A stretch of DNA of 64,000 bases from Lophium mytilinum (taxonomy: Eukaryota > Ascomycota > Dothideomycetes > Mytilinidiales > Mytilinidiaceae), in assembly GCA_010093605.1 (NCBI GenBank), contig MU004187.1, positions 2,038,830-2,102,829 on the forward strand. Reading direction: 5' to 3'. The translations under genes were made by a program, and so were the position numbers. Below the pieces are notes generated by a model that was not told where the DNA came from, did not search any database, and worked only from the letters and a program-made list of their open reading frames with translations. Numbering within the stretch: position 1 is the first letter of the stretch; each line of letters starts with the position of its first letter. Shown here piece by piece: positions 1 through 64,000 of this stretch.

Positions 1-16
1 GACGCGTAAACGCGTC
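1..16. promoter_or_regulatory. Palindrome with two MluI-box (ACGCGT) motifs
   Basis: The window opens with a perfect 16-bp inverted repeat that contains ACGCGT at 2-7 and again at 10-15, separated by two A residues. ACGCGT is the MCB element bound by MBF-type (Mbp1/Swi6) factors in ascomycetes. It lies about 115 bp upstream of the first ATG of the MYND gene. The motif is seen directly; a role in cell-cycle control is inference. Confidence 0.35.
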
Positions 17-129
17 CCACCTCAACCCAATGAACGTAATTGACACTACTTCGTATCGTGAGGTTCCGTCCTATCGTACAATTCAAATCCTCCAGCTGTC
101 CTCAATTGCACTTTATCCAACCAAACACC

Positions 130-1437
130 ATGCCGCTCCAACCATGCACAATCTGCAACGCCCCAAACGCTAACCTCTGCGGCCGCTGCAAATCAACCGC
201 CTACTGCTCAACCGAATGCCAGCAAGCCGACTGGTTCATCCACCGCAAACTCTGCCGCTTCTTCTCCAAATTCCTCACTCCCCCCGGCCCCAACTTCCGC
301 CGCGCCATCTTCTTCCCAACCGCCTTCCAATCCGGCGGGCCCCGCCTCACATGGGTTGAAATAACCCCCGGCAGCGCCACGCAGACGGGCTACGACAGGC
401 CGCTCTATGATGACCTGCTTAAAATTATTCCAAGCGAGTCAAACTCCCTCGGTCGGGGCACTACCATGGTCTACGGCAACCGCCTCCGAGCGGGTCGCAA
501 CGCCCATGCGATCGAACTAACATACCGCGACGTCCCCGTCGAGATACCAGAAAACGCCAGTATCGCGATGGTCGGCGGCAGTGGCTGGGAGCCGTGGTAC
601 GGGCCGCATATCGCCATGGCGAAGGCGGGGACGCCGCCCTACGACCCGCCGCATTACCAGCACATTACGCTCGTCGACTTCCGCGATGTGGTGGACTACT
701 ATGCGTTCTATCTGCCGGGCCATGGGAGTGTGTCGAATAGGGAGACGGATGGCGGCCCGCCGGTTGCACGCAGTATGTTCGCGTCGGCGACGGGGAAGGT
801 GAAGGGCGTGCGGGTGAATTGTCGAGGTGATCGGGAGGTCTGTGGACGGGCGCAGTTTGAGGTTGTGGATGTGTCGCGGAGGCATCCGTTGTTCAATGTC
901 GAGAGCGATGATCCGTCTGATGTGACGGACTGCTTAGAGGACGGGGGTGTGGGGGTGGTGCGGAGCCTGGGTGCGAAGCCTTACCCGCCTGATGCTGCGT
1001 GGAAGGGCACGGAAGCGTTGCGAGAGAACGCCGTCATCGACGCCTTGTTTGTGGGACTGCAACCCAAGGAACCAGAGGACGAAGGATGGGCATGCCTTTG
1101 GGGCGAGCCGCGGTTCCGAGGAAAAGGCAGCTTCTTGGTTGTTGCTCGCGACAAGCAAGACCTCGCGATCGAGGAGGTCGAGGACTTATACAACTTCAGT
1201 CGGGACTGTATCCTTCCGTATATTCCTCGTCCTCATCTAGGGGATAGTGAGCAAGAACGCGCTATTCGCAAGGAAATACAGGACCCAACTTTGATCAAGT
1301 TGTCGACAGAGGCGAGGATAACACTGCGCGTCCGCAAAGCTTTTCGTGAGAAGATTACATATAAGGCGTTTGCTAAGTATTTAGATAGTGATTATGAGGA
1401 CTCGGACGAAGAAGAAGATTCGGATGAAGATGAATGA
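130..1437 (+). CDS. MYND-type zinc-finger protein
   Basis: A single-exon protein of 435 residues. The N-terminus is a complete MYND finger with ligands Cys6, Cys9, Cys17, Cys20, Cys26, Cys30, His38 and Cys42. MYND fingers bind two zincs and usually mediate protein-protein contacts. The rest has no SET domain or other catalytic motif that I recognise. The C-terminus is a strongly acidic Asp/Glu tail (last ~20 residues). The frame is open upstream to about position 40, but the first ATG is at 130, directly before the finger, so this start is preferred. The function beyond the finger is unknown; a scaffold or regulator role is inference. The gene looks intact. Confidence 0.85.
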   Translation: MPLQPCTICNAPNANLCGRCKSTAYCSTECQQADWFIHRKLCRFFSKFLTPPGPNFRRAIFFPTAFQSGGPRLTWVEITPGSATQTGYDRPLYDDLLKIIPSESNSLGRGTTMVYGNRLRAGRNAHAIELTYRDVPVEIPENASIAMVGGSGWEPWYGPHIAMAKAGTPPYDPPHYQHITLVDFRDVVDYYAFYLPGHGSVSNRETDGGPPVARSMFASATGKVKGVRVNCRGDREVCGRAQFEVVDVSRRHPLFNVESDDPSDVTDCLEDGGVGVVRSLGAKPYPPDAAWKGTEALRENAVIDALFVGLQPKEPEDEGWACLWGEPRFRGKGSFLVVARDKQDLAIEEVEDLYNFSRDCILPYIPRPHLGDSEQERAIRKEIQDPTLIKLSTEARITLRVRKAFREKITYKAFAKYLDSDYEDSDEEEDSDEDE

Positions 1438-3415
1438 AAAGGTTGGAGATAAGAGGGAAGATAGATATCGAAGTTTCGGCGCAAAGTGCTGTACGGTTCG
1501 CATGATTCCAAATTAGATCACAGGCGTTGTCTCGTTTACATCATGAGTAAACTAGCATTTTCGTACATAGGAGCTGAAGAGACGACTTCTATCACGAGGT
1601 GTGAATGGCGGAATTGATCGTAACGTTATGAACATGAGCGAATTTTCCCTCGGTCACTTCAACGATACAAGCCAACCTCAGGCGATCAGCTCGTGGCTAC
1701 TTCATGCAGGTGTCCGCATGCCTCGCGCCTTGCACATTGGAGTAACGCCGGATGAGCCGAGCCATGACAGAGACAGGCTTCTGTTCCACCATACGACCTG
1801 TAATCGCGAGAAGGTGTCACCGGTGAGTCTTCAATCGAATCATTGTAGCCAAGGAGCATTCCTGTAATAAGGTGCATTCCAATATATGCATCCTGCAAAC
1901 AAGGGTTCAGCTTGACCACATGGACACAGCCCTATGGACCTGTCTCCAGGCTGCCGTCTTCCAGCCCTGGGGTACACATGTCGGTCCTCCAGCTAATGAA
2001 CTCAGAATAGGGAACGGAATAGAGAAGGGGACCAAGAAAAGGATTGTGTTCGTTAAGCTGCCCATCTACATACCTTGCGCACTCAATATTGCTGGCGCGT
2101 GTTGGTTTGGTTTCACCCTGGGAAGTTTGCAAGCAACCTAGTCCTGTTGGCATATGCCACCAATGGGGGCGATGGCACCATCGAGCTTCACCGGAGCTCT
2201 GTAGGAGGTACGCTAAGCGACGTTTGTCCCGCGCTCTCGCCCTCGCACTGATCTTGGACGGTTGCGGGAGGTGGATTGCGATCGTCTGGTGTCGTCTAGG
2301 CGTTCCGGCCATTATGTAACGTTACCTGTGGCTCAGTGACGTTCTGAGTCGAGATGAGGCGTCACTGTGGCGTCTCTCGATGGGCCACAGGGCTATTAGA
2401 TCCAAATCTGTCTTGCCGCCCTTTCTCTTATAGATTGTTTGCATCGCCTTGTAATTCTGACATTTACGTCAGCGGGAGCAAATGGTAGGAACGTGTTCCT
2501 GAATGATGACAGCCAGGATGACGCGAGAACGAAAGTTAGCCTTCCAGAATCCTACCGGCGGCACACACGAATCACGGCCCATCCCCTGGGGAGCTAACTG
2601 AGGCCGGTGACCCCTTAATACCATCCCGCGCAAGTCACATGATGTCTTACCGCCCGAACCACTGCTCAAGCTGGAGTGGCACAGACTCGGGCAGGCAGAG
2701 CAGCCGTCTGACAAACAGCCGAGAAGTGTCGACGAGCCAGCTGAGCCGAAGCAGCAGCCCGAGCCCGGGAGAGTCGCCGATGAAGGGCAACTGACGTCTC
2801 TTCCTCGCTGCTGGCGCTGCGCCCTCCTCCTTCCTGGTAGAGCCGACTATTCCTGGAGATTGGCTGGGGAGACTGGCTCGAGGGGCTGAAGCAGACGGGC
2901 GAGTAGGGCGCCAGACCAAGCCTTTTTACGAGACGGGCTCATTTGGAGGCCTTGGTAGGGGCTCGCGCTGACGGGGGAAGAGGCTGCCTAAGGAAGATGC
3001 AGGCTAGTGTAATATAAACACGGCCCGGCGACTGGACGGCGTGCTGGCGCTACTGCAGGAACCGCTGCTGCACATCCCGTGTCAAGTCTGCAATTGGCGA
3101 GGCCGCCAAAAAGCACGCCCAGGAGGAGCTAGCCTGGAACGAGGCGGCCCGTGCATGCGTCTAATCCCCCGACGTCTTCTTAACTGCTCTGCCTCTTTCG
3201 TTCCTTGCTGCTTTCTTTCTCTCACCCACACCACTCTTCTGCCTTGTGATCATTCCCCGAAGCCCAGCTTCAGCCTCTCTTTTCAGCAGCCTTGTGCGCA
3301 GTCATTCATTAATATAACTACCACCACCCACACTCTTTCGAGTACCATCCCAAACACGCTCTTTTGCACCCTAATCGTCTAATATCCACCCCACACCAAC
3401 CAACACACAGTCAAC
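1438..3415. other. Intergenic, no gene seen
   Basis: About 2 kb without a convincing gene. Short open frames overlap each other on both strands without any recognisable motif. The last ~250 bp before 3416 are pyrimidine-rich (CT tracts, ACC repeats), as in the 5' leader of highly expressed ascomycete genes, so this part is probably promoter and 5' UTR of the wall-protein gene. Confidence 0.5.
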
Positions 3416-4373
3416 ATGTACGCCCGATCAGTCCTCGCTGCTTTCGCCGGCCTCGCTGCCATGGCCTCGGCCTACACCACCCCCGTCTTCCAGAGCACTG
3501 GGTACGCCGTCCGCACCCCGGGCCTCGCCGAAGTGAGTACATTTCAGTTCAAAGCAGATATGCGCATGAGCAACAGAACAATGCGCAAAGCTCGTCTTTG
3601 GATGCGCGGGTGAATAAAGGGCCTGGACTAACATTCTACAGATCGTCCCCGTCGGAACTCCCTACAAGATCACCTGGGACGTCACCAAGCCCGAGCAGAA
3701 GACCGTCACTCTGATCTTGCTCCGTGGCCCGTCTACCAACATCAAGTACCTCTCCACCATCGTTGAGGACACCCCCAACACCGGCTCCTTCGAATGGACT
3801 CCCGCTGCCACCCTCGAGCCGGACACCACCCACTACGGTATCCAGCTGATCGTTGACGCTGATGGCGAGTACCAATGTAAGACTAGCGCACCTGTCAATT
3901 CCTGAACCTCAGACCTAACGACCCCAGACACGAGCCAGTTCGGCATCTCCAACCCCAGCTACTCCAAGTCCAGCAGCAGCTCTTCCGCCGTCGCCCCCAA
4001 GACCTCGTCTGAGTCCAAGTCCGCGTACCCGTCCTCCAGCAGCGCCATTGTCTCCGCCGCGTCCACCCCCTGCAGCACCTCCAAGGCTGTCGTGACGCCC
4101 ATCTACAGCGCCAACTCCACCAGCGCGTACATCACCGGTACCGGCACTGCCTACTCCACCTTCGTTGCCTCAACTGGCGCGCCCCACCACAACAGCAGCA
4201 TAATCTACCCCTCCAAGTCCATGACTGTCCCTAGCTCGCTCCTGACCTACACCACTGGCTCCGCGCCCTCAGGCACCTCGGCATCCGTGCCTGTCGGCAC
4301 GGGCGCCGCCGGCCACGTCAAGGCCAGCCTCGGCCTGGCTGGTGCGATCGCTGGTCTCGTCATGGTGCTATAA
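3416..4373 (+). CDS. GPI-anchored Ser/Thr-rich cell-wall protein, Kre9/Knh1-like N-terminal domain
   Basis: Three exons: 3416-3532, 3642-3876 and 3928-4373, total 265 residues. Introns have GTGAGT..CAG and GTAAGA..CAG ends and keep frame. Residues 1-20 are a secretory signal (hydrophobic, ending ASA-Y). Residues ~25-120 form the Ig-like beta domain of the Kre9/Knh1 N-terminal family, with the characteristic KITWDV and GSFEWTP type strands. Residues ~125-240 are Ser/Thr/Ala-rich and likely O-mannosylated. The C-terminus is a short hydrophobic stretch after a small-residue site, as expected for GPI attachment. Expected location is plasma membrane or cell wall. Family members are linked to wall beta-glucan organisation in yeast; the role here is unknown. 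Confidence 0.85.
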
Positions 4374-5100
4374 GCGTAGCATCATCTCGTTTCAGTTCTG
4401 CGTTCCATTTTGGGGGTTCACTGTGTCATGTCTGCATCTGCGAAGTGTAATTACGGTATCGGTCAAGTCAAGTACGAAAAGCCACTTTTCATGCACCACC
4501 GCATCGGATCTTGAGGGCTTGTGGGGATGATTTGGGTTTTGTTTCAAAGATATCAAAAAATCGGTGCTTCGCTCTTTTTGGTTCGACCGGCAAAGCGTTG
4601 GCAATAGCTAGCTTTTTGTTGGTTTGGATCGATTGGCTTGCACTGCTAGGTCTGGTTTAATTGGGAGTCTGTTTAATGAGATTCGGATCGTGTATCGAAT
4701 CGATTTTATGCCTTTAAAATTTCCTGTGCGAGTGGTGTTGCGAGTGATGTTCTGGGAGTGTGAAGTGATAGAGAAAAGTCTGACGAGTGGTAGTGCTAAT
4801 ATCGAAGAACTCGTATTGCTGACCGCATAAACATAACCAACACTTCGCAGGCGTTCATGCATGATGCATCCTGCATGCGCTCGGCTTGTTGGACACTCTG
4901 CTCTGGATGGACAAAATCGCCGAGGTGGACAGCACGGTAAGCATGCTGGCGCGGTTTGTTTCCGTTGCGTCAACCGCTCGCGAGAACAGACGCGTTGATT
5001 GGTGGTGTGTGGAAGACATTTCGCTTCAACCTTTTAACTTTATTGCTCATCGTACTCGTTCTTTGCGTTTGCTTCGACGTCACGCTAGAACACAGGACCT
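4374..5100. other. Intergenic, no gene seen
   Basis: About 0.7 kb after the wall-protein gene. It contains T-rich 3' UTR-like sequence and overlapping short frames with no recognisable product. Confidence 0.4.
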
Positions 5101-5550
5101 CTAGAACACAGGACTAGCTCGATGGTGTCGGGCCCCTTCCTCTCTAACAAGCTTACTCAGCATCTGGTGTATATCCTTCCTCATGCTCTCATTAGCTAGC
5201 TTCCTCGCCATCATCAATACAACGGCCTTTGGCCCCACATCTGGTCTTGATTGCTTTTCCATCTGACTGCCGCTCACTGGAAGGGCTGAGTATTGAGATC
5301 GCTTAGGTAAAGGACGCGGGGTGCTTTGGGGAAAGGAAGGGATAACCTTAAAATGCGACCATATCATCCTCACTTCTCCGAGCATGTGTCGGATCATCGT
5401 CACCCGCCTCGCCTTCCGCTGTACTAGGTTTGCTTTGACGGAATCGAGTTCCTTCTTTAGAACGCCAACAGCGCTTAATCTATTAGGCTGCTCCAGGACT
5501 TCTTCCAAGACCAATGCATGTACTCGATGTATGTACCTCCAAGCTTTCAT
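5101..5550 (-). CDS. Hypothetical charged helical protein (149 aa)
   Basis: An ATG-initiated open frame of 149 residues on the minus strand, head-to-head with the NLR pseudogene. I do not recognise the family. The sequence is rich in Lys, Arg, Leu and Glu. Residues ~20-65 alternate hydrophobic and charged positions and could form a coiled coil or helical bundle; the last ~45 residues are again amphipathic. There is no signal peptide or membrane segment. The frame is closed by a TAA a short way upstream of the ATG, so an upstream exon would need a splice site I cannot define. It may be a real small gene, the remnant of a larger one, or a chance frame. Confidence 0.35.
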   Translation of the reverse strand: MKAWRYIHRVHALVLEEVLEQPNRLSAVGVLKKELDSVKANLVQRKARRVTMIRHMLGEVRMIWSHFKVIPSFPQSTPRPLPKRSQYSALPVSGSQMEKQSRPDVGPKAVVLMMARKLANESMRKDIHQMLSKLVREEGARHHRASPVF

Positions 5551-5939
5551 AGCATCAAAAGGTACCCGTTATCTCTTCATTTCTGCCGATGACCTTCGAA
5601 TCTCTCCCAGTTGCCTGCAGGGCCGAGATAGCGATGAGTGCCTGCCAAGAATAGCTTAGGCGAATACCTCAGGCGTATTGTGGCAAGAGCTTCGAGCAGA
5701 AAAAACCCAGCAGCATGCTCTAAGGAGCCACGTGGTGATAGCGAGAGCACCATATGCAAGCAACCAGACAGCCTCGAGGGATGCCTTATCGGCTCAGCCT
5801 CGCCAACATCGCCCGTCGCATCCCCGCACAGCCTCATTTGAGCTTCAATGGCGTTTAGTCTCAGCCGCGTCGACGTCTGCTGGCTCTTTAAAGTCCCTAA
5901 ACCTCCCCCTCCTTCCGCTGATCGAAGTGGAATACCATC

Positions 5940-8892
5940 ATGGTGGTCGACGCCTTTGCAGCCATCGGCCTCGCGGCCAATATCGCCCAGTTCATTGAGT
6001 ACATCGTCAAACTCACCAGCGAAAGCCGTGCCATATATGCCTCTTCGTCAGGGGCGTCCGACAATTCCGACAGTATTTTGTCAATCACACAGGACTTGAA
6101 TCGATTCGTTAGTGGATTAGTTGTGCACGGCTCGACGTCACCATCCGACCCAGCCGTCGTCAGCCTCGCCCAGTCGTGCCAGGATGAGGCTGGAAAGCTC
6201 ATCACTCTTCTCAATGGCCTCAGAGGGACGGGCAAATCCCGCAAATGGGAGAGCTTCCGCCAAGCAGTCAAAACATTGGGGAAGAAGGAGAAGATCGGAG
6301 AGATGCAGCGTAGACTAGACTCATATCGGGGCCTACTAACTATTCATCTCGTCCGTATGGTCAGGTACGTGATAATCTTGCTAGATACGTCAATATACGT
6401 ACTAATGAACCTTAAGTGATTCACAGTCAAGTGTATTGCAGGAGATGAAGACTTTGGCTTCTACTAGCTCTCGCTTGAATTTGCATACCGCCGACCAGCT
6501 TAATCAGCTTCAATCCATGATGGATGACATAAAAATCAAGTCTGAGGAAGCCAATAGTAAGACTATGCTTGGGGAGCCAGCTGTACCAACCCAGGCGCAG
6601 ACTTTGTCAACCCCCGAAGGTGACACCTGCACGGTTCCTTTAGACATCATCCAATCACTACGTTCCATCGTCAATGCAGGAACCCGTATTTCTAAACAGC
6701 AACATATTGTTGGCAGTTTGTGGTACACCACTATGCGGATGCGAGAACACACCATTGATGAAGCCCACGCGAAGACGTTTTAGTGGACATTTGAGCCTTC
6801 CTCCAATCTGAAATACGTTGACTGGCTAACATCGGAGAGTGGGATCTACTACATCTCCGGCAAGCCTGGTAGCGGCAAGTTGACTTTGATGAAGTATCTA
6901 TGTAACCACTCTCGGACACAGGCCGCTCTCAAACTTTGGGCAGGCCGGGATACCCTGATCATAGGACGCTATTTCTTCTGGAATGCCGGAACCGAGATGC
7001 AGAAGTCATTGAAAGGTCTCCTGCAATCATTGATTTTTGATTTATTAAGGCAATGCCCTTCACTGACAGAACACATGCTGCCAGAAAGATGGAAAGACAA
7101 TGATTATCATGCCCATGACGCTCACTCTTTGGAGGGATGGAGTCGCTAGAATCTCTTCAGTGCATTAGTGCTTCTCTCCAAACAAACTGCACTTCGTTTC
7201 AAGCTTTGTGTTTTCGTCGACGGACTTGACGAATACGAGGGGGATCATATGGAGCTTGTGGATTTCTTGATTTGTCTCACGAAATCGCCTAACATCAAAG
7301 TCTGCTTATCAAGCCGGCCATGGAACGTTTTCGAGAACGCATTCGAACACCTTACCCGCAAGCTGAGGGTTCAAGATCTTACCAGGGATGACATTCGATG
7401 CTATGTTCGTGACAGCATAAATCAAGACGCTCGATTTGCTAAGCTCAAAGTCCGGGATCCACGTTCCCAAGACCTAGTGGAGGAGATTGTCGATAAGGCT
7501 GACGGCGTCTTTCTTTGGGTGGTTCTTGTCGTACGGTCACTCAAGCAAGGTCTACTCAATGCTGATAATATAGCGACGCTCCGCAAGCGCCTTCGCAAAC
7601 TGCCCGGCGATCTCGACAAGTTCTTTCGACACATTCTCAACCAAGTCGAGGACGTCTACTGGGAGGGAACAACTCAGGCTTTTGAAATGGCGCTTACGGC
7701 TCAGGAGCCATTGCCTCTGCAAGTGTTCTCAGTTCTTGACGAAGAGAATCCAGATCATGCAGTCAGTGGACTAATCCCCCATCTTCCACCACCGGCGGTG
7801 GAAGATGCGCTCAAAGATCTGGAGAAACGGCTTGATGCCAGATGCAAGGGCTTGCTTGAAGTCTGCAAACCTCAACGAATCCCTTACGGTGACAACCGAT
7901 CCTATTGGGGAAGGATTACCGTCAACTTTCTTCACAGGACCGCTCGAGACTTTCTCAGAATAAGGGAAGTGCAACAGCGTCTTCATGACCGACTTGAAAC
8001 ACCTTTTGATGCCAACGAAGCTATTTGCAAAGGGTATCTAATTCAGATCCGATCACTCCAGGGTGGTTTTCACGACTTTGAGGGGACTCTTCATAATATC
8101 ACGTTCTACGCCCCGAACGTGAGGATAGATTGTCAACGTGCGATCTTAGATACATTTTCCAAACTAGTACGAGAAGTCCACGCAGATCCATCTGAGGCTG
8201 CAAATTCAGAGTGCGATCTTCACCTTCAGAGACACTTCGTTCAAAAAGGCCTCCACGATTACCTACGCGACAAACTGCAGCGGAATCCACACGCGTTGAC
8301 GCCAACCCCAGAACATGGCAGGAAGCTTCTCTACACGGCGCTTTTTCCGAACGAAATCGGGTACGACTCGAGAGAAGAGAGAAATGCGCAAATTCTTGGC
8401 TCTCCCGAAATGGTTCGCCTGCTTATCGAATCCGGCTGCAATCTGGTATCGAGCGATCCTGGGTCGGGAACATCACCAGTCGAGGCTTTCTTCTCATTCC
8501 TGCGCAGCGCGGCCGTCACGCCCGAGAGACAGGAAAACTGGTACCAGTTGATAGATGTCTTTATCCCATATTTACCCTCAACAATATCCTGGGTCCCGGA
8601 CTTTGGCGGGTTGGCCCAATTTTTCGACGTCATTTCCACGGCTGATCAGGCCATGGGGCTCAAGGCGCTATTGCCGGAGATACACTGCTCGAACAACGAT
8701 GTTCACTCTATGCATTCGGATGAATTGCGGTGCAACTATGAATACCAAACGAAGGGGAATATAACAGCCCGTGCACCTCACTATTCCGAAGACTTGACAC
8801 CGCCCTTGAAGCGCCGGCGACTGGACGATCATTTGCGAAGGCCGCCTCATTGCCTAGAGTTTGAAGCTTCCTACCTAAAAACCCACGATTAG
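5940..8892 (+). pseudogene. Broken NACHT (STAND/NLR-like) receptor gene, two in-frame TAG codons
   Basis: Exon 1 is 5940-6364; a 52-bp intron (6365-6416, GTACGT, ACTAAT branch, AAG) leads to exon 2 at 6417. From there one frame runs to 8892, broken only by TAG at 6781-6783 (codon ~264) and TAG at 7147-7149 (codon ~386). Both stops lie inside NACHT-homologous sequence, so introns do not explain them. N-terminus (res. 1-~120): fungal STAND N-terminal helical domain. NACHT: P-loop near 6860 reads GKPGSGKLT, with Leu where Ser/Thr normally binds Mg-nucleotide; Walker B FVDGLDE near 7218; sensor-like LSSRPW near 7310. The later FLHRTARDFL segment is typical of the winged-helix/DUF7791-like region. 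No ankyrin or WD repeats are seen at the C-terminus. Both TAGs could be CAG to TAG transitions. Fungal NLRs act in non-self recognition and cell death; this copy is probably inactive unless the stops are sequencing errors. Confidence 0.8.
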
Positions 8893-9285
8893 ACCTGGAC
8901 GGTGATGTCCCAGAAGTATTGGACCAGGGTAGTCGAGACTTTAAGTCTGATGCCTTCTTCTTTCATTGTCTTCTTGGAGAATCTATCAGCTCTACACCAC
9001 TCTGATGTTGGAAAATGAGACGGTTGCTACCACAAGCATGATAATGTGCCCTGGATAGGTCAAGGTCAAACGCGATTGGTACGGCATCCCTTCTGGTTTA
9101 CGACTCGGGCTAGCTGGGCTCATAATTATATATTGGTTGAAGTCTGATTGATTAACTGATAGATCTAAGAGGTATGAGAACCATATGAACAATTTGGAAG
9201 ATTATTTATACAGAGAAGCTAAATACGCTTAAAGAGAACAACATTCTACCACGCTTGTGCTTGAGGGTCATCCCGGACGTCTAAT
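8893..9285. other. Convergent intergenic gap
   Basis: About 390 bp between the 3' ends of the NLR pseudogene and the lipase gene. It is AT-richer than its surroundings and holds no gene; it probably contains both 3' UTRs. Confidence 0.5.
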
Positions 9286-11094
9286 TTACATCCTTCCCAT
9301 CATAGCAGTAAGAGCCACCTCCTTGACCCGCCGTATATACATCTCGATGGTATGTTGCGCGAGGTCGGCAAATATCACATCCCTGAGCTCTTCAGGCGTC
9401 ACCCGCGATGCAGCCGCACGGCCGTGCCCTTCGTCGCGGAGAAGGACAACATCACCAGCGTTCGTCAGCGGCGCAGGCGGTGTCGGCCACAGCGGAAGCT
9501 CCTCCCACGGAGTCGGCGGCGCAACAGGACCCACCTGTCGGGACACTACTGCCGTGCCCCGGGAGCGGCGGACGACTTTGACAGGCGGCGCCGCCGTCGC
9601 GCTTACGACAGATGAAGGTGGTGACGCGGTCAACAGTTTCGCGAGGGACTTCACGTAGGCGGCGTTACTGAGCCGCAGGACCGGGTCGCCTTCGTTTGCA
9701 AAAGAGAGGAAAACACCACATCCGTGATCGCGAGTCGGCAATGGCGTTAGCGAGAGAGGGGGAGCGCCGAAGGTTACGCAGTTGATGCTGGGGAACTGGC
9801 TTGCGAGTGCCGTCAATTCTGAGTTGACGGAGGTCGAGAGCATGTGGCTGTACAGCATTGCGGCTACTGCGCCTCCTGCGGAGTGGCCGGTGAATAGAAG
9901 GGAAGGCCTTTCCGAGGAAGCAGGGTGCTGTTGTAGCTGTGCTGCGACTTGGGCCACCATTGCCTTGGTGACTTGAAGGAATCCCGCGTGGCATGCATTT
10001 TCTTCGTCGTCCAAAAATCCAACAGGCTTTGCGGCATTTGCGGCCTTGTTGACGGCCCAATCTGAGAGACACCGAAACTGAGTACCGCGTATGGAGACAA
10101 TGACGAGTCGCGAGTCATCGATGAGCTGGTCGTCTACGATCATTGCTTTGATGTCTTTGGACGTATCTGCGGGGGTGTATGTTCCCCGGCGAGTGAGTGT
10201 TTGCGAGTCGTAGCAATCGTGCGATGCTTTTGCAGCACGACAAACCATAGACCACGTTGGAAGGGAAGTGCTGAACGACGGCAGTCGCGGTGGCAATCGA
10301 GAGTTTTTGAATAGGGCGGCCTTCTTCGCTAAAGAGGATCGCTCTCGGGATGCCTCGTCTTGAGGCTCTGGTCGCCTCACCGGAGCGGTACGTGCGCGCT
10401 GTTGATATTGCGGTCTGACCGGTAGGCGGGAGTCGAGGGTGTCCTCGCCCTCTTCTGCAATCCGCTCCGTGGATCCATTCCTAGTGTATCGATCGTATTC
10501 GTCGAAGCTGTATGTTGACGCCGCACTGGAGTATATCGATGAGGCGCTGGAGTATATTGATGAGGCACTCGAGTATATCGATGCGGAATCTCCGGAGTAT
10601 ATTGACGACGAGTCTCTGGAGTATAGCGAGGAGGCACTGGACTGAGTCTCTTCGATAGTGAGGTCTGCTAATGTATCCAAGGCTCCTTCATCTGTGCCTT
10701 CAATTCCAATGGACTGTGTCGATGAGGTTCGACTAAGCGTTGGCCGCACAGAAAGCTCTAGCTCATTGGACAAGTTGCTTAATGTTGCATCACGCCCTTC
10801 GTCACGCTCCAAGTCCGTGCGGATACGGGTAGAGTCCACGAGGATTTCAGGCTTCCTCGTTTGGGAATCCGCGGTCCCATCCTGTTGACGAGGTAACTCC
10901 GGCACCGGGGGAGGCTGATCAGGCACGGGGCTGGCTAGTTTTGTTTTGGACGAATTTCGAGACAGGAAAGTTGCCGTTAGTTTGCCAGCCCTCCAATCTG
11001 AACTTGTTTTTGTTGGCTTCGTAGCTGTGGAAGGAGCAGAGGCGTCGACCGGCGTCACCTTCGCAGGCTTCACCCTGTGACCTCCTCGAGGCAT
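9286..11094 (-). CDS. Class 3 lipase domain protein (fungal lipase-like)
   Basis: A single-exon protein of 602 residues from the ATG at 11094; the frame extends to ~11166 without another ATG. Residues 1-~280 are low complexity, with a Ser-Ile-Tyr-Ser repeat tract (~res. 160-210) and basic patches. The C-terminal half is an alpha/beta-hydrolase of the lipase_3 family: the oxyanion-side strand VIVSIRGTQ, the nucleophile elbow GHSAGG at about residue 400, the CVTFGAPP strand, an Asp in NEGDPVLRL and a candidate His in DEGHGRAA, giving a plausible Ser-Asp-His triad. No signal peptide is visible, so it is probably intracellular. The likely substrate is an acylglycerol or phospholipid ester, not determinable here. 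It lies tail-to-tail with the NLR pseudogene. Confidence 0.85.
   Translation of the reverse strand: MPRGGHRVKPAKVTPVDASAPSTATKPTKTSSDWRAGKLTATFLSRNSSKTKLASPVPDQPPPVPELPRQQDGTADSQTRKPEILVDSTRIRTDLERDEGRDATLSNLSNELELSVRPTLSRTSSTQSIGIEGTDEGALDTLADLTIEETQSSASSLYSRDSSSIYSGDSASIYSSASSIYSSASSIYSSAASTYSFDEYDRYTRNGSTERIAEEGEDTLDSRLPVRPQYQQRARTAPVRRPEPQDEASRERSSLAKKAALFKNSRLPPRLPSFSTSLPTWSMVCRAAKASHDCYDSQTLTRRGTYTPADTSKDIKAMIVDDQLIDDSRLVIVSIRGTQFRCLSDWAVNKAANAAKPVGFLDDEENACHAGFLQVTKAMVAQVAAQLQQHPASSERPSLLFTGHSAGGAVAAMLYSHMLSTSVNSELTALASQFPSINCVTFGAPPLSLTPLPTRDHGCGVFLSFANEGDPVLRLSNAAYVKSLAKLLTASPPSSVVSATAAPPVKVVRRSRGTAVVSRQVGPVAPPTPWEELPLWPTPPAPLTNAGDVVLLRDEGHGRAAASRVTPEELRDVIFADLAQHTIEMYIRRVKEVALTAMMGRM
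10500..10650 (-). repeat. In-frame short tandem repeat coding Ser-Ile-Tyr-Ser units
   Basis: Within the lipase gene the plus strand shows repeated GAGTATAT(C/T)GATGA(G/C)GC units with period close to 24-30 bp. On the coding strand they give repeated SIYS/SSAS units. Such coding minisatellites can change length between strains. Confidence 0.65.
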
Positions 11095-12040
11095 GATGTA
11101 GTTCGACGAGAGGATTGTTGTGCGGACAGAAGATAGGATTGGTGTGTGGGGATTGTCGAGTTGCAAAGGCCTCGCCGGCGATGTAGCGAATTCAGTTTGC
11201 TTGAATGATGATCACAGGGAGCGAGGCTTAAGGAAAGTACTCAAGGAAACGAGATATTTGGACAAAGAAAAGCGTAGGGCTCTTAGCATAGTAGTGTGAT
11301 GATGGACATCTAAACTGCGGTCTGGTTTGAGTCAATCGCTTGCGTCGTTATCGCTCCGGCCGCTGCATGGAAGCTGAGGGCAGGGCGGTATATTTTGGCT
11401 CAGACGTGCGTCGCCATCGCCGACGAATTGCAAGCCCGCAAAAGGCGCCACGACATCCGGACATGTCCAGCCATACCGCCTTATCGAAGCCGCGCAGTCC
11501 TAGTTGGAGCGGCCAGATGGTGTCTCCGTGCCAATAGTGGGGTTTTAGTGAGCATTTGTGACGGCGACGGGAAAGCTTGGATGCATCGCCGCTCCGTTTA
11601 GACCTTGATATGCAGGGCGAAAGCGAGTACTATACCTGTATAGTCCTAGTCGATGACTTGTACATGGATTCGGATCCCCGTTTTGGTGGTCGAGATTCAA
11701 ATCCGCGCAGCCACAAGTTTTTGGCGTCGGCCTCTTTTGGATCGTGGAGATTCGGGGGCTTAGCTGGCAGCGGCGGCCTTGCCGTGCATCTGTACCAACT
11801 CAGCTGGAGCTCGCGCGCTTGCGGCGAGGTCTATGTAGGTAAACAAGGGTGTGATCGCGATGAAATAAGGGCGAGGGCAATTGATGTACGAAGTCGACGC
11901 CAGGACGCGTAGGTTTCCCCTTAACCTGTTGACTTAGACTCAAACTTATCGCGCCAATCAGAGCTGCTCGCTTAGCTTATCGACGCTCCCGAAAGGTCCT
12001 TCGCGAGAACGTTAAAATATCTACAGCGGGTTAAGAGCTA
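11095..12040. other. Intergenic, 5' side of the lipase gene
   Basis: No supported gene. The first ~250 bp are probably the lipase promoter and leader. A T-loop-like string near 11700 was checked for a tRNA, but no matching stems form. Confidence 0.4.
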
Positions 12041-12179
12041 CGAGGGGTGATCATGAACGGAGAGCCCCCGAAACAAAGCTTAACATTTCCGGGTTGTCTT
12101 TCTTCGAGACTGTGGCTGGCTGCGGGCACACTACTGAAGAGGGGGGACACTCCGTTCATGCCCAGGTGATCACCCCTTG
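12041..12179. mobile_element. 139-bp MITE-like element with TA flanks
   Basis: The two ends are inverted copies. The left end starts CGAGGGGTGATCA and continues TGAACGGAG; the right end, reverse-complemented, starts CAAGGGGTGATCA, carries an extra CCTGGGCA, then TGAACGGAG. Both ends are flanked by TA (12039-12040 and 12180-12181), the target-site duplication of Tc1/mariner/pogo-type transposons. The interior has no coding capacity. Together these suggest a non-autonomous miniature inverted-repeat element; no second copy was noticed in the window. Confidence 0.6.
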
Positions 12180-12181
12180 TA

Positions 12182-13300
12182 GAGTTCTGGACACTCCGAC
12201 TACGTGGCGTAAAGCCACAGCCTGACCAGACACAACATCGCTTCACGTCCGGTGGTTTAGCGCCAGACTGGGTCGACCCTGGTATTCTCTTTGGGTCTAA
12301 TAATTAGGCGGCACGAAGACTGATTGGCTAGAAGTCAGCAATTCTCCCTTTTGTAGAGGCGCCTGGAGCTGCTACCTTATACGGTGATTCCTCCTTTGAC
12401 GAGGCAGATCGGATCTTGCGGCTTGATAGTAGAGGGTGAGCGTGAAGAGAGGATGTGCTCATGAAGCACGATGCAAACAGCGAGGGAGTCACTGCCCCGC
12501 TTGCAGGCACGCAGAAACATGGCATTCTTCGGTGGTAGTCCAGCCAGCATGCAGAATGATCCCAGCGCATATGGACTTCTGCCTCTCACTGTACACGGGT
12601 GGGTGGGGCAGAGAGGGCATTGGTGGGAGAGCGGGGGGTTTCTTCAGCCGCACGCAGCTAACCAATGCCCTAAATGGCCGCGCGCGGTTCCAGTTTCAAA
12701 AGTCAGGATGGACTTTCAAGCTAGAACCGCGCGGCCATTCTGAATCTTGGGACTACCATAGTACAAATCGGAGTAACCGTATCGACGGATTCGTCACCAA
12801 GCTCTCTGCACGCATCGCTTGCAGCCCAAGGCGTCTACGGCTGGCTGAAAACTAGATTCCTATGGCTGGCGCTATTCTAGTTCGTTCCGACGGGTTTGTG
12901 ACATGGGTTCTTATCTCGACTAACCACATGGCAGCAACGTGGCTTGGGGAGTTGCGCGTAGCTATAAGATAAATCTCCATGAACAGACTGCCGGAGCACG
13001 CACGGTCCCCTATGTGGCCATAAATGGTAAAGTAGAACAGAATGCGTGGCCCGGAGTTAAGCAGTCCAGGCCAACCCTTCTTCTTGGCTGCATGATCGCG
13101 TCTTGTAGCTATCTGCATATCGGGCGCTCCATACTAGCGAGGTCTACTTCGGTATAGGGGAGAGGAGTGTAGTTCTAGATGTTGCAAGGATGTAGATCAA
13201 GCTCGACCCTTTCCTAGTGCATAAAGGCACCCATCTTCGCATATTGCTTCACAGCTTTTCGCAGGTTCCATCTTCAGTGCAATCGCATACAACTCTCGCC
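12182..13300. other. Intergenic, 5' side of the MFS gene
   Basis: About 1.1 kb without a supported gene. It contains the GC-rich hairpin listed at 12673-12739. The last ~150 bp are presumably the MFS gene promoter and leader; no clear TATA box was identified. Confidence 0.4.
12673..12739. repeat. GC-rich inverted repeat (hairpin)
   Basis: The left arm 12673-12690 (AATGGCCGCGCGCGGTTC) pairs with the right arm 12724-12739, differing by one extra CG. The loop also holds a small AAAGTC/GACTTT inverted pair. No target-site duplication flanks it, so it may be a transposon remnant, a folded regulatory site or chance. Confidence 0.5.
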
Positions 13301-14951
13301 ATGGCATCCAAAAAGTCGGCTGATGTCGAGATTCAGGTGCGAGAATCGGACGCTTCAACAAAGGAATTATGTGACCAGACCAACTCCTTAGAAGAGGATT
13401 GGGATGCACCTCATAATAAGGAAAATCCGAGGAACTGGAGTGCCTGTGAGCCTTGCGCAGTTGAACTCACGATTCGCGAGCAGAGCTGACGTATCCTGGA
13501 TAGTAAAGAAGGGCTGTCATATTGTCCCAGTGTCGCTGCTTTGCCTGAGCGTCACGGCTGGCTCGTCCATGATTACGCCAGGCGTTTTTGCGATCGCGTA
13601 CAAGTTCCATGTCTCTCACACTGCAGCCCTGCTGCCTCTATCGCTGTTTGTCCTCGGTTTAGCGATCGGCCCTGTGCTTGCTGCACCCATCTCGGAAACC
13701 CGTGGTCGGGCTATTGTCTACAAAGTCAGCATACCTCTGTATATGCTTTTCATTCTCGGCTCTGGCTTCTCGAAATCTTTCGGAGGCTTACTAGTATGCC
13801 GCATCCTCGCGGCGATGTGTGGTGCTCCATGTCTTGCTGTAGGAGCTGGCACCGTTGCCGATCTGTTCGAGCCGCGCAAGATGGCCGCACCCGGCGCTCT
13901 CGTGGTAATGGCACCCTTCTTGGGCCCTTGTAAGTGATAATTCATCACCTTGTAACGTGGTACCAGTGCTGATTGATTGTTGCTTCTAGGCCTTGGACCA
14001 GTCATCGGAGGCTTCTCAGCAACATTTACGGAGTATCGATGGACGCAGTGGTCTACCATTTTCCTGGCGTTGGCTGCCTACATTCTCGTTCTTCCAACGC
14101 AGGAAACACACCGGAAAGTCTTGTTGAAGAGGAAAGCCCTGCGAATGGGCCTTCCACCTCCGGAACCAGAGCTCGCGCCGCGCGAGGCCATCAAGTTACT
14201 ACTCACTATCACCCTTTTCCGCCCGATCCGCATGCTTATGTCGGAGCCTATCGTTCTCTTGTATTCCGTTTACAACGCATTTACCTTCAGTGTGCTGTTC
14301 GCTTTCTTCGAGGCTTACCCATTTGTTTTCATGGGAGAATACGGCTTCAACCTATGGCAGTACGGCCTGACATTCTTAGGGATTGGCGGTGGCGTGCTAC
14401 TTGGGGCCATCGGCGCGATTGTGGTCGATCTCTTGGTGTATCGGAGAATCGTTCGGGAGAACGGTGATCGTATCACAAATAGGGGGCCTGAGCAAAGATT
14501 ATACATCGGCATGATTGGCGATCTCTGTCTCCCCGTCGGGTAAGCCATTCCACAGTCTGAATAGGTTGGATATCTGGGATCTTTAAGCTGACTCCTCCAC
14601 AGGCTCATCTGGTTCGCCCTCACTGCCAAACCATCCATACACTGGATCGTGCCAGTTCTTGCTGGCGTTCCATTCGCCTTTGGCAACGTCACCGTCTTCA
14701 TCTCCGCGGCACTCTACATGCTAGATGTCTATGGTCCGCTGAGTGGCGCATCTGCCATGGCTGCCAACGGTCTGCTTCGATATACAATGGGAGCCGCCTT
14801 TCCCTTGTTTACCGTGCAAATGTACGAAGCGATGGGTGTTAAATGGGCCACATTACTTCTAGCTTTTGTTTGCCTGCTCATGGTACCAATTCCTTGGGTG
14901 TTCTACAAGTATGGGCCGGGCATTCGGAAGAAGAGCCCCTACAGCCAATGA
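13301..14951 (+). CDS. Major facilitator superfamily transporter (DHA1-type)
   Basis: Four exons: 13301-13445, 13504-13929, 13990-14539 and 14603-14951, total 489 residues; all junctions keep frame. The N-terminal ~55 residues are hydrophilic and acidic and end in a DxPxNWS-type segment, as in the fungal drug:H+ antiporter-1 and polyamine transporter group. About 12 membrane segments follow. The loop after TM4 carries DLFEPRKMAAPGAL, matching the DLF-x-PR-x-R-G-x-A family motif, followed by FLGP and GP(V)IGGF across the intron. The central loop (~14100-14200) is charged. The protein is expected in the plasma membrane as a proton-coupled exporter of small organic compounds; the substrate cannot be read from sequence. 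The exon 1 junction codes Leu where relatives often have Trp. Confidence 0.85.
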
Positions 14952-16468
14952 TCAGACTGATTGAATGGACACTGGAGGTTACATAATCTTATTCAGTCGT
15001 TTCATATTGAATCACTTACGCCAGTAGCTGCCGTCAACATATCTAGCATCAAGTTGGTAGCCCAGGGCCAAGTGCCATCTCCGAGGGTATCGTTGTCGTG
15101 TCGCAGCCTTGTGCATGTACGATCGTGTCTCTGGAAACCCGTAAGCTATATGTTTGGAAGTGGAAGATGGGAAATTTCACCTCGAAAGCGCTCCTGCGAA
15201 AAAAGCTCTTGTCACAATGCCCGCATGGCAAGCATTCGATTTCCAGATCTATCCGCTTAGGCCAAGTGTATATCAGAGTGCTCGGTGGCCGGTGGTTTGA
15301 GTACATTGTGGGCGGGACGCAGAAGTTCAAGAAGAGCAGGAAAAAGGACAGAGACAAAGAGGACAACAAGACAAGCTTGGAATGCTTCATTAGCTTCATT
15401 GAAGGCGGGTAGGCATAGCGTAGTTTTCCCAAGAGCTGCAGTGGCTGAGGCTGAAGAAAAGGACGACCCGGGAAGCCATGGCAGCGAGCAATTCTCGCGA
15501 ATATTCACCTCTAATATTAGCAGAACTGAAAAAGTCTTCGATCTGGACAAAGTTCGCATGGTGCAGGCCATAGGATTGATATTAACAGTGTCAAGGTCGA
15601 TGTTGCAGCAGAGACCGCTGTTGGAGGGGAATACCCCTCAAGTCTGGGCGGTCATCCTCTTCCAGACTAGCGTGATTTCCTGCCCTGATAATCAGTCTTT
15701 GAACCTCCCTCTACGCCAACATAGCCTGCTACTCACTCTAATCTCTGGTCTCATCATTCCCTACCTGATCCTTCCTCTTTCCGAGTCCCACTTGACTAGG
15801 GCTTGCGTTCAACTGCATCATACAATTCGAATGGCCCTACGTAGGTAGAGCTGATAGCTTAGTTTGCAGGTTCTCAATGGTTGCCTACGTCGCGATAGAT
15901 ATTGGAGTAGCAGAGCTCTACTTTCTTCTCATGTAAGCCTATTCTACTAGATGCGCCTACGAGTTCTTGCTCTTTCCCTCATCTTACACATTTGGGTAAA
16001 GCCTTGGCCAATCAAAGCCCAACCGCTGATCACTCCACTATTATCTCTACATTTTCGTCAAAGCGACAGGACGTCGAAGACGCATTTGGTCGCTTTCCCC
16101 GGTCCAATCCCTGCATCTAGTCCTTGTGACAGCGGCCACCACCGAACGCCGCACTGTTGCTGCACATCATCTGTCCAATGATTCTTAGGCCTCGTCAGGC
16201 ATCTTCACCGTGTTGCGCGACTCCCACAGGGTTAAGCGGCCCGGCCGGCTGTGCTGCCGTCAGCTCGCTTCGCGCCATGAGCTGGCTCGTAGATCTGTTC
16301 TACATGATAGCCTGGAAATTTCTCTCTTCCCAATCTCCCTCTTTGCCCTCACACTGCTTGTGTTTGCACTTCTCTACATATCCTTGACTATTGTCTTTTT
16401 CTGCCGGGTAACTAGTAGAAAGCTTCCCTCTTCAACGTGTGCCCAAGGCTAGTACGTCGGCTAGAATC
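14952..16468. other. Intergenic, no gene seen
   Basis: About 1.5 kb. Open frames of up to 187 codons overlap on both strands near 15257-15848, but none has recognisable motifs or clean splice structure. The last ~300 bp before the second NLR are CT-rich and likely promoter/leader. Confidence 0.4.
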
Positions 16469-19400
16469 ATGGATCCTATTACTGCACTCGGGGCTGCCAC
16501 CAGCGTAATGGCGGTCGTATCCGCTGCGATATCCACAGCAACCACTATCATCAACCTAATCAACAATATTCAAGATGCACCGGAAATAATCGCCGACCTC
16601 AATGAAAATTTAAACACTCTCAGGGTTGTACTGGATCGACTGTCCAAAACAGAGGCGCTCTCTCAAACGGAAGACGAAAAGGCAGATGACTCCTCGTATG
16701 CAACCAAAGATGCCGTCAATGGGTGCAACAAAGTTTTGAGAAGGATGATAAATGAAGTTTTGAATCCACTGCAAGAAAAATTGAAAGGCGGTAAGATCCA
16801 AGCTGCATGGGCCGTGATACGCACCACCGCATTAGATCAGTCCATAAAGGACAACCTAGTCAGGTTAGAGAGCTCGAAGACTACCCTGATTCTTGCTCTA
16901 GCCGTTGATGAAAGATAGTTAGATCTCCCTTCGATCAAGTCCCCTTCGTTTAGACTAATGGTTGTTTCAGTGCAAGAAAGATCGAGACACAGCAAACCAC
17001 ACCAACGAAGTTCGGCTTTCGACGATCTTCCACGTTCGGGTTGAGCTCGAAACGACAACAGCGCCTCGACGCGGATGCAGCTCAAGGCACTCCATTGGAG
17101 CCGCCCCCACCATACCAAACCCAGTCGCCCGACCCTGCTTTCTCTCAGATTCTGACATCTGCTTTGGAGCATATGGAGAAAGAAATAGTTGCCAATGGCC
17201 CGAAGTCTCGTAATGAGCACAGTGATTCGGTAGTCCAGAAGCTATGGGACTCTGATTTGAACAAGATTCAGTCTGTGTGGAAGCCAAACCTGCAAACGGT
17301 GCAAAATCTGAAGCGTGCGTCCACCCTGATGAAACTTGGTCTGCCTACATATGTTCTAACTAACAGCTTCTCTCCGTAGATGTTATCGATGATTACACTT
17401 GCGACAGTACGTTACCGATTACTAGCTTTATTTCCATGTCAAAATCCAGAAGCTAACAACTTGGTGGAAAAGCTTTTCTTCAATCGCTGAAGGCCCTACC
17501 CGGAACGAAGAACGAGATTGACGATGCCTCTCCGTTGACACTTGGATGGATCTGGACAAACGATGAGTACCTCGAATGGCAACGCCCGGAGTCCAAGATG
17601 CTACTCGTGTATGGGAAAGCTGGCTCCGGTAAAAGCGTTCTCAGCAAGACTGTTCTCGGAAGAATCCATGCCGAGACCGAAAAGTCCGACCCTAACAGCG
17701 TAGTCGTGCTCTCATATTTCTGTAATTCCAGGAAACGACCAGAAGAGTCTGTCCTTAACGTCTTGAAAGCTTTCATTTTCCAATTCCTGCGGGCAAACAA
17801 GGGAGAGTTCCGCCGCCTCCTCGAAAATTGTGATTCCCTGAAATCACAATGGAACCCTTCCAACGTGGGAGAATTCGAGTTCAGCTTCGACGCGCTCTGG
17901 GATATATTCGAAACTGTTCTGGACTCTCCACAGAAGTCGCGATTTTATTGCATAATCGATGCAATGGACGAGTGCGAACATGATGATGATAAAACAAAGT
18001 TCATGAAGCGGCTACCACAATTGTTTAACGGCAAGCTCAAGGCCGAGCTGAAAATGCTCATCAGCAGTCGTCCGGACTGGATGACGGATTGGATGACGGA
18101 GAAAGATTTCTCTCATATCTCTCCCAAGCCTCTCGAGATCAGCCTGGGATCGGAGCTTATGCGTGAGGATATTGCGCGAATTGTAGACGAGGAGTTTCGC
18201 CTCATCAAAGGCATCTCAACCATCGATGAGAACGAGAAGGAGATACTCAAAGAGAATTTAGTTTTCAAAGCAAATGGCATGATCCTGTGGGCAAAACTCG
18301 CATTGCGAGAGATTAGGAAAAAGCTGGGCATCACCTTGAAATGGCTAAGAGACGTGGTGGAGAAAATGCCGACCGGTCTATCGGAGATGTACGATCGTAT
18401 CTTGGCAGACCTAGTCAAACGGTATGGCAGCAATGAAGAGACTACAGAGAGGCCTAAGGAAGATTGGGAATCGGATCTATCCCTGTCATGGAGAATAATT
18501 CAATGGGTTGCGAGAGCTGGGAGACCGCTGACTTTGGAGGAGTTGCAAGTTGCAGTGGCTATCGACCTACACGATACTTGCTTCAAAGATGTCAAAGGCA
18601 AAACGCCTTTAAACATCGAGAGCGTTGTGCAGCGTATACCATTCCTCGAAATAATCAGCCCGGACGAAGAGACCGAGGAGTCTGACGACGGACCGAGCGA
18701 CAATGAGTTCGAACCTGCTCAGACCATGAGCCCCTCTTCTACGGTCCGTCTAATCCATCAGTCCGCGAAAGATTACCTCCTCAAGACTTCCACTCCATTT
18801 GGAGGCGAGATGGAAGCCAAGGGATTTACTCTCCCAAAATTCGACGATTCTAATATCGCCGCATTGTGCACTACGCTACTGAAGTTCGAAGACTTCTCCG
18901 CAGGTCCCGTGAGAGAATGTCCCGATGGAGTTAGGTTTGCAGACTACTTCCAAGACTACATTGAAGGCTTTGGTCTGCTGGAATATGCGGCTTCGTTCTG
19001 GGGCTATCATCTTCAGCGTGTGTCAGAACCGGACGATGCGCTGAAGTTCCTAGTCAACAGTTTCGCATGCGACTCACCAAACCACGTCCGTCTCTATTGC
19101 CAGGTAGGAAACTTTGTCACTTTCGGCCGCGACACAGATTTCGTCGAAGACTATTTTGGTCTTCACGTCGTGGCGGGTGAAGGGGTTGACTGGATGGTGC
19201 AGTACTACATTGACCGACGCAATAATCTTAACAAAAGAGACCAATGGGGACGCACTGCCTATATGATGGCTGTCGGCCGCAAGCGGATGAAGAGCGCACA
19301 AATTCTAGAAGCAGCAGGCGCTGACACGAGCCTCAAAATGCTAAGCTTATGGAGGTACAATCCAACCGAATTGCACACAGCAGCCGAGGATGGCGATGAA

Positions 19401-20094
19401 GATGAAGTGGTCAAGTTATTGGAGCAAGGATCCGAAGTTGACGAACTAGATTCCTGTGGTCGTAATGCTCTCTTTTACGCTTGTTTTAACGGAGACGTCG
19501 ACATCATCACCACCCTTCTAGATGCCAATGCAAGCCTCACCGTCAAAGACAAACGGGGAAGGATCCCGCTCGACGTCGCTTTAGACCCGGACTGCAGGGA
19601 ACTTATCATTCAGAAGATGCAAGAGCAAGGTATTGAGTGCACGCAAAGTCAGCTCTCGAAGAGCGCCTGTCTGCACTATAACGACCTGCACAAAAATTGT
19701 GACCGCTGCGGGATGATGATTTGGGCGGTCTACTACCGTATGTCCTACCCAGTTCTCATATGTACACTCAACTGCTAACCGGTAGTACATAGACTGCTGC
19801 GACTGTTCCGGGAAGAACCCCTACGTCATCTGTGAAGGATGTGCCAAAAAGGGACGGCGCTGTTTGAACGATAGCCACGAACTCCTCCGCCGCGTTGACG
19901 CTGATGGCTTAGACTCGTGGTTTGAATATACACCACATTTGGCGGATATCGTGTTCGAGGATCCTGTGGAGGCGTTGCAGTTGAATGAAACAGAGAACGA
20001 GAAAAATGGGCAACTTCAACTTGTTCAAGACGAGAAGCCGAAGGACGAGAGGCCGAAGAAGAAAGGCTTCTTGGGACTTCTGTGCTGCTGGTGA
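16469..20094 (+). CDS. NACHT-ankyrin receptor with C-terminal ZZ-like zinc finger (STAND/NLR-like)
   Basis: Five exons: 16469-16917, 16971-17314, 17380-17406 (a 27-nt micro-exon), 17473-19737 and 19793-20094; 1128 residues with all phases consistent. Res. 1-~165: fungal STAND N-terminal helical domain. Linker ~165-270 is Pro/Gln-rich. NACHT: intact P-loop GKAGSGKS near residue 325, Walker B IIDAMDE near 436, sensor-like ISSRPDW near 470, then a winged-helix/HQSAKDYLL region near 700. Ankyrin repeats cover ~835-990. The C-terminus has spaced Cys pairs (CDRC, CCDC, CEGC) plus further Cys/His, resembling a ZZ finger, then an acidic-basic tail ending in Cys-Cys-Trp. Fungal NLRs oligomerise on ligand binding and drive non-self responses. 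Ankyrins probably sense the ligand and the finger may bind a protein partner; both are inference. It appears intact, unlike the neighbour at 5.9 kb. Confidence 0.85.
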
Positions 20095-20867
20095 TGCATC
20101 GCTCAATTTATGCAGAGATCACGTGGCGGTGGTCTGAAACTCTCGTACCGATCTTCCAAGAAGGCAATAGCGGACGTTGATGCGAAAGATCGTCCGGGAA
20201 GTGCAGCGGACTTTTCCTCGAGGGCGGGCACGTAGATGTCTTGCATGAGATCCCGATCACTAGGACTAAGTCTTGCCTGGTCAACGCCAATATCACTAGG
20301 ACTTGTGGTCCCAAAGTAGCCTGAGCAATGCTGCTGAAGTCCATCTTCAGTCGTCTCCTCTGGGTTCCTTTGTCCTTCTTCATACGAAACTCCCTGTAAG
20401 CTTTCGTCGACACGGCTAGGCAGGGCTTCAACTCGTCGAAGGTGAACCGGGGCTCAGTTTCGTAAATGCGACCGACAATGGTTCCACGTGATCAGAAGCG
20501 GCGTAGGGTATGGTCAACAGTTATCTAGCTAGCTCCCGGAGGGGTTGGCATGCCGTCAGATTATGCCGCGCTGCTTGAAGCCGTTGGTGGGCGAGTTCAA
20601 CGGCTCATTCCAAGTAGTCATGGATGGAATCCGGCGAGATCAAGAGCCCGCTCGTCACTCTTCTTCTTGGGCCCAGTTGAGTTTTATCATCGTATTGCCC
20701 AAAGACATATGGGCCAGGGTAATTGCTAGTGCGGTTGGGCCGCTTCAGCAATATAGAGTAGTGAGGTAAGACTCGTTTCAAGAGTCTATGGTTTCTAAGA
20801 TTTAAGTGGAATTGCCCTAAAAATATCTTATCCAAAAATAACGCGCAAAAACCATACCTAACTATTC
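20095..20867. other. Convergent gap with an orphan open frame
   Basis: About 770 bp between the NLR and the PLC-like gene. On the minus strand one frame is open from ~20446 to 20105 (about 110 codons) with acidic, non-repetitive composition, but it lacks an early ATG and is bounded by an in-frame TGA. It could be a gene remnant or a chance frame. A second minus-strand frame in the same place begins with ATG but looks less protein-like. Confidence 0.35.
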
Positions 20868-22568
20868 CTAATCCATTTCTAACCTCCTTCGGCTAAGCAA
20901 AATGGTGGTATCACACGTCGCCCCATCAATGAAATCGTTCATTACAACAATCGTCCTCTCCGCCCTCAACCTATCCACCGCATTCTGTCGTATCCATGGC
21001 AGGAGTACCATATCATTACTTGCCTTTGTGCTCGTCAGACAACTCGTTGCGGCATTCGCCGACAACACACTGTAGACCAGCACCTCCTTGATACTCTGGC
21101 TCGTCGCCTGGCACTGCAGAATCGTGAGATCTGTGCTCTCCTGGCCCTCTGTCGTCATGCCCTCAAACCGCGCGAGGATCGGGTCCGGGACGAGTGTCGC
21201 ATAGGCCTCCGCAGTCCAAGAGTCGTACTTCTCAGCCTCGTTGACGACGATAAGGCGGGTGCCATTTGCGCGGAGCGACTCAATGGGGCGGGAGAAGAGG
21301 GTGCGGTCGCCCCAGGTCAGCGGCGCATTTTGCGCTCTGCTGCACGCTTCGTTGAGGAGGTCTGTGATCTCTTGAGCCGTGGGTCGCCGGCATTGCTTCA
21401 CGATGTTGTCGTAGCGGAGGTGCAGTGTTACGATCTCGGTGGGGTTGGCGTCGAGGAACGCGACTTGCTGCGCGAGGAAGTCGTCGAAGGCAATGCCGGG
21501 GATGCAGGCGTGCTGGAAGTAGAATTTGTTGGGCAGTTTGGAGAGGCGCTGGAAGGTGGGCAGGAGCTCGGCAGGGCGGAATTCGAAGTAGCGCGCGCCG
21601 AGGGCGAGCATGACGGATATCTCCTTTTTCTGGGTGATGGCGGTGCCGTAGACGATTTCGGGGAGGTGCTCGAGGATGAAGGCGTCCGAGATGTGGGAGA
21701 GCCATTCTACTTGCGGGATTATCTCGCGCAGTTGGCTGATCATGTCCATGTTGGCTGAGGAGAAGATGGCGTCGCAGGTGGTCATGCTGTTCATGCCGTT
21801 GTCGTGGGGCGCAGCGAGAACGAAGCGTGAGAAAGGCTTCTGGGCCTGTGGAGAGCCTGCGGGCGCAAGTGTGCCCATCCAGTATCTGTTCGCTGTTGAG
21901 CATACTGTGACATAGCATTGATCTCGGTTTGTGAGACCGATGTGGCCGTGGCCGGCGTCGTAGAAGCAATATGTGATGATCACTTCGTCCGTCATGATGG
22001 GCGAGAAGTGTTGGGTCGACATCTGAGTCTCATGTTAGTCCTACAGAACCGCACCATGCGCATGAAGGTCTCTGACCATGGTGCCCCCTTCTAGGTTGCC
22101 CGTGAATGTATTGATGTCATTGTACGCGCTCCCAACGACTTCACCATCGCGTACAACTTTCCATTCAAAGCGGCCTGTGAAATTGAGGTGGCCCGGGACT
22201 TCAGACAGAAGTCGATATATTAGCGCATTTCCGAAAAGAGAGTGAGGTTGAAACAGACACGAATTGCAATGAGGTCAGTTTTCGTCAACTGCCACGCAAA
22301 ACATGTTCAAGACACCTCGCGGACTAGACCAGCTATCAAAAGGAACTACAATGGTTGCTCGAACTTGAAATCTTCAGGTACAACAACACTAGAGGACTCT
22401 GGTATGTGTAACAGGAGCTTACGTACTATTGTGAGATTCAACTTCGAGATGTGTACTTGTAAAGTTGTTGTTAATAGTGTGCGTAACGGCTTGCGCCGGA
22501 ACGGTATACTCGATGGAGTATCCTGGAACCGAGATGTAGGAGTACACTTGAACGCCTTTGCTTGGCAT
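20868..22568 (-). CDS. PI-PLC X-domain-like phosphodiesterase
   Basis: Three exons on the minus strand: 22568-22427, 22198-22077 and 22022-20868, total 472 residues; donors GTACGT and GTCAGA, acceptors AAG and CAG, all in phase. Res. 1-~90 form a beta-rich N-terminal part. The PLC-like TIM barrel follows: a first catalytic-type His in AAPHDNGMNS (~161), the acidic strand GARYFEFRP (~229-237) and a second His in FYFQHACIPG (~258). Both His residues used by PI-PLC-type enzymes thus appear retained. No signal peptide is obvious. Relatives cleave phosphoinositides or related phosphodiesters; the substrate here is unknown. The first intron (22199-22426) is long for this window and its acceptor is the least certain part of the model. 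The gene is tail-to-tail with the NACHT-ankyrin gene. Confidence 0.78.
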
Positions 22569-23256
22569 GGTGAATGTTTTCGGGTTGGTGTAAGATAGAT
22601 AGAATAGGCGTAGAGTCGAAATAAGGTTCTACGCCTCGGCATCATTCGGGGACGCATCTCCTCCCCTCCGTGGACTACAACACCATCTAAGACCTAGCGC
22701 CATCACAAGTCTGGTACGAGCAAAGCCGTCTTGAGGCTGACTTCTCCATTAGCCAAAACAACGACCGCAGAACCGCAATAATAACGTTGAGAACACACGT
22801 CGTTGGTGCCGGAGCGGAACAAGAACCCGGGACCCCGACGCCGCCTAGACGACGCCGTCGAGGTATATACACTTAATGACTAATCGTTTTCCTCGTATAT
22901 CTCGATTCCCTATCTAATAAACCTTGCTTGAAATCTGCACATCACTTCTAACTTTTCCGCATCTGTTTCGTCATTCGTGACCTGTAAGCCATTCACACAT
23001 ATGCCCCTGCACACTGCAGCTATGCACGCTAGACCATGATTCAAGCGGCTCAAGGCCGTCTTGCACCCTCAAGCTATCATCGCCCGGCGAACGACTGTCT
23101 GTAGTGAAGCGGGGTATATAGAGCGGGTCCGACCTCGGGAGGTTGAGGAGTATACAAAAGCTGCTGTGCCACACAACTACACACCACAGAGCGTCCCATT
23201 GCTACACGCACGCACCGTCATATTACAACGTATCTTGAGACCCAATTGCCGCGAAC
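22569..23256. other. Divergent intergenic region
   Basis: About 690 bp between the PLC-like gene and the first ABM gene, presumably carrying both promoters. A minus-strand frame at 22687-22872 is Arg-rich and unconvincing. The only regulatory site I would name is the TATA box listed separately. Confidence 0.4.
23115..23120 (+). promoter_or_regulatory. TATA box of the first ABM gene
   Basis: TATATA within GGGTATATAGAG, 137 bp upstream of the ATG at 23257; plausible core promoter spacing for an ascomycete gene. Confidence 0.4.
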
Positions 23257-23732
23257 ATGATTTCCGTACTCGGTTACTTCGTCCCAAAAGACGGCAAGAA
23301 AGACTACGTAAGGCGGATCACCCCGGACATGCAGAGACATCCACATTCGTACAAAAGAGACTCAGCTGCATGGGCCATTTTCACAGTACAACGGGCTAAT
23401 TCTTATCGCCAGCTTCAAGAACAACTGCATGCGTTAGTTCCGCTCGTCAAAGAGAATGAGCCTGACTGTGTTATGTTCGAGGTTCTTTACGACGACGACC
23501 TAGAGCAATTCGTCATACACAGCATGTAGGCTCTTGACCCGGCTCTCGCGAGCTTCTATGACTTTCAACTTGTACTGATATTTCTTTGCAAAGGTTCAAG
23601 GACCGAACAGCCCTCAATTTCCACCTCAAGCAGCCATATCTTGTTGCTGCGCAAACTGGAGTTCTTTCAGAGGCCTTTGAGAATATGGATTTGAGAATAC
23701 ACGAGCGAATTGACGGCTTCACGAGGAAATGA
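23257..23732 (+). CDS. ABM-like (dimeric alpha/beta barrel) protein, tandem copy 1
   Basis: Three exons, 23257-23307, 23413-23525 and 23594-23732, give 100 residues. The first intron (23308-23412, GTAAGG..GCTAAT..CCAG) is 105 bp, free of stops and in frame, so it can be misread as coding; comparison with the copy at 24.6 kb shows it is an intron. The last exon has the family segment (F-K-D-x-x-A-L-N-F-H-L-K-Q-P-Y) of the antibiotic biosynthesis monooxygenase fold, followed by a helix and a final strand. Length ~100 matches the family. ABM-fold proteins act as cofactor-free monooxygenases or small cyclase/decarboxylase-like enzymes, usually as dimers; the reaction here is unknown. Confidence 0.7.
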
Positions 23733-24647
23733 CTTGGTTCTCGGTTCTAGTCGGGATGGGGCGCCCGGCGTTTCTCGTCCATTACAACCCTCGAATCTTC
23801 GAGCTCTCATTCTCTTGTTTCCTTGCTTCTACATTATCGCGTAATGTCGACACGCAGCCTTTCCCCGCCGCGAAGTGTGTTGATTCTCGAATTCCCGACC
23901 GATTTCCGATGGAATCAAAGTCATGATATCCTGGAGCCGAGACACGCCAGAACCAGGGATCGGTTCTGTCCCCGGCTTTGTTCCCGGCGACCCTAGACAG
24001 GGGAAGTGCTGACGCAAAAGTTTTTCCTCATGCATGCATGTTGATGGTCAAGGGGACAACAACGGCAATGCTGCATGACTATGAGGTTGAGCACATGCTA
24101 CCTTGCCATCGTTTTTTCCCTAGTTACTGCTCTCATCTACTCTAAAGAAGTAGAAGTAGCCTCGATTTCGAATACCTCTATACTCTGGTTCGCATCTATC
24201 ATACTAAGATACCAACACGTACATACCTATTGGTACGAATGCCATGTACCGGGACCGTGAAAAATAGCTGCAGCATAGCGAAAAGCATGAACATGTTCCC
24301 TCCCCTCTATACGCGACGCGCAGGCCCTGTTCTAGTTCCGCCTCGGCTCCACTAGCACAATGACTCGCAGGCGACAGACCCCACTCCCCAGATGCAGGGG
24401 AATCCGTTCAGCTGAATGACATGCGGAGAAACCGTCCGACTTCACAAACTTCGCTCGCAGTCAGCTTAAAAAGAGTCTACTACAAGAAATAAACGGTAAT
24501 CTGTGTCTCGAGATTCGTTTTTTATGTTGTGATCGACCCGACCTCCAAGCTAGAGCGACATCGACCAAGCTTCAATAGAACGGTCAGGGCGCAAGACGAC
24601 GCGTCCTTCCCGCCACCCCACCATAATCGATCACCGCCAAAACCAAA
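23733..24647. other. Spacer between the two ABM genes
   Basis: About 900 bp with no gene seen. Short frames on both strands lack motifs. It presumably holds the 3' end of copy 1 and the promoter of copy 2. Confidence 0.4.
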
Positions 24648-25076
24648 ATGTCGAAAGCGGTTCAATTGGTCACGACGCTGACGCCGGTGGACGGGAAGAA
24701 AGACGATGTGGGTTTGACAAGACTTGATCAACACCGCATAGTGTCGAAACTTACCATGTTCGGCAGGTCCTAAAGATCATCACGGACATGGCGGTGGAAG
24801 TCGAAGCAGAGGAGGTTGGGTGCCTTGGTGTGGATGTAATGTGGCACGACGACACTGATTCGTTCATCCTCGTCGAAAGGTAAACAACTCCAAGTCGTTG
24901 CTGCTCTGCTTACGATTAATTGTGTATTGTGTAGATTTAGGGATCAGGCAGCGTTTGAGTTCCATTTCAAGCAGCCGTATGTGGTAGCGTTCAAGAGCAG
25001 TCCGGTGGCGCTTACTTGCCTCGAGGCTATGGATGTTAAAATCTGTTCTGTAGTTGCGGGTACTTTCAGTAGATAA
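24648..25076 (+). CDS. ABM-like (dimeric alpha/beta barrel) protein, tandem copy 2
   Basis: Three exons, 24648-24707, 24767-24879 and 24935-25076, give 104 residues; no single frame shows it. Introns are GTGGGT..CAG and GTAAAC..TAG. The middle exon is 113 nt, identical in length to that of copy 1, and both introns fall at the same residues and phases (after Gly-Lys-Lys-Asp-x; before Phe-(K/R)-Asp). The F-R-D-Q-A-A-F-E-F-H-F-K-Q-P-Y segment matches copy 1. The two genes therefore arose by tandem duplication but are diverged in sequence. Same fold and same uncertainty of function as copy 1. Confidence 0.7.
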
Positions 25077-25366
25077 AATGGCTTTTTGTTCTTAAAGATT
25101 TTCTGCTCATGTTTCCTGCCGTTTCGGGTTTTCTCGTAGTCACTTCATCTTGATCCTTCAGGGCTGAGGTGCTCTTTTTTCGAACATTTCTTTATGCTAA
25201 TGTAAACGACCATACTAGGGAAATTAGACACTGGAATTAGAAATTACGCACTCAATATTCGCCTTAAAAGACTATGGTAAAACTTGCACGGCTTCTTCGC
25301 GCAGCACGTGACCTACGTAATTTAGCCTAAGTAGATTTAGGCTTATATTGAATGAATTTATAACTT

Positions 25367-25374
25367 TAAAATAA
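25367..25374. repeat. Left 8-bp target-site duplication (TAAAATAA)
   Basis: TAAAATAA directly abuts the left end of the 25375-25907 element and is repeated exactly at 25908-25915. Confidence 0.75.
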
Positions 25375-25907
25375 GGCCAGTGCTACGTGTACGACCCCTT
25401 TTTACTACCTGCACGATGTCTTTTTGCTACACGTACGACCTGCCCCCCTAATAGCCCTTTTACTACATTTTGATTGGCTCGGAGGGCTTAAAGGAAGGTC
25501 CGGCTATCTACTTAAATACCTATTCGCACGTGTAACCTTCCGTTTTATCTAGAGACATTCTATTTTATATAGTTATAAGTATACTTATTAAAATCTTAAC
25601 TAGTAAGCCGCCTTATAATGCTGCGGCTGTCAACTGCGCTACAAGAGTCCTTGGCGGTCTTAATACTATCGCGGTAAGCTTTAGGAGGCGGGTGTAGGTT
25701 GCAAGCGGTTCCTCTATAGTTATAGAGGTTAAGGTGTAGGCATAGGTAATTAAGTTTAATTCTAATACGCATTTAGAATCTATCTATGCTCCGGACTAGT
25801 TGGCCTAATAGGTAAGCTAATTAAAACGCAGTAAAAGGGGAGTTTGTATATGTAGCAAAAAGATATCGTGCAGGTAGTAAAAAGGGGTCGTACACGTAGC
25901 ACTGGCC
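25375..25907. mobile_element. 533-bp non-autonomous DNA transposon with long terminal inverted repeats
   Basis: The ends are inverted repeats starting GGCCAGTGCTACGTGTACGA. They match over about 57 bp with one difference, then stay similar for another ~35 bp with G-to-A/C-to-T type changes. Perfect 8-bp duplications TAAAATAA flank the element. Eight-base duplications are typical of hAT (and P-like) transposons, although the terminus is not a plain CAG start. There is no transposase frame inside, so it is a MITE-like derivative. The near-identical termini suggest fairly recent insertion. Confidence 0.75.
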
Positions 25908-25915
25908 TAAAATAA
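25908..25915. repeat. Right 8-bp target-site duplication (TAAAATAA)
   Basis: Exact copy of 25367-25374 immediately after the right terminal inverted repeat. Confidence 0.75.
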
Positions 25916-26399
25916 ACGTGTTCGCAAGAGTATAGATTTACTAGAGAATTATACTAGAGAACTTTACTAGAGATTAATAATATATTAAGATAAATAAATA
26001 AAAGTAAAGAGTATAATTTTTAAAAGAGCCCTAGCCCTCTAATTACTTAAGTATAAAAATTATAATAAATAGAAGAATATATATATAACCTTTCTTTGTA
26101 TTATTTAGAGGCTGTTAATAGTGCTCCCCGCGATTCTCATACAAATTTTAGTAAAGAACGCCGAGAAAAAAGCGCCAAGCGGTATCTGCTATTTTGAATT
26201 CGACAAATACTTACCCCACCCTTTGTGGCTTCTCCGACGCTTCATCGGCCGGACCCTTGCGTGCCAAGGAGAACGTTGGACTTCGTTGCTTTTGACTAGA
26301 AGATTCATAATCAACCACCACCCGGCCTCGACTCCTCTTCTTTTACTCTGGCATGTCCTCTCCCTCCAATGCCTCTCACGGCCTCCCAATCTAGCTTCT

Positions 26400-29300
26400 A
26401 TGGCACTATTGCCTCCACTACGACCGGCTGCCTCACGGAGCGCAACGCGATGGCTATCCGGAGGTGGCAAATATAATCTCGAGCGCTCTCCCAGGGCGCT
26501 GTACTCGGTGCGAGGGATTGCGACCAATATTTCTGCCGCAGAGCCAGCTGTGCACTTCCCAGGGGCGTCAACTAGCATATCGACGCCGGAGCAACCTTCG
26601 TCGCAAGGATCGCGAAGAGAAGCTGTCAAGGCCGCGAAGCCCTTTTCGGATTTCTTGACCGATACGTTTAACAGACAGCATGACTACCTTCGCATCAGTA
26701 TCACAGAGCGGTGCAATTTGCGCTGTCTGTATTGCATGCCCGAGGGTACGATCATCATCATTTCCAACCAGTCCTTTCATCGCTAATCGATCTTCTATTT
26801 GCAGAAGGCGTCCCTCTCTCCCCGCAGTCCCACCTCCTTACAACGCCCGAGATACACTACCTATCCTCTCTCTTCGTCAACCAAGGCGTGACAAAGATCC
26901 GGCTTACTGGCGGCGAGCCCACGGTCCGCCGCGACATCCTCCCGCTCATGCAATCGATAGGCTCCCTGCGACCCCAGGGCCTTCGCGAGCTCGCCATAAC
27001 TACGAACGGCATTTCGCTCCATCGAAAATTAGACGCGATGGTTGAGGCAGGTCTTACGGGTGTGAACCTTAGCTTGGACACACTCGATCCGTTCCAGTTC
27101 CAGATCATGACGCGGCGCAAAGGCTTCGATGCGGTCATGCGCAGCATTGATCGAATCTTGGAGATGAAGAATCTCGGTGCCAATTTGAAGCTCAAGATCA
27201 ACTGCGTAGTCATGCGTGGGTTGAACGAGCGCGATATTGTGCCATTTGTGGAACTCGGCCAAGAAAAGGACATCGAGGTGCGATTCATAGAATACATGCC
27301 TTTCGACGGAAATAAATGGAGCAAGGGGAAGATGATACCTTACCAGGAAATGCTGGATCTTATCCGCGTCAAGTATCCTGGGCTCAGACAGGTCAAGGGC
27401 CACAAGAATGATACGAGTAAGACTTGGGAGGTCCCGGGCTTCGTTGGAAAGATTGGTTTCATTACCAGTATGACGCATAACTTCTGCGGGACCTGTAATA
27501 GGCTTCGGATTACAAGTGATGGCAATCTCAAAGTCTGCCTATTCGGGAACACTGAGGTCTCATTGAGAGACCTACTACGACAAGATAACAACGGCGAGCC
27601 GATCGACGAAGAAGCCTTTGAGGCTATCAAGAAGAAGGAAATGGACCGGCGGCAGGGCTTATTTGGCGACGAAACCGCACTTGGTTGGGGCGAGCGCGAG
27701 CGAGAATTGCTGCACGTCATTGGTGCCGCTGTGAAGAGGAAGAAGGAAAAGCACGCGGGCATGGGCGAGTTGGAGAATATGAAGAACAGGCCTATGATTT
27801 TAATTGGTGGGTAGGTCGGTCTTTTTGCCATCATTTCATTTGTCTATATTTGTGTTGCGACAGTCCATGTAACGAAGTTATGGCAAAGCTTGCATCACAC
27901 TAAAGGCTATGTTGGTCATGCTGTGTGGACATTTTGGGCGTTCTGTCTTATGGATCTAAGTTTGGATTCTTCGGCATCATATATACCTCGTATACCTACG
28001 CTCTCTTCCCTGTTTCCACCATCAAACACTTCATGTCCTATCATCGGCTGCCTCGTGTGTCATGACTAACTCGTGAGTATAGATGAATCGAGCCAAAGTT
28101 CGCCATTGTCTTCTGCCACTACCCCGTCCAGCCATTCAACTCGTCTTTTATCCCCGAACTCGCTTGTACGGTCCTGGAGCTCAATACCCCCGCAGCTGTT
28201 TGCGGTACAACACCAAATGCAGTCCCCGTTTAGAACAAGCATTCGAACTTACAGAACTGCCTATCGGACTCGACTCGTGAGGAAGAGGAAAGACGCCGAT
28301 GATTCCAAGTCGCCAGAAAGCTCCTTTCGCACCTATCTTCCCTCCAACCACATCAAAAAGTACATTGGTGGCAGAAGTCCAATTTCCAGGGGCCCAGGTA
28401 GGAAGAAGCCAGGCTACAGGCCGCGTCTTCCAGTCCTGCCAGCGAAACGCATCACTAGTCGGGCTCGGAAATCGAGATCTTTACAACTAAGTCGCTCGGC
28501 GATGCGCAGGATATTCAGGAAACGGATGCACTACAGGTCGTGGGTGGCGTTCGCAAAGATCTGGTCCGAACGCCGAAAAATGTTCAAAGCTCAATCGATA
28601 GGAGAGTCGCTCGGCTCACAACCTCCCTACCTCACTAAGATCATTCGTCCTTCTCCCCCTCCCCTCCCTAGCAAGACCTATCGCACCAAGATCATTCGTC
28701 CATCTCTAGACCGGATAGAAGAAGACTTGTTGTTGAGCCGTTACAAGATTGATTCCAAAGCTAGAACTGAAGAGCTTGAGCAAAAGTTGTGGGAGCTTGA
28801 GAATAGATTCAATGCGATTCGGAATCCCTGTAAGAATGAGAGAATCCTCGCGACGCAAAGTCGCGGGGCACGGTGGGATGATGTTCTTGCATTCGCTCTT
28901 AAGCTGGCGAAAACGGAAGACTCATTGGCACAGGCGCTTTCACAGACGCGGAACGAATCACAGGCTCAGACCTCGTCTATGCAGACGCCGCGATTCGAAG
29001 GATCAGAAGATTTGGCAGATATCGTTCGTAAACTCATCAAGGCCAAGCGAAAGGCGAGGGTGGAAGAGGACGGCTCAAATATGCAACCGCGGTTAGAGGA
29101 AGATACGACGGACGCAGGCGGGAAAGAGACTACCACCAGGCGTAACTTCGACACAATGATGTTACGATTTACCGCCTCGGGACCGCCTGTACTAATCCCC
29201 ACGGAAGAGTTGATCAGACGTTACGATGCGTGGGTAGCCAACCAGTCGATATCAGAAACCCCCATCAGCATACGCACTCCATTCCTTTCATCGGAGTCAC

Positions 29301-31351
29301 CCCCGAGTCTGCCCACGGGTGAGCTGTTCCAACGCTATCGTGTTATTCTTCACATAAGGCACCTGGTCCTGAAGTTGAAAGAGCTCAACCGTCGGCTGAA
29401 ATGCCTGAACCCTGAGGCCCTGACAGTGGAAGAGCCTCAGCAAAGAACTAAGGCAAAATTACGCATGGCTGTTTTGAAGGTGGCGCGGAGGTTAGCGTAT
29501 GCGGAAGGGGCACAGACAGTAGATCCGCAGGGTCTTTACCACCTGCAATCTGGACGGAATCAGAAGCGGGATGTCATGCCCCGCCAGAGAAGGATCTCGC
29601 TGGCCTCGGTCTCGCCTTTGGCTTTGGCTGATTATGCGAAGAAAAATCTGAGAGCGACCCGTTCCGAAGTGTACCGGCCAACAGTAGGATCCCGTGCCCG
29701 CATTATCTCCAGGGTGGAAGATACAGAGGGAAATGGGATTTCTAGGCCAGTAACTATAAACATGGAACAATTACCTAAATCGCGAAGGATTGATGTGCAA
29801 GCCGATGGGATAGAGAAGATCGAAACAAGTCCTGTTACAAAGTCGCTACAAACACTAAAGCCGAAACTAAAAAGGTTGCAAGTAAGAGGGATGCAAGTGG
29901 TTTCGCCACTTGTTGAAGAGCCGGGTGCGAAAACCAGGGCCGACATACCGTCTGATGACATAGGCGCTGGCGATAAGAATAGCTGGTCACTACAAGTTGG
30001 AGGTCCCGCGAAAGTCGCAGGTCAAGTTGGCATAGAAGAAACACGGTCAGCCAAGATCACGGTACCTCTAACAGCACGCTTTGATCGCGCTCTCGCAGAA
30101 GGGGCAAAACTCATAGGTACAACTTTGAAATTAAAGCTGCCAAAGGCTCGGTTTGATCCCCCTTCCAAGGAGTCGGTTGGGTCGATTCAGTTGCGACTGA
30201 CAGGCGTGTCGAAGAGGGCGGAGCGGCGGGCGGGGCTGCGGGCAAAGCAGCGAGCGGAGAAAGAAGAAGACACGAGACTGAAGGGGCAATCTGGGTCGGA
30301 GCTAAGTGAGGAGCAGAAGCCTTTCCCTGGAGCGAAAAGGGTTCCGCTGCACTGGTTGTCACCCGATGCAGACAGTAACGCCAATACTGAGACATCGAAT
30401 ACAGCCGAGCGGAATTGGAAGAAGCTTGCAGCCGAGCAGGAGCTGAGGGAGAAGACGCTTGCACTCGAACAAGAACAAGTGAAATCGGAGCAGCAGGTAT
30501 TACAGAGCACAACAGTAAGGAGTGATTCAAACGTAGCCGCTCCTGGAGCGTTGAAGAAGTCGCCGTCTGTCCAGATAAGGTATCATGTTCATACGGCAGC
30601 ACTCCCATTTACGCCCTCAAATAGCTTCGAAATACGGAACACGAAGCGAGCTACGCCCACGTCCACGCTGCAATCTCCTCGTCTGGTTTTGGGTGGTCCA
30701 CGCTTGCAGCCTCTCGCCCTCGCTCCTCGGACAAAGAGATACTCAACCCTGCGTCCCAAACCTGAAGCAGATCAACCTCGAGATACAAAACAGGAACCAG
30801 CATTTTCGGAATCAGTCACGCCCTCCCACCTCCCCCACCTTACCCCTTCCGGCTCTGCCCACATGGTCTCCATCACAGCCAAGTCCGCCACTGCCCGCAC
30901 CGCTATCGCTGTCGGCCGCGTCCGCTTCTCAAACCCCGCGCCCCTTCCGCTCATCAAGTCCAACGCGCTGAAAAAGGGCGATGTGCTCGGCGTAGCGCGC
31001 GTCGCGGGCATCATGGCGAGCAAGAAGTGCCCGGAGATCATACCGCTCTGCCACCCAATCCTACTCAGCCACGTCGGGGTCGAGCTCGCTCTTGTGGACA
31101 GCGGGGATGAAGGAACCGACCACGGTGCTGTCGAGATCGAAGCGAAGGTGCAGTGTACTGGCGCTACAGGCGTTGAGATGGAAGCGCTGACAGCGGTGAT
31201 GGGCGCGGCGCTGACAGTTGTGGACATGTGCAAGGCGGTTGATAAGGGTATGGTGGTTGAGGGGGTTACGGTGGTGTTGAAGGAGGGCGGCAGGTCCGGG
31301 ACGTGGAGAAAGGACGGGTGGGTCAGTCGATTTGACCAACTAGAAATCTAG
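26400..31351 (+). CDS. cnxABC: MoaA-MoaC fusion for molybdenum cofactor synthesis (CnxABC/MOCS1-like) with a ~917-residue linker
   Basis: Exons 26400-26745, 26805-27806 and 28083-31351 give 1538 residues. Res. 1-~80 are a mitochondrial-type presequence (Arg/Ser/Ala-rich). MoaA is a radical-SAM GTP 3',8-cyclase: the 4Fe-4S motif C-x3-C-x2-C (CNLRCLYC) spans the first intron, TGGEPT follows, and the C-terminal cluster is CGTC-x13-C near 27490. MoaC is the last ~170 residues from HMVSITAK near 30860, with [12 protein letters not shown] and the [10 protein letters not shown] / DMCKAVDK motifs. Together they make cPMP (precursor Z) from GTP. The linker (28083-~30835) is Lys/Arg/Ser-rich, has predicted-looking helical charged stretches and no domain I recognise; it is far longer than I would expect. 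If the second intron is retained, MoaA ends in free Gly-Gly at 27811. Confidence 0.85.
27806..28082 (+). promoter_or_regulatory. Alternative-splice switch at the MoaA Gly-Gly-stop
   Basis: The MoaA frame ends ATT-GGT-GGG-TAG (27803-27814). A donor GTGGGT starts at 27807, inside the first Gly codon, and pairs in phase with the TATAG acceptor ending at 28082, preceded by an ACTAAC branch site. Splicing removes Gly-Gly and the stop and enters the MoaC frame; retention yields MoaA with a free C-terminal Gly-Gly. A second donor GTAGGT at 27811 pairs in phase only with the GTGAG acceptor a few bases upstream of the main one. Confidence 0.6.
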
Positions 31352-31355
31352 TAAT

Positions 31356-32170
31356 CAGGCTACCCCTGACAGTGGTGTCGAGTGAGCATAGTCCGAGCGA
31401 GGCAGATATAATATCAAGTGCACATACTTTATGGCCTAGTACTGCCGATGTTGAGGTTCAAGCAGTACATATCAGACTACCTCTTGACTAACTGGTAGTT
31501 AACAGCCAGGCCACCCCTAATAGTGGTATCGAGTAAGCAAAGTTAGAGCAAAGCAGAAGTAATTTCCAGTGCCTAGACTTATGGCCTTGTACTGCTGATG
31601 TCAAGATTCAAGCAGTCTAAATTAGGCTATCTCTTGACTAACTGGTAGTTTAACAGCCAGGCTACTCCTGACAGTGGCGTCGAGTAAGCAAAGTTAGAGG
31701 AAAGCAGAAGCGATTTCCAGTGCTTAGACGAATAGCCTGTTACTTTCGATGTCGAGGTTTAAGCAGTCTAAATTAGGCTACCTCTTGACCAACTGGTTGT
31801 TCAGCAACCAGGCTACCCCTAACGGTGGTGTCGAGTAAGCAAAATCGGAGCAAAGCAGACATGATTTCATCTAGTACTAGCCATGTTGAGGTTCAAGCAG
31901 TCCAATTTAGGCTATCTCTTGACTGACTGGCTGTTCAGCAACCAGGCTACCCCTGACGGTGGTGTGGAGTAAGCAAAGTTGGAGCAAAGCAGACATGATT
32001 TCATGCGCCAGGACTTATGGCCCAGTATTATCGATGTCAAGGTTCAAGCAGTACATGTCAGACACTCTCTTGAATAGGTAGCTGTTCACCAACCAGGCCA
32101 CCCCCAACAGTGGCGTCGGGTGAGCAAGTTGCCCAGACTTATGGCCTAGTATTGTCGTGTTGACATGCAT
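31356..32170. repeat. Tandem array, ~151-bp unit, six copies
   Basis: Units begin with CAGGC(T/C)A at 31356, 31507, 31658, 31809, 31943 and 32094. Spacing is 151, 151, 151, 134 and 151 bp; the fourth unit has an internal deletion and the last is truncated. Unit landmarks are CC(C/T)CTGACAGTGGTGTCGAG, GAGCAAAGCAGA, GATGTTGAGGTTCAAGCAG and CTCTTGACTAACTGG. Copies differ at many sites, so the array is not recent. It starts 5 bp after the MoaC stop and probably lies in its 3' UTR or terminator region. Confidence 0.85.
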
Positions 32171-32512
32171 CGTTGAATTAGGACATGAATGTAATAACAA
32201 CCACCACAAAGAGGGTAGGATGACGATGACGATGACCAGCACTTATAGAGGACGATGACGGGCACTTTTGTCAGTTCATGAGGTAAAACAGCATCATCCA
32301 ACATTATAGCAAAAAGGCAATTCATTAGACATTGTGAAAAATCGCAATAATACACCCGAAACACCTAAACACCATCATAATTGGATCTTCCAATCACAAA
32401 ACCCCTCCGAAGTGCCCAATAATTTACACATTCATGCCGTGAGCGTCCACCTGGCGCACCACGAGGCCCCTCCAAGCTACCTTTGTCCATTGTTTTCAAC
32501 TACATAGAGCCT
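32171..32512. other. Short intergenic region
   Basis: No gene seen. It probably contains the 3' UTR of the minus-strand hypothetical gene; a small GATGAC-rich simple repeat lies near 32220. Confidence 0.4.
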
Positions 32513-33385
32513 TCAGTCATACCAATAGTCCATCGCCGCTTCCACTGTGTTCGCTGGGGCCTCTTCCTCTTCACTAAAGAACTCTTCGTCACTCATCGTC
32601 ATATTTGACCGCTCTGCGTACACATCACCCTCCGCGTGATGTGCCTGGGCACTGACGCTGAGGCTGTCGAAATTGGCATTAGTTCCAGCATTATTGGACG
32701 CGGAGCTAGACGTTTGGTCATCAAGTCCATCATCAGTCTGGGCTGCGTGGTATGTTCCTGGAGGAGAGAACTGATTGAGCCACGCGGAGACTGATCGTCG
32801 GACTTGTGCTGAGCTAGGAGGCTGGTGGTCGCTGGTGTGGAGGGCGGAGGTTGCCTTTGGTGACAGATCGAACGGTGATGCTGGCGGTGATGATACGCTT
32901 TGTGAAAGCCCTGTACTGGTTCCCGTCTCCGTCTCCGCTTCGTCGTCTCCGTCATTGGCTTGATTGTCAACATTTGAAATACTAACAAATATAATGTCAC
33001 AAGCAGCGAACTTAGACGGAACGAAACTAGGCTCACTAGAACTAGTGGCGTCGTTGTTGCTGTCATAGCCGCTGTCTCTACTGATACTCTCACCTTCATC
33101 CCATTTGTCTTCATCACCGCGCTCATTTGGAGGCATCTCTTGCCACCAATTCGTCTTCAGAGGTACGGTCTCCTCGGATACAGCACGTTGTCCATGATCC
33201 ATGTCGCTGTTGGTGGGTGCAAGAGTGCTAGTAGGAAGATCTTCGTGGAATGGAAGAGTCTTGGCTGAAGTGGTAGTGTCCTCGAACGTAGTGCCTTCGT
33301 CTGCTTCGAGAGAACGCTTCTGTTTCTTCTCGTCGTGACTCGGGCCCGAGACGCTCGACGAGCGGACGCGCTTCGTTCGCGCCAT
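32513..33385 (-). CDS. Hypothetical acidic Ser-rich protein with N-terminal nuclear-localisation-like motif
   Basis: A single-exon protein of 290 residues starting at the ATG at 33385. I do not recognise a domain. Residues 1-~25 hold two basic clusters (RTKRVR and KKQKR), resembling a bipartite nuclear localisation signal. The remainder is rich in Ser, Asp, Glu, Pro and Thr and looks largely disordered; one Trp-containing segment (SVSAWLNQFSPPGTYH, ~res. 200) may be a short conserved helix. The C-terminus is acidic (EEFFSEEEEA) and ends in an aromatic MDYWYD. A nuclear regulatory role is a guess. The composition and long uninterrupted frame support a real gene. Confidence 0.65.
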   Translation of the reverse strand: MARTKRVRSSSVSGPSHDEKKQKRSLEADEGTTFEDTTTSAKTLPFHEDLPTSTLAPTNSDMDHGQRAVSEETVPLKTNWWQEMPPNERGDEDKWDEGESISRDSGYDSNNDATSSSEPSFVPSKFAACDIIFVSISNVDNQANDGDDEAETETGTSTGLSQSVSSPPASPFDLSPKATSALHTSDHQPPSSAQVRRSVSAWLNQFSPPGTYHAAQTDDGLDDQTSSSASNNAGTNANFDSLSVSAQAHHAEGDVYAERSNMTMSDEEFFSEEEEAPANTVEAAMDYWYD

Positions 33386-34994
33386 GCTAAAGACAAGCCG
33401 AAGTGTGAATGTGATGTGCGGAGGAGGTAAGGTCTGATGTCGGGTTGAGTCTTCGGGTGACGAGGTTGTGGAAGTAGATGAGGTAAGTTGTCGGCAAAGG
33501 CTTGCATTTGCTGGAGATATATGGCGGCTGTCGTCACGGGCAACCTCCGCGTGGCCTGATCGCCAAGGATTGCGACAGCACGGTACTAGAGGGCAAACGT
33601 TAAATGCTGAGGGGCACGCTGTGTCTTATCTTATATCTCTTACGCTCGCCTCTTGCGTGGATGCCTGGATCTCGAATAAGGCGACCAAATGACGACGCAC
33701 GGATAGTCTGGCTGCCTAGAGTCAAGCTTGTTATTTCTATTGGTCTAAAACGGGTCATCACCTACATGTATGATCCCTAATAGGTCATCTTGAAGTTATA
33801 GTGTTTCAAATATGGAGGTACGTGCGTGAAATGATGCACGTGATTACGCGTAAGGCACACGCGTCGAACGTGGGATCGCGAATCTGTTCGCCTTACCGGT
33901 GTGCTGTATCGAGAAGATGAGTCATTTCCTTTGCTTGTCTCGGCAATTGAGATGCAGCAGAAACCTGAGCCGGCAAGGGTCATGTGGGGGGATTTTTTGG
34001 ACGCTTCGTGATCGCTTAGAGCACCACAGAACGAAGATGAAAGAAGGCTGAATGGACGGAAGAACACTTAGATAAAAAATAGAGAGCACGAAGGGGAAGG
34101 ATCAAGAATAAATGGGTTTTCGGGCTCATTCGGATTGCCACAATCTATTTTCCTTGTGCACTATTGATGCACTCGAGTGTCCGGTAACATATGGAAAAGC
34201 AGAGTATATTCAACGAGATACGAGATCCTTAGGCTAACTAGCTCCCCATGACTAGAGAAAATATGGTTTACTTATGGCGGTGTTGTATTAGTTGAACCAG
34301 CATCCACTTCTATATGCCCCAATTCCATGGGGTGTTCTGAGTCATCGCCCTTCGTTGGCTCAGGAGTCTATCCAGATGCCGAGTTACTCTAAAGCGGGGC
34401 GAGGCGTAAATTTATGCGGACACCTCGAGACCTTGATATGTGCTGAACGTGAACAAGTTCAGAGCTCGTTAGAATAATTCTTGGTAGATGCTGTCCGCTA
34501 TCAATGGGATAGTTGGCGGTCAAGTACTCAGTCGAGGTCATTCCGAGACTCTGCAAATCCAAGCAAGACCCATGTAGTTGATGATTCGAGCACATGTCCC
34601 GGGTCCCTGTTGGCAGATGGTAGCCTGGCTGCTGGTTTTGAGATGGTGTAAGTGAAAATCTTACCAGCATCCTATCCGCGTAGCCTTGGTCAGTCCCAGA
34701 TACTCGTTAATTCTCAGCCGTTCAACCTAAATGAGAAACACCAGGACGCCGGTGAATCGCTTTGAGTCGTCTAATGCGATGGACTCGTGAATTAGGAATG
34801 GTGAGCATTGAGTGAAGAGGACAGGGCCGGGAAGGCCATGAAAAGGAGGCTTTGTGGTCCGAGCACCGCAACCTCGACTTCATCGGCGGCTAATCAACAA
34901 CACAGCAACCACAACAACCACGTCACTTTTGGATTACCACAAGCACGGACCTGAACGTAAACTCTCTCGCATATTACTTAGTTCTACATATTGA
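33386..34994. other. Divergent intergenic region
   Basis: About 1.6 kb between two divergent genes with no supported gene. Short frames on both strands lack motifs. Confidence 0.45.
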
Positions 34995-36638
34995 ATGGAC
35001 GGAGAAACATACACACCGTCCCAGACGGTGGAACCGGAGGAGCCCATTGGTGTCGACGATGAGCAGCCGCCGCCATGGCCGCTTTCCTTCAGAATGAAGA
35101 AGCCGGAAGAGTTGAAAAGCGGACTGGTCTCTGGAAAACCATTTTATTGGAGTCACAACCTCTATCGGGGTCCCAAGGACGAAAGCGTCCAAATTCACTA
35201 TTGCGCAACGAAAGCTTCGTCAGAGATCGCAGCGCAAAAATTCTTGAACGAAGATGTGTTAGGCTTTGATATGGAGTGGCCCTGGAACACTAAAAGCCTT
35301 CAATTGCAAAAGAAGATTGCGTTGATTCAGGTGGCCAGCGAATCTCAAATTGGCCTCTTTCATCTCGGACTGCACACTGGGACCACTGTCGATGAAATCC
35401 TGGCTCCTTCACTCCGCTACATCATCGAGTCTAAAAATATTGCAAAAGTGGGCAACAATATATGGAGAGCGGATTGCTCGCGGCTAATCGAATTCTTTGG
35501 CCTCAAACCCCGCGGAATTGTCGACCTGAGTGTGTTGCACCGCGTGGTCAAGTACGGCGCGACTGACCCCCAGGCCGCACGGGGCCGATGTATTGCAATG
35601 GACAAGATCGTTGAGGAACATCTCTTCATGCCCTTAAGCAAAGATCCCAAACAGAGGAATAGCAACTGGTCCAGGCGATTGGACCAAAAACAAATTGACT
35701 ATGCAGCGAGCGACGCTTACGCGGGCTTCATCCTCTACCATACACTGGACTGGAAGAGGAGGTCAACGAAACCAATTCAGCCTATGCCTGATTTCATCGA
35801 ACTAAAACTGCCTATTCAACTTGTGCCCATCGAGCTCGAAGTCAACAAAGTCGAAGGAGATAACGCCACACCATCGAAAAAGAAACGCTCACCTCTCCAG
35901 AAAGACGAGGAGGCGCCTTTGGATACCGACTCGCAAGCTCTCTTTGAACTTCTCCGTAAAACACGGCTTGAATTAGCTGGGACAAAAGCCGCTTTTCGTG
36001 TTGCATCGAACTTGATCCTGCAGCGAATTGCAAGGAGCAACCCTCAGAGTTCCGACGAACTATTGTCTATTAAAGGCATCGGCCCTAGCTTCGTAGCCAG
36101 TTACGGCGACGCTTTCCTGGCCACTGTCAAGGAATTCATTTCTACGCTCCCTCCTCCTGCTCCTGTACTTGCAACAGAGACAGTTTCGAACACAACGCCA
36201 CTCCCCGCAACTCTCTCAACTGGCCTATCTTTTAATTTAGGGACAATTGGCCTCGACGAAACGCAAGACCCGGATACCCTGACACAGAGCTATGACAGCG
36301 AGAGAAAGGATGCGAGCCCCTCCACCGTCCCTGACCCAGTCCAAGATCCAACACTCCTCCCGCCACGGTCTCGCAGGTTCTTATCCGCCCTCTCAGGCCT
36401 TCGAAATCGACTCAGTCACCAATTGTCCCGACCACCCTTCTCAATAGTAACCGACGACCTTTTGAACCACATTGCTGCCAATCCACCGCGTACGCCAGAG
36501 ACTCTCCAACAAGTCCCCGGCATCGCGAGCCTGATGCAACCTGCCGAAGATGCTGCGGTCGACCTTTGGAAGTTCATCACAAAACACGCACCTCCGGAAC
36601 CCGGGGTAGAGGAAATTGATTTGACTGGAGGTAGCTGA
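34995..36638 (+). CDS. 3'-5' exonuclease (WRN-exo/RNase D type) with HRDC domains
   Basis: A single-exon protein of 547 residues. The DnaQ-like exonuclease domain spans ~res. 65-255. Motif I is Asp92-x-Glu94 in GFDMEW, motif II has Asp in NNIWRADCSRL (~155), and motif III is Y-A-A-S-D (~235-239), a complete DEDDy set binding two metals. An HRDC domain follows (~310-375, with SIKGIGPSF), and a second HRDC-like segment is near the C-terminus (~455-540, with QQVPGIASL). The linkers are Ser/Pro-rich. There is no helicase domain. Likely role: trimming 3' ends of DNA or structured RNA in the nucleus. Relatives include WRN exonuclease and Rrp6/RNase D, and the choice between DNA and RNA substrate cannot be made here. 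Confidence 0.85.
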   Translation: MDGETYTPSQTVEPEEPIGVDDEQPPPWPLSFRMKKPEELKSGLVSGKPFYWSHNLYRGPKDESVQIHYCATKASSEIAAQKFLNEDVLGFDMEWPWNTKSLQLQKKIALIQVASESQIGLFHLGLHTGTTVDEILAPSLRYIIESKNIAKVGNNIWRADCSRLIEFFGLKPRGIVDLSVLHRVVKYGATDPQAARGRCIAMDKIVEEHLFMPLSKDPKQRNSNWSRRLDQKQIDYAASDAYAGFILYHTLDWKRRSTKPIQPMPDFIELKLPIQLVPIELEVNKVEGDNATPSKKKRSPLQKDEEAPLDTDSQALFELLRKTRLELAGTKAAFRVASNLILQRIARSNPQSSDELLSIKGIGPSFVASYGDAFLATVKEFISTLPPPAPVLATETVSNTTPLPATLSTGLSFNLGTIGLDETQDPDTLTQSYDSERKDASPSTVPDPVQDPTLLPPRSRRFLSALSGLRNRLSHQLSRPPFSIVTDDLLNHIAANPPRTPETLQQVPGIASLMQPAEDAAVDLWKFITKHAPPEPGVEEIDLTGGS

Positions 36639-38817
36639 ATTAACTACGAAAGCCTACACCTACCTAGGCGGAGAATCTCATGTCCATTCCTTTTTCCTTT
36701 GATACCAATCTTCTCAGTATCTTTGTCATTGCTCATTGCTATCTCTGTTCTTTTGTTTACCTTTCATTGGCATACATACAGTAAGCTTGGTATGCGGGAA
36801 TTCTTGCAGTCATTGGATTGAGGTCTTTCGTACAAGTTAACGCACAGCCATGAAGCATGAGTTTTGGATTTCTCACATGTCTCCCGTCATCCCCTCGTCC
36901 ATTCTTGTTCATTAGCTTCACTTGAATTTCATAGCCTCTGCCGCAGGCGGCTACCATCCCGCGAATTGTGCGAGAAAAGCAGAGATGTCTACCACCATTC
37001 ACGTATCCCAAAAGAAACACAATCTATCTTATTCTTGTTAAGCAGGAACACCAGCGTCTGGAAGCTAACCTCATATCACGTAACAAGCCTCAACCTTACT
37101 TGAGAAACCTACAGCGTCTATAGCACACTCCTTTTCTTTTTCGCTGGTCCTCCAGAACGCCCCGAGTGCCTGCGCCCGTTCCTCATGCCAGACGCGTCAA
37201 ATTGGTTCGTCTTGGATCTACTGCAGCACACAAAGTACTCATCTTCCCCCTTCTAATCGCCTGCCGCCACGTACCGCGCATACTCTTTTCAGCAACGCCT
37301 TTATCATCAGGCACAAAGCAACTGGCGCTTTCCCGCGAGATGTTTTACCTACTCATATTGCTGAACCCTGCACTGCCACATGATTCATGTAGCTCAGCAT
37401 ATAGCCTAGCTTGTGAAGGCGGGCGATCGGCTTGTGAAAGGTTTCGCTTCACATGAGAGACGGCCAGGGCCCGCGGGGGTTTAACTCAGATGTGACGATC
37501 TCGCGGGAATTTGAGAGAAGGGTTGTGCAGACAGGACGCTAAAACTACTGTGTAAAAGGGTCCCGAGTGGATCTCAAGCATGGCCCTGCTTCAATTTAGA
37601 TCGTGATACTGCATGACACCCAAGCCGGAGAGAATAACATGTGCTGCCGCTGTACCCGTTGCCAGAATTGGAAGCTGGATGGTGGGAGACGGTGTGATAG
37701 TGGGTCTAGGAGCAAGATTAAGTGGAAGTTTGAGATAAGATGTTGTGGAGAACGAGCACAGCTATCATGCCGTGATGCCGTGTACCAGTTTGAGGATTCT
37801 GACGAGCCATTGTTGGGGGCGCGTCACATGCCACTCCACTGCCTCCTTGATTGAAGGTATGATAGGTGGCGTGAGTAGGCAACATCTTTAAGCAGCTGAA
37901 CGCTGACGGAAAATAGACGGCGCTGAGATGGAAGTGATGGGTACCGTGGACTAGGGCTCCCCACAGTATGGTCGTTGGGACGATGAGACAGCGACGATGA
38001 CGCAGTTGCTTGTGAAGTTTGACCGAATAACAGCACGTGTTAACCCGAGGGTGCACAAGAAAGCAAGGTGAAGGCTGCATGGTGTGAATATGATTTAATA
38101 TATTTGCAATCATATACATGGAAAACGATGAAAGATGAGAATTGGCATATTTTGAATGTCGGCTCATGCTCACGGACCAAAGTGTGGAAGGTGAGGCCGG
38201 ATATGGGTGCCGTGAGGTGGCGAAAGGGTAGAATGAGCCAATGACGGGCCTCAACTCGAGTCCAGCATGTGCGTTTGACGAGTCTCCCGGACTGACATCC
38301 AGATTGCCAGCAAGCGCCCATGGCGCCGTGCTGGTGGTCTAAAACAAGGGTGGCTAACACGAGCTACCCCAGCGTTATAACATCTGACAGTCGGTCCGGA
38401 CAACAAATGCGAGTTGAACCGCTACCGTAGGACCGTAGAGAAATATTGAAAGGTACTTGCAGACAGTTAAACAGTGTCGGCTCGCTGTGCCGAGTCGTTG
38501 AAGAGTTGTGGAGGGGCTCCCGACGATATTCTACAAAGAAGTTAGAAGCCGAAGCAGCACGGCCGGCATCACATGTCACGAGCGGTGTCTGGGGCTAAAT
38601 CTAACCCACGCAGCCAACACTTCCCCCCTCGCGCATCGCTCGACGACTCCAAATCCCCTCTCACGCGGCGACGATAGCCTCCAAGAGCGCATACGAGCGT
38701 GCCGCTTTCGCACCCTCCCTACTTGTCCTCCTGACCGCCGACTTGATTTGGCTATCGTCTCAGCACTCCCGCGACGTCACCCCCCTTCGCGCCGGTGCGC
38801 TGAGCCTTCTCTCCACC
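36639..38817. other. Intergenic, no gene seen
   Basis: About 2.2 kb. Minus-strand frames of 106-178 codons between 37.7 and 38.4 kb overlap one another and plus-strand frames, and show no motif. The 5' end of the Opi1-like gene probably takes up the last few hundred bases; a longer frame starting near 38508 is a shadow of its first exon. Confidence 0.45.
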
Positions 38818-40692
38818 ATGAACGTGCAACAGGAGCACCCTCCTGCCTACGCCCACGAGCCAGACCAGCTTCAGCTGCCGTCGGTGCCGCAGCACGACCT
38901 ACCCTCCAATTCACAGTCCAATACAAGACACCACCTTCCTGGCATCAAGGCCCTGCATCTCCCGCCTACCACTGTCGCTCGACCCTACACCGCAAACAAC
39001 GGCCATGCTATCGTCGACGTGAGCAAGAACGCCTCCACCGACCCGCTACAATGGCACTATGGAGCCCCCTTATCCCATACAAACTTTCCTCAGGTCCCCA
39101 CGACGGCCCCGCGGGCTGCAGCAGAAGAGAGCATAGGCAGTCCCATGGACGATGTGCAGAGCATGGCCAGCATGGAGGATCAGCACAGCTACAAGTCGGC
39201 TAGCGTCATATCCATGGATGATCCCGATGTTCGCTTGGCCGCTGAAGCATTGTCAGGGTTGGGCAACCCAGGTCAGTCACGCCTTCAATACCATGCTTGC
39301 AGGCCCGTCTCTGTTGGGATGGAGTGTCTTCACTTTGAGCATTTACACTCCGTCTCCTCTACCTCGTCTTGCAATCTAGTCACTTCCGGGGCATGTTTCG
39401 TCGCTTAGATTCACGTCTTTTACTGTCTTATATATACTGACTAATACTCTTAAGACTTTGTCCGTTCACCTACCAATCGCAGTATTACACTCCCTCTGGG
39501 TCAGGACCAAGACCCAGAGCCTCTTCTTAAGCTCATAACCTCTAGCCACCCTTGGGTAGGGGGTACTATCAACGGGGCTCACACTGTCTACACCACCACC
39601 AAGTCATACACGCCACGCTTTGTTCAAAACAGCGCCGACTTCATCGAGAGGAACATCGGGTCTCCCCTTACCAACACCGTCAGCTCTGTGGGACGGCGCA
39701 CCGGCGTTGAGAAGAATATACGTCGCTACCTCTCCGATCAACGTCGCCCCAGCGATCTCGAAGACGGCAATCCAGCAGACACTCCTGGCCACAAGAGACG
39801 ACGCGTTATGAGTGGCGAGCCCATGGAAGTCGAAGGCGGCTTCCAGACCCCACGTACACGCGCCGCCTCGCAGAGCTCGTACGCGGAGACTCTCCCAGCA
39901 TACGATGATCATCGTTCCCCGCAGTATGAAGAAGTAGCTGTCGGAGAGCTCGACGTCGAGAAGCACCCGCAAGACCAGGACCAGAGCCAGGACCGCCGTG
40001 TCAATTGGCCGACCCAGCTCATGATCACAACTTCTGGTCTCGGTGCCGCGCTGTCGGATTCCTCCCTCAGGTCTTTGAAGTTCTGCTTGGGACTACTGCG
40101 CACTGCGACGACCCACGTCGATCAAGTCATGCACGCTCTGAAGCTGGTTCTTGAAGAGTATGAGAGAGCTATGCGCTCACGAGAACAATCTGACGGCCAA
40201 GCCGAGGTGAACTATGAAGTAACGATATCCTCGACGACCCAAAACATGTCCCCAGAACGCGAAGACCAGGTGCGCGCAATTGCTAGCCGCATGAAGGCGC
40301 TAAGTGCAGATATCTGGCAGACTATCCAAACCGTCGTATCTTCGGTCAACCGCTTCACAGGCGGCGCCTTACCCGAGAACGCTCGCGCTGTTGTCTCTCG
40401 CCAGGTTCTCAGCTTGCCGCAAAGGTGGCAGGCGGCGGACCGGCGGACAGCGAGCTCTGGGGAGCAGCAGACCGGTGAGGTGAGGACGGCGCATCGTATG
40501 CTTAATTTTGCGCGCGAGGGGTTGGATATGATGGCGCAAGTGAGCACTGTGGTTGATGGGACTGTGGTTAGTGCCGAGACGTGGCTGGACAGGATGGGCA
40601 AAAGGAGGAGAGATGAGGGCGACTCAGAGAAAGAGGGCGGATTGGAACGAACACGGGTTGTGGACTTCGCGGGAGAGAAAAGCGCCACCTGA
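38818..40692 (+). CDS. OPI1: Opi1-type transcriptional regulator of phospholipid synthesis
   Basis: Two exons, 38818-39271 and 39455-40692, joined across a 183-bp intron (GTCAGT..CTGACTAATAC..TTAAG); 563 residues. The Opi1 family core starts at DVRLAAEALSGLGNP just before the intron, continues with EPLLKLITSSHPWV and YTTTKSYTPRFV, then IERNIGSPLTNTVSSVGRRTGVE, and later long helical segments (~res. 340-520). A basic KRRR lies near residue 265. In yeast Opi1 senses phosphatidic acid at the ER and represses inositol/phospholipid genes. The family match is strong; target genes in a filamentous fungus may differ. The N-terminal ~130 residues are Pro/Gln/His-rich and disordered. Confidence 0.8.
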
Positions 40693-41529
40693 AAAGTCTC
40701 CAGGACGTTTGAAGCATATGTAAAAGTTGCTGGCTCCAATTTTGTTCGATACCTGGATAAGTTTCCCTTGTACGATTTTTTATACCCGGCTCGCTTGATT
40801 CAGGCCACCCTCCGGCAACGCTCGCCTACTTTCTTTTCAGGTAACATGTTCTGTACCTTCTCAAAATCACTTTTATTTCCTCGGGTTCTATTCCTTGTTC
40901 ATCGCTCTAGCAGGGCGTACCAGCTGAGGGGGTGTTTCGGTCTCTTCTCTGAAGACTATATCAAACAATTGCTGTCGTTCCCAGTACATGTTAGGGAGCT
41001 GTATAAAGGTCCAAACGCATAGGGCGGTGGAATTAGCTCGGTGTTGTTGCGGGTTTATACACGCACGTGTACTGCCAGTACGAAGGCATATGAGGAAATG
41101 GGAAATGGGCAAGTGGGTGGCGATAACATTTGGGTTTGAGATAAGAGGGCAGGCTGAAGCTGACCAGGATTCTCAGCGGAATTAGTGAAGCTCTTGTAGG
41201 ATTGAGTATGTGCTCAATGATCAACTCAATACGGGAAACGAGAAATCGATTCTACACGTGCCAACCGGATTTTCTGGGTTTCTTTGCAACGTCCACCGCC
41301 TGAGAGGCTGGGCTTCCTCCAAGGCTGATTCATTGACCAACGCACAGCTTGCATCCTTGATGGTGGAGGTGGCTGAAGACTGCATGCATAGTGGCGCAGC
41401 TGAAACCTTACCGACGACCTCGACCTCGCCCAGCAGCTAACGACTATGTAGCCTGCTCAAGTTACTCTGGAGAACTATCTTAACAGAATCTCACGCTCAT
41501 CGAAATACTTGAAATCTGGACGAGAGAAT
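40693..41529. other. Intergenic region with uncertain upstream exon
   Basis: About 840 bp. A plus-strand frame at 41210-41440 could contribute a 5' exon to the next gene, but no donor/acceptor pair joins them convincingly. The frame of the next gene is open back to 41453, directly after an ATGTAG that could be an acceptor. Confidence 0.35.
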
Positions 41530-42969
41530 ATGGAGCGTGACGTTGAGAGCAACGAAGATGAGCACGAGGCTGAGCTGATCAGGCTGCAAGTTTCATCGAC
41601 TTCTGCTATCGAGTCAACACCCACCGAATCCGATGCCCGGAGACGTATTCGACCCCTACCAAATGCGTTAGCACACCTACGTATGTATTTCATATTTCAT
41701 CTTTCTCATATCGCTCGTCTTGTGCTAACGCGGAACTCTCATTGGCTTCAATAGATCCATCTCAGGACACGGCCCAGTACGATCGCACTAAACTTGATGC
41801 CTTCCACAGCATTGCCCACTGTCTTGCTTTGTTCGACATTTGGACCTTTCAGACGCTTTTTAAACCCAACGTAACTATAGGCCGCTTCATCTCCGACAAG
41901 GAAGAAACGAACGAGTTCAAAGATCACCTCGTACTCGGCTTGGCCGGTTTAGCGGATGCCATTGGCATGGCCGCTTTCGAAGCTCCCTTTGGAACCAGCC
42001 CGAAGTTCATTGCTTGCTTGAATTCTTTCTCTGATAATCAAATGGTCAGCTATGTGAGACAGACCAAGACCAGTGGCTACTACTCCGAATTAATGCAGAC
42101 GTGGACAGCACAATACCAATTCTCAAAGTCGAATAGGACGTACGTCGAAACAACAACGACTGCCGAGCTTCCTGCAGAGTTTTTTCTTTATTCGGATTGG
42201 CTGGCATTTGTCACTTCAGCTGTTGGCATATACCGAAGCAAGCTTCGTGCGATTGTGAGGAAATGCCGAGCGCTACGGAACTGCATCGCATCAGCACACG
42301 ATAACGGATCGCTGAGCGCCTCGGACATGCTAGTCCTGAAAGAAAAGATGGAGGCACTAGATGAGAACTTCGCGGATGTGTGTGCAGAAATCGGCGAGCC
42401 CGCTGTACATCTCATAAAACCTAGCGCCCTGCGATGGTGGTAAGTCACCTATTCTACTAACTTCTTGAGAAAAGCACAGTCACTCAGGCATGTCCAGGGA
42501 GCCCGAACAGCAACCAGAGAAGACGGTCATGGACGAACCAACACCCGCCACCACCTTCGCCGCGCAAAACACTACCGAACCCCCAAACCTCGCTCTCGCC
42601 TCCACTCTCCTCTTCATCGTGCCAGCAACTTGTCTCCTCTCCTGCATCCCCACCGCAATCGCCTGGATCCACACCGCCCCCGGGCCCGCACCCCGCCCAA
42701 CGCTCGACCCAAATTTCTACCAACTGCTCTCCAGCTCCGCGCTGCAGCTCCTGAGTCTACTAACGCTGGTGTGGCCCCTAATGTTCCACGCCGAACTGGC
42801 GAGGATGAGCTGGGTCTGGACGTGGGTACTTGCGGGGACGAGTGCGTGCTCTACTATCGCGGCGGTCTTTTTCTATGTCTGGCTGTCGATGGCGTGGAGC
42901 TGGGTTCTTTCTTTTGCGGGGAGCGTGGCGCAGGCGTTGGTGGTGTTGCAGGTTGTGAGGTGGATTTGA
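41530..42969 (+). CDS. Unknown protein: helical soluble domain plus about four C-terminal membrane segments
   Basis: Exons 41530-41680, 41755-42439 and 42480-42969 give 441 residues in one consistent frame. The second intron is strong (GTAAGT, TACTAAC branch, ACAG), so the C-terminal frame, which also has its own ATG at 42490, belongs with the upstream part. Res. 1-~50 are acidic and hydrophilic. Res. ~60-275 are mainly helical with several Trp/Phe and no motif I know. Exon 3 adds hydrophobic segments at about res. 305-330, 350-375, 385-408 and 412-437. Probably a membrane protein with a large cytosolic or lumenal domain. The true 5' end is unsure, and two separate genes remain possible. Confidence 0.6.
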
Positions 42970-44771
42970 GATATATTCTCTTTTGGGGGCTATGATTACA
43001 CATTATACACGCACACTTGCTAACATCATTTGATCTTTTATTTGCATTTTCAACAGGGCCGAGCTCCTCGACGTACCAATAGCTAATTATCTATCTTCGT
43101 TTATGAGCGGAGCTACATGCTCGACTATACGTCTTTGGACCTATCGGAAACGCGGGAATGCGGGATATAAACAAGGTGGGCCTAAAGGGAGTGCCACATT
43201 TGTCACGCCCAGTGTCGCCGGGTAGAATAGCGACACGTCTCCCGAGTCGACGAAGTGATTTCTAATGATGAGCTTGAAGGGATCGCGGATAGTTATACAG
43301 CCGCAAGCTTCTTACGAAAGAGAAGTGGAGCTCGGCTTCTCAATGGCGGAGTCCCGTGCTCCGCTGTCGGAGTGGATAGTGCTGAGTGATACTGTGGACG
43401 AGAATGGGGATGGTGTTGCTTTTTCTGGTGTGTTTAAGCTATGAGGGTCTGGTGTGATTGGTCTTTTTTATACCCTTGGAGCTTCCTATACCCAGCCGTG
43501 CCAGCATGAAGGGTACCTAGGGCCTTCCAATTGTTTCGCAGACTTATCGCGACCCACAATTCGGCTTTCTCGGTTACCAAGCACTCTGAGGTATTCTAGT
43601 GAACAGATTTATCATAGACACAACTGCGGACGCCTATAACTCCGCCTTTATGTTCGAATGAGTCGACTATCGCCAAGCTCTTGAGCTCCATGAGTCGTTA
43701 AACAAACAATCCCCAAAGCTTCTAGGCGGGGTGGCGGGAGGTGGCGGGTGGAGGTGTCTTGTTTGGAAGTTGGAGTATGGTGGGGCATCCAGCTGTCAGC
43801 CCTACACCAGGTCCTCGGGTTCGGATTCGTCTTCTTTGAAAAAAGCTTCCCGGCGCTCCGTGAAACAGCGGCAGCTGCTCCGGCCGAAGAGCTTCCACGG
43901 ACAAAGATTGGACCGCTGCGTAATATGCTCACAGGAGTGATCTAGCGGTTGCGCGCGGTCGTTCCTCTTGCGGCAGGCCAGCGTGGTGTTGCAGCGCGTT
44001 TTGGCTGCTTGGGCGTCAGCGGAAAAGCGGGTTCCGCGTACAAACGCGATCTACCCGAGAATGGCTACTTGAGTCAGACGTCAGATTTCACGCAGTGGTT
44101 GGCTGCGCGAGGCGGAGGATGCGCGGGCGGTGAGCTATGATGCTTGCGGGTGGGGACCGCCAAAGGCACTGGATTACAAACTGCAGCACTCCCCATCCCG
44201 AGTCGTCTATCCGGAATTGGTATGGGTTGCGCCCGACCAAACGGGAGGCGGTTTGGAGGAGTGTGGTGCGTCATGGGCTGCGCTGCATGGCGACGGGAGA
44301 GATCGCAGAGGGATCCTTCGTGGTTAGGGAGATCTAAGAGGTGAGTTCGACTCATCAAGACTCAGCGCTCCGCCAAAGTCTCCGCCAAAGTCTCCGCAAA
44401 GTGTGCGCCCTTCTGAGCTGCAGACAATCATGAGGGCGCCCGTTCCGCGACTCAAAAGAAAGGGATTCACCCGACTGGTAGACCCACTCCACCTACTGCG
44501 CTATCACTTGAACAAACTCCGCCTGCTAACGCCGGTGACGGCTGCAAGGCTAGCGACCCTTCCTTTTCCCAGACCCATACGTGCCGCTGTTTAGCGTCGG
44601 AGTCCCGAGATCTCCCTCATTTCCTCTGACTTTCTTCTTTATCTTTATCCATTCTTTCACTTTTTTCTCCCATTCATACCGTCAATTGCACCCGCGCGTG
44701 AGGTGCGACACCAAACCGTAGGCAACCCAAGGCTCTGTCACCCGCCTGCCCATTGGCCCTCTGCCGAAGCG
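42970..44771. other. Intergenic, no gene seen
   Basis: About 1.8 kb. Around 43650-44350 it is GC-rich and lacks stop codons in several frames at once, giving overlapping short frames that I do not accept as genes. A short CTCCGCCAAAGT repeat lies near 44370-44395. The final ~150 bp are CT-rich, typical of the leader of the ABC transporter. Confidence 0.4.
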
Positions 44772-47700
44772 ATGGACACGGATACACCCTTGAACCACTC
44801 GACCCAGCGCGAGGAAACCTCGCAGACCTCGGGTCGCGTCTACGAGCCCATCCACAACGACCACGGCCCCGACAGCCCCCGCGACGAGTACGACGAGAAG
44901 CACTCGATCAAGGAGCTGGAGCGCAGCTACAGTCATGTCGACCGCGGCGTCAATGTCGAGCGTGCCGAGGCCGAGTTCGCCGAGCTCAGCAAGGAGCTGT
45001 CGCGCGCGTCGCAGCACTCGCGCCGCATATCCAGGACTCAGAGCAGAAGCCATATGAAGCATGAGACTGCGGCGGATATCGAGAAGGCTGCGAGTTCTGA
45101 GGACTCGGAGGCGGAGCAGTTTGATCTGGAGAGCACGTTGAGGGGAAACAAGAGCGAGGCGGACGAGGCGGGGATTAAGTCGAAACGAATTGGGGTGGTG
45201 TGGGACAACCTTACTGTTAGTGGGATTGGGGGTGTGAAGAATTTTGTCAAGGTGAGGTCTGCCCTGGACTGGACTATGTAGGAGCTGAAATTAATTGTGA
45301 TGTAGACTTTTCCCTGGGCTTTTGTGTCTTTTTTCAATGTCGTGGAAACTTTCATGAGTGTTTTCAAGCTCGGGAAGAAGGGCAAGGAGTTCGATATTCT
45401 GAAAGATTTCAAGGGGGTGGCAAAGCCCGGAGAGATGGTTCTGGTGCTTGGCCGTCCTGGTGAGTTCAATTCAAAGTTGCGGAACAATTGACGTTGAGTG
45501 CTAATTCGTACTAGGGTCTGGATGTACCACGTTCCTCAAAGTCATTAGCAACCAAAGATTCGGATACACCAAGATTGACGGGGATGTGCTATACGGACCC
45601 TTCGACAGCGATTTCTTCGCGAAGCGGTATCGCGGAGAGGCTGTATACTGCGAGGAGGATGAGAACCATCATCCCACTCTTACTGTTGGGCAGACTCTGG
45701 ATTTCGCGCTCGAGTGCAAGGTCCCTGGAAAACGACCTGCAGGGCTCTCCCGGAAGGAATTCAAGGAAAGGGTCATAGATCTGTTTCTCAAGATGTTCAA
45801 TATCGAACACACCAAAGACACAATTGTCGGCAACCCCTTCGTTCGCGGCGTATCTGGTGGTGAGAGGAAGCGTGTCTCTATTGCCGAGATGATGGTCACT
45901 GGCGCATCATTTCTCTCGTGGGACAACTCAACGAGGGGCTTGGACGCTTCGACTGCCGTGGATTATGCCAGGTCTCTGCGAGTCCTCACCGACATCTATC
46001 AGACGACTACTTTTGTATCTCTCTATCAGGCATCCGAGAACATCTACAAGGTTTTCGACAAGGTTATGGTTATTGACAGCGGGCGTCAAGTCTTCTTTGG
46101 CCCTGCTAAAGAAGCTCGTGCGTATTTCGAGGGTCTTGGATTTCTTGAGAAGCCTCGTCAGACCACCCCTGATTATCTCACTGGTTGCACCGATCCCTTC
46201 GAGCGTGAATACCAAGCCGGCCGGAGCTCGGATGACGTCCCAAGCACACCAGATGCTCTTGTAGCCGCCTTCAACGCCTCCAAGCTAGGATCTAGCCTCG
46301 AGCAAGAAATGAAGGCTTACCACCAGACAATGGCGCAAGAGAAGCAAGTGTATGATGATTTCGAGACTGCTGTTAAGGAAAGCAAACGACACGCCCCACA
46401 GAAATCAGTCTACTCCATCCCCTTCTACCTGCAGCTCTGGGCATTGTCGAAACGTCAATTCCTCCTGAAGTGGCAGGATAAGTTCTCTCTCGTTGTCTCC
46501 TGGATCACTGCTATCGTCGTTGCCATTATCCTCGGAACCGTCTGGTTAGATCTCCCCGTCACCAGTGCTGGTGCCTTCACCCGTGGTGGCGTTCTCTTCA
46601 TCGCACTACTCTTCAACGCTTTCCAGGCCTTCTCTGAACTAGCTTCTACCATGGTCGGAAGACCTATTATCAACAAGCACCGCGCATATACGTTCCATCG
46701 GCCATCAGCTCTATGGATCGCTCAGATCGGCGTCGACTTGCTGTTTGCATCCGCACAGATTATAGTATTCAGTATTATGGTTTACTTTATGTGTGGACTA
46801 GTCCGAGACGCTGGTGCCTTCTTTATCTTCACCCTGGTAATCATTACTGGATATCTAGCCATGACGCTCTTCTTCCGAACTGTTGGTTGTCTCTGTCCCG
46901 ACTTCGATGTTGCCATGCGACTGGCCGCAACTATCATTACACTCTTCGTCCTCACATCTGGTTATCTAATTCAGTGGCAATCTGAACAAGTGTGGTTGAG
47001 GTGGATCTTTTACATCAACGCTCTGGGTTTAGGGTTCAGCGCGCTTATGATGAATGAGTTCAGGCATTTGGACCTCAAATGCGAAGGAGCGTCCCTTATC
47101 CCCAACGGTGGCGGCTACACTGATATCAACCACCAAGTGTGTACCTTAACCGGAAGTAAACCCGGCCAACCGCTAGTCTCGGGAACCAGCTACATTGAGC
47201 AGAGTTTCACCTACGACCCCAAGGATCTCTGGCGCAACTGGGGAATCATCGTCGTTCTCATCGTGGGTTTCCTCATGGCCAACGCCTTCCTCGGAGAGTA
47301 CATTCAGTGGGGCGCTGGAGGAAGGACTGTTACCTTCTTTGCCAAAGAAAATGACGAGCTCAAAAGACTTAACCAAACTCTTCGAGAGAAGAAGGAAAAA
47401 AGGAACCGCAAGGAGGAGGGTGGTGGTGATGCTACCTCTGGGCTCAACATCACATCCGAAGCCGTCATCACCTGGGAAAACCTGTGCTACGATGTCCCCG
47501 TTCCTTCCGGCCAACTCCGCTTGCTAAAGGACATCTTCGGTTATGTCAAGCCTGGCCAATTGACCGCTTTGATGGGAGCATCTGGCGCCGGCAAAACTAC
47601 CTTGCTAGACGTTCTCGCTGCTCGTAAAAACATCGGTGTCATCTCTGGAGATAAGCTTGTTGATGGTAAGACTCCAGGTCTTGCTTTCCAGCGTGGCACT

Positions 47701-49412
47701 TCCTATGCCGAACAGCTTGATGTCCACGAGCCTGCAACTACTGTCCGGGAGGCACTCCGATTCTCCGCCGACCTTCGCCAGCCATATGACACTCCCCAGG
47801 AGGAAAAGTATGCGTATGTTGAAGAGGTCATTTCTCTCCTCGAGATGGAGGACATGGCCGACGCCATAATCGGTGAACCCGAATCCGGTCTTGCTGTTGA
47901 GCAAAGGAAGCGAGTTACGATTGGTGTGGAGCTTGCCGCAAAACCCGAATTGCTTCTCTTCCTTGATGAACCCACCAGTGGCCTCGACAGTCAGAGTGCC
48001 TTCAACATCGTCCGTTTCCTGCGTAAACTCGCTGCTGCTGGTCAGGCCATTCTCTGCACCATCCATCAGCCCAACTCTGCGCTTTTCGAGAACTTTGATC
48101 GTCTGCTTCTGCTCCAGCGGGGAGGACAGTGCGTATACTTTGGCGACATCGGCAAGGACGCTCATGTTTTGCTTGACTACTTCGCCCGTCACGGTGCCGA
48201 CTGCCCTTCAGATGCCAACCCTGCTGAATGGATGCTTGACGCGATAGGAGCTGGTCAGGCACCTCGCATTGGAAACCGAGATTGGGCAGATGTGTGGCAA
48301 GACTCGGACGAGTTTAACATCATCAAAGAAGATATCGTCAAGATCAAGAGGGACCGCATGGCAGCGGTGGGCGCAGCCGAGGAAGTGATACAAGCTGAAT
48401 ATGCCACACCTCTCTGGCACCAGATCAAGATGGTCAATGCTCGCACCCACATGTCTTTCTGGAGGACACCAAACTACGGTTTCACCCGACTGTTCAATCA
48501 CGTCATAATTGCTTTACTCACTGGTCTCATGTATCTTCAACTCGACGACTCCAGGTCGTCTCTCCAATACCGTGTCTTCATCATCTTCCAGGTCACCGTT
48601 CTTCCCGCTCTAATCTTGGCCCAAGTCGAGCCAAAGTACGCCATTGCTAGGATGATCAGCTACCGCGAACAGGCCGCCAAAGCCTACAAAACCTTCCCTT
48701 TCGCCTTGTCCATGGTGCTCGCTGAGATGCCCTACAGTATCATCTGTGCTGTAGCCTTCTTCCTCCCGATCTACTACATTCCCGGTCTCAACCCCGCCTC
48801 GAGCCGCGCTGGATACCAGTTCTTCATCGTCCTCATCACCGAGATATTCTCCGTCACTCTTGGTCAAATGGTAGCGGCTCTGACACCCACGCCCTTCATC
48901 AGCTCTCTCGTCAACCCGTTCATCATCATCGTCTTTGCCCTCTTCTGTGGTGTCACAATTCCCAAGCCATCCATCCCCAAATTCTGGCGTGCTTGGCTCT
49001 ACGAGCTCGACCCCTTCACTCGCCTTATTGGTGGTATGGTTGTCACCGAGCTCCATGACCGCCCGGTCAGGTGCAAAACCGCGGAATTCAACAGCTTCAC
49101 TTCGCCGCCCGGACAGGACTGCGGGTCCTACATGGAGGACTTCTTTGCCGGCGGTGGCCCGGGTTACCTTCTCAACAACATGACGGATGCATGCCAGTAC
49201 TGCGCCTACAAAGTTGGCGACGAGTTCTACCAGCCACTTGGATATAAGTTTGAGAATAGGTGGCGCGACCTTGGTATCTTCGCTGCGTTCATCGGCAGCA
49301 ATTTGATTATTTTGTTCATTGCGGTATGTTCATCGACGGTTTTCTTGCCCTCACAAATCGAACAATGACTGACATTTACTAGGCTCGTTATCTCAACTTC
49401 AACCGCCGTTGA
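44772..49412 (+). CDS. PDR-type ABC-G transporter (pleiotropic drug resistance)
   Basis: Four exons, 44772-45251, 45306-45459, 45515-49323 and 49383-49412 (a 30-nt last exon coding the end ARYLNFNRR), total 1490 residues. Order NBD1-TMD1-NBD2-TMD2, as in full-size PDR proteins. NBD1 (~res. 160-400) has the PDR-type changed Walker A GRPGSGCTT (Cys for Lys), signature VSGGERKR and Walker B LSWDN (Asn for Glu). NBD2 has canonical Walker A GASGAGKTT (~898) and Walker B LLLFLDEP, with signature AVEQRKRVT. Thus one ATP site is degenerate, as is normal for the family. Each TMD has about six helices with a Cys-containing extracellular loop. Expected in the plasma membrane as an exporter of lipophilic compounds, azoles or metabolites. 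Confidence 0.93.
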
Positions 49413-50013
49413 GGCTACCAAATTCCACATCGCCTTAGAATTTTCTGGAAATATCCCACCAGCGCCCATAGAGGCGACCGTGTGATCGGAGCACGATAGA
49501 CGGATCTTGTAATGGGCTTTTAGGATACCCAAAGCGTTGGATCACCCAAAAGATTCGGTGTACTGTATAGACGGCGAGCGGGCTGTAAAATTTGGGAGCA
49601 TGGACGCTTGGCAGCTGTGAGTTGGCAAACGAATAGGTCATACGCACCTTCGCTGCGTAGCTGCCCCTTTACACGGCCAACCTTCACCATTTATACTAGA
49701 CAACTCATTATAATTTCATAGACTCAATTGGCACAACGTGCAAAGTCTCACCAGTTTTCCTTGCGAGTGCTTGATATCTGACTTGGCCTGATCTTCCCTG
49801 TTCTTTGAATAGTGAAGAGAATGACAACGCGCAGGGCTTTATCTAGTTGTTTGCTCGTTTCTGAAGTGTCGAATATATCAACGTCCTTGTCCCTCCCTGC
49901 CCATTCCTTTCTTCTTTTATACTCTCTGCTGCGGGCCAGCCCTTTGACTCACAGGATCCGGTCGATGTGAACTCATACCCACCCGACAACTTTTGTTACT
50001 CTGACTACCAGTT
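49413..50013. other. Short intergenic region
   Basis: About 600 bp with no gene. It holds the 3' UTR of the ABC transporter and a pyrimidine-rich promoter/leader for the next gene. Confidence 0.45.
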
Positions 50014-52095
50014 ATGGCACCACGCGGCATCGTCGTCTCTACGTCTTCTGCCAGCCCTCCCACACCTCCCGCTCCTCAGAAAAGCATAGAAGGGCTCAAT
50101 ACTGCCTTAACCAACCCCGATACTCTAAAGAGCCGCCACTGGGAGAACCATAACCCGTACGAAGCTTTCCCACAGCAGACGTTTACGCAGGAGATGGGGA
50201 AGGCGATGTGGGGCGTGAAACCGCCTTGGTATGGCGATGAAGAGACGTCAAGAAAGATTATGATATCGAAGACGACCCAGCTGCAAGGCTTCGTTACCAT
50301 ATCAGTACCCACCGCAACTATCGCAAGGCACGGTGGTACTGGCGGCGATGAGGACGAGCAACCGCCGCAGCAGGTCACGGATGTCAAACGGACGACGGTG
50401 TGGCATACGAAAACAGAAACGCAAACGCGGTTTCTAGAGCGCGCCGCTGTGCGCCATTCGCGTCCCTCGCAGTGCGATGGCTGTGGTGATCCAGTGGTGG
50501 AGTCAGCGACAGGCGTGCTGGAGAAGGAGAAGGAGGCGATGCAGCGGGGTGGAGATCTGCAGGAGAAAGACGAACATGATGAAGTGAAGATCAAGGAAAT
50601 CTGGAGAATCAACAGAGATCGCCGTGGTGTCCCAGCTACGCCATTCGCACGTGGTGGGAAAGGCGAAGTTGGAGGTGACGGTGAAGTGTTGTGGGGCACC
50701 GCCCAAACCGTCACCACGTCAACATCTGCAACTCTGGACCCTCCCGCAACTCAAGATTCCTTGAACGCTGAGATTATCGCGGACGGGAAGCATGGAAAGG
50801 ACATAGCCAGCGTGCAAACGCCCTCGCCACTGATTCCGGCAGCAATCGTCCCCGGTATCCCGAAACACCTCACGACCGCCCATCTACCCTCCCCATCCCA
50901 CCAAAGGACATCTAAAATGTACACCGGCCGCGTATGCCAGGAGCTAGATCCGCTCTTACTCGAGCTTTTGAATCCCACCATTTCGCCTACGTCGACAATC
51001 ACACAACCTCCAACGCCCTCTCCGTCACTGAATCGCTGGAACCGCGTCCCGAGCTTCGAGGCTGAATGGGTTAACAATTCCACCGAGCCGTGGGAGTTTG
51101 GGTTTGAGTTGCCCAACGTGCCGGCGCCGCTTGTATGGTTGCTATTCCTAGGTTTAGCGTTAGGAGCGGCCGGCAGCGCGGTGGTGTATCTCGTGAACTT
51201 CCCACCCGCCTTTCTATCAATGCGCGCTCCAAGCCGCAGAGCCGACGACGAACAGGGACGTGGGCGGTATCAGGGCTTCGAGAACGGGAGCCCGAATCCG
51301 ATGGAGCCGCCGCCGAGTGCGGTATCGACGGCGAGGGAGTTCGAGGGCGCCGCGGCGCTGCGGCGGACAAGAGCGCGACATCTAGAGAATGGGATAGACG
51401 CAGCTTCTTCACCTTCTGCGTACTCGTACTCGAAATCTGGGGGCGAGTCACCGACAGGTCGCACGCCTCTCCTCCACTCTAGCTCTACTTCATCGCACTC
51501 CACGCCCTCTCCGTCACCGAGCCCACCCCGCTCTCCTCCTAGCAGATGGACACCGAACCGTAATTCGAAAAAGAAACAAGAAATCCTCCTCTCCCCCCTC
51601 GGCACGCCCTTCCCAGCCGCGGAACCCTCCATCCCCCTCCTCCCGCTTCCCCCACGGGACAAAACAGCCCACAAAATGCGCGCCGAGCTTCGTCCTCACC
51701 CCCTAAACCTCACCCCCCTCCCCACAGACCCACGAGGGCGCGCTATCCCCCGCTCTCGCACCGGCGAAGACTGGATCGCCGCCCGCGCCGCCTTCGCCTC
51801 GCAACCCAGCACCCCGCGTTCCCTCCTCGCGGCCAACGAGAGCGACATCGAGGCCCAGACGCCACATGCGCAGCTGTCGCCGCTGATGAAGAAGACGCGC
51901 TCGGGGTTCGGGCTCGCGGCGTTTCTGCCCAGTGCGATGTCGTTGCCGGCGTCGCCGGTGGTGAGGTGGAGCAGTGGGGGCGCGGCGTGGTTGGAGAGTA
52001 TTGATGGGGCGGTTGGGAGGGTGGTTGGGAGGGTGGCAAGGTTTACGGCGGATGAGGGGGGGGAGGGGGGGTTGGTGTTGCCGACGAGGGAGTGA
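50014..52095 (+). CDS. Hypothetical single-pass membrane protein, Ser/Pro-rich
   Basis: A single-exon protein of 693 residues with no domain I recognise. Res. 1-~90 include a possibly conserved Trp/Pro segment (WENHNPYEAF, ~res. 43-52). Then comes a charged, variable region with a CDGCGDP motif (~res. 153). One hydrophobic helix lies at ~res. 373-393 (APLVWLLFLGLALGAAGSAV), preceded by Asn-rich N-glycosylation-like sites and followed by basic residues, suggesting a type I-like topology or an internal anchor. The C-terminal ~290 residues are Ser/Pro/Arg-rich and disordered, with several Ser-Pro sites. Unlikely to be an enzyme; perhaps an organelle-membrane or cell-surface scaffold. The long frame and codon regularity support a real gene. 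Confidence 0.65.
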   Translation: MAPRGIVVSTSSASPPTPPAPQKSIEGLNTALTNPDTLKSRHWENHNPYEAFPQQTFTQEMGKAMWGVKPPWYGDEETSRKIMISKTTQLQGFVTISVPTATIARHGGTGGDEDEQPPQQVTDVKRTTVWHTKTETQTRFLERAAVRHSRPSQCDGCGDPVVESATGVLEKEKEAMQRGGDLQEKDEHDEVKIKEIWRINRDRRGVPATPFARGGKGEVGGDGEVLWGTAQTVTTSTSATLDPPATQDSLNAEIIADGKHGKDIASVQTPSPLIPAAIVPGIPKHLTTAHLPSPSHQRTSKMYTGRVCQELDPLLLELLNPTISPTSTITQPPTPSPSLNRWNRVPSFEAEWVNNSTEPWEFGFELPNVPAPLVWLLFLGLALGAAGSAVVYLVNFPPAFLSMRAPSRRADDEQGRGRYQGFENGSPNPMEPPPSAVSTAREFEGAAALRRTRARHLENGIDAASSPSAYSYSKSGGESPTGRTPLLHSSSTSSHSTPSPSPSPPRSPPSRWTPNRNSKKKQEILLSPLGTPFPAAEPSIPLLPLPPRDKTAHKMRAELRPHPLNLTPLPTDPRGRAIPRSRTGEDWIAARAAFASQPSTPRSLLAANESDIEAQTPHAQLSPLMKKTRSGFGLAAFLPSAMSLPASPVVRWSSGGAAWLESIDGAVGRVVGRVARFTADEGGEGGLVLPTRE

Positions 52096-52279
52096 GTAGG
52101 CTGGGGTACTCGATAGGTTTGGCGGGAGGGGAGAGGTTGAGGCTGAGATTCAGTCGGAAGATGATAGGTCTTGCATCTATCTGCTTAAGGAATCCAGATA
52201 GTCTATTGAGAGTTTGAATATGATGGAAAACTTTATACAATGGACATGGGGCTATTGTTTGACGAAGTGGAGATGTGAT

Positions 52280-52355
52280 GGCTAGGGCACTCCTTACAGC
52301 GGTGCCGAGCGAGCAAGAATAGCGCTCGACCTGGGTATGGATGTTGATCTCGATT
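52280..52355. repeat. Possible diverged copy of the 151-bp repeat unit
   Basis: AGGGCACTCCTTACAGCGG, then GTGCCGAGCGAGCAAG and, further on, GGATGTTGATCTCGATTCAA parallel the landmarks of the 31356-32170 unit (AGGCCACCCCTAATAGTGG, GTCGAGTAAGCAAAG, GATGTTGAGGTTCAAG). The similarity is weak. Confidence 0.35.
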
Positions 52356-52747
52356 CAATGCGTGTTACCGCTCTTTGAATCACGTGCCTATTCTCCACTT
52401 CTCTCTCTGTGGGGTATATAAACCCCTTCCACCCCCTCTTAATCTTCCTACAGGAAGCTGGAACGGGCTCAAGGTCGGGGGATCGAAAAAGTCGAACATA
52501 ACTTTTATCATTTGGAGGGAGAGGGGAGGAGTGTGGGATTAAGTTCGAGTAGTGATGATGAGAGCTAGGAAGACGTAATGGTGATAGTAAGCCTTCGATG
52601 GTGAAGGACTTCGCCTGGACCTTGTAGAGAGGATTATCGTCATAGAAAGCAGCGAGGCTGATTTCCGTGTACCCAAACTTATAGTGAATAGTATACGAGA
52701 AGGTAAGACGCAAAAATAATTAGGCCTATTAGAAGTAATCTTTCGCA

Positions 52748-53087
52748 GCCTACCACCGTGTGAGGTCCTCTAATATAGCATAACACGTTTAAAACCGACG
52801 ATTTTCCCAACCCTGATAGCTCGCTGGGCCACCTCAAACGGTATCAGACTGTTGGGCCACTGAAGGCAGCAGCCAGTAAGCTGCAACGAGATCTGGAGGC
52901 CTTAGAGATAGCTGGCCTGAATTGAATACGAATCCCGTATATCTGAACCTGGACTGTGTAAATTAGTGCTTGCATTTACGCTTGCCTACCACCATTTGAG
53001 GTCCTCTGTTACGGCATCAAAATCATGAAAAGGACGGTTTTCCCATTCCTTAAAGTTCTCCAGGGCACCTCAGACGGTACCAAACTA
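52748..53087. repeat. Diverged direct repeat pair (period 236 bp)
   Basis: Copy A starts at 52748 and copy B at 52984, each about 100 bp, roughly three quarters identical. Shared landmarks are GCCTACCACC, TGAGGTCCTCT, TTTTCCCA and CACCTCA(A/G)ACGGTA. They look like old, mutated copies of one element. Confidence 0.55.
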
Positions 53088-53586
53088 CCCTACTATAAGA
53101 CTATGTATACTGTGAGACTCGTAGCTTTCAAGCAGAGTGCTCCGTGGTTGCCGCACGGCGTGTTTTACACGGGCTTTCGCAGTAAGATTTGTGTCTGTGT
53201 CCAATTGAAGGGGCTAGAGAGGTACCTCGAAGAGGCTGCAGCGAGCGTTATGTAGTGCCCGCGCTGTGTATAAATGACCAGAATGGGTTCGCCGCGGTTA
53301 AATTTGTGAATACTTACAGCTTTTCTAGAATGCACTCTAAATTGACCACAAAGAGTGCTACGCTGCGTTTCTTATTTCAAACTTTACGAGTAGATGAGTG
53401 AAGGAGCAAAGAGGTTCCATTGCTTTTTCCTGCCCCACTAGAGTATTCTAAGTCACCACCTCACCATCGACGTCATCTAGCCATTCTGCATATCAACACC
53501 ACACGCGCCATCACGACGAACCTTATAGATAATGCTACACACCCCAGCCCTAATTAAGGCCCCGCGATGATCCAGCAACCCTGACC

Positions 53587-56500
53587 ATGCCCCCCCTCGT
53601 CCGCAAACTCCTCATCTTCGCCGCCGTCGACGGCTTGATCCTGCAGCCCGCCCCGCCGCGGAACCACCCCCCCGCGACCCAACAAGCCATCAAGATCGAC
53701 TACAAGGGCAATGTCGCACCGCTTCTCAAGGACAGGCGCGAGACAGACACCACGCCTGTCTCGCTTGAGGCGCATGGCATCGTTGGTCAGCAAGAACCCT
53801 TCCCGCTGCCCTCATATACCTATCTATTGGAGAGCGGAAATGCTGACGCGTGCATGTTGTAGGGCTTTTGAAAGTCGCTTCGGCCACATTCCTGATCTCG
53901 ATATGCGGCCGCGAACAAGTCGCCCAAGTCCGCGGGAAGCCGATCTACGTGATCACAGACGTGGCGCTTATTCCGCTGTCGTCGCAAGAGGAGGCGCATA
54001 AAGCTATCACAGCTGCGAAGGAGCATGTGAAGCGGCACGCCAAAGCGGATGAAGCGGGCGTAGAAGAGGATAGCGAGAGCGATGATGACGAGAGCAGGAG
54101 TATAATTGGGGATTCGTTGGACGAGGAGGCTACGCCGCCGGTGCACGAGGAAATTAAAGATACGGTGACGGGACAGCGGGGACCTTTAGAGCGGCAAACG
54201 AGTGTGGTTGAGGATGTGATCGGGAAGAAGGGGGTGTATGGGCGTTTTGCCGATAAATGGTTCTCGAAGCGTGGGTGGAGTGCTGAGGGCAGGCGGATGC
54301 AGGGGATGAGTTCTGAAGAGGATATATCGACAAAGAAGGCACAGACACCACCGAATGTGGAGTCGACACTGGAAGAATCAGAAGAGGCGCCGAAGGGGCC
54401 TGTGAACCCTGAGGATGCGCCCGAGGGGGTCAAAGAGGAGGTTGAGATGCCAGTGAGCCCGGAGGAGATTCCAAAGGCGCTCGTGCAGCCGGTGGATAGC
54501 TCGACAGTGGAGCTGCTGCCGAAGATCTTGAGGACGACGAAGCTATACTTTAGCTCGAGGAGCTTCTTCTTTTCGTATGATTATGATGTTTCGCGGAGTT
54601 TGGGACGGCAGCAGGGGATGGGGTCGAGTTTGCCGCTTTTCAAGCAATTTGATCCTCTTGTGAGCATGATCGTACTAACAATGGGGCTTCGCTGATTCTT
54701 ATGGCTTAGTTCTTCTGGAATCGTCACATAATGAGCCCACTCATAGACGCTGGACAGCACACATTCGTTCTTCCACTGATCCAAGGATTCGTTGGACAAC
54801 GAGCATTCACGGTCGACGTTTCAGGGGACTCGTCGAAGAGTGCAGTAGTTGACTCGGCTTCAAAGCCGGAAGATGTCATTGCTGCACAGCCAGAGGCAGA
54901 TTCAACGGACACATCTCCTAGTACAGCTGCTAAACCACCAGCCACTGAAGAACCGGGAAAGAAAGACTTCCTGCTCACTATAATATCACGACGATCCATC
55001 AAGCGTGCTGGTTTGCGGTATCTTCGACGCGGTGTCGATGATGAAGGTAATGCTGCCAATAGCGTGGAAACTGAGCAGATACTCTCCACCACGACTTGGG
55101 ATTCCACCGAAGACAAAATCTATTCGTTTACCCAATATCGAGGATCCATTCCGCTCTTCTTTTCACAGTCTCCTTACAGCCTCAAACCTCTACCCATGTT
55201 CTTTGGGTCCCCAGAAACCAACGCCGCTGCCTTCAAATTACACTTTGCAACGCTCGCCTCCCGGTACGGTAGCATATACTGTGCATCTTTAGTCGATAAG
55301 CACGGAACCGAATCTAAGATAGGTGGAGCGTTTGAAAAGCATGCCGGCGAGCTCAATTCCGATGGTGGAATAGATAGCAAAGGCACCCAGCTCGGCTTCG
55401 AATGGTTTGACTTCCATAATGTTTGTCGCGGGATGCGTTTCGAGAATGTCTCGCTCCTCATCGACACTCTCGGCCCCTTCCTCACGACGTCCGGCTTCAC
55501 CGTCATATCAAACGACAAGCCCATCCAAACCCAAAGCGGCGTCCTCCGCACAAATTGCATGGACTGCCTTGACCGCACCAACGTCGTTCAGTCCGCCTGC
55601 GCGCGCACCGCTCTCGAATCCCAATTAGCATCGCACTCCCCACCAATCCACATAGACCTCCACACCGACCCATCCACCGCTTGGTTCAACACCCTCTGGG
55701 CCGACAACGGCGACGCTATCAGCAAGCAGTATGCCGGCACCGCTGCCCTAAAAGGCGACTTCACACGAACCCGCAAGCGCGGCGTCGCGGGTGCCCTCGC
55801 TGACTTCGGCCTCACTCTCAACCGCTACTACAACAACATCGTCGACGACTACTTCGCGCAAGCCCTCATCGACTATCTCCTCGGCCGCGCGCCTGACTCC
55901 ATCTTCGCGGAGTTCGAAGCCGATATGAAGAGCGCAGATTACGCGGTCGACCTACGCAAAGTGCGGCAGGCGGCGATCGAGCGATGTGCGGGGATCGTCA
56001 TTGAGGATCCTGAGGAAGATCTAGTAGCGGGCTGGACGCTCAGCTGTCCCAGTGCAGCAAACTCGCTGAAGACGGCGCGCTTTGAGGAGGCGGTACTGCT
56101 ACTTACGGAGCATGCGCTGTACTTCTGTCGGCTGGACTGGGGCACGGAGAAAGTCGCAGCATTTGAACGTATTGCACTAGATCAGCTGGACGCGGTCAGT
56201 CGAGGCGTGTATATCACGAGTACATTGGCGAAGCGGCATGTGAATGAGACTAAGAACGTCGGCTTTGTGCTCAGGTATCGCGCCGAGCTGGGGAAAGAGT
56301 TGGTGAGAGTTAATACTCGGAGTTTGGATAGTGGGGTGCAGGAGAGCGCGGCGAAGGGAAAGGAGGAGGGAAGGTTTCTGGCTTTCAAGGCGCTGCCGCC
56401 GAAGAGTAGCTTTGGGAGTGGAGAGGGCGCGGAGGAGGCGGAGAGTGAGGGCGAGGTGGTGAAGTTGATTTGTGAGGAGATCGTTGCGGTTGCTAATAAG

Positions 56501-56668
56501 GCGAGGAAGGGGGAGAGAGAAGCAGCGGAGGGAAAGGGAGAGGGAGCTCAGGGGTGGAAGCCGTTGGCGGTGGAGGAGAAGGATGTTGTTAGTCTTGTGG
56601 ATGCGAAGAAGAGCACTGGGTATCTGGAACAGCTTGGGTACTCGCTCAAGAAGTTTGTGTGGGCGTAG
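53587..56668 (+). CDS. SacI-domain inositol polyphosphate phosphatase with hSac2 domain (INPP5F/Sac2-like)
   Basis: Exons 53587-53785, 53863-54659 and 54710-56668 give 984 residues in phase. The SacI domain starts near residue 50 and includes QVRGKPIYVITDVALIP, FFWNRHIMSPLI across the second intron, and the catalytic P-loop C-x5-R-T as CMDCLDRT near residue 615. Acidic, Ser-rich low-complexity insertions interrupt the domain (~res. 125-260 and ~360-410). The C-terminal part (FEEAVLLLTEHALYFCRLDW, ~res. 795 on) matches the hSac2 domain, a PH-like dimerisation module. The enzyme probably removes the 4-phosphate from phosphoinositides on endosomal or plasma membranes, as animal Sac2 does. Substrate specificity is inferred from domain order only. 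Confidence 0.87.
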
Positions 56669-57131
56669 AATAGTAATAAGAACTGAATGATGTGCTTGAG
56701 AGCTTTATCTTGACCATAGGAGGTATGAAAGATCTGACATCAATCTTGCCACGCTAGGCATGAAAATGGCGGCACACTCAGCAAGTATTCTGTCCCATGT
56801 GCGTATATAGGTGTCTGCCACTGCTTGGAGTGCTTCAACAAGCTTCCATACAGCCCAAAGCTAAGAATATTTATCTGATTCATATTTTGGATATCGCATT
56901 GAAGTACCACAAACAATGGCAGACAGATGTATAGTGAGAGCAGTATGCTGGTTGAGTGTGCCACCTTTTCCATGCCGATGTCCCACCAAACACCACAGCC
57001 CTTCCCTGTTCAACCGACGTCATCGTTCACGAACCCTGGCAGCGAGCATACATAAGAGACCCCGCAAGCCCCAGTATAGACTACTAACCCATACCTAATC
57101 CTCAAAATAAACTAGACCGACTGCAACCAAG
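56669..57131. other. Short intergenic region
   Basis: About 460 bp with no gene; 3' UTR of the phosphatase and promoter/leader of the small Gly/Pro-rich gene. Confidence 0.4.
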
Positions 57132-57560
57132 ATGTCCTCCAAAGAGAACCAAACCGATCCCATACCTCAACAAGAGGAGGAGCAGAAGGAGCCCAGAGGT
57201 AAATAGCCATGATTCTCCTTAACCAGAACTATATACTTCAGACGGCAGCTAACATGTTTCATAGGCTTCCTCGCACCGGTCCTCGACCCCGTAGGCAAAG
57301 GTCTCGAAACCGGCCTCAAACCCATCGGCGCACCCTTGGGGTATGTGACCAAGCCGCTCGGCAACGTTGTGGGCAGCATCACCAAACCCGCCCTCGGCCC
57401 GCTGGCAGGGAACGAGGACGAGAAAGCAGAGCCGCTGGGCGGCAAGAACAAGGATAGCTACGAGGCGAAGAAGGAGAGTATTGGGGGCAAGGTCCAGGAT
57501 GGGGAGAACCCGCTGGGTTTGGATCAGACGGGGAGGTGGGGATTCGCAGATGACCAGTAG
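57132..57560 (+). CDS. Small conserved-looking Gly/Pro-rich hypothetical protein (120 aa)
   Basis: Two exons, 57132-57198 and 57265-57560, 120 residues. The N-terminal ~22 residues are Gln/Glu-rich. Then comes a Gly/Pro/Leu repeat-like core, with LDPVGKGLETGLKPIGAPLG and TKPLGNVVGSITKPALG showing a spaced Gly-x(n)-Pro pattern, weakly hydrophobic but not a clear membrane helix. The C-terminal half is charged (KNKDSYEAKKESIGGK) and ends in an acidic DDQ. I do not know the family; such patterns appear in stress-related or membrane-associated small fungal proteins, but that is only a guess. Confidence 0.6.
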
Positions 57561-57706
57561 ATGATCGATCACGTCTGCTTTGGTTGGAGTTTGGGTTCTT
57601 GTATCAATATCTCATATTTCAGGTGCTTCGAAATGTATTAATGAATACCTGGAGCCACCACCTGAGGCACCTCGACGAGGTTTTATATATGCCGAAATGA
57701 TGAGCT

Positions 57707-59497
57707 CTACATTTTATCAAACACCCTCGTCCCGGACCATCCATCAACTGGATTCCCGTGCGTGCGGCCCAGCAGACCTTCCGTCTCGTCGTCCTCCATA
57801 TCTTCTCTTAAGCTTTCGAGTAAGACGCTTGCCTCTGCCTCTGCACCGTGCATGAGATCAAAGCTCTCCTCGCTCTCACTCCTTCCACTACTACTCATGT
57901 CGATGCCACCGTCCCACCAGCGGGCTTGTTCGCCAACCCAATCGATCCCGCCACCGCCACCAGTATGTGGCCGTCTAATGACCTCCTTTTCTTCTAAAGC
58001 GAGCGCAGGGAAGACTGATTTCGGAGGGAGGATGGTTCGGCGATGCCATTCGCCGACGAACATGCCCTCTGGGTCGACTTCGTTGCGGATGCGGAGGTAC
58101 TCCTGTAGGTCTTCTCCGTACATGGAATCCAACACCTCGTGTGAAATTTGCGAAGTGAAATTCTTCGCCCAGTGTGGACGGCCACCCATTTCGCGCATCA
58201 GCCATTCGAAGGCCTCGTAGTAGCGCGCTAGACATGGCGGGTCCTGGCCGTAAGGGCGGTAGAGGGTAGCGTTGAGGTAGAGTGTGGGGCCATCTTTTAT
58301 GGTGTTGTCAAGGTACGGTCGCGGGTCTGCGGACGAAGTGTCGGAGACGCGGACTTCTATGGGTGAATGCACCCAGAGGCCTTTGGGGCTGAAGGGAATA
58401 TCGGAACCTTCTTGATCACCGTGCAACCAATCGGTAAGACGCGTGAGAGCTTCGGGCCCCTTGTGCAGGGGCAATGCCCATTCATTGACGAATTGCGAGT
58501 AAAGACAGTTCATGAGCAGACCAGTCCGTAGTTCTTCCACCGCGGAGATTGTGAACCCGTCCTTGAAGCCGTACTGCATGCCAAAAACGAACCACTCGAC
58601 CCACGGTAGTAGTCGAGGGACGTATTGGGAAGCCCACAGCATTATGTGGTAAGTGTGGTAACCCACACCGCCTCCGTACCAATTATACGCGGGTGCTCGC
58701 GGTGGTTTTGTCGTCTTCTCGGCTCGCCAAACGATTGCTCTTTTCATATACGGCATCCACCAAACCCGGGTGTATTCTTTCTGAGTCCATAAATCTTGTT
58801 CCCAGTCGCGTAATATGGTAGAGGTGGGCAGAATAGTCTGGACCCATTCAATATCACAAGCATCGATCATCTCAAACTCCACTTCCACTACAACTCCTAG
58901 CGCACCCAGACTGACCAGCGCAGCTCTGAATATCTCTTCATTTTGCTCCTTCGAACACTTGACGCTCTGTCCATTAGCCATAACAATCCTCAAGCTCTTC
59001 ACAGACTGTGCTAATAAGCCATGCCGCGTCGAACTCCCGTGTGTGGCCGTGGCAATGGCGCCAGCAATCGACTGCTCGTCTATGCTTCCTAGGTTCCGCA
59101 TCGTGAGCCCATGCTTCTTCGCATTCAGATTCAAATTGTGTAGCCTCATGCCCGCCTGCACCAGCAGCGTCTTTTTGGTCTTGTCCACCTTCAGCACGCT
59201 CGCAAAGTCATCCAGATTGACCATCCACGCGCTCGTGCAGGTCAAGTCGGAGGGCGAGTGCGCGCATCCCACGACGACTATCCGCCGCCGCATGCGCCGC
59301 GCAAGCGTCACGATCTTCTGTATCTCTGGCAGCGTCTGCGGCCGGATATACAGCTCCGGCCGAGAGTGAAAGGTTCGCGCCCATGTGTGGTGGACGTACG
59401 TCTGCGAGGCGCGGAAGGGGACTGTTGTGTCGAGTTTCTCGAGCTCGATGGCCATGCGCGAGGCCATGCTGACCGGAGATACTGGGGTAAGGTCCAT
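57707..59497 (-). CDS. ALO1: D-arabinono-1,4-lactone oxidase (FAD)
   Basis: A single-exon protein of 596 residues. The FAD-binding PCMH half contains VVGCAHSPSD at ~res. 74-84, where His80 fits the flavin-linked His of yeast Alo1-type enzymes, followed by LHNLNLNAKKHGLTMRNLG and SIAGAIATATHGSS. The ALO C-terminal half has PHWAKNF and ends with GMFVGEWHRRT. It oxidises D-arabinono-1,4-lactone to dehydro-D-arabinono-1,4-lactone with O2, giving H2O2, the last step to D-erythroascorbate. The usual location is the mitochondrial outer membrane; no clear membrane segment is obvious here. In-frame Met residues at 11 and 15 are alternative starts. The C-terminal ~70 residues are acidic and Ser-rich. 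Confidence 0.9.
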   Translation of the reverse strand: MDLTPVSPVSMASRMAIELEKLDTTVPFRASQTYVHHTWARTFHSRPELYIRPQTLPEIQKIVTLARRMRRRIVVVGCAHSPSDLTCTSAWMVNLDDFASVLKVDKTKKTLLVQAGMRLHNLNLNAKKHGLTMRNLGSIDEQSIAGAIATATHGSSTRHGLLAQSVKSLRIVMANGQSVKCSKEQNEEIFRAALVSLGALGVVVEVEFEMIDACDIEWVQTILPTSTILRDWEQDLWTQKEYTRVWWMPYMKRAIVWRAEKTTKPPRAPAYNWYGGGVGYHTYHIMLWASQYVPRLLPWVEWFVFGMQYGFKDGFTISAVEELRTGLLMNCLYSQFVNEWALPLHKGPEALTRLTDWLHGDQEGSDIPFSPKGLWVHSPIEVRVSDTSSADPRPYLDNTIKDGPTLYLNATLYRPYGQDPPCLARYYEAFEWLMREMGGRPHWAKNFTSQISHEVLDSMYGEDLQEYLRIRNEVDPEGMFVGEWHRRTILPPKSVFPALALEEKEVIRRPHTGGGGGIDWVGEQARWWDGGIDMSSSGRSESEESFDLMHGAEAEASVLLESLREDMEDDETEGLLGRTHGNPVDGWSGTRVFDKM

Positions 59498-60679
59498 AAT
59501 TGCGGGCCGTTCTGGAGGGGGTTTTTGGTGGCGGGAGTTTCTCTGGGATCCTAGGTTGCAGAATAGCGCACGAGCCGTGAAGAGGAAGATCAGATGATCT
59601 GAATCGCAGCAGGGCGTATTCGTAGCCAGGGACGTCTGCAGGTGGAAGACATACCCGCGTCAAAAGTGGTGACGCTTGATGAAGAGGAGCGCGGGACGAT
59701 GGTGGGCTGTTTTGGTGTACTAAAAGAATGACTAATCAGATGGATACCTAACGTCCATCCATCCGACTCTCCCTCTAGGACACCATTCAGTGCCATTGAC
59801 TTCATGATATATGAGGTTCTTGAAGAACTACTCCCCACGTCAAGGATAGAGAGATGTTAGGCCTCGAGGAATACGTATACGATGTGTCCTGACGAAATTC
59901 TCTCTTCGCAATGCCCTAGGGACGGCACCTCGGGTAATGACGAAGTCGGACCACTACAACTTTCCTTCCTGCTCTATACCTCTCTAAAGGACTGAACTTA
60001 CCACGAATCGTGGGGTCGAGTTTAGAGTTGTCATGGCGGGCAAACCCCCAAATCCTTTCAATTTATCACGTTACAATCATTCAACCCCTTCTCCATCTCT
60101 CCACGTCCTGAATCCCCTCGCCATAACCCCACAAGCCCCTAGGACGCACTCACATAGGAGATTTAAAGGATTGTAGAAAGGTTGTGCGACAGAAGCTTCT
60201 GGCTCGTTGTTTGGAGTAATCCCTCGTGGACCGCAATTCCAGATCCTACCCCTGTCAATATTCAGAATTTGAAGCCAGCGAAAATGCTCCGGGCCCACCC
60301 GACTTATCCCCGTGCGGGCCTACGCCTCCCAGCTATCCCCGAAATAAGGCGTGGGCGTCTAGATGCCCCTCAGTCAGTGGCAACGTATGGACCAATGCTC
60401 TCAAGCCTCAAGATCACCACTAGGGCTGTCCTTGGACGACTCGGCTTTCTTTCGGCACAAGAAGCACATTCGTCCCCTTATGTTTTACATGAAAGCATAT
60501 AAGACTCTCACGGCTGGCTTCGTGTTTCAAGCCTCTCTCTATACCACAAGCAACCAGCCTACCAAATACCACTAGGCTTAAGTCACAAATCAAAAGTCTT
60601 TCACGAATCTACCCTCAGGATTCGGACTCTACTCAGACCTGGTACCACCTCATAACACACCACCACCACAACAACAACA
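59498..60679. other. Divergent intergenic region
   Basis: About 1.2 kb with no supported gene. A CATATAAG near 60496, 180 bp before the next ATG, could be a TATA box for the small Ser-rich ORF. Confidence 0.4.
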
Positions 60680-60964
60680 ATGCCTGCCTCAATACCCAGA
60701 ACGTCAGCAGACCGCCCATCCACATCCACCCAATCCTCCTTCACCAGCCAACCCGAATTCACATCTTCATCTTCTTCAACAACATCGAAACGAAATCCTC
60801 TTCTGAAAGCCCTCAAAGCACCCTTCAAAGGCTGGTCGACATCACTCCTAGCCGCCAAAGATGATCTCGATGACGAGTACAACTTCGCTAGCGGGTCCAG
60901 ACGGGGAGCGGATTACAATTTCCCTAATGTAGGGAGGAGGGGATCAGAGGAGAGTGGCAACTGA
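60680..60964 (+). CDS. Small Ser-rich hypothetical protein (94 aa)
   Basis: An ATG-initiated 94-codon frame preceded by an ACAACAACA leader, typical of ascomycete 5' UTRs. Residues 1-~40 are Ser/Thr-rich; KALKAPFKGWSTSLLAAKDDL (~res. 43-62) may form an amphipathic helix; the rest is Gly/Arg/Asn/acidic. No family is recognised. The leader and composition are the only support. Confidence 0.45.
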   Translation: MPASIPRTSADRPSTSTQSSFTSQPEFTSSSSSTTSKRNPLLKALKAPFKGWSTSLLAAKDDLDDEYNFASGSRRGADYNFPNVGRRGSEESGN

Positions 60965-62979
60965 TATTTGGCTTCGGATGGATGGAATGGATACACTGAA
61001 AATAGACTGGGCCACATGGGAATGTCATGCGGTGAACACACATTCGAAAGTGTATGTTAGGAAGGATTGAAGAGAGGCTCATGACGGCCAACGAAAGGAA
61101 AGAGGTTCACTCCCATCGCTGAAGGAAGCGATGGTACTACGTTGGGACGGGCGCTCTATACCCCTCTGTATTAAGAAATTACTATTGAATTCTCTTCACC
61201 TACGTTTACGTGACGCTTTGCGATGTGCTAGATTGGGCCTCGTTTTGGGGTTTCCGATCGCTACTTGAAGCTGGTATGTAGGGGCGTAGGTGGGTGGTAA
61301 CGGGGTGTTTAGAAGGCGGTTGGTACAGTCTGAGGTGTCTCGAATGGGTCGAAAACTGGACAACATACCTAATGTAAAGGACTGTATTGGGCTAGAGGCT
61401 CCTTGGGCCGTTCTCAAAGGGTCCGAAAATAACCCGAAAATTACACCGCAACAACGTCTTTTCTCCCCAAAACTTGGCCCCGTTCTTGGACATCCTCTGA
61501 GCCTCTTCAGAGCCCACTCTGAACACTGCAATCAAGCCCCAGAAATAGGAAACCATTGCCAAGCATTCAAACGACTGGGCTTAGCATCAGCTTCCACCAG
61601 GATATTTCTCACACCGACCCAAAGACGCCGAATGGCATGTCGTGCGAGTACTTCGTACGGAGGAGATACCAAACGTCTTTTAGCCTTCGGACCATGTATG
61701 TACCCTTTTGCTACATCCGCGACTCGAAACAAAGCTTCGTCCGATTCCGACGGCAAGTTACCGTATTTGTACGCTCGTCCACAGACCCCTGAATCTTGAC
61801 CGGCGAAGACGTGTCTTGCTCCGACTACTTGCTGTGTATTGCAGCAGTAGTCGGGTACACGGCTACCAACATTCCCAGTCGTCAAAGCACACAACGAATT
61901 AGATCAAGAAGGTCGTAGAATGCTAACGGTTGGTTCTTTTCATTGACATGTGGGAGACTGACGTGCTCTCCGTTCTGTTGTCCTTATCAAGCCGACCAAT
62001 GGTTTGATACCAACTATTCAAGTTGTTCGTCCAGTCTTTCTCTAATCGAGTTCAAACCCCGTGTATCCCGGGGGGGACTGGCAAGGTATGTTCGGCATAC
62101 TCCAGCGATCTACCGCAACCTTCTCCACCACAAGGCCTGTAAAAGCTATGAGGTTGAACCTGCCGAGGAGCTGGAATAGCAGCTTGCATAGGATCGACAC
62201 AGGAACCCGAGTCTCGCCCCAACATTGGCCTAGCCTTACCCGGTCGATGACAGCATCTGGACGCCCTAATTGTCATTTTGCCTCAACCTATCATTGTTGC
62301 ATGTTTCAAAAACCACAGGCAGTCTATGATATGATTTACTAGCATCTCGGACTGACAATATTGCTCCTGAATCAGGAAGTGACGATGCATGACGCTGCCT
62401 GGAATCAACTCATGTCCGCCAACTATTACAGCTCTTCAAGATAGGAGGATTTACCAGGCAATTCGAGTGACACGGCGTCTCCGATCCCTACGAATACAAG
62501 CGCTCCAAATAGTCGCTTTCCCTGCTGATCAGGGAACCAGCTCGAAGATCACCGGACCTGATGCATTCTTTACGTATCTATCAGTCCATTCTCATGTTCT
62601 CTCGCATCAATTACCAATCCGTCCGAAGGGGGGGGGGGGGAGTCCAAGGCCTCCATCTAGCTGAGAGGATCACCAAGATGTGGCGGTCTCGCAATAGGCC
62701 TCCTTCACCCACGTGGGCCCATTGGCTCGGAACCCCGGAAGGTTCGAGTTCGTGCGAAGGATCAAGGATCTTGTGCACAGTTTACCGTCCCTTCCGCTAC
62801 CCGTCAATGTAAATCAATTTAGCGCGTCCTTATTTCGACATTCTTTGACCGAAAGTAAACATATGTCCACAACGGTCATCACGTCACAAACGACGGAGCA
62901 GTCTCCATATAGACGCTGGATTTATCATATAAATTGAGGAAGCGGTCAAAGACCTTCAACATTCGGTATCAAGTTCAAG
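60965..62979. other. Gene-poor stretch
   Basis: About 2 kb with overlapping short frames on both strands (the longest 169 codons at 61290-61799) and no convincing motif or splice structure. It contains an imperfect hairpin around 61820-61860 (CCGACTAC / GTAGTCGG) and a run of 13 G at 62628-62640. It may contain remnants of decayed genes. Confidence 0.4.
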
Positions 62980-64000
62980 ATGAGTTGCTTGTCCTTCCTT
63001 CACTTGCCAAAGACGAACAAGATGGAAAAGCTCGCTGCTGAGGTGAAGACAATTGCTAGCACCGCCAATGATGTCGAGAGAAGAAAGATTATCGACTCTC
63101 TCAGAGAGCTGCAGTACTCTGTGGAGTCGCCGCACGATACACTAAACAGAACCATCTACTACGTAAATACCACTTTTCTAATACAACTCTCGGATATGTT
63201 TCTTTGAGCTATGAGTAACAACAGATCGATAGAACCTCCGTCTTGCAATAGCCAGAGTAGCTATGGATATGAAGCTATTCGAAACGCTCGTTGAAAGCGC
63301 TCCTGTCCCATTGACCGTCTCCAAACTTGCAAAGCAGACGGGTGCTTCTCCAGTGCTTCTTGGTTAGACCAACGTCCCACCCGGCTATCGATATAAAATT
63401 TACTCACAGTCTTCTAGGCCGCCTCCTCCGGTTTCTCGCTGCTTTCTCCATGGTTAAAGAAGTCGGTGTCGATACGTTCACCGCAAACCATATCACCAAG
63501 TCGATGTCAGAAGAAGGCTTCCAAGCTGGTGCTCACCATTAGTACATGCCACGTTCTTTCCCCCCGCTTATGTCCCACTAACCCGACTCCTAGCTTCGAT
63601 AACCTTAACAAAGTCTTCCAAGCCGCCCCAGATTTCCTCGCCGCTCGCAAATACCAAGATATCACCGACCCTAAAGATACACCCTTCCGGGCCGCCTACA
63701 ACACCGACCTCACCATCTTCGCCTGGGCCCAAGGCCAACCAAGTTTCCTCTCTTACTTCGGAAAGTACCTGGCATATGACCGCACTGGCCGAAAGATCTG
63801 GCTGGACGTCTATCCATTTGCTCAGGAGTGTGCCGAGCAGCCCATCACCGAGAAAGACGTCCTCCTCGTCGACGTCGGCGGTGGAATCGGTGATCAAGTA
63901 ATCGCACTGAAGACACGCCACCCCACCATCGCAGGACGCGTGATTCTGCAGGACATCCCCGAGACGCTCAACGGCGCCATCCCACACGATGGAATTGAAA
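62980..64000 (+). CDS. SAM-dependent O-methyltransferase (3' end beyond the window)
   Basis: Exons 62980-63162, 63233-63362, 63418-63541 and 63594 onward, still open at 64000. The third donor (TA|GTACAT) removes what would otherwise read as TAG. The N-terminal ~110 residues form the winged-helix dimerisation part (LRLAIARVAMDMKLFETLVE, SKLAKQTG, LLGRLLRFLAAF). The Rossmann part begins near 63868 with LLVDVGGGIGDQ, the SAM-binding glycine motif of plant/fungal O-methyltransferases. The order matches secondary-metabolite O-methyltransferases. The second acceptor is TAG in GATCGATAG; the nearer CAG gives a stop. The Met at 63022 is an alternative start. The catalytic His region lies beyond the edge. 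Confidence 0.85.

Follow-up and report, generated by a model that had tools for sequence, protein, structure and literature searches.

An intron at a Gly-Gly-stop that appears to let one Lophium mytilinum gene encode two molybdenum-cofactor enzymes

How might one fungal locus encode both a MoaA enzyme with a free C-terminal Gly-Gly and a MoaC enzyme that lies further along in the same direction? The free C-terminal Gly-Gly is required for the activity of the human protein MOCS1A. The question is raised by a gene at 26400-31351 of the window, i.e., the whole 64,000-nucleotide stretch of Lophium mytilinum DNA analysed here, where translation yields a model of 3 exons and 2 introns with MoaA followed by MoaC. 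To judge from its sequence, this gene appears to encode 2 molybdenum-cofactor enzymes by means of a single intron that is either kept or removed. A six-frame search of the genome (43.18 Mb in 24 contigs), with scoring confined to the best candidates, returned one match to MoaA (1 of 2 candidates scored) and one to MoaC (1 of 1 candidate scored), both at this locus. The molybdopterin oxidoreductase family has three matches elsewhere in the genome, suggestive of a need for, or use of, the cofactor. The third of these (L005, G000:C1:1288372-1288887) shows three internal stops in the six-frame reading, attributable to introns or to a broken copy. The region immediately upstream of the gene, 24001-26000, has a G+C content of 0.442, the minimum among the window's 32 two-kb blocks. 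The features of the gene are as follows.

26400..26745, + strand: exon 1, with the predicted ATG start codon and a putative Arg-rich, presequence-like N-terminus
26746..26804, + strand: intron 1, 59 nt, within MoaA, placed by reading frame; joining its flanks gives ...YCMPEEGVPLSP
26805..27806, + strand: exon 2, remainder of MoaA; its last base opens the first Gly codon
27806..27814, + strand: Gly-Gly-TAG closing the intron-retained MoaA of 451 aa, by translation
27807..28082, + strand: candidate switch intron, 276 nt, placed by candidate sites and frame; kept, it would give MoaA-Gly-Gly, and spliced out, MoaA-linker-MoaC
27811..27816, + strand: second candidate donor, GTAGGT, overlapping the 27807 donor; with acceptor 28082 it gives Gly-Gly-TGA
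27815..27820, + strand: third, weaker candidate donor, GTCGGT, adjoining the stop on its 3' side; Gly-Gly-TAG is kept
28065..28070, + strand: candidate branch site ACTAAC, 13 nt upstream of the acceptor end, from intron-pair scoring
28083..31351, + strand: exon 3, linker and MoaC in a single unbroken frame of 1093 codons; stop at 31349-31351
28083..30862, + strand: linker, 927 aa, net charge +70, without a family match
30863..31291, + strand: MoaC domain, matching the full Pfam profile PF01967 (E 2.5e-48), beginning at Met1377 of the fusion

The MoaA part is readily recognizable. Exon 1 encodes CNLRCLYC at 26712-26735, which we take to be the radical-SAM motif, and exon 2 matches the Pfam families Radical_SAM (E 4.3e-19) and Mob_synth_C (E 3.6e-38). 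At its end, positions 27803-27814 read ATT GGT GGG TAG, i.e., Ile-Gly-Gly-stop, such that an intron-retained MoaA of 451 aa finishes with ...MILI-Gly-Gly-TAG, the stop ending at 27814. Within the first of these Gly codons, the GT at 27807-27808 comes directly after base 1 (G|GTGGGT; phase 1), and joining this donor to the acceptor at 28082 opens a frame of 1,538 aa, ...MILI-DESSQ..., which reaches MoaC without Gly-Gly. The preliminary description, which placed a donor inside the Gly codons, had retention produce MoaA with Gly-Gly and had splicing drop Gly-Gly together with the stop and enter MoaC in phase. These points hold: the 27807 donor is half of a joint-best pair (see below), the 451-aa frame carries an end that is conserved in bacteria, and the fusion frame exists as a potential of the sequence. 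However, the donor in the Gly codons, although it does fuse the frames, is not the sole GT. There are four within 14 nt, at 27807, 27811, 27815, and 27819, and, with acceptor 28082, only the one at 27807 achieves the fusion, the other three all giving a 451-aa product that ends in Gly-Gly-stop. Splicing at 27811 yields this end once again because the joined codons, completed by bases of the acceptor exon, become GGT GGA TGA. A GT at such a junction is by itself not rare, given that GGT accounts for 19.9% of the 1,637 Gly codons sampled; what lifts the case above chance is not the GT itself but its acceptor, the resulting frame, and the fact that the Neurospora crassa intron starts at an identical position.

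The Gly-Gly end proved uniformly conserved in the comparison set, the best 80 of 589 confirmed bacterial relatives of MoaA: it is present in 78 of the 78 that have a stop in the retrieved DNA, the other 2 having none in the locus. Eight of the 80 (L027-L034, mostly Rhodothermales) share the exact RPMILIGG tail of the fungal protein. These eight, with 45-48% identity to the fungal MoaA, are also at the top of the best 80 of 589. The stop that is read under intron retention thus probably corresponds to the end of the ancestral enzyme.

Does the putative intron resemble others in this genome? Weights for donors and acceptors were trained on 51 putative introns (from 144 candidates) in 264 kb of sequence, namely, the window and 20 stretches of 10 kb, with 5,579 bases N; these 51 introns are themselves predictions, at most 130 nt long and picked partly by their branch motif. 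The ranking of site pairs took no account of frame and used branch weights assigned manually from a consensus. Among the 212 donor/acceptor pairs, 27811-28082 (20.54) and 27807-28082 (20.53) came out on top, 0.01 bit apart, and just 15 of the 212 produce the long fusion. The acceptor at 28082, together with ACTAAC, has the highest acceptor-plus-branch score of the 33 AGs between 27840 and 28420 (14.86 bits vs 9.15 for the next, a lead of 5.7); relative to the 51 putative introns, this acceptor stands at the 60.8th percentile. The donors at 27807 and 27811 both score 5.67, which corresponds to the 33rd percentile of the 51 and to the top 5.4% and 5.3%, respectively, of the GTs sampled, and the donor at 27815 scores 4.85 (top 9.1%). 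For intron 1, the donor falls at the 21.6th and the acceptor at the 96.1th percentile of the same set. Neither the hexamers GTGGGT, GTAGGT, and GTCGGT nor that of the intron 1 donor occur among the 51 trained donors. Base composition separates the putative intron 2 (GC 0.433, codon score negative in three frames) from exon 2 (GC 0.527, in-frame score positive). A stricter intron scan of the 264 kb, with its 5,579 bases N, does not include the 27807-28082 intron among the 18 that it lists. Given that 13 of these 18 are 50-99 nt in length (3 are at least 150 nt), an intron of 276 nt is long for this genome. Pairing these donors with the AG at 27863, for a shorter intron of modal length, was considered as well, but such an intron is absent from the 25 top pairs of the 212. 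We also considered an RNA hairpin that could mask the donors; a predicted stem does span both, yet in three stretches it is no better than shuffled sequences (z of -0.96, -0.41, and 0.17), so that this idea was rejected.

Beyond the acceptor, the frame leads through an unusual linker. Its in-frame codon score is positive but weak, at 0.084 per codon vs 0.242 in exon 2, and a Pfam search of exon 3 to E 1 found nothing besides MoaC. We looked for introns within the linker whose removal would reduce its length, but no candidate passed strict donor, acceptor, and branch criteria. Nor does the linker appear to be a known domain: it has no Pfam match, and a single PDB match (E 0.32) was taken as chance. 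The genome holds no second copy that we could find, and a blastp self-comparison (at most 14 lines of output) gave no internal repeats. An AlphaFold model of exon 3 from single-sequence input has a mean pLDDT of 37.3, with the MoaC part poor as well, and is therefore uninformative. Just past the junction lies an Arg-rich, presequence-like stretch, 28172-28291 (fusion residues 480-519), that contains Met495, encoded at 28217, one of the in-frame Met codons along with Met1377 at 30863. In a simple count of charge and hydrophobic moment, which does not discriminate targeting signals, residues 562-601 and 536-575 outrank 480-519, which come third, whereas the expected N-terminal presequence is last (ninth) of the nine stretches listed. 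Because this score puts two linker stretches above residues 480-519 and the true N-terminus below them, an internal targeting signal at 480-519 is a lead only.

Taking these observations together with what is known from another fungus, we consider it very probable that the locus is of the fungal nit-7/cnxABC/MOCS1 type and operates like nit-7 of N. crassa. As described by Wajmann et al. 2020 (PMC7232280), with reference to Probst et al. 2014, the N. crassa intron 1460-1696 encodes the double glycine, the unspliced form giving NIT-7A and the spliced form NIT-7AB; NIT-7AB is imported into mitochondria, where NIT-7B is released, and nitrate increases the unspliced form. By analogy, keeping the 27807-28082 intron would produce a mitochondrial GTP 3',8-cyclase (MoaA/NIT-7A type) whose Gly-Gly end is free, whereas splicing at 27807 would remove Gly-Gly and the stop and form a MoaA-linker-MoaC precursor. 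The A part of this precursor, devoid of Gly-Gly, would presumably be inactive and would act as a carrier of MoaC into the mitochondrion; freed there, the MoaC part would be the cPMP synthase. The frames, candidate sites, phases, domains, and conservation of the Gly-Gly end come from the present sequence analysis, whereas we infer the existence of both transcripts, import, cleavage, and regulation from N. crassa; likewise, the import and the release of NIT-7B in that fungus suggest that the fusion is probably not itself a working MoaC. Given that donor 27811 is equal in score, the fused product could be minor.

Indeed, splicing might occur chiefly at 27811 or 27815, such that almost all mRNAs would specify a Gly-Gly-terminated MoaA and few the fusion. 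This possibility overlaps with the nit-7-like reading, so that the odds of the two are not exclusive, and we regard it as unlikely although deserving of some weight: 27811 ties with 27807, the frame still closes with Gly-Gly-stop when either 27811 or 27815 is joined to acceptor 28082, and a comparable non-fusing variant, delta1469-1696, is described for N. crassa. However, the six-frame search gave no second MoaC match in the genome, so that MoaC must come from this locus, and, in N. crassa, nitrate growth requires the fusing splice but not the other: a gene incapable of delta1460-1696 supports no significant growth on nitrate, whereas one incapable of delta1469-1696 supports wild-type-like growth except for a reduced hyphal diameter (PMC7232280). 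A variant that we find doubtful is that 27807, for the fusion, and the equally scoring 27811, 4 nt away, together form the switch and that the basic 927-aa linker with its Arg-rich stretch is a separate module for MoaC import or processing, closer to the human than to the N. crassa route. If true, this would be a two-donor switch in which MoaA is made with or without removal of the intron, as 27811 rebuilds Gly-Gly-stop. Import of AB by a human-type internal signal was tested in N. crassa and not found (PMC7232280).

Alternatively, the locus could harbor two genes or a bicistronic message, with MoaA ending at its stop and MoaC, with or without a long N-terminal extension, translated unfused from a start of its own, e.g., Met495 or Met1377. 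In-frame Met codons are indeed available at 28217, within the Arg-rich stretch, and at 30863, and such expression is discussed for Aspergillus nidulans cnxABC, per Wajmann et al. (PMC7232280). Nevertheless, the acceptor, branch site, and frame suit a fusion, and N. crassa NIT-7B expressed separately from Met623, alongside NIT-7A, is not mitochondrial and does not restore wild-type-like growth (PMC7232280), all of which makes this scenario improbable in our view. That the GT sits in the Gly codon by chance, and the proposed splice does not take place, would be compatible with the abundance of GGT among Gly codons and with the presence of four GTs in 14 nt, but seems very improbable when set against a joint first place among 212 pairs, a fusion frame found in 15 of the 212, and the identical codon and phase in N. 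crassa.

The preliminary description drew its precedent from animals, and PMC9607355 bears this out insofar as human MOCS1 transcripts are alternatively spliced where the MoaA part ends, so as to encode either A on its own or an AB fusion from which B is freed by cleavage. The human choice differs in that it is made in exon 9, and the AB protein bears an internal mitochondrial signal (PMC9607355); cleavage of human AB is placed after import by PMC9607355 and in the cytosol by PMC7232280. Animals are not the only precedent, however, because a fungal one, N. crassa nit-7, is also in print (PMC7232280, the sole paper on a fungal splice switch found, judging by titles and abstract openings); A. 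nidulans cnxABC is called a nit-7 homolog there, and is compared here by that mention alone. From the construct table of that paper, in which NIT-7A ends at 1467 and exon 1 at 1459, we compute that the N. crassa intron splits codon 487 behind its first base. Thus, in both fungi, a single locus carries an intron (a candidate here) that interrupts the first of the two Gly codons before the stop, directly after base 1, with 7 nt from the intron start to the last base of the stop (1460..1467 there, 27807..27814 here), and in both there is an extra downstream donor, likewise a candidate here, whose use spares Gly-Gly-stop (delta1469-1696 there; compare 27815 here). The isoform switch that had been proposed for this locus is supported by this agreement with an experimentally described case. 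The differences from N. crassa (PMC7232280) concern the surroundings of the switch: the intron measures 237 nt there vs 276 nt here, and additional GTs are found at +4, +8, and +12 here vs +9 there. The linker is not near the N. crassa length of about 136 aa (from M623 and the length of exon 1), but, at 927 aa, is ~7 times as long, although no source consulted names length as defining. L. mytilinum also has an additional MoaA intron, intron 1, which, given that nit-7 is a single-intron gene, was either gained here or lost in N. crassa. Because the same device has already been demonstrated experimentally in nit-7, the L. mytilinum gene is a new, well-formed example of a mechanism already known. 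As a further fungal case at the same codon base, it supports a conserved position of the switch and, with the known mechanism unchanged, offers a form of it in which donors compete and the linker is very long.
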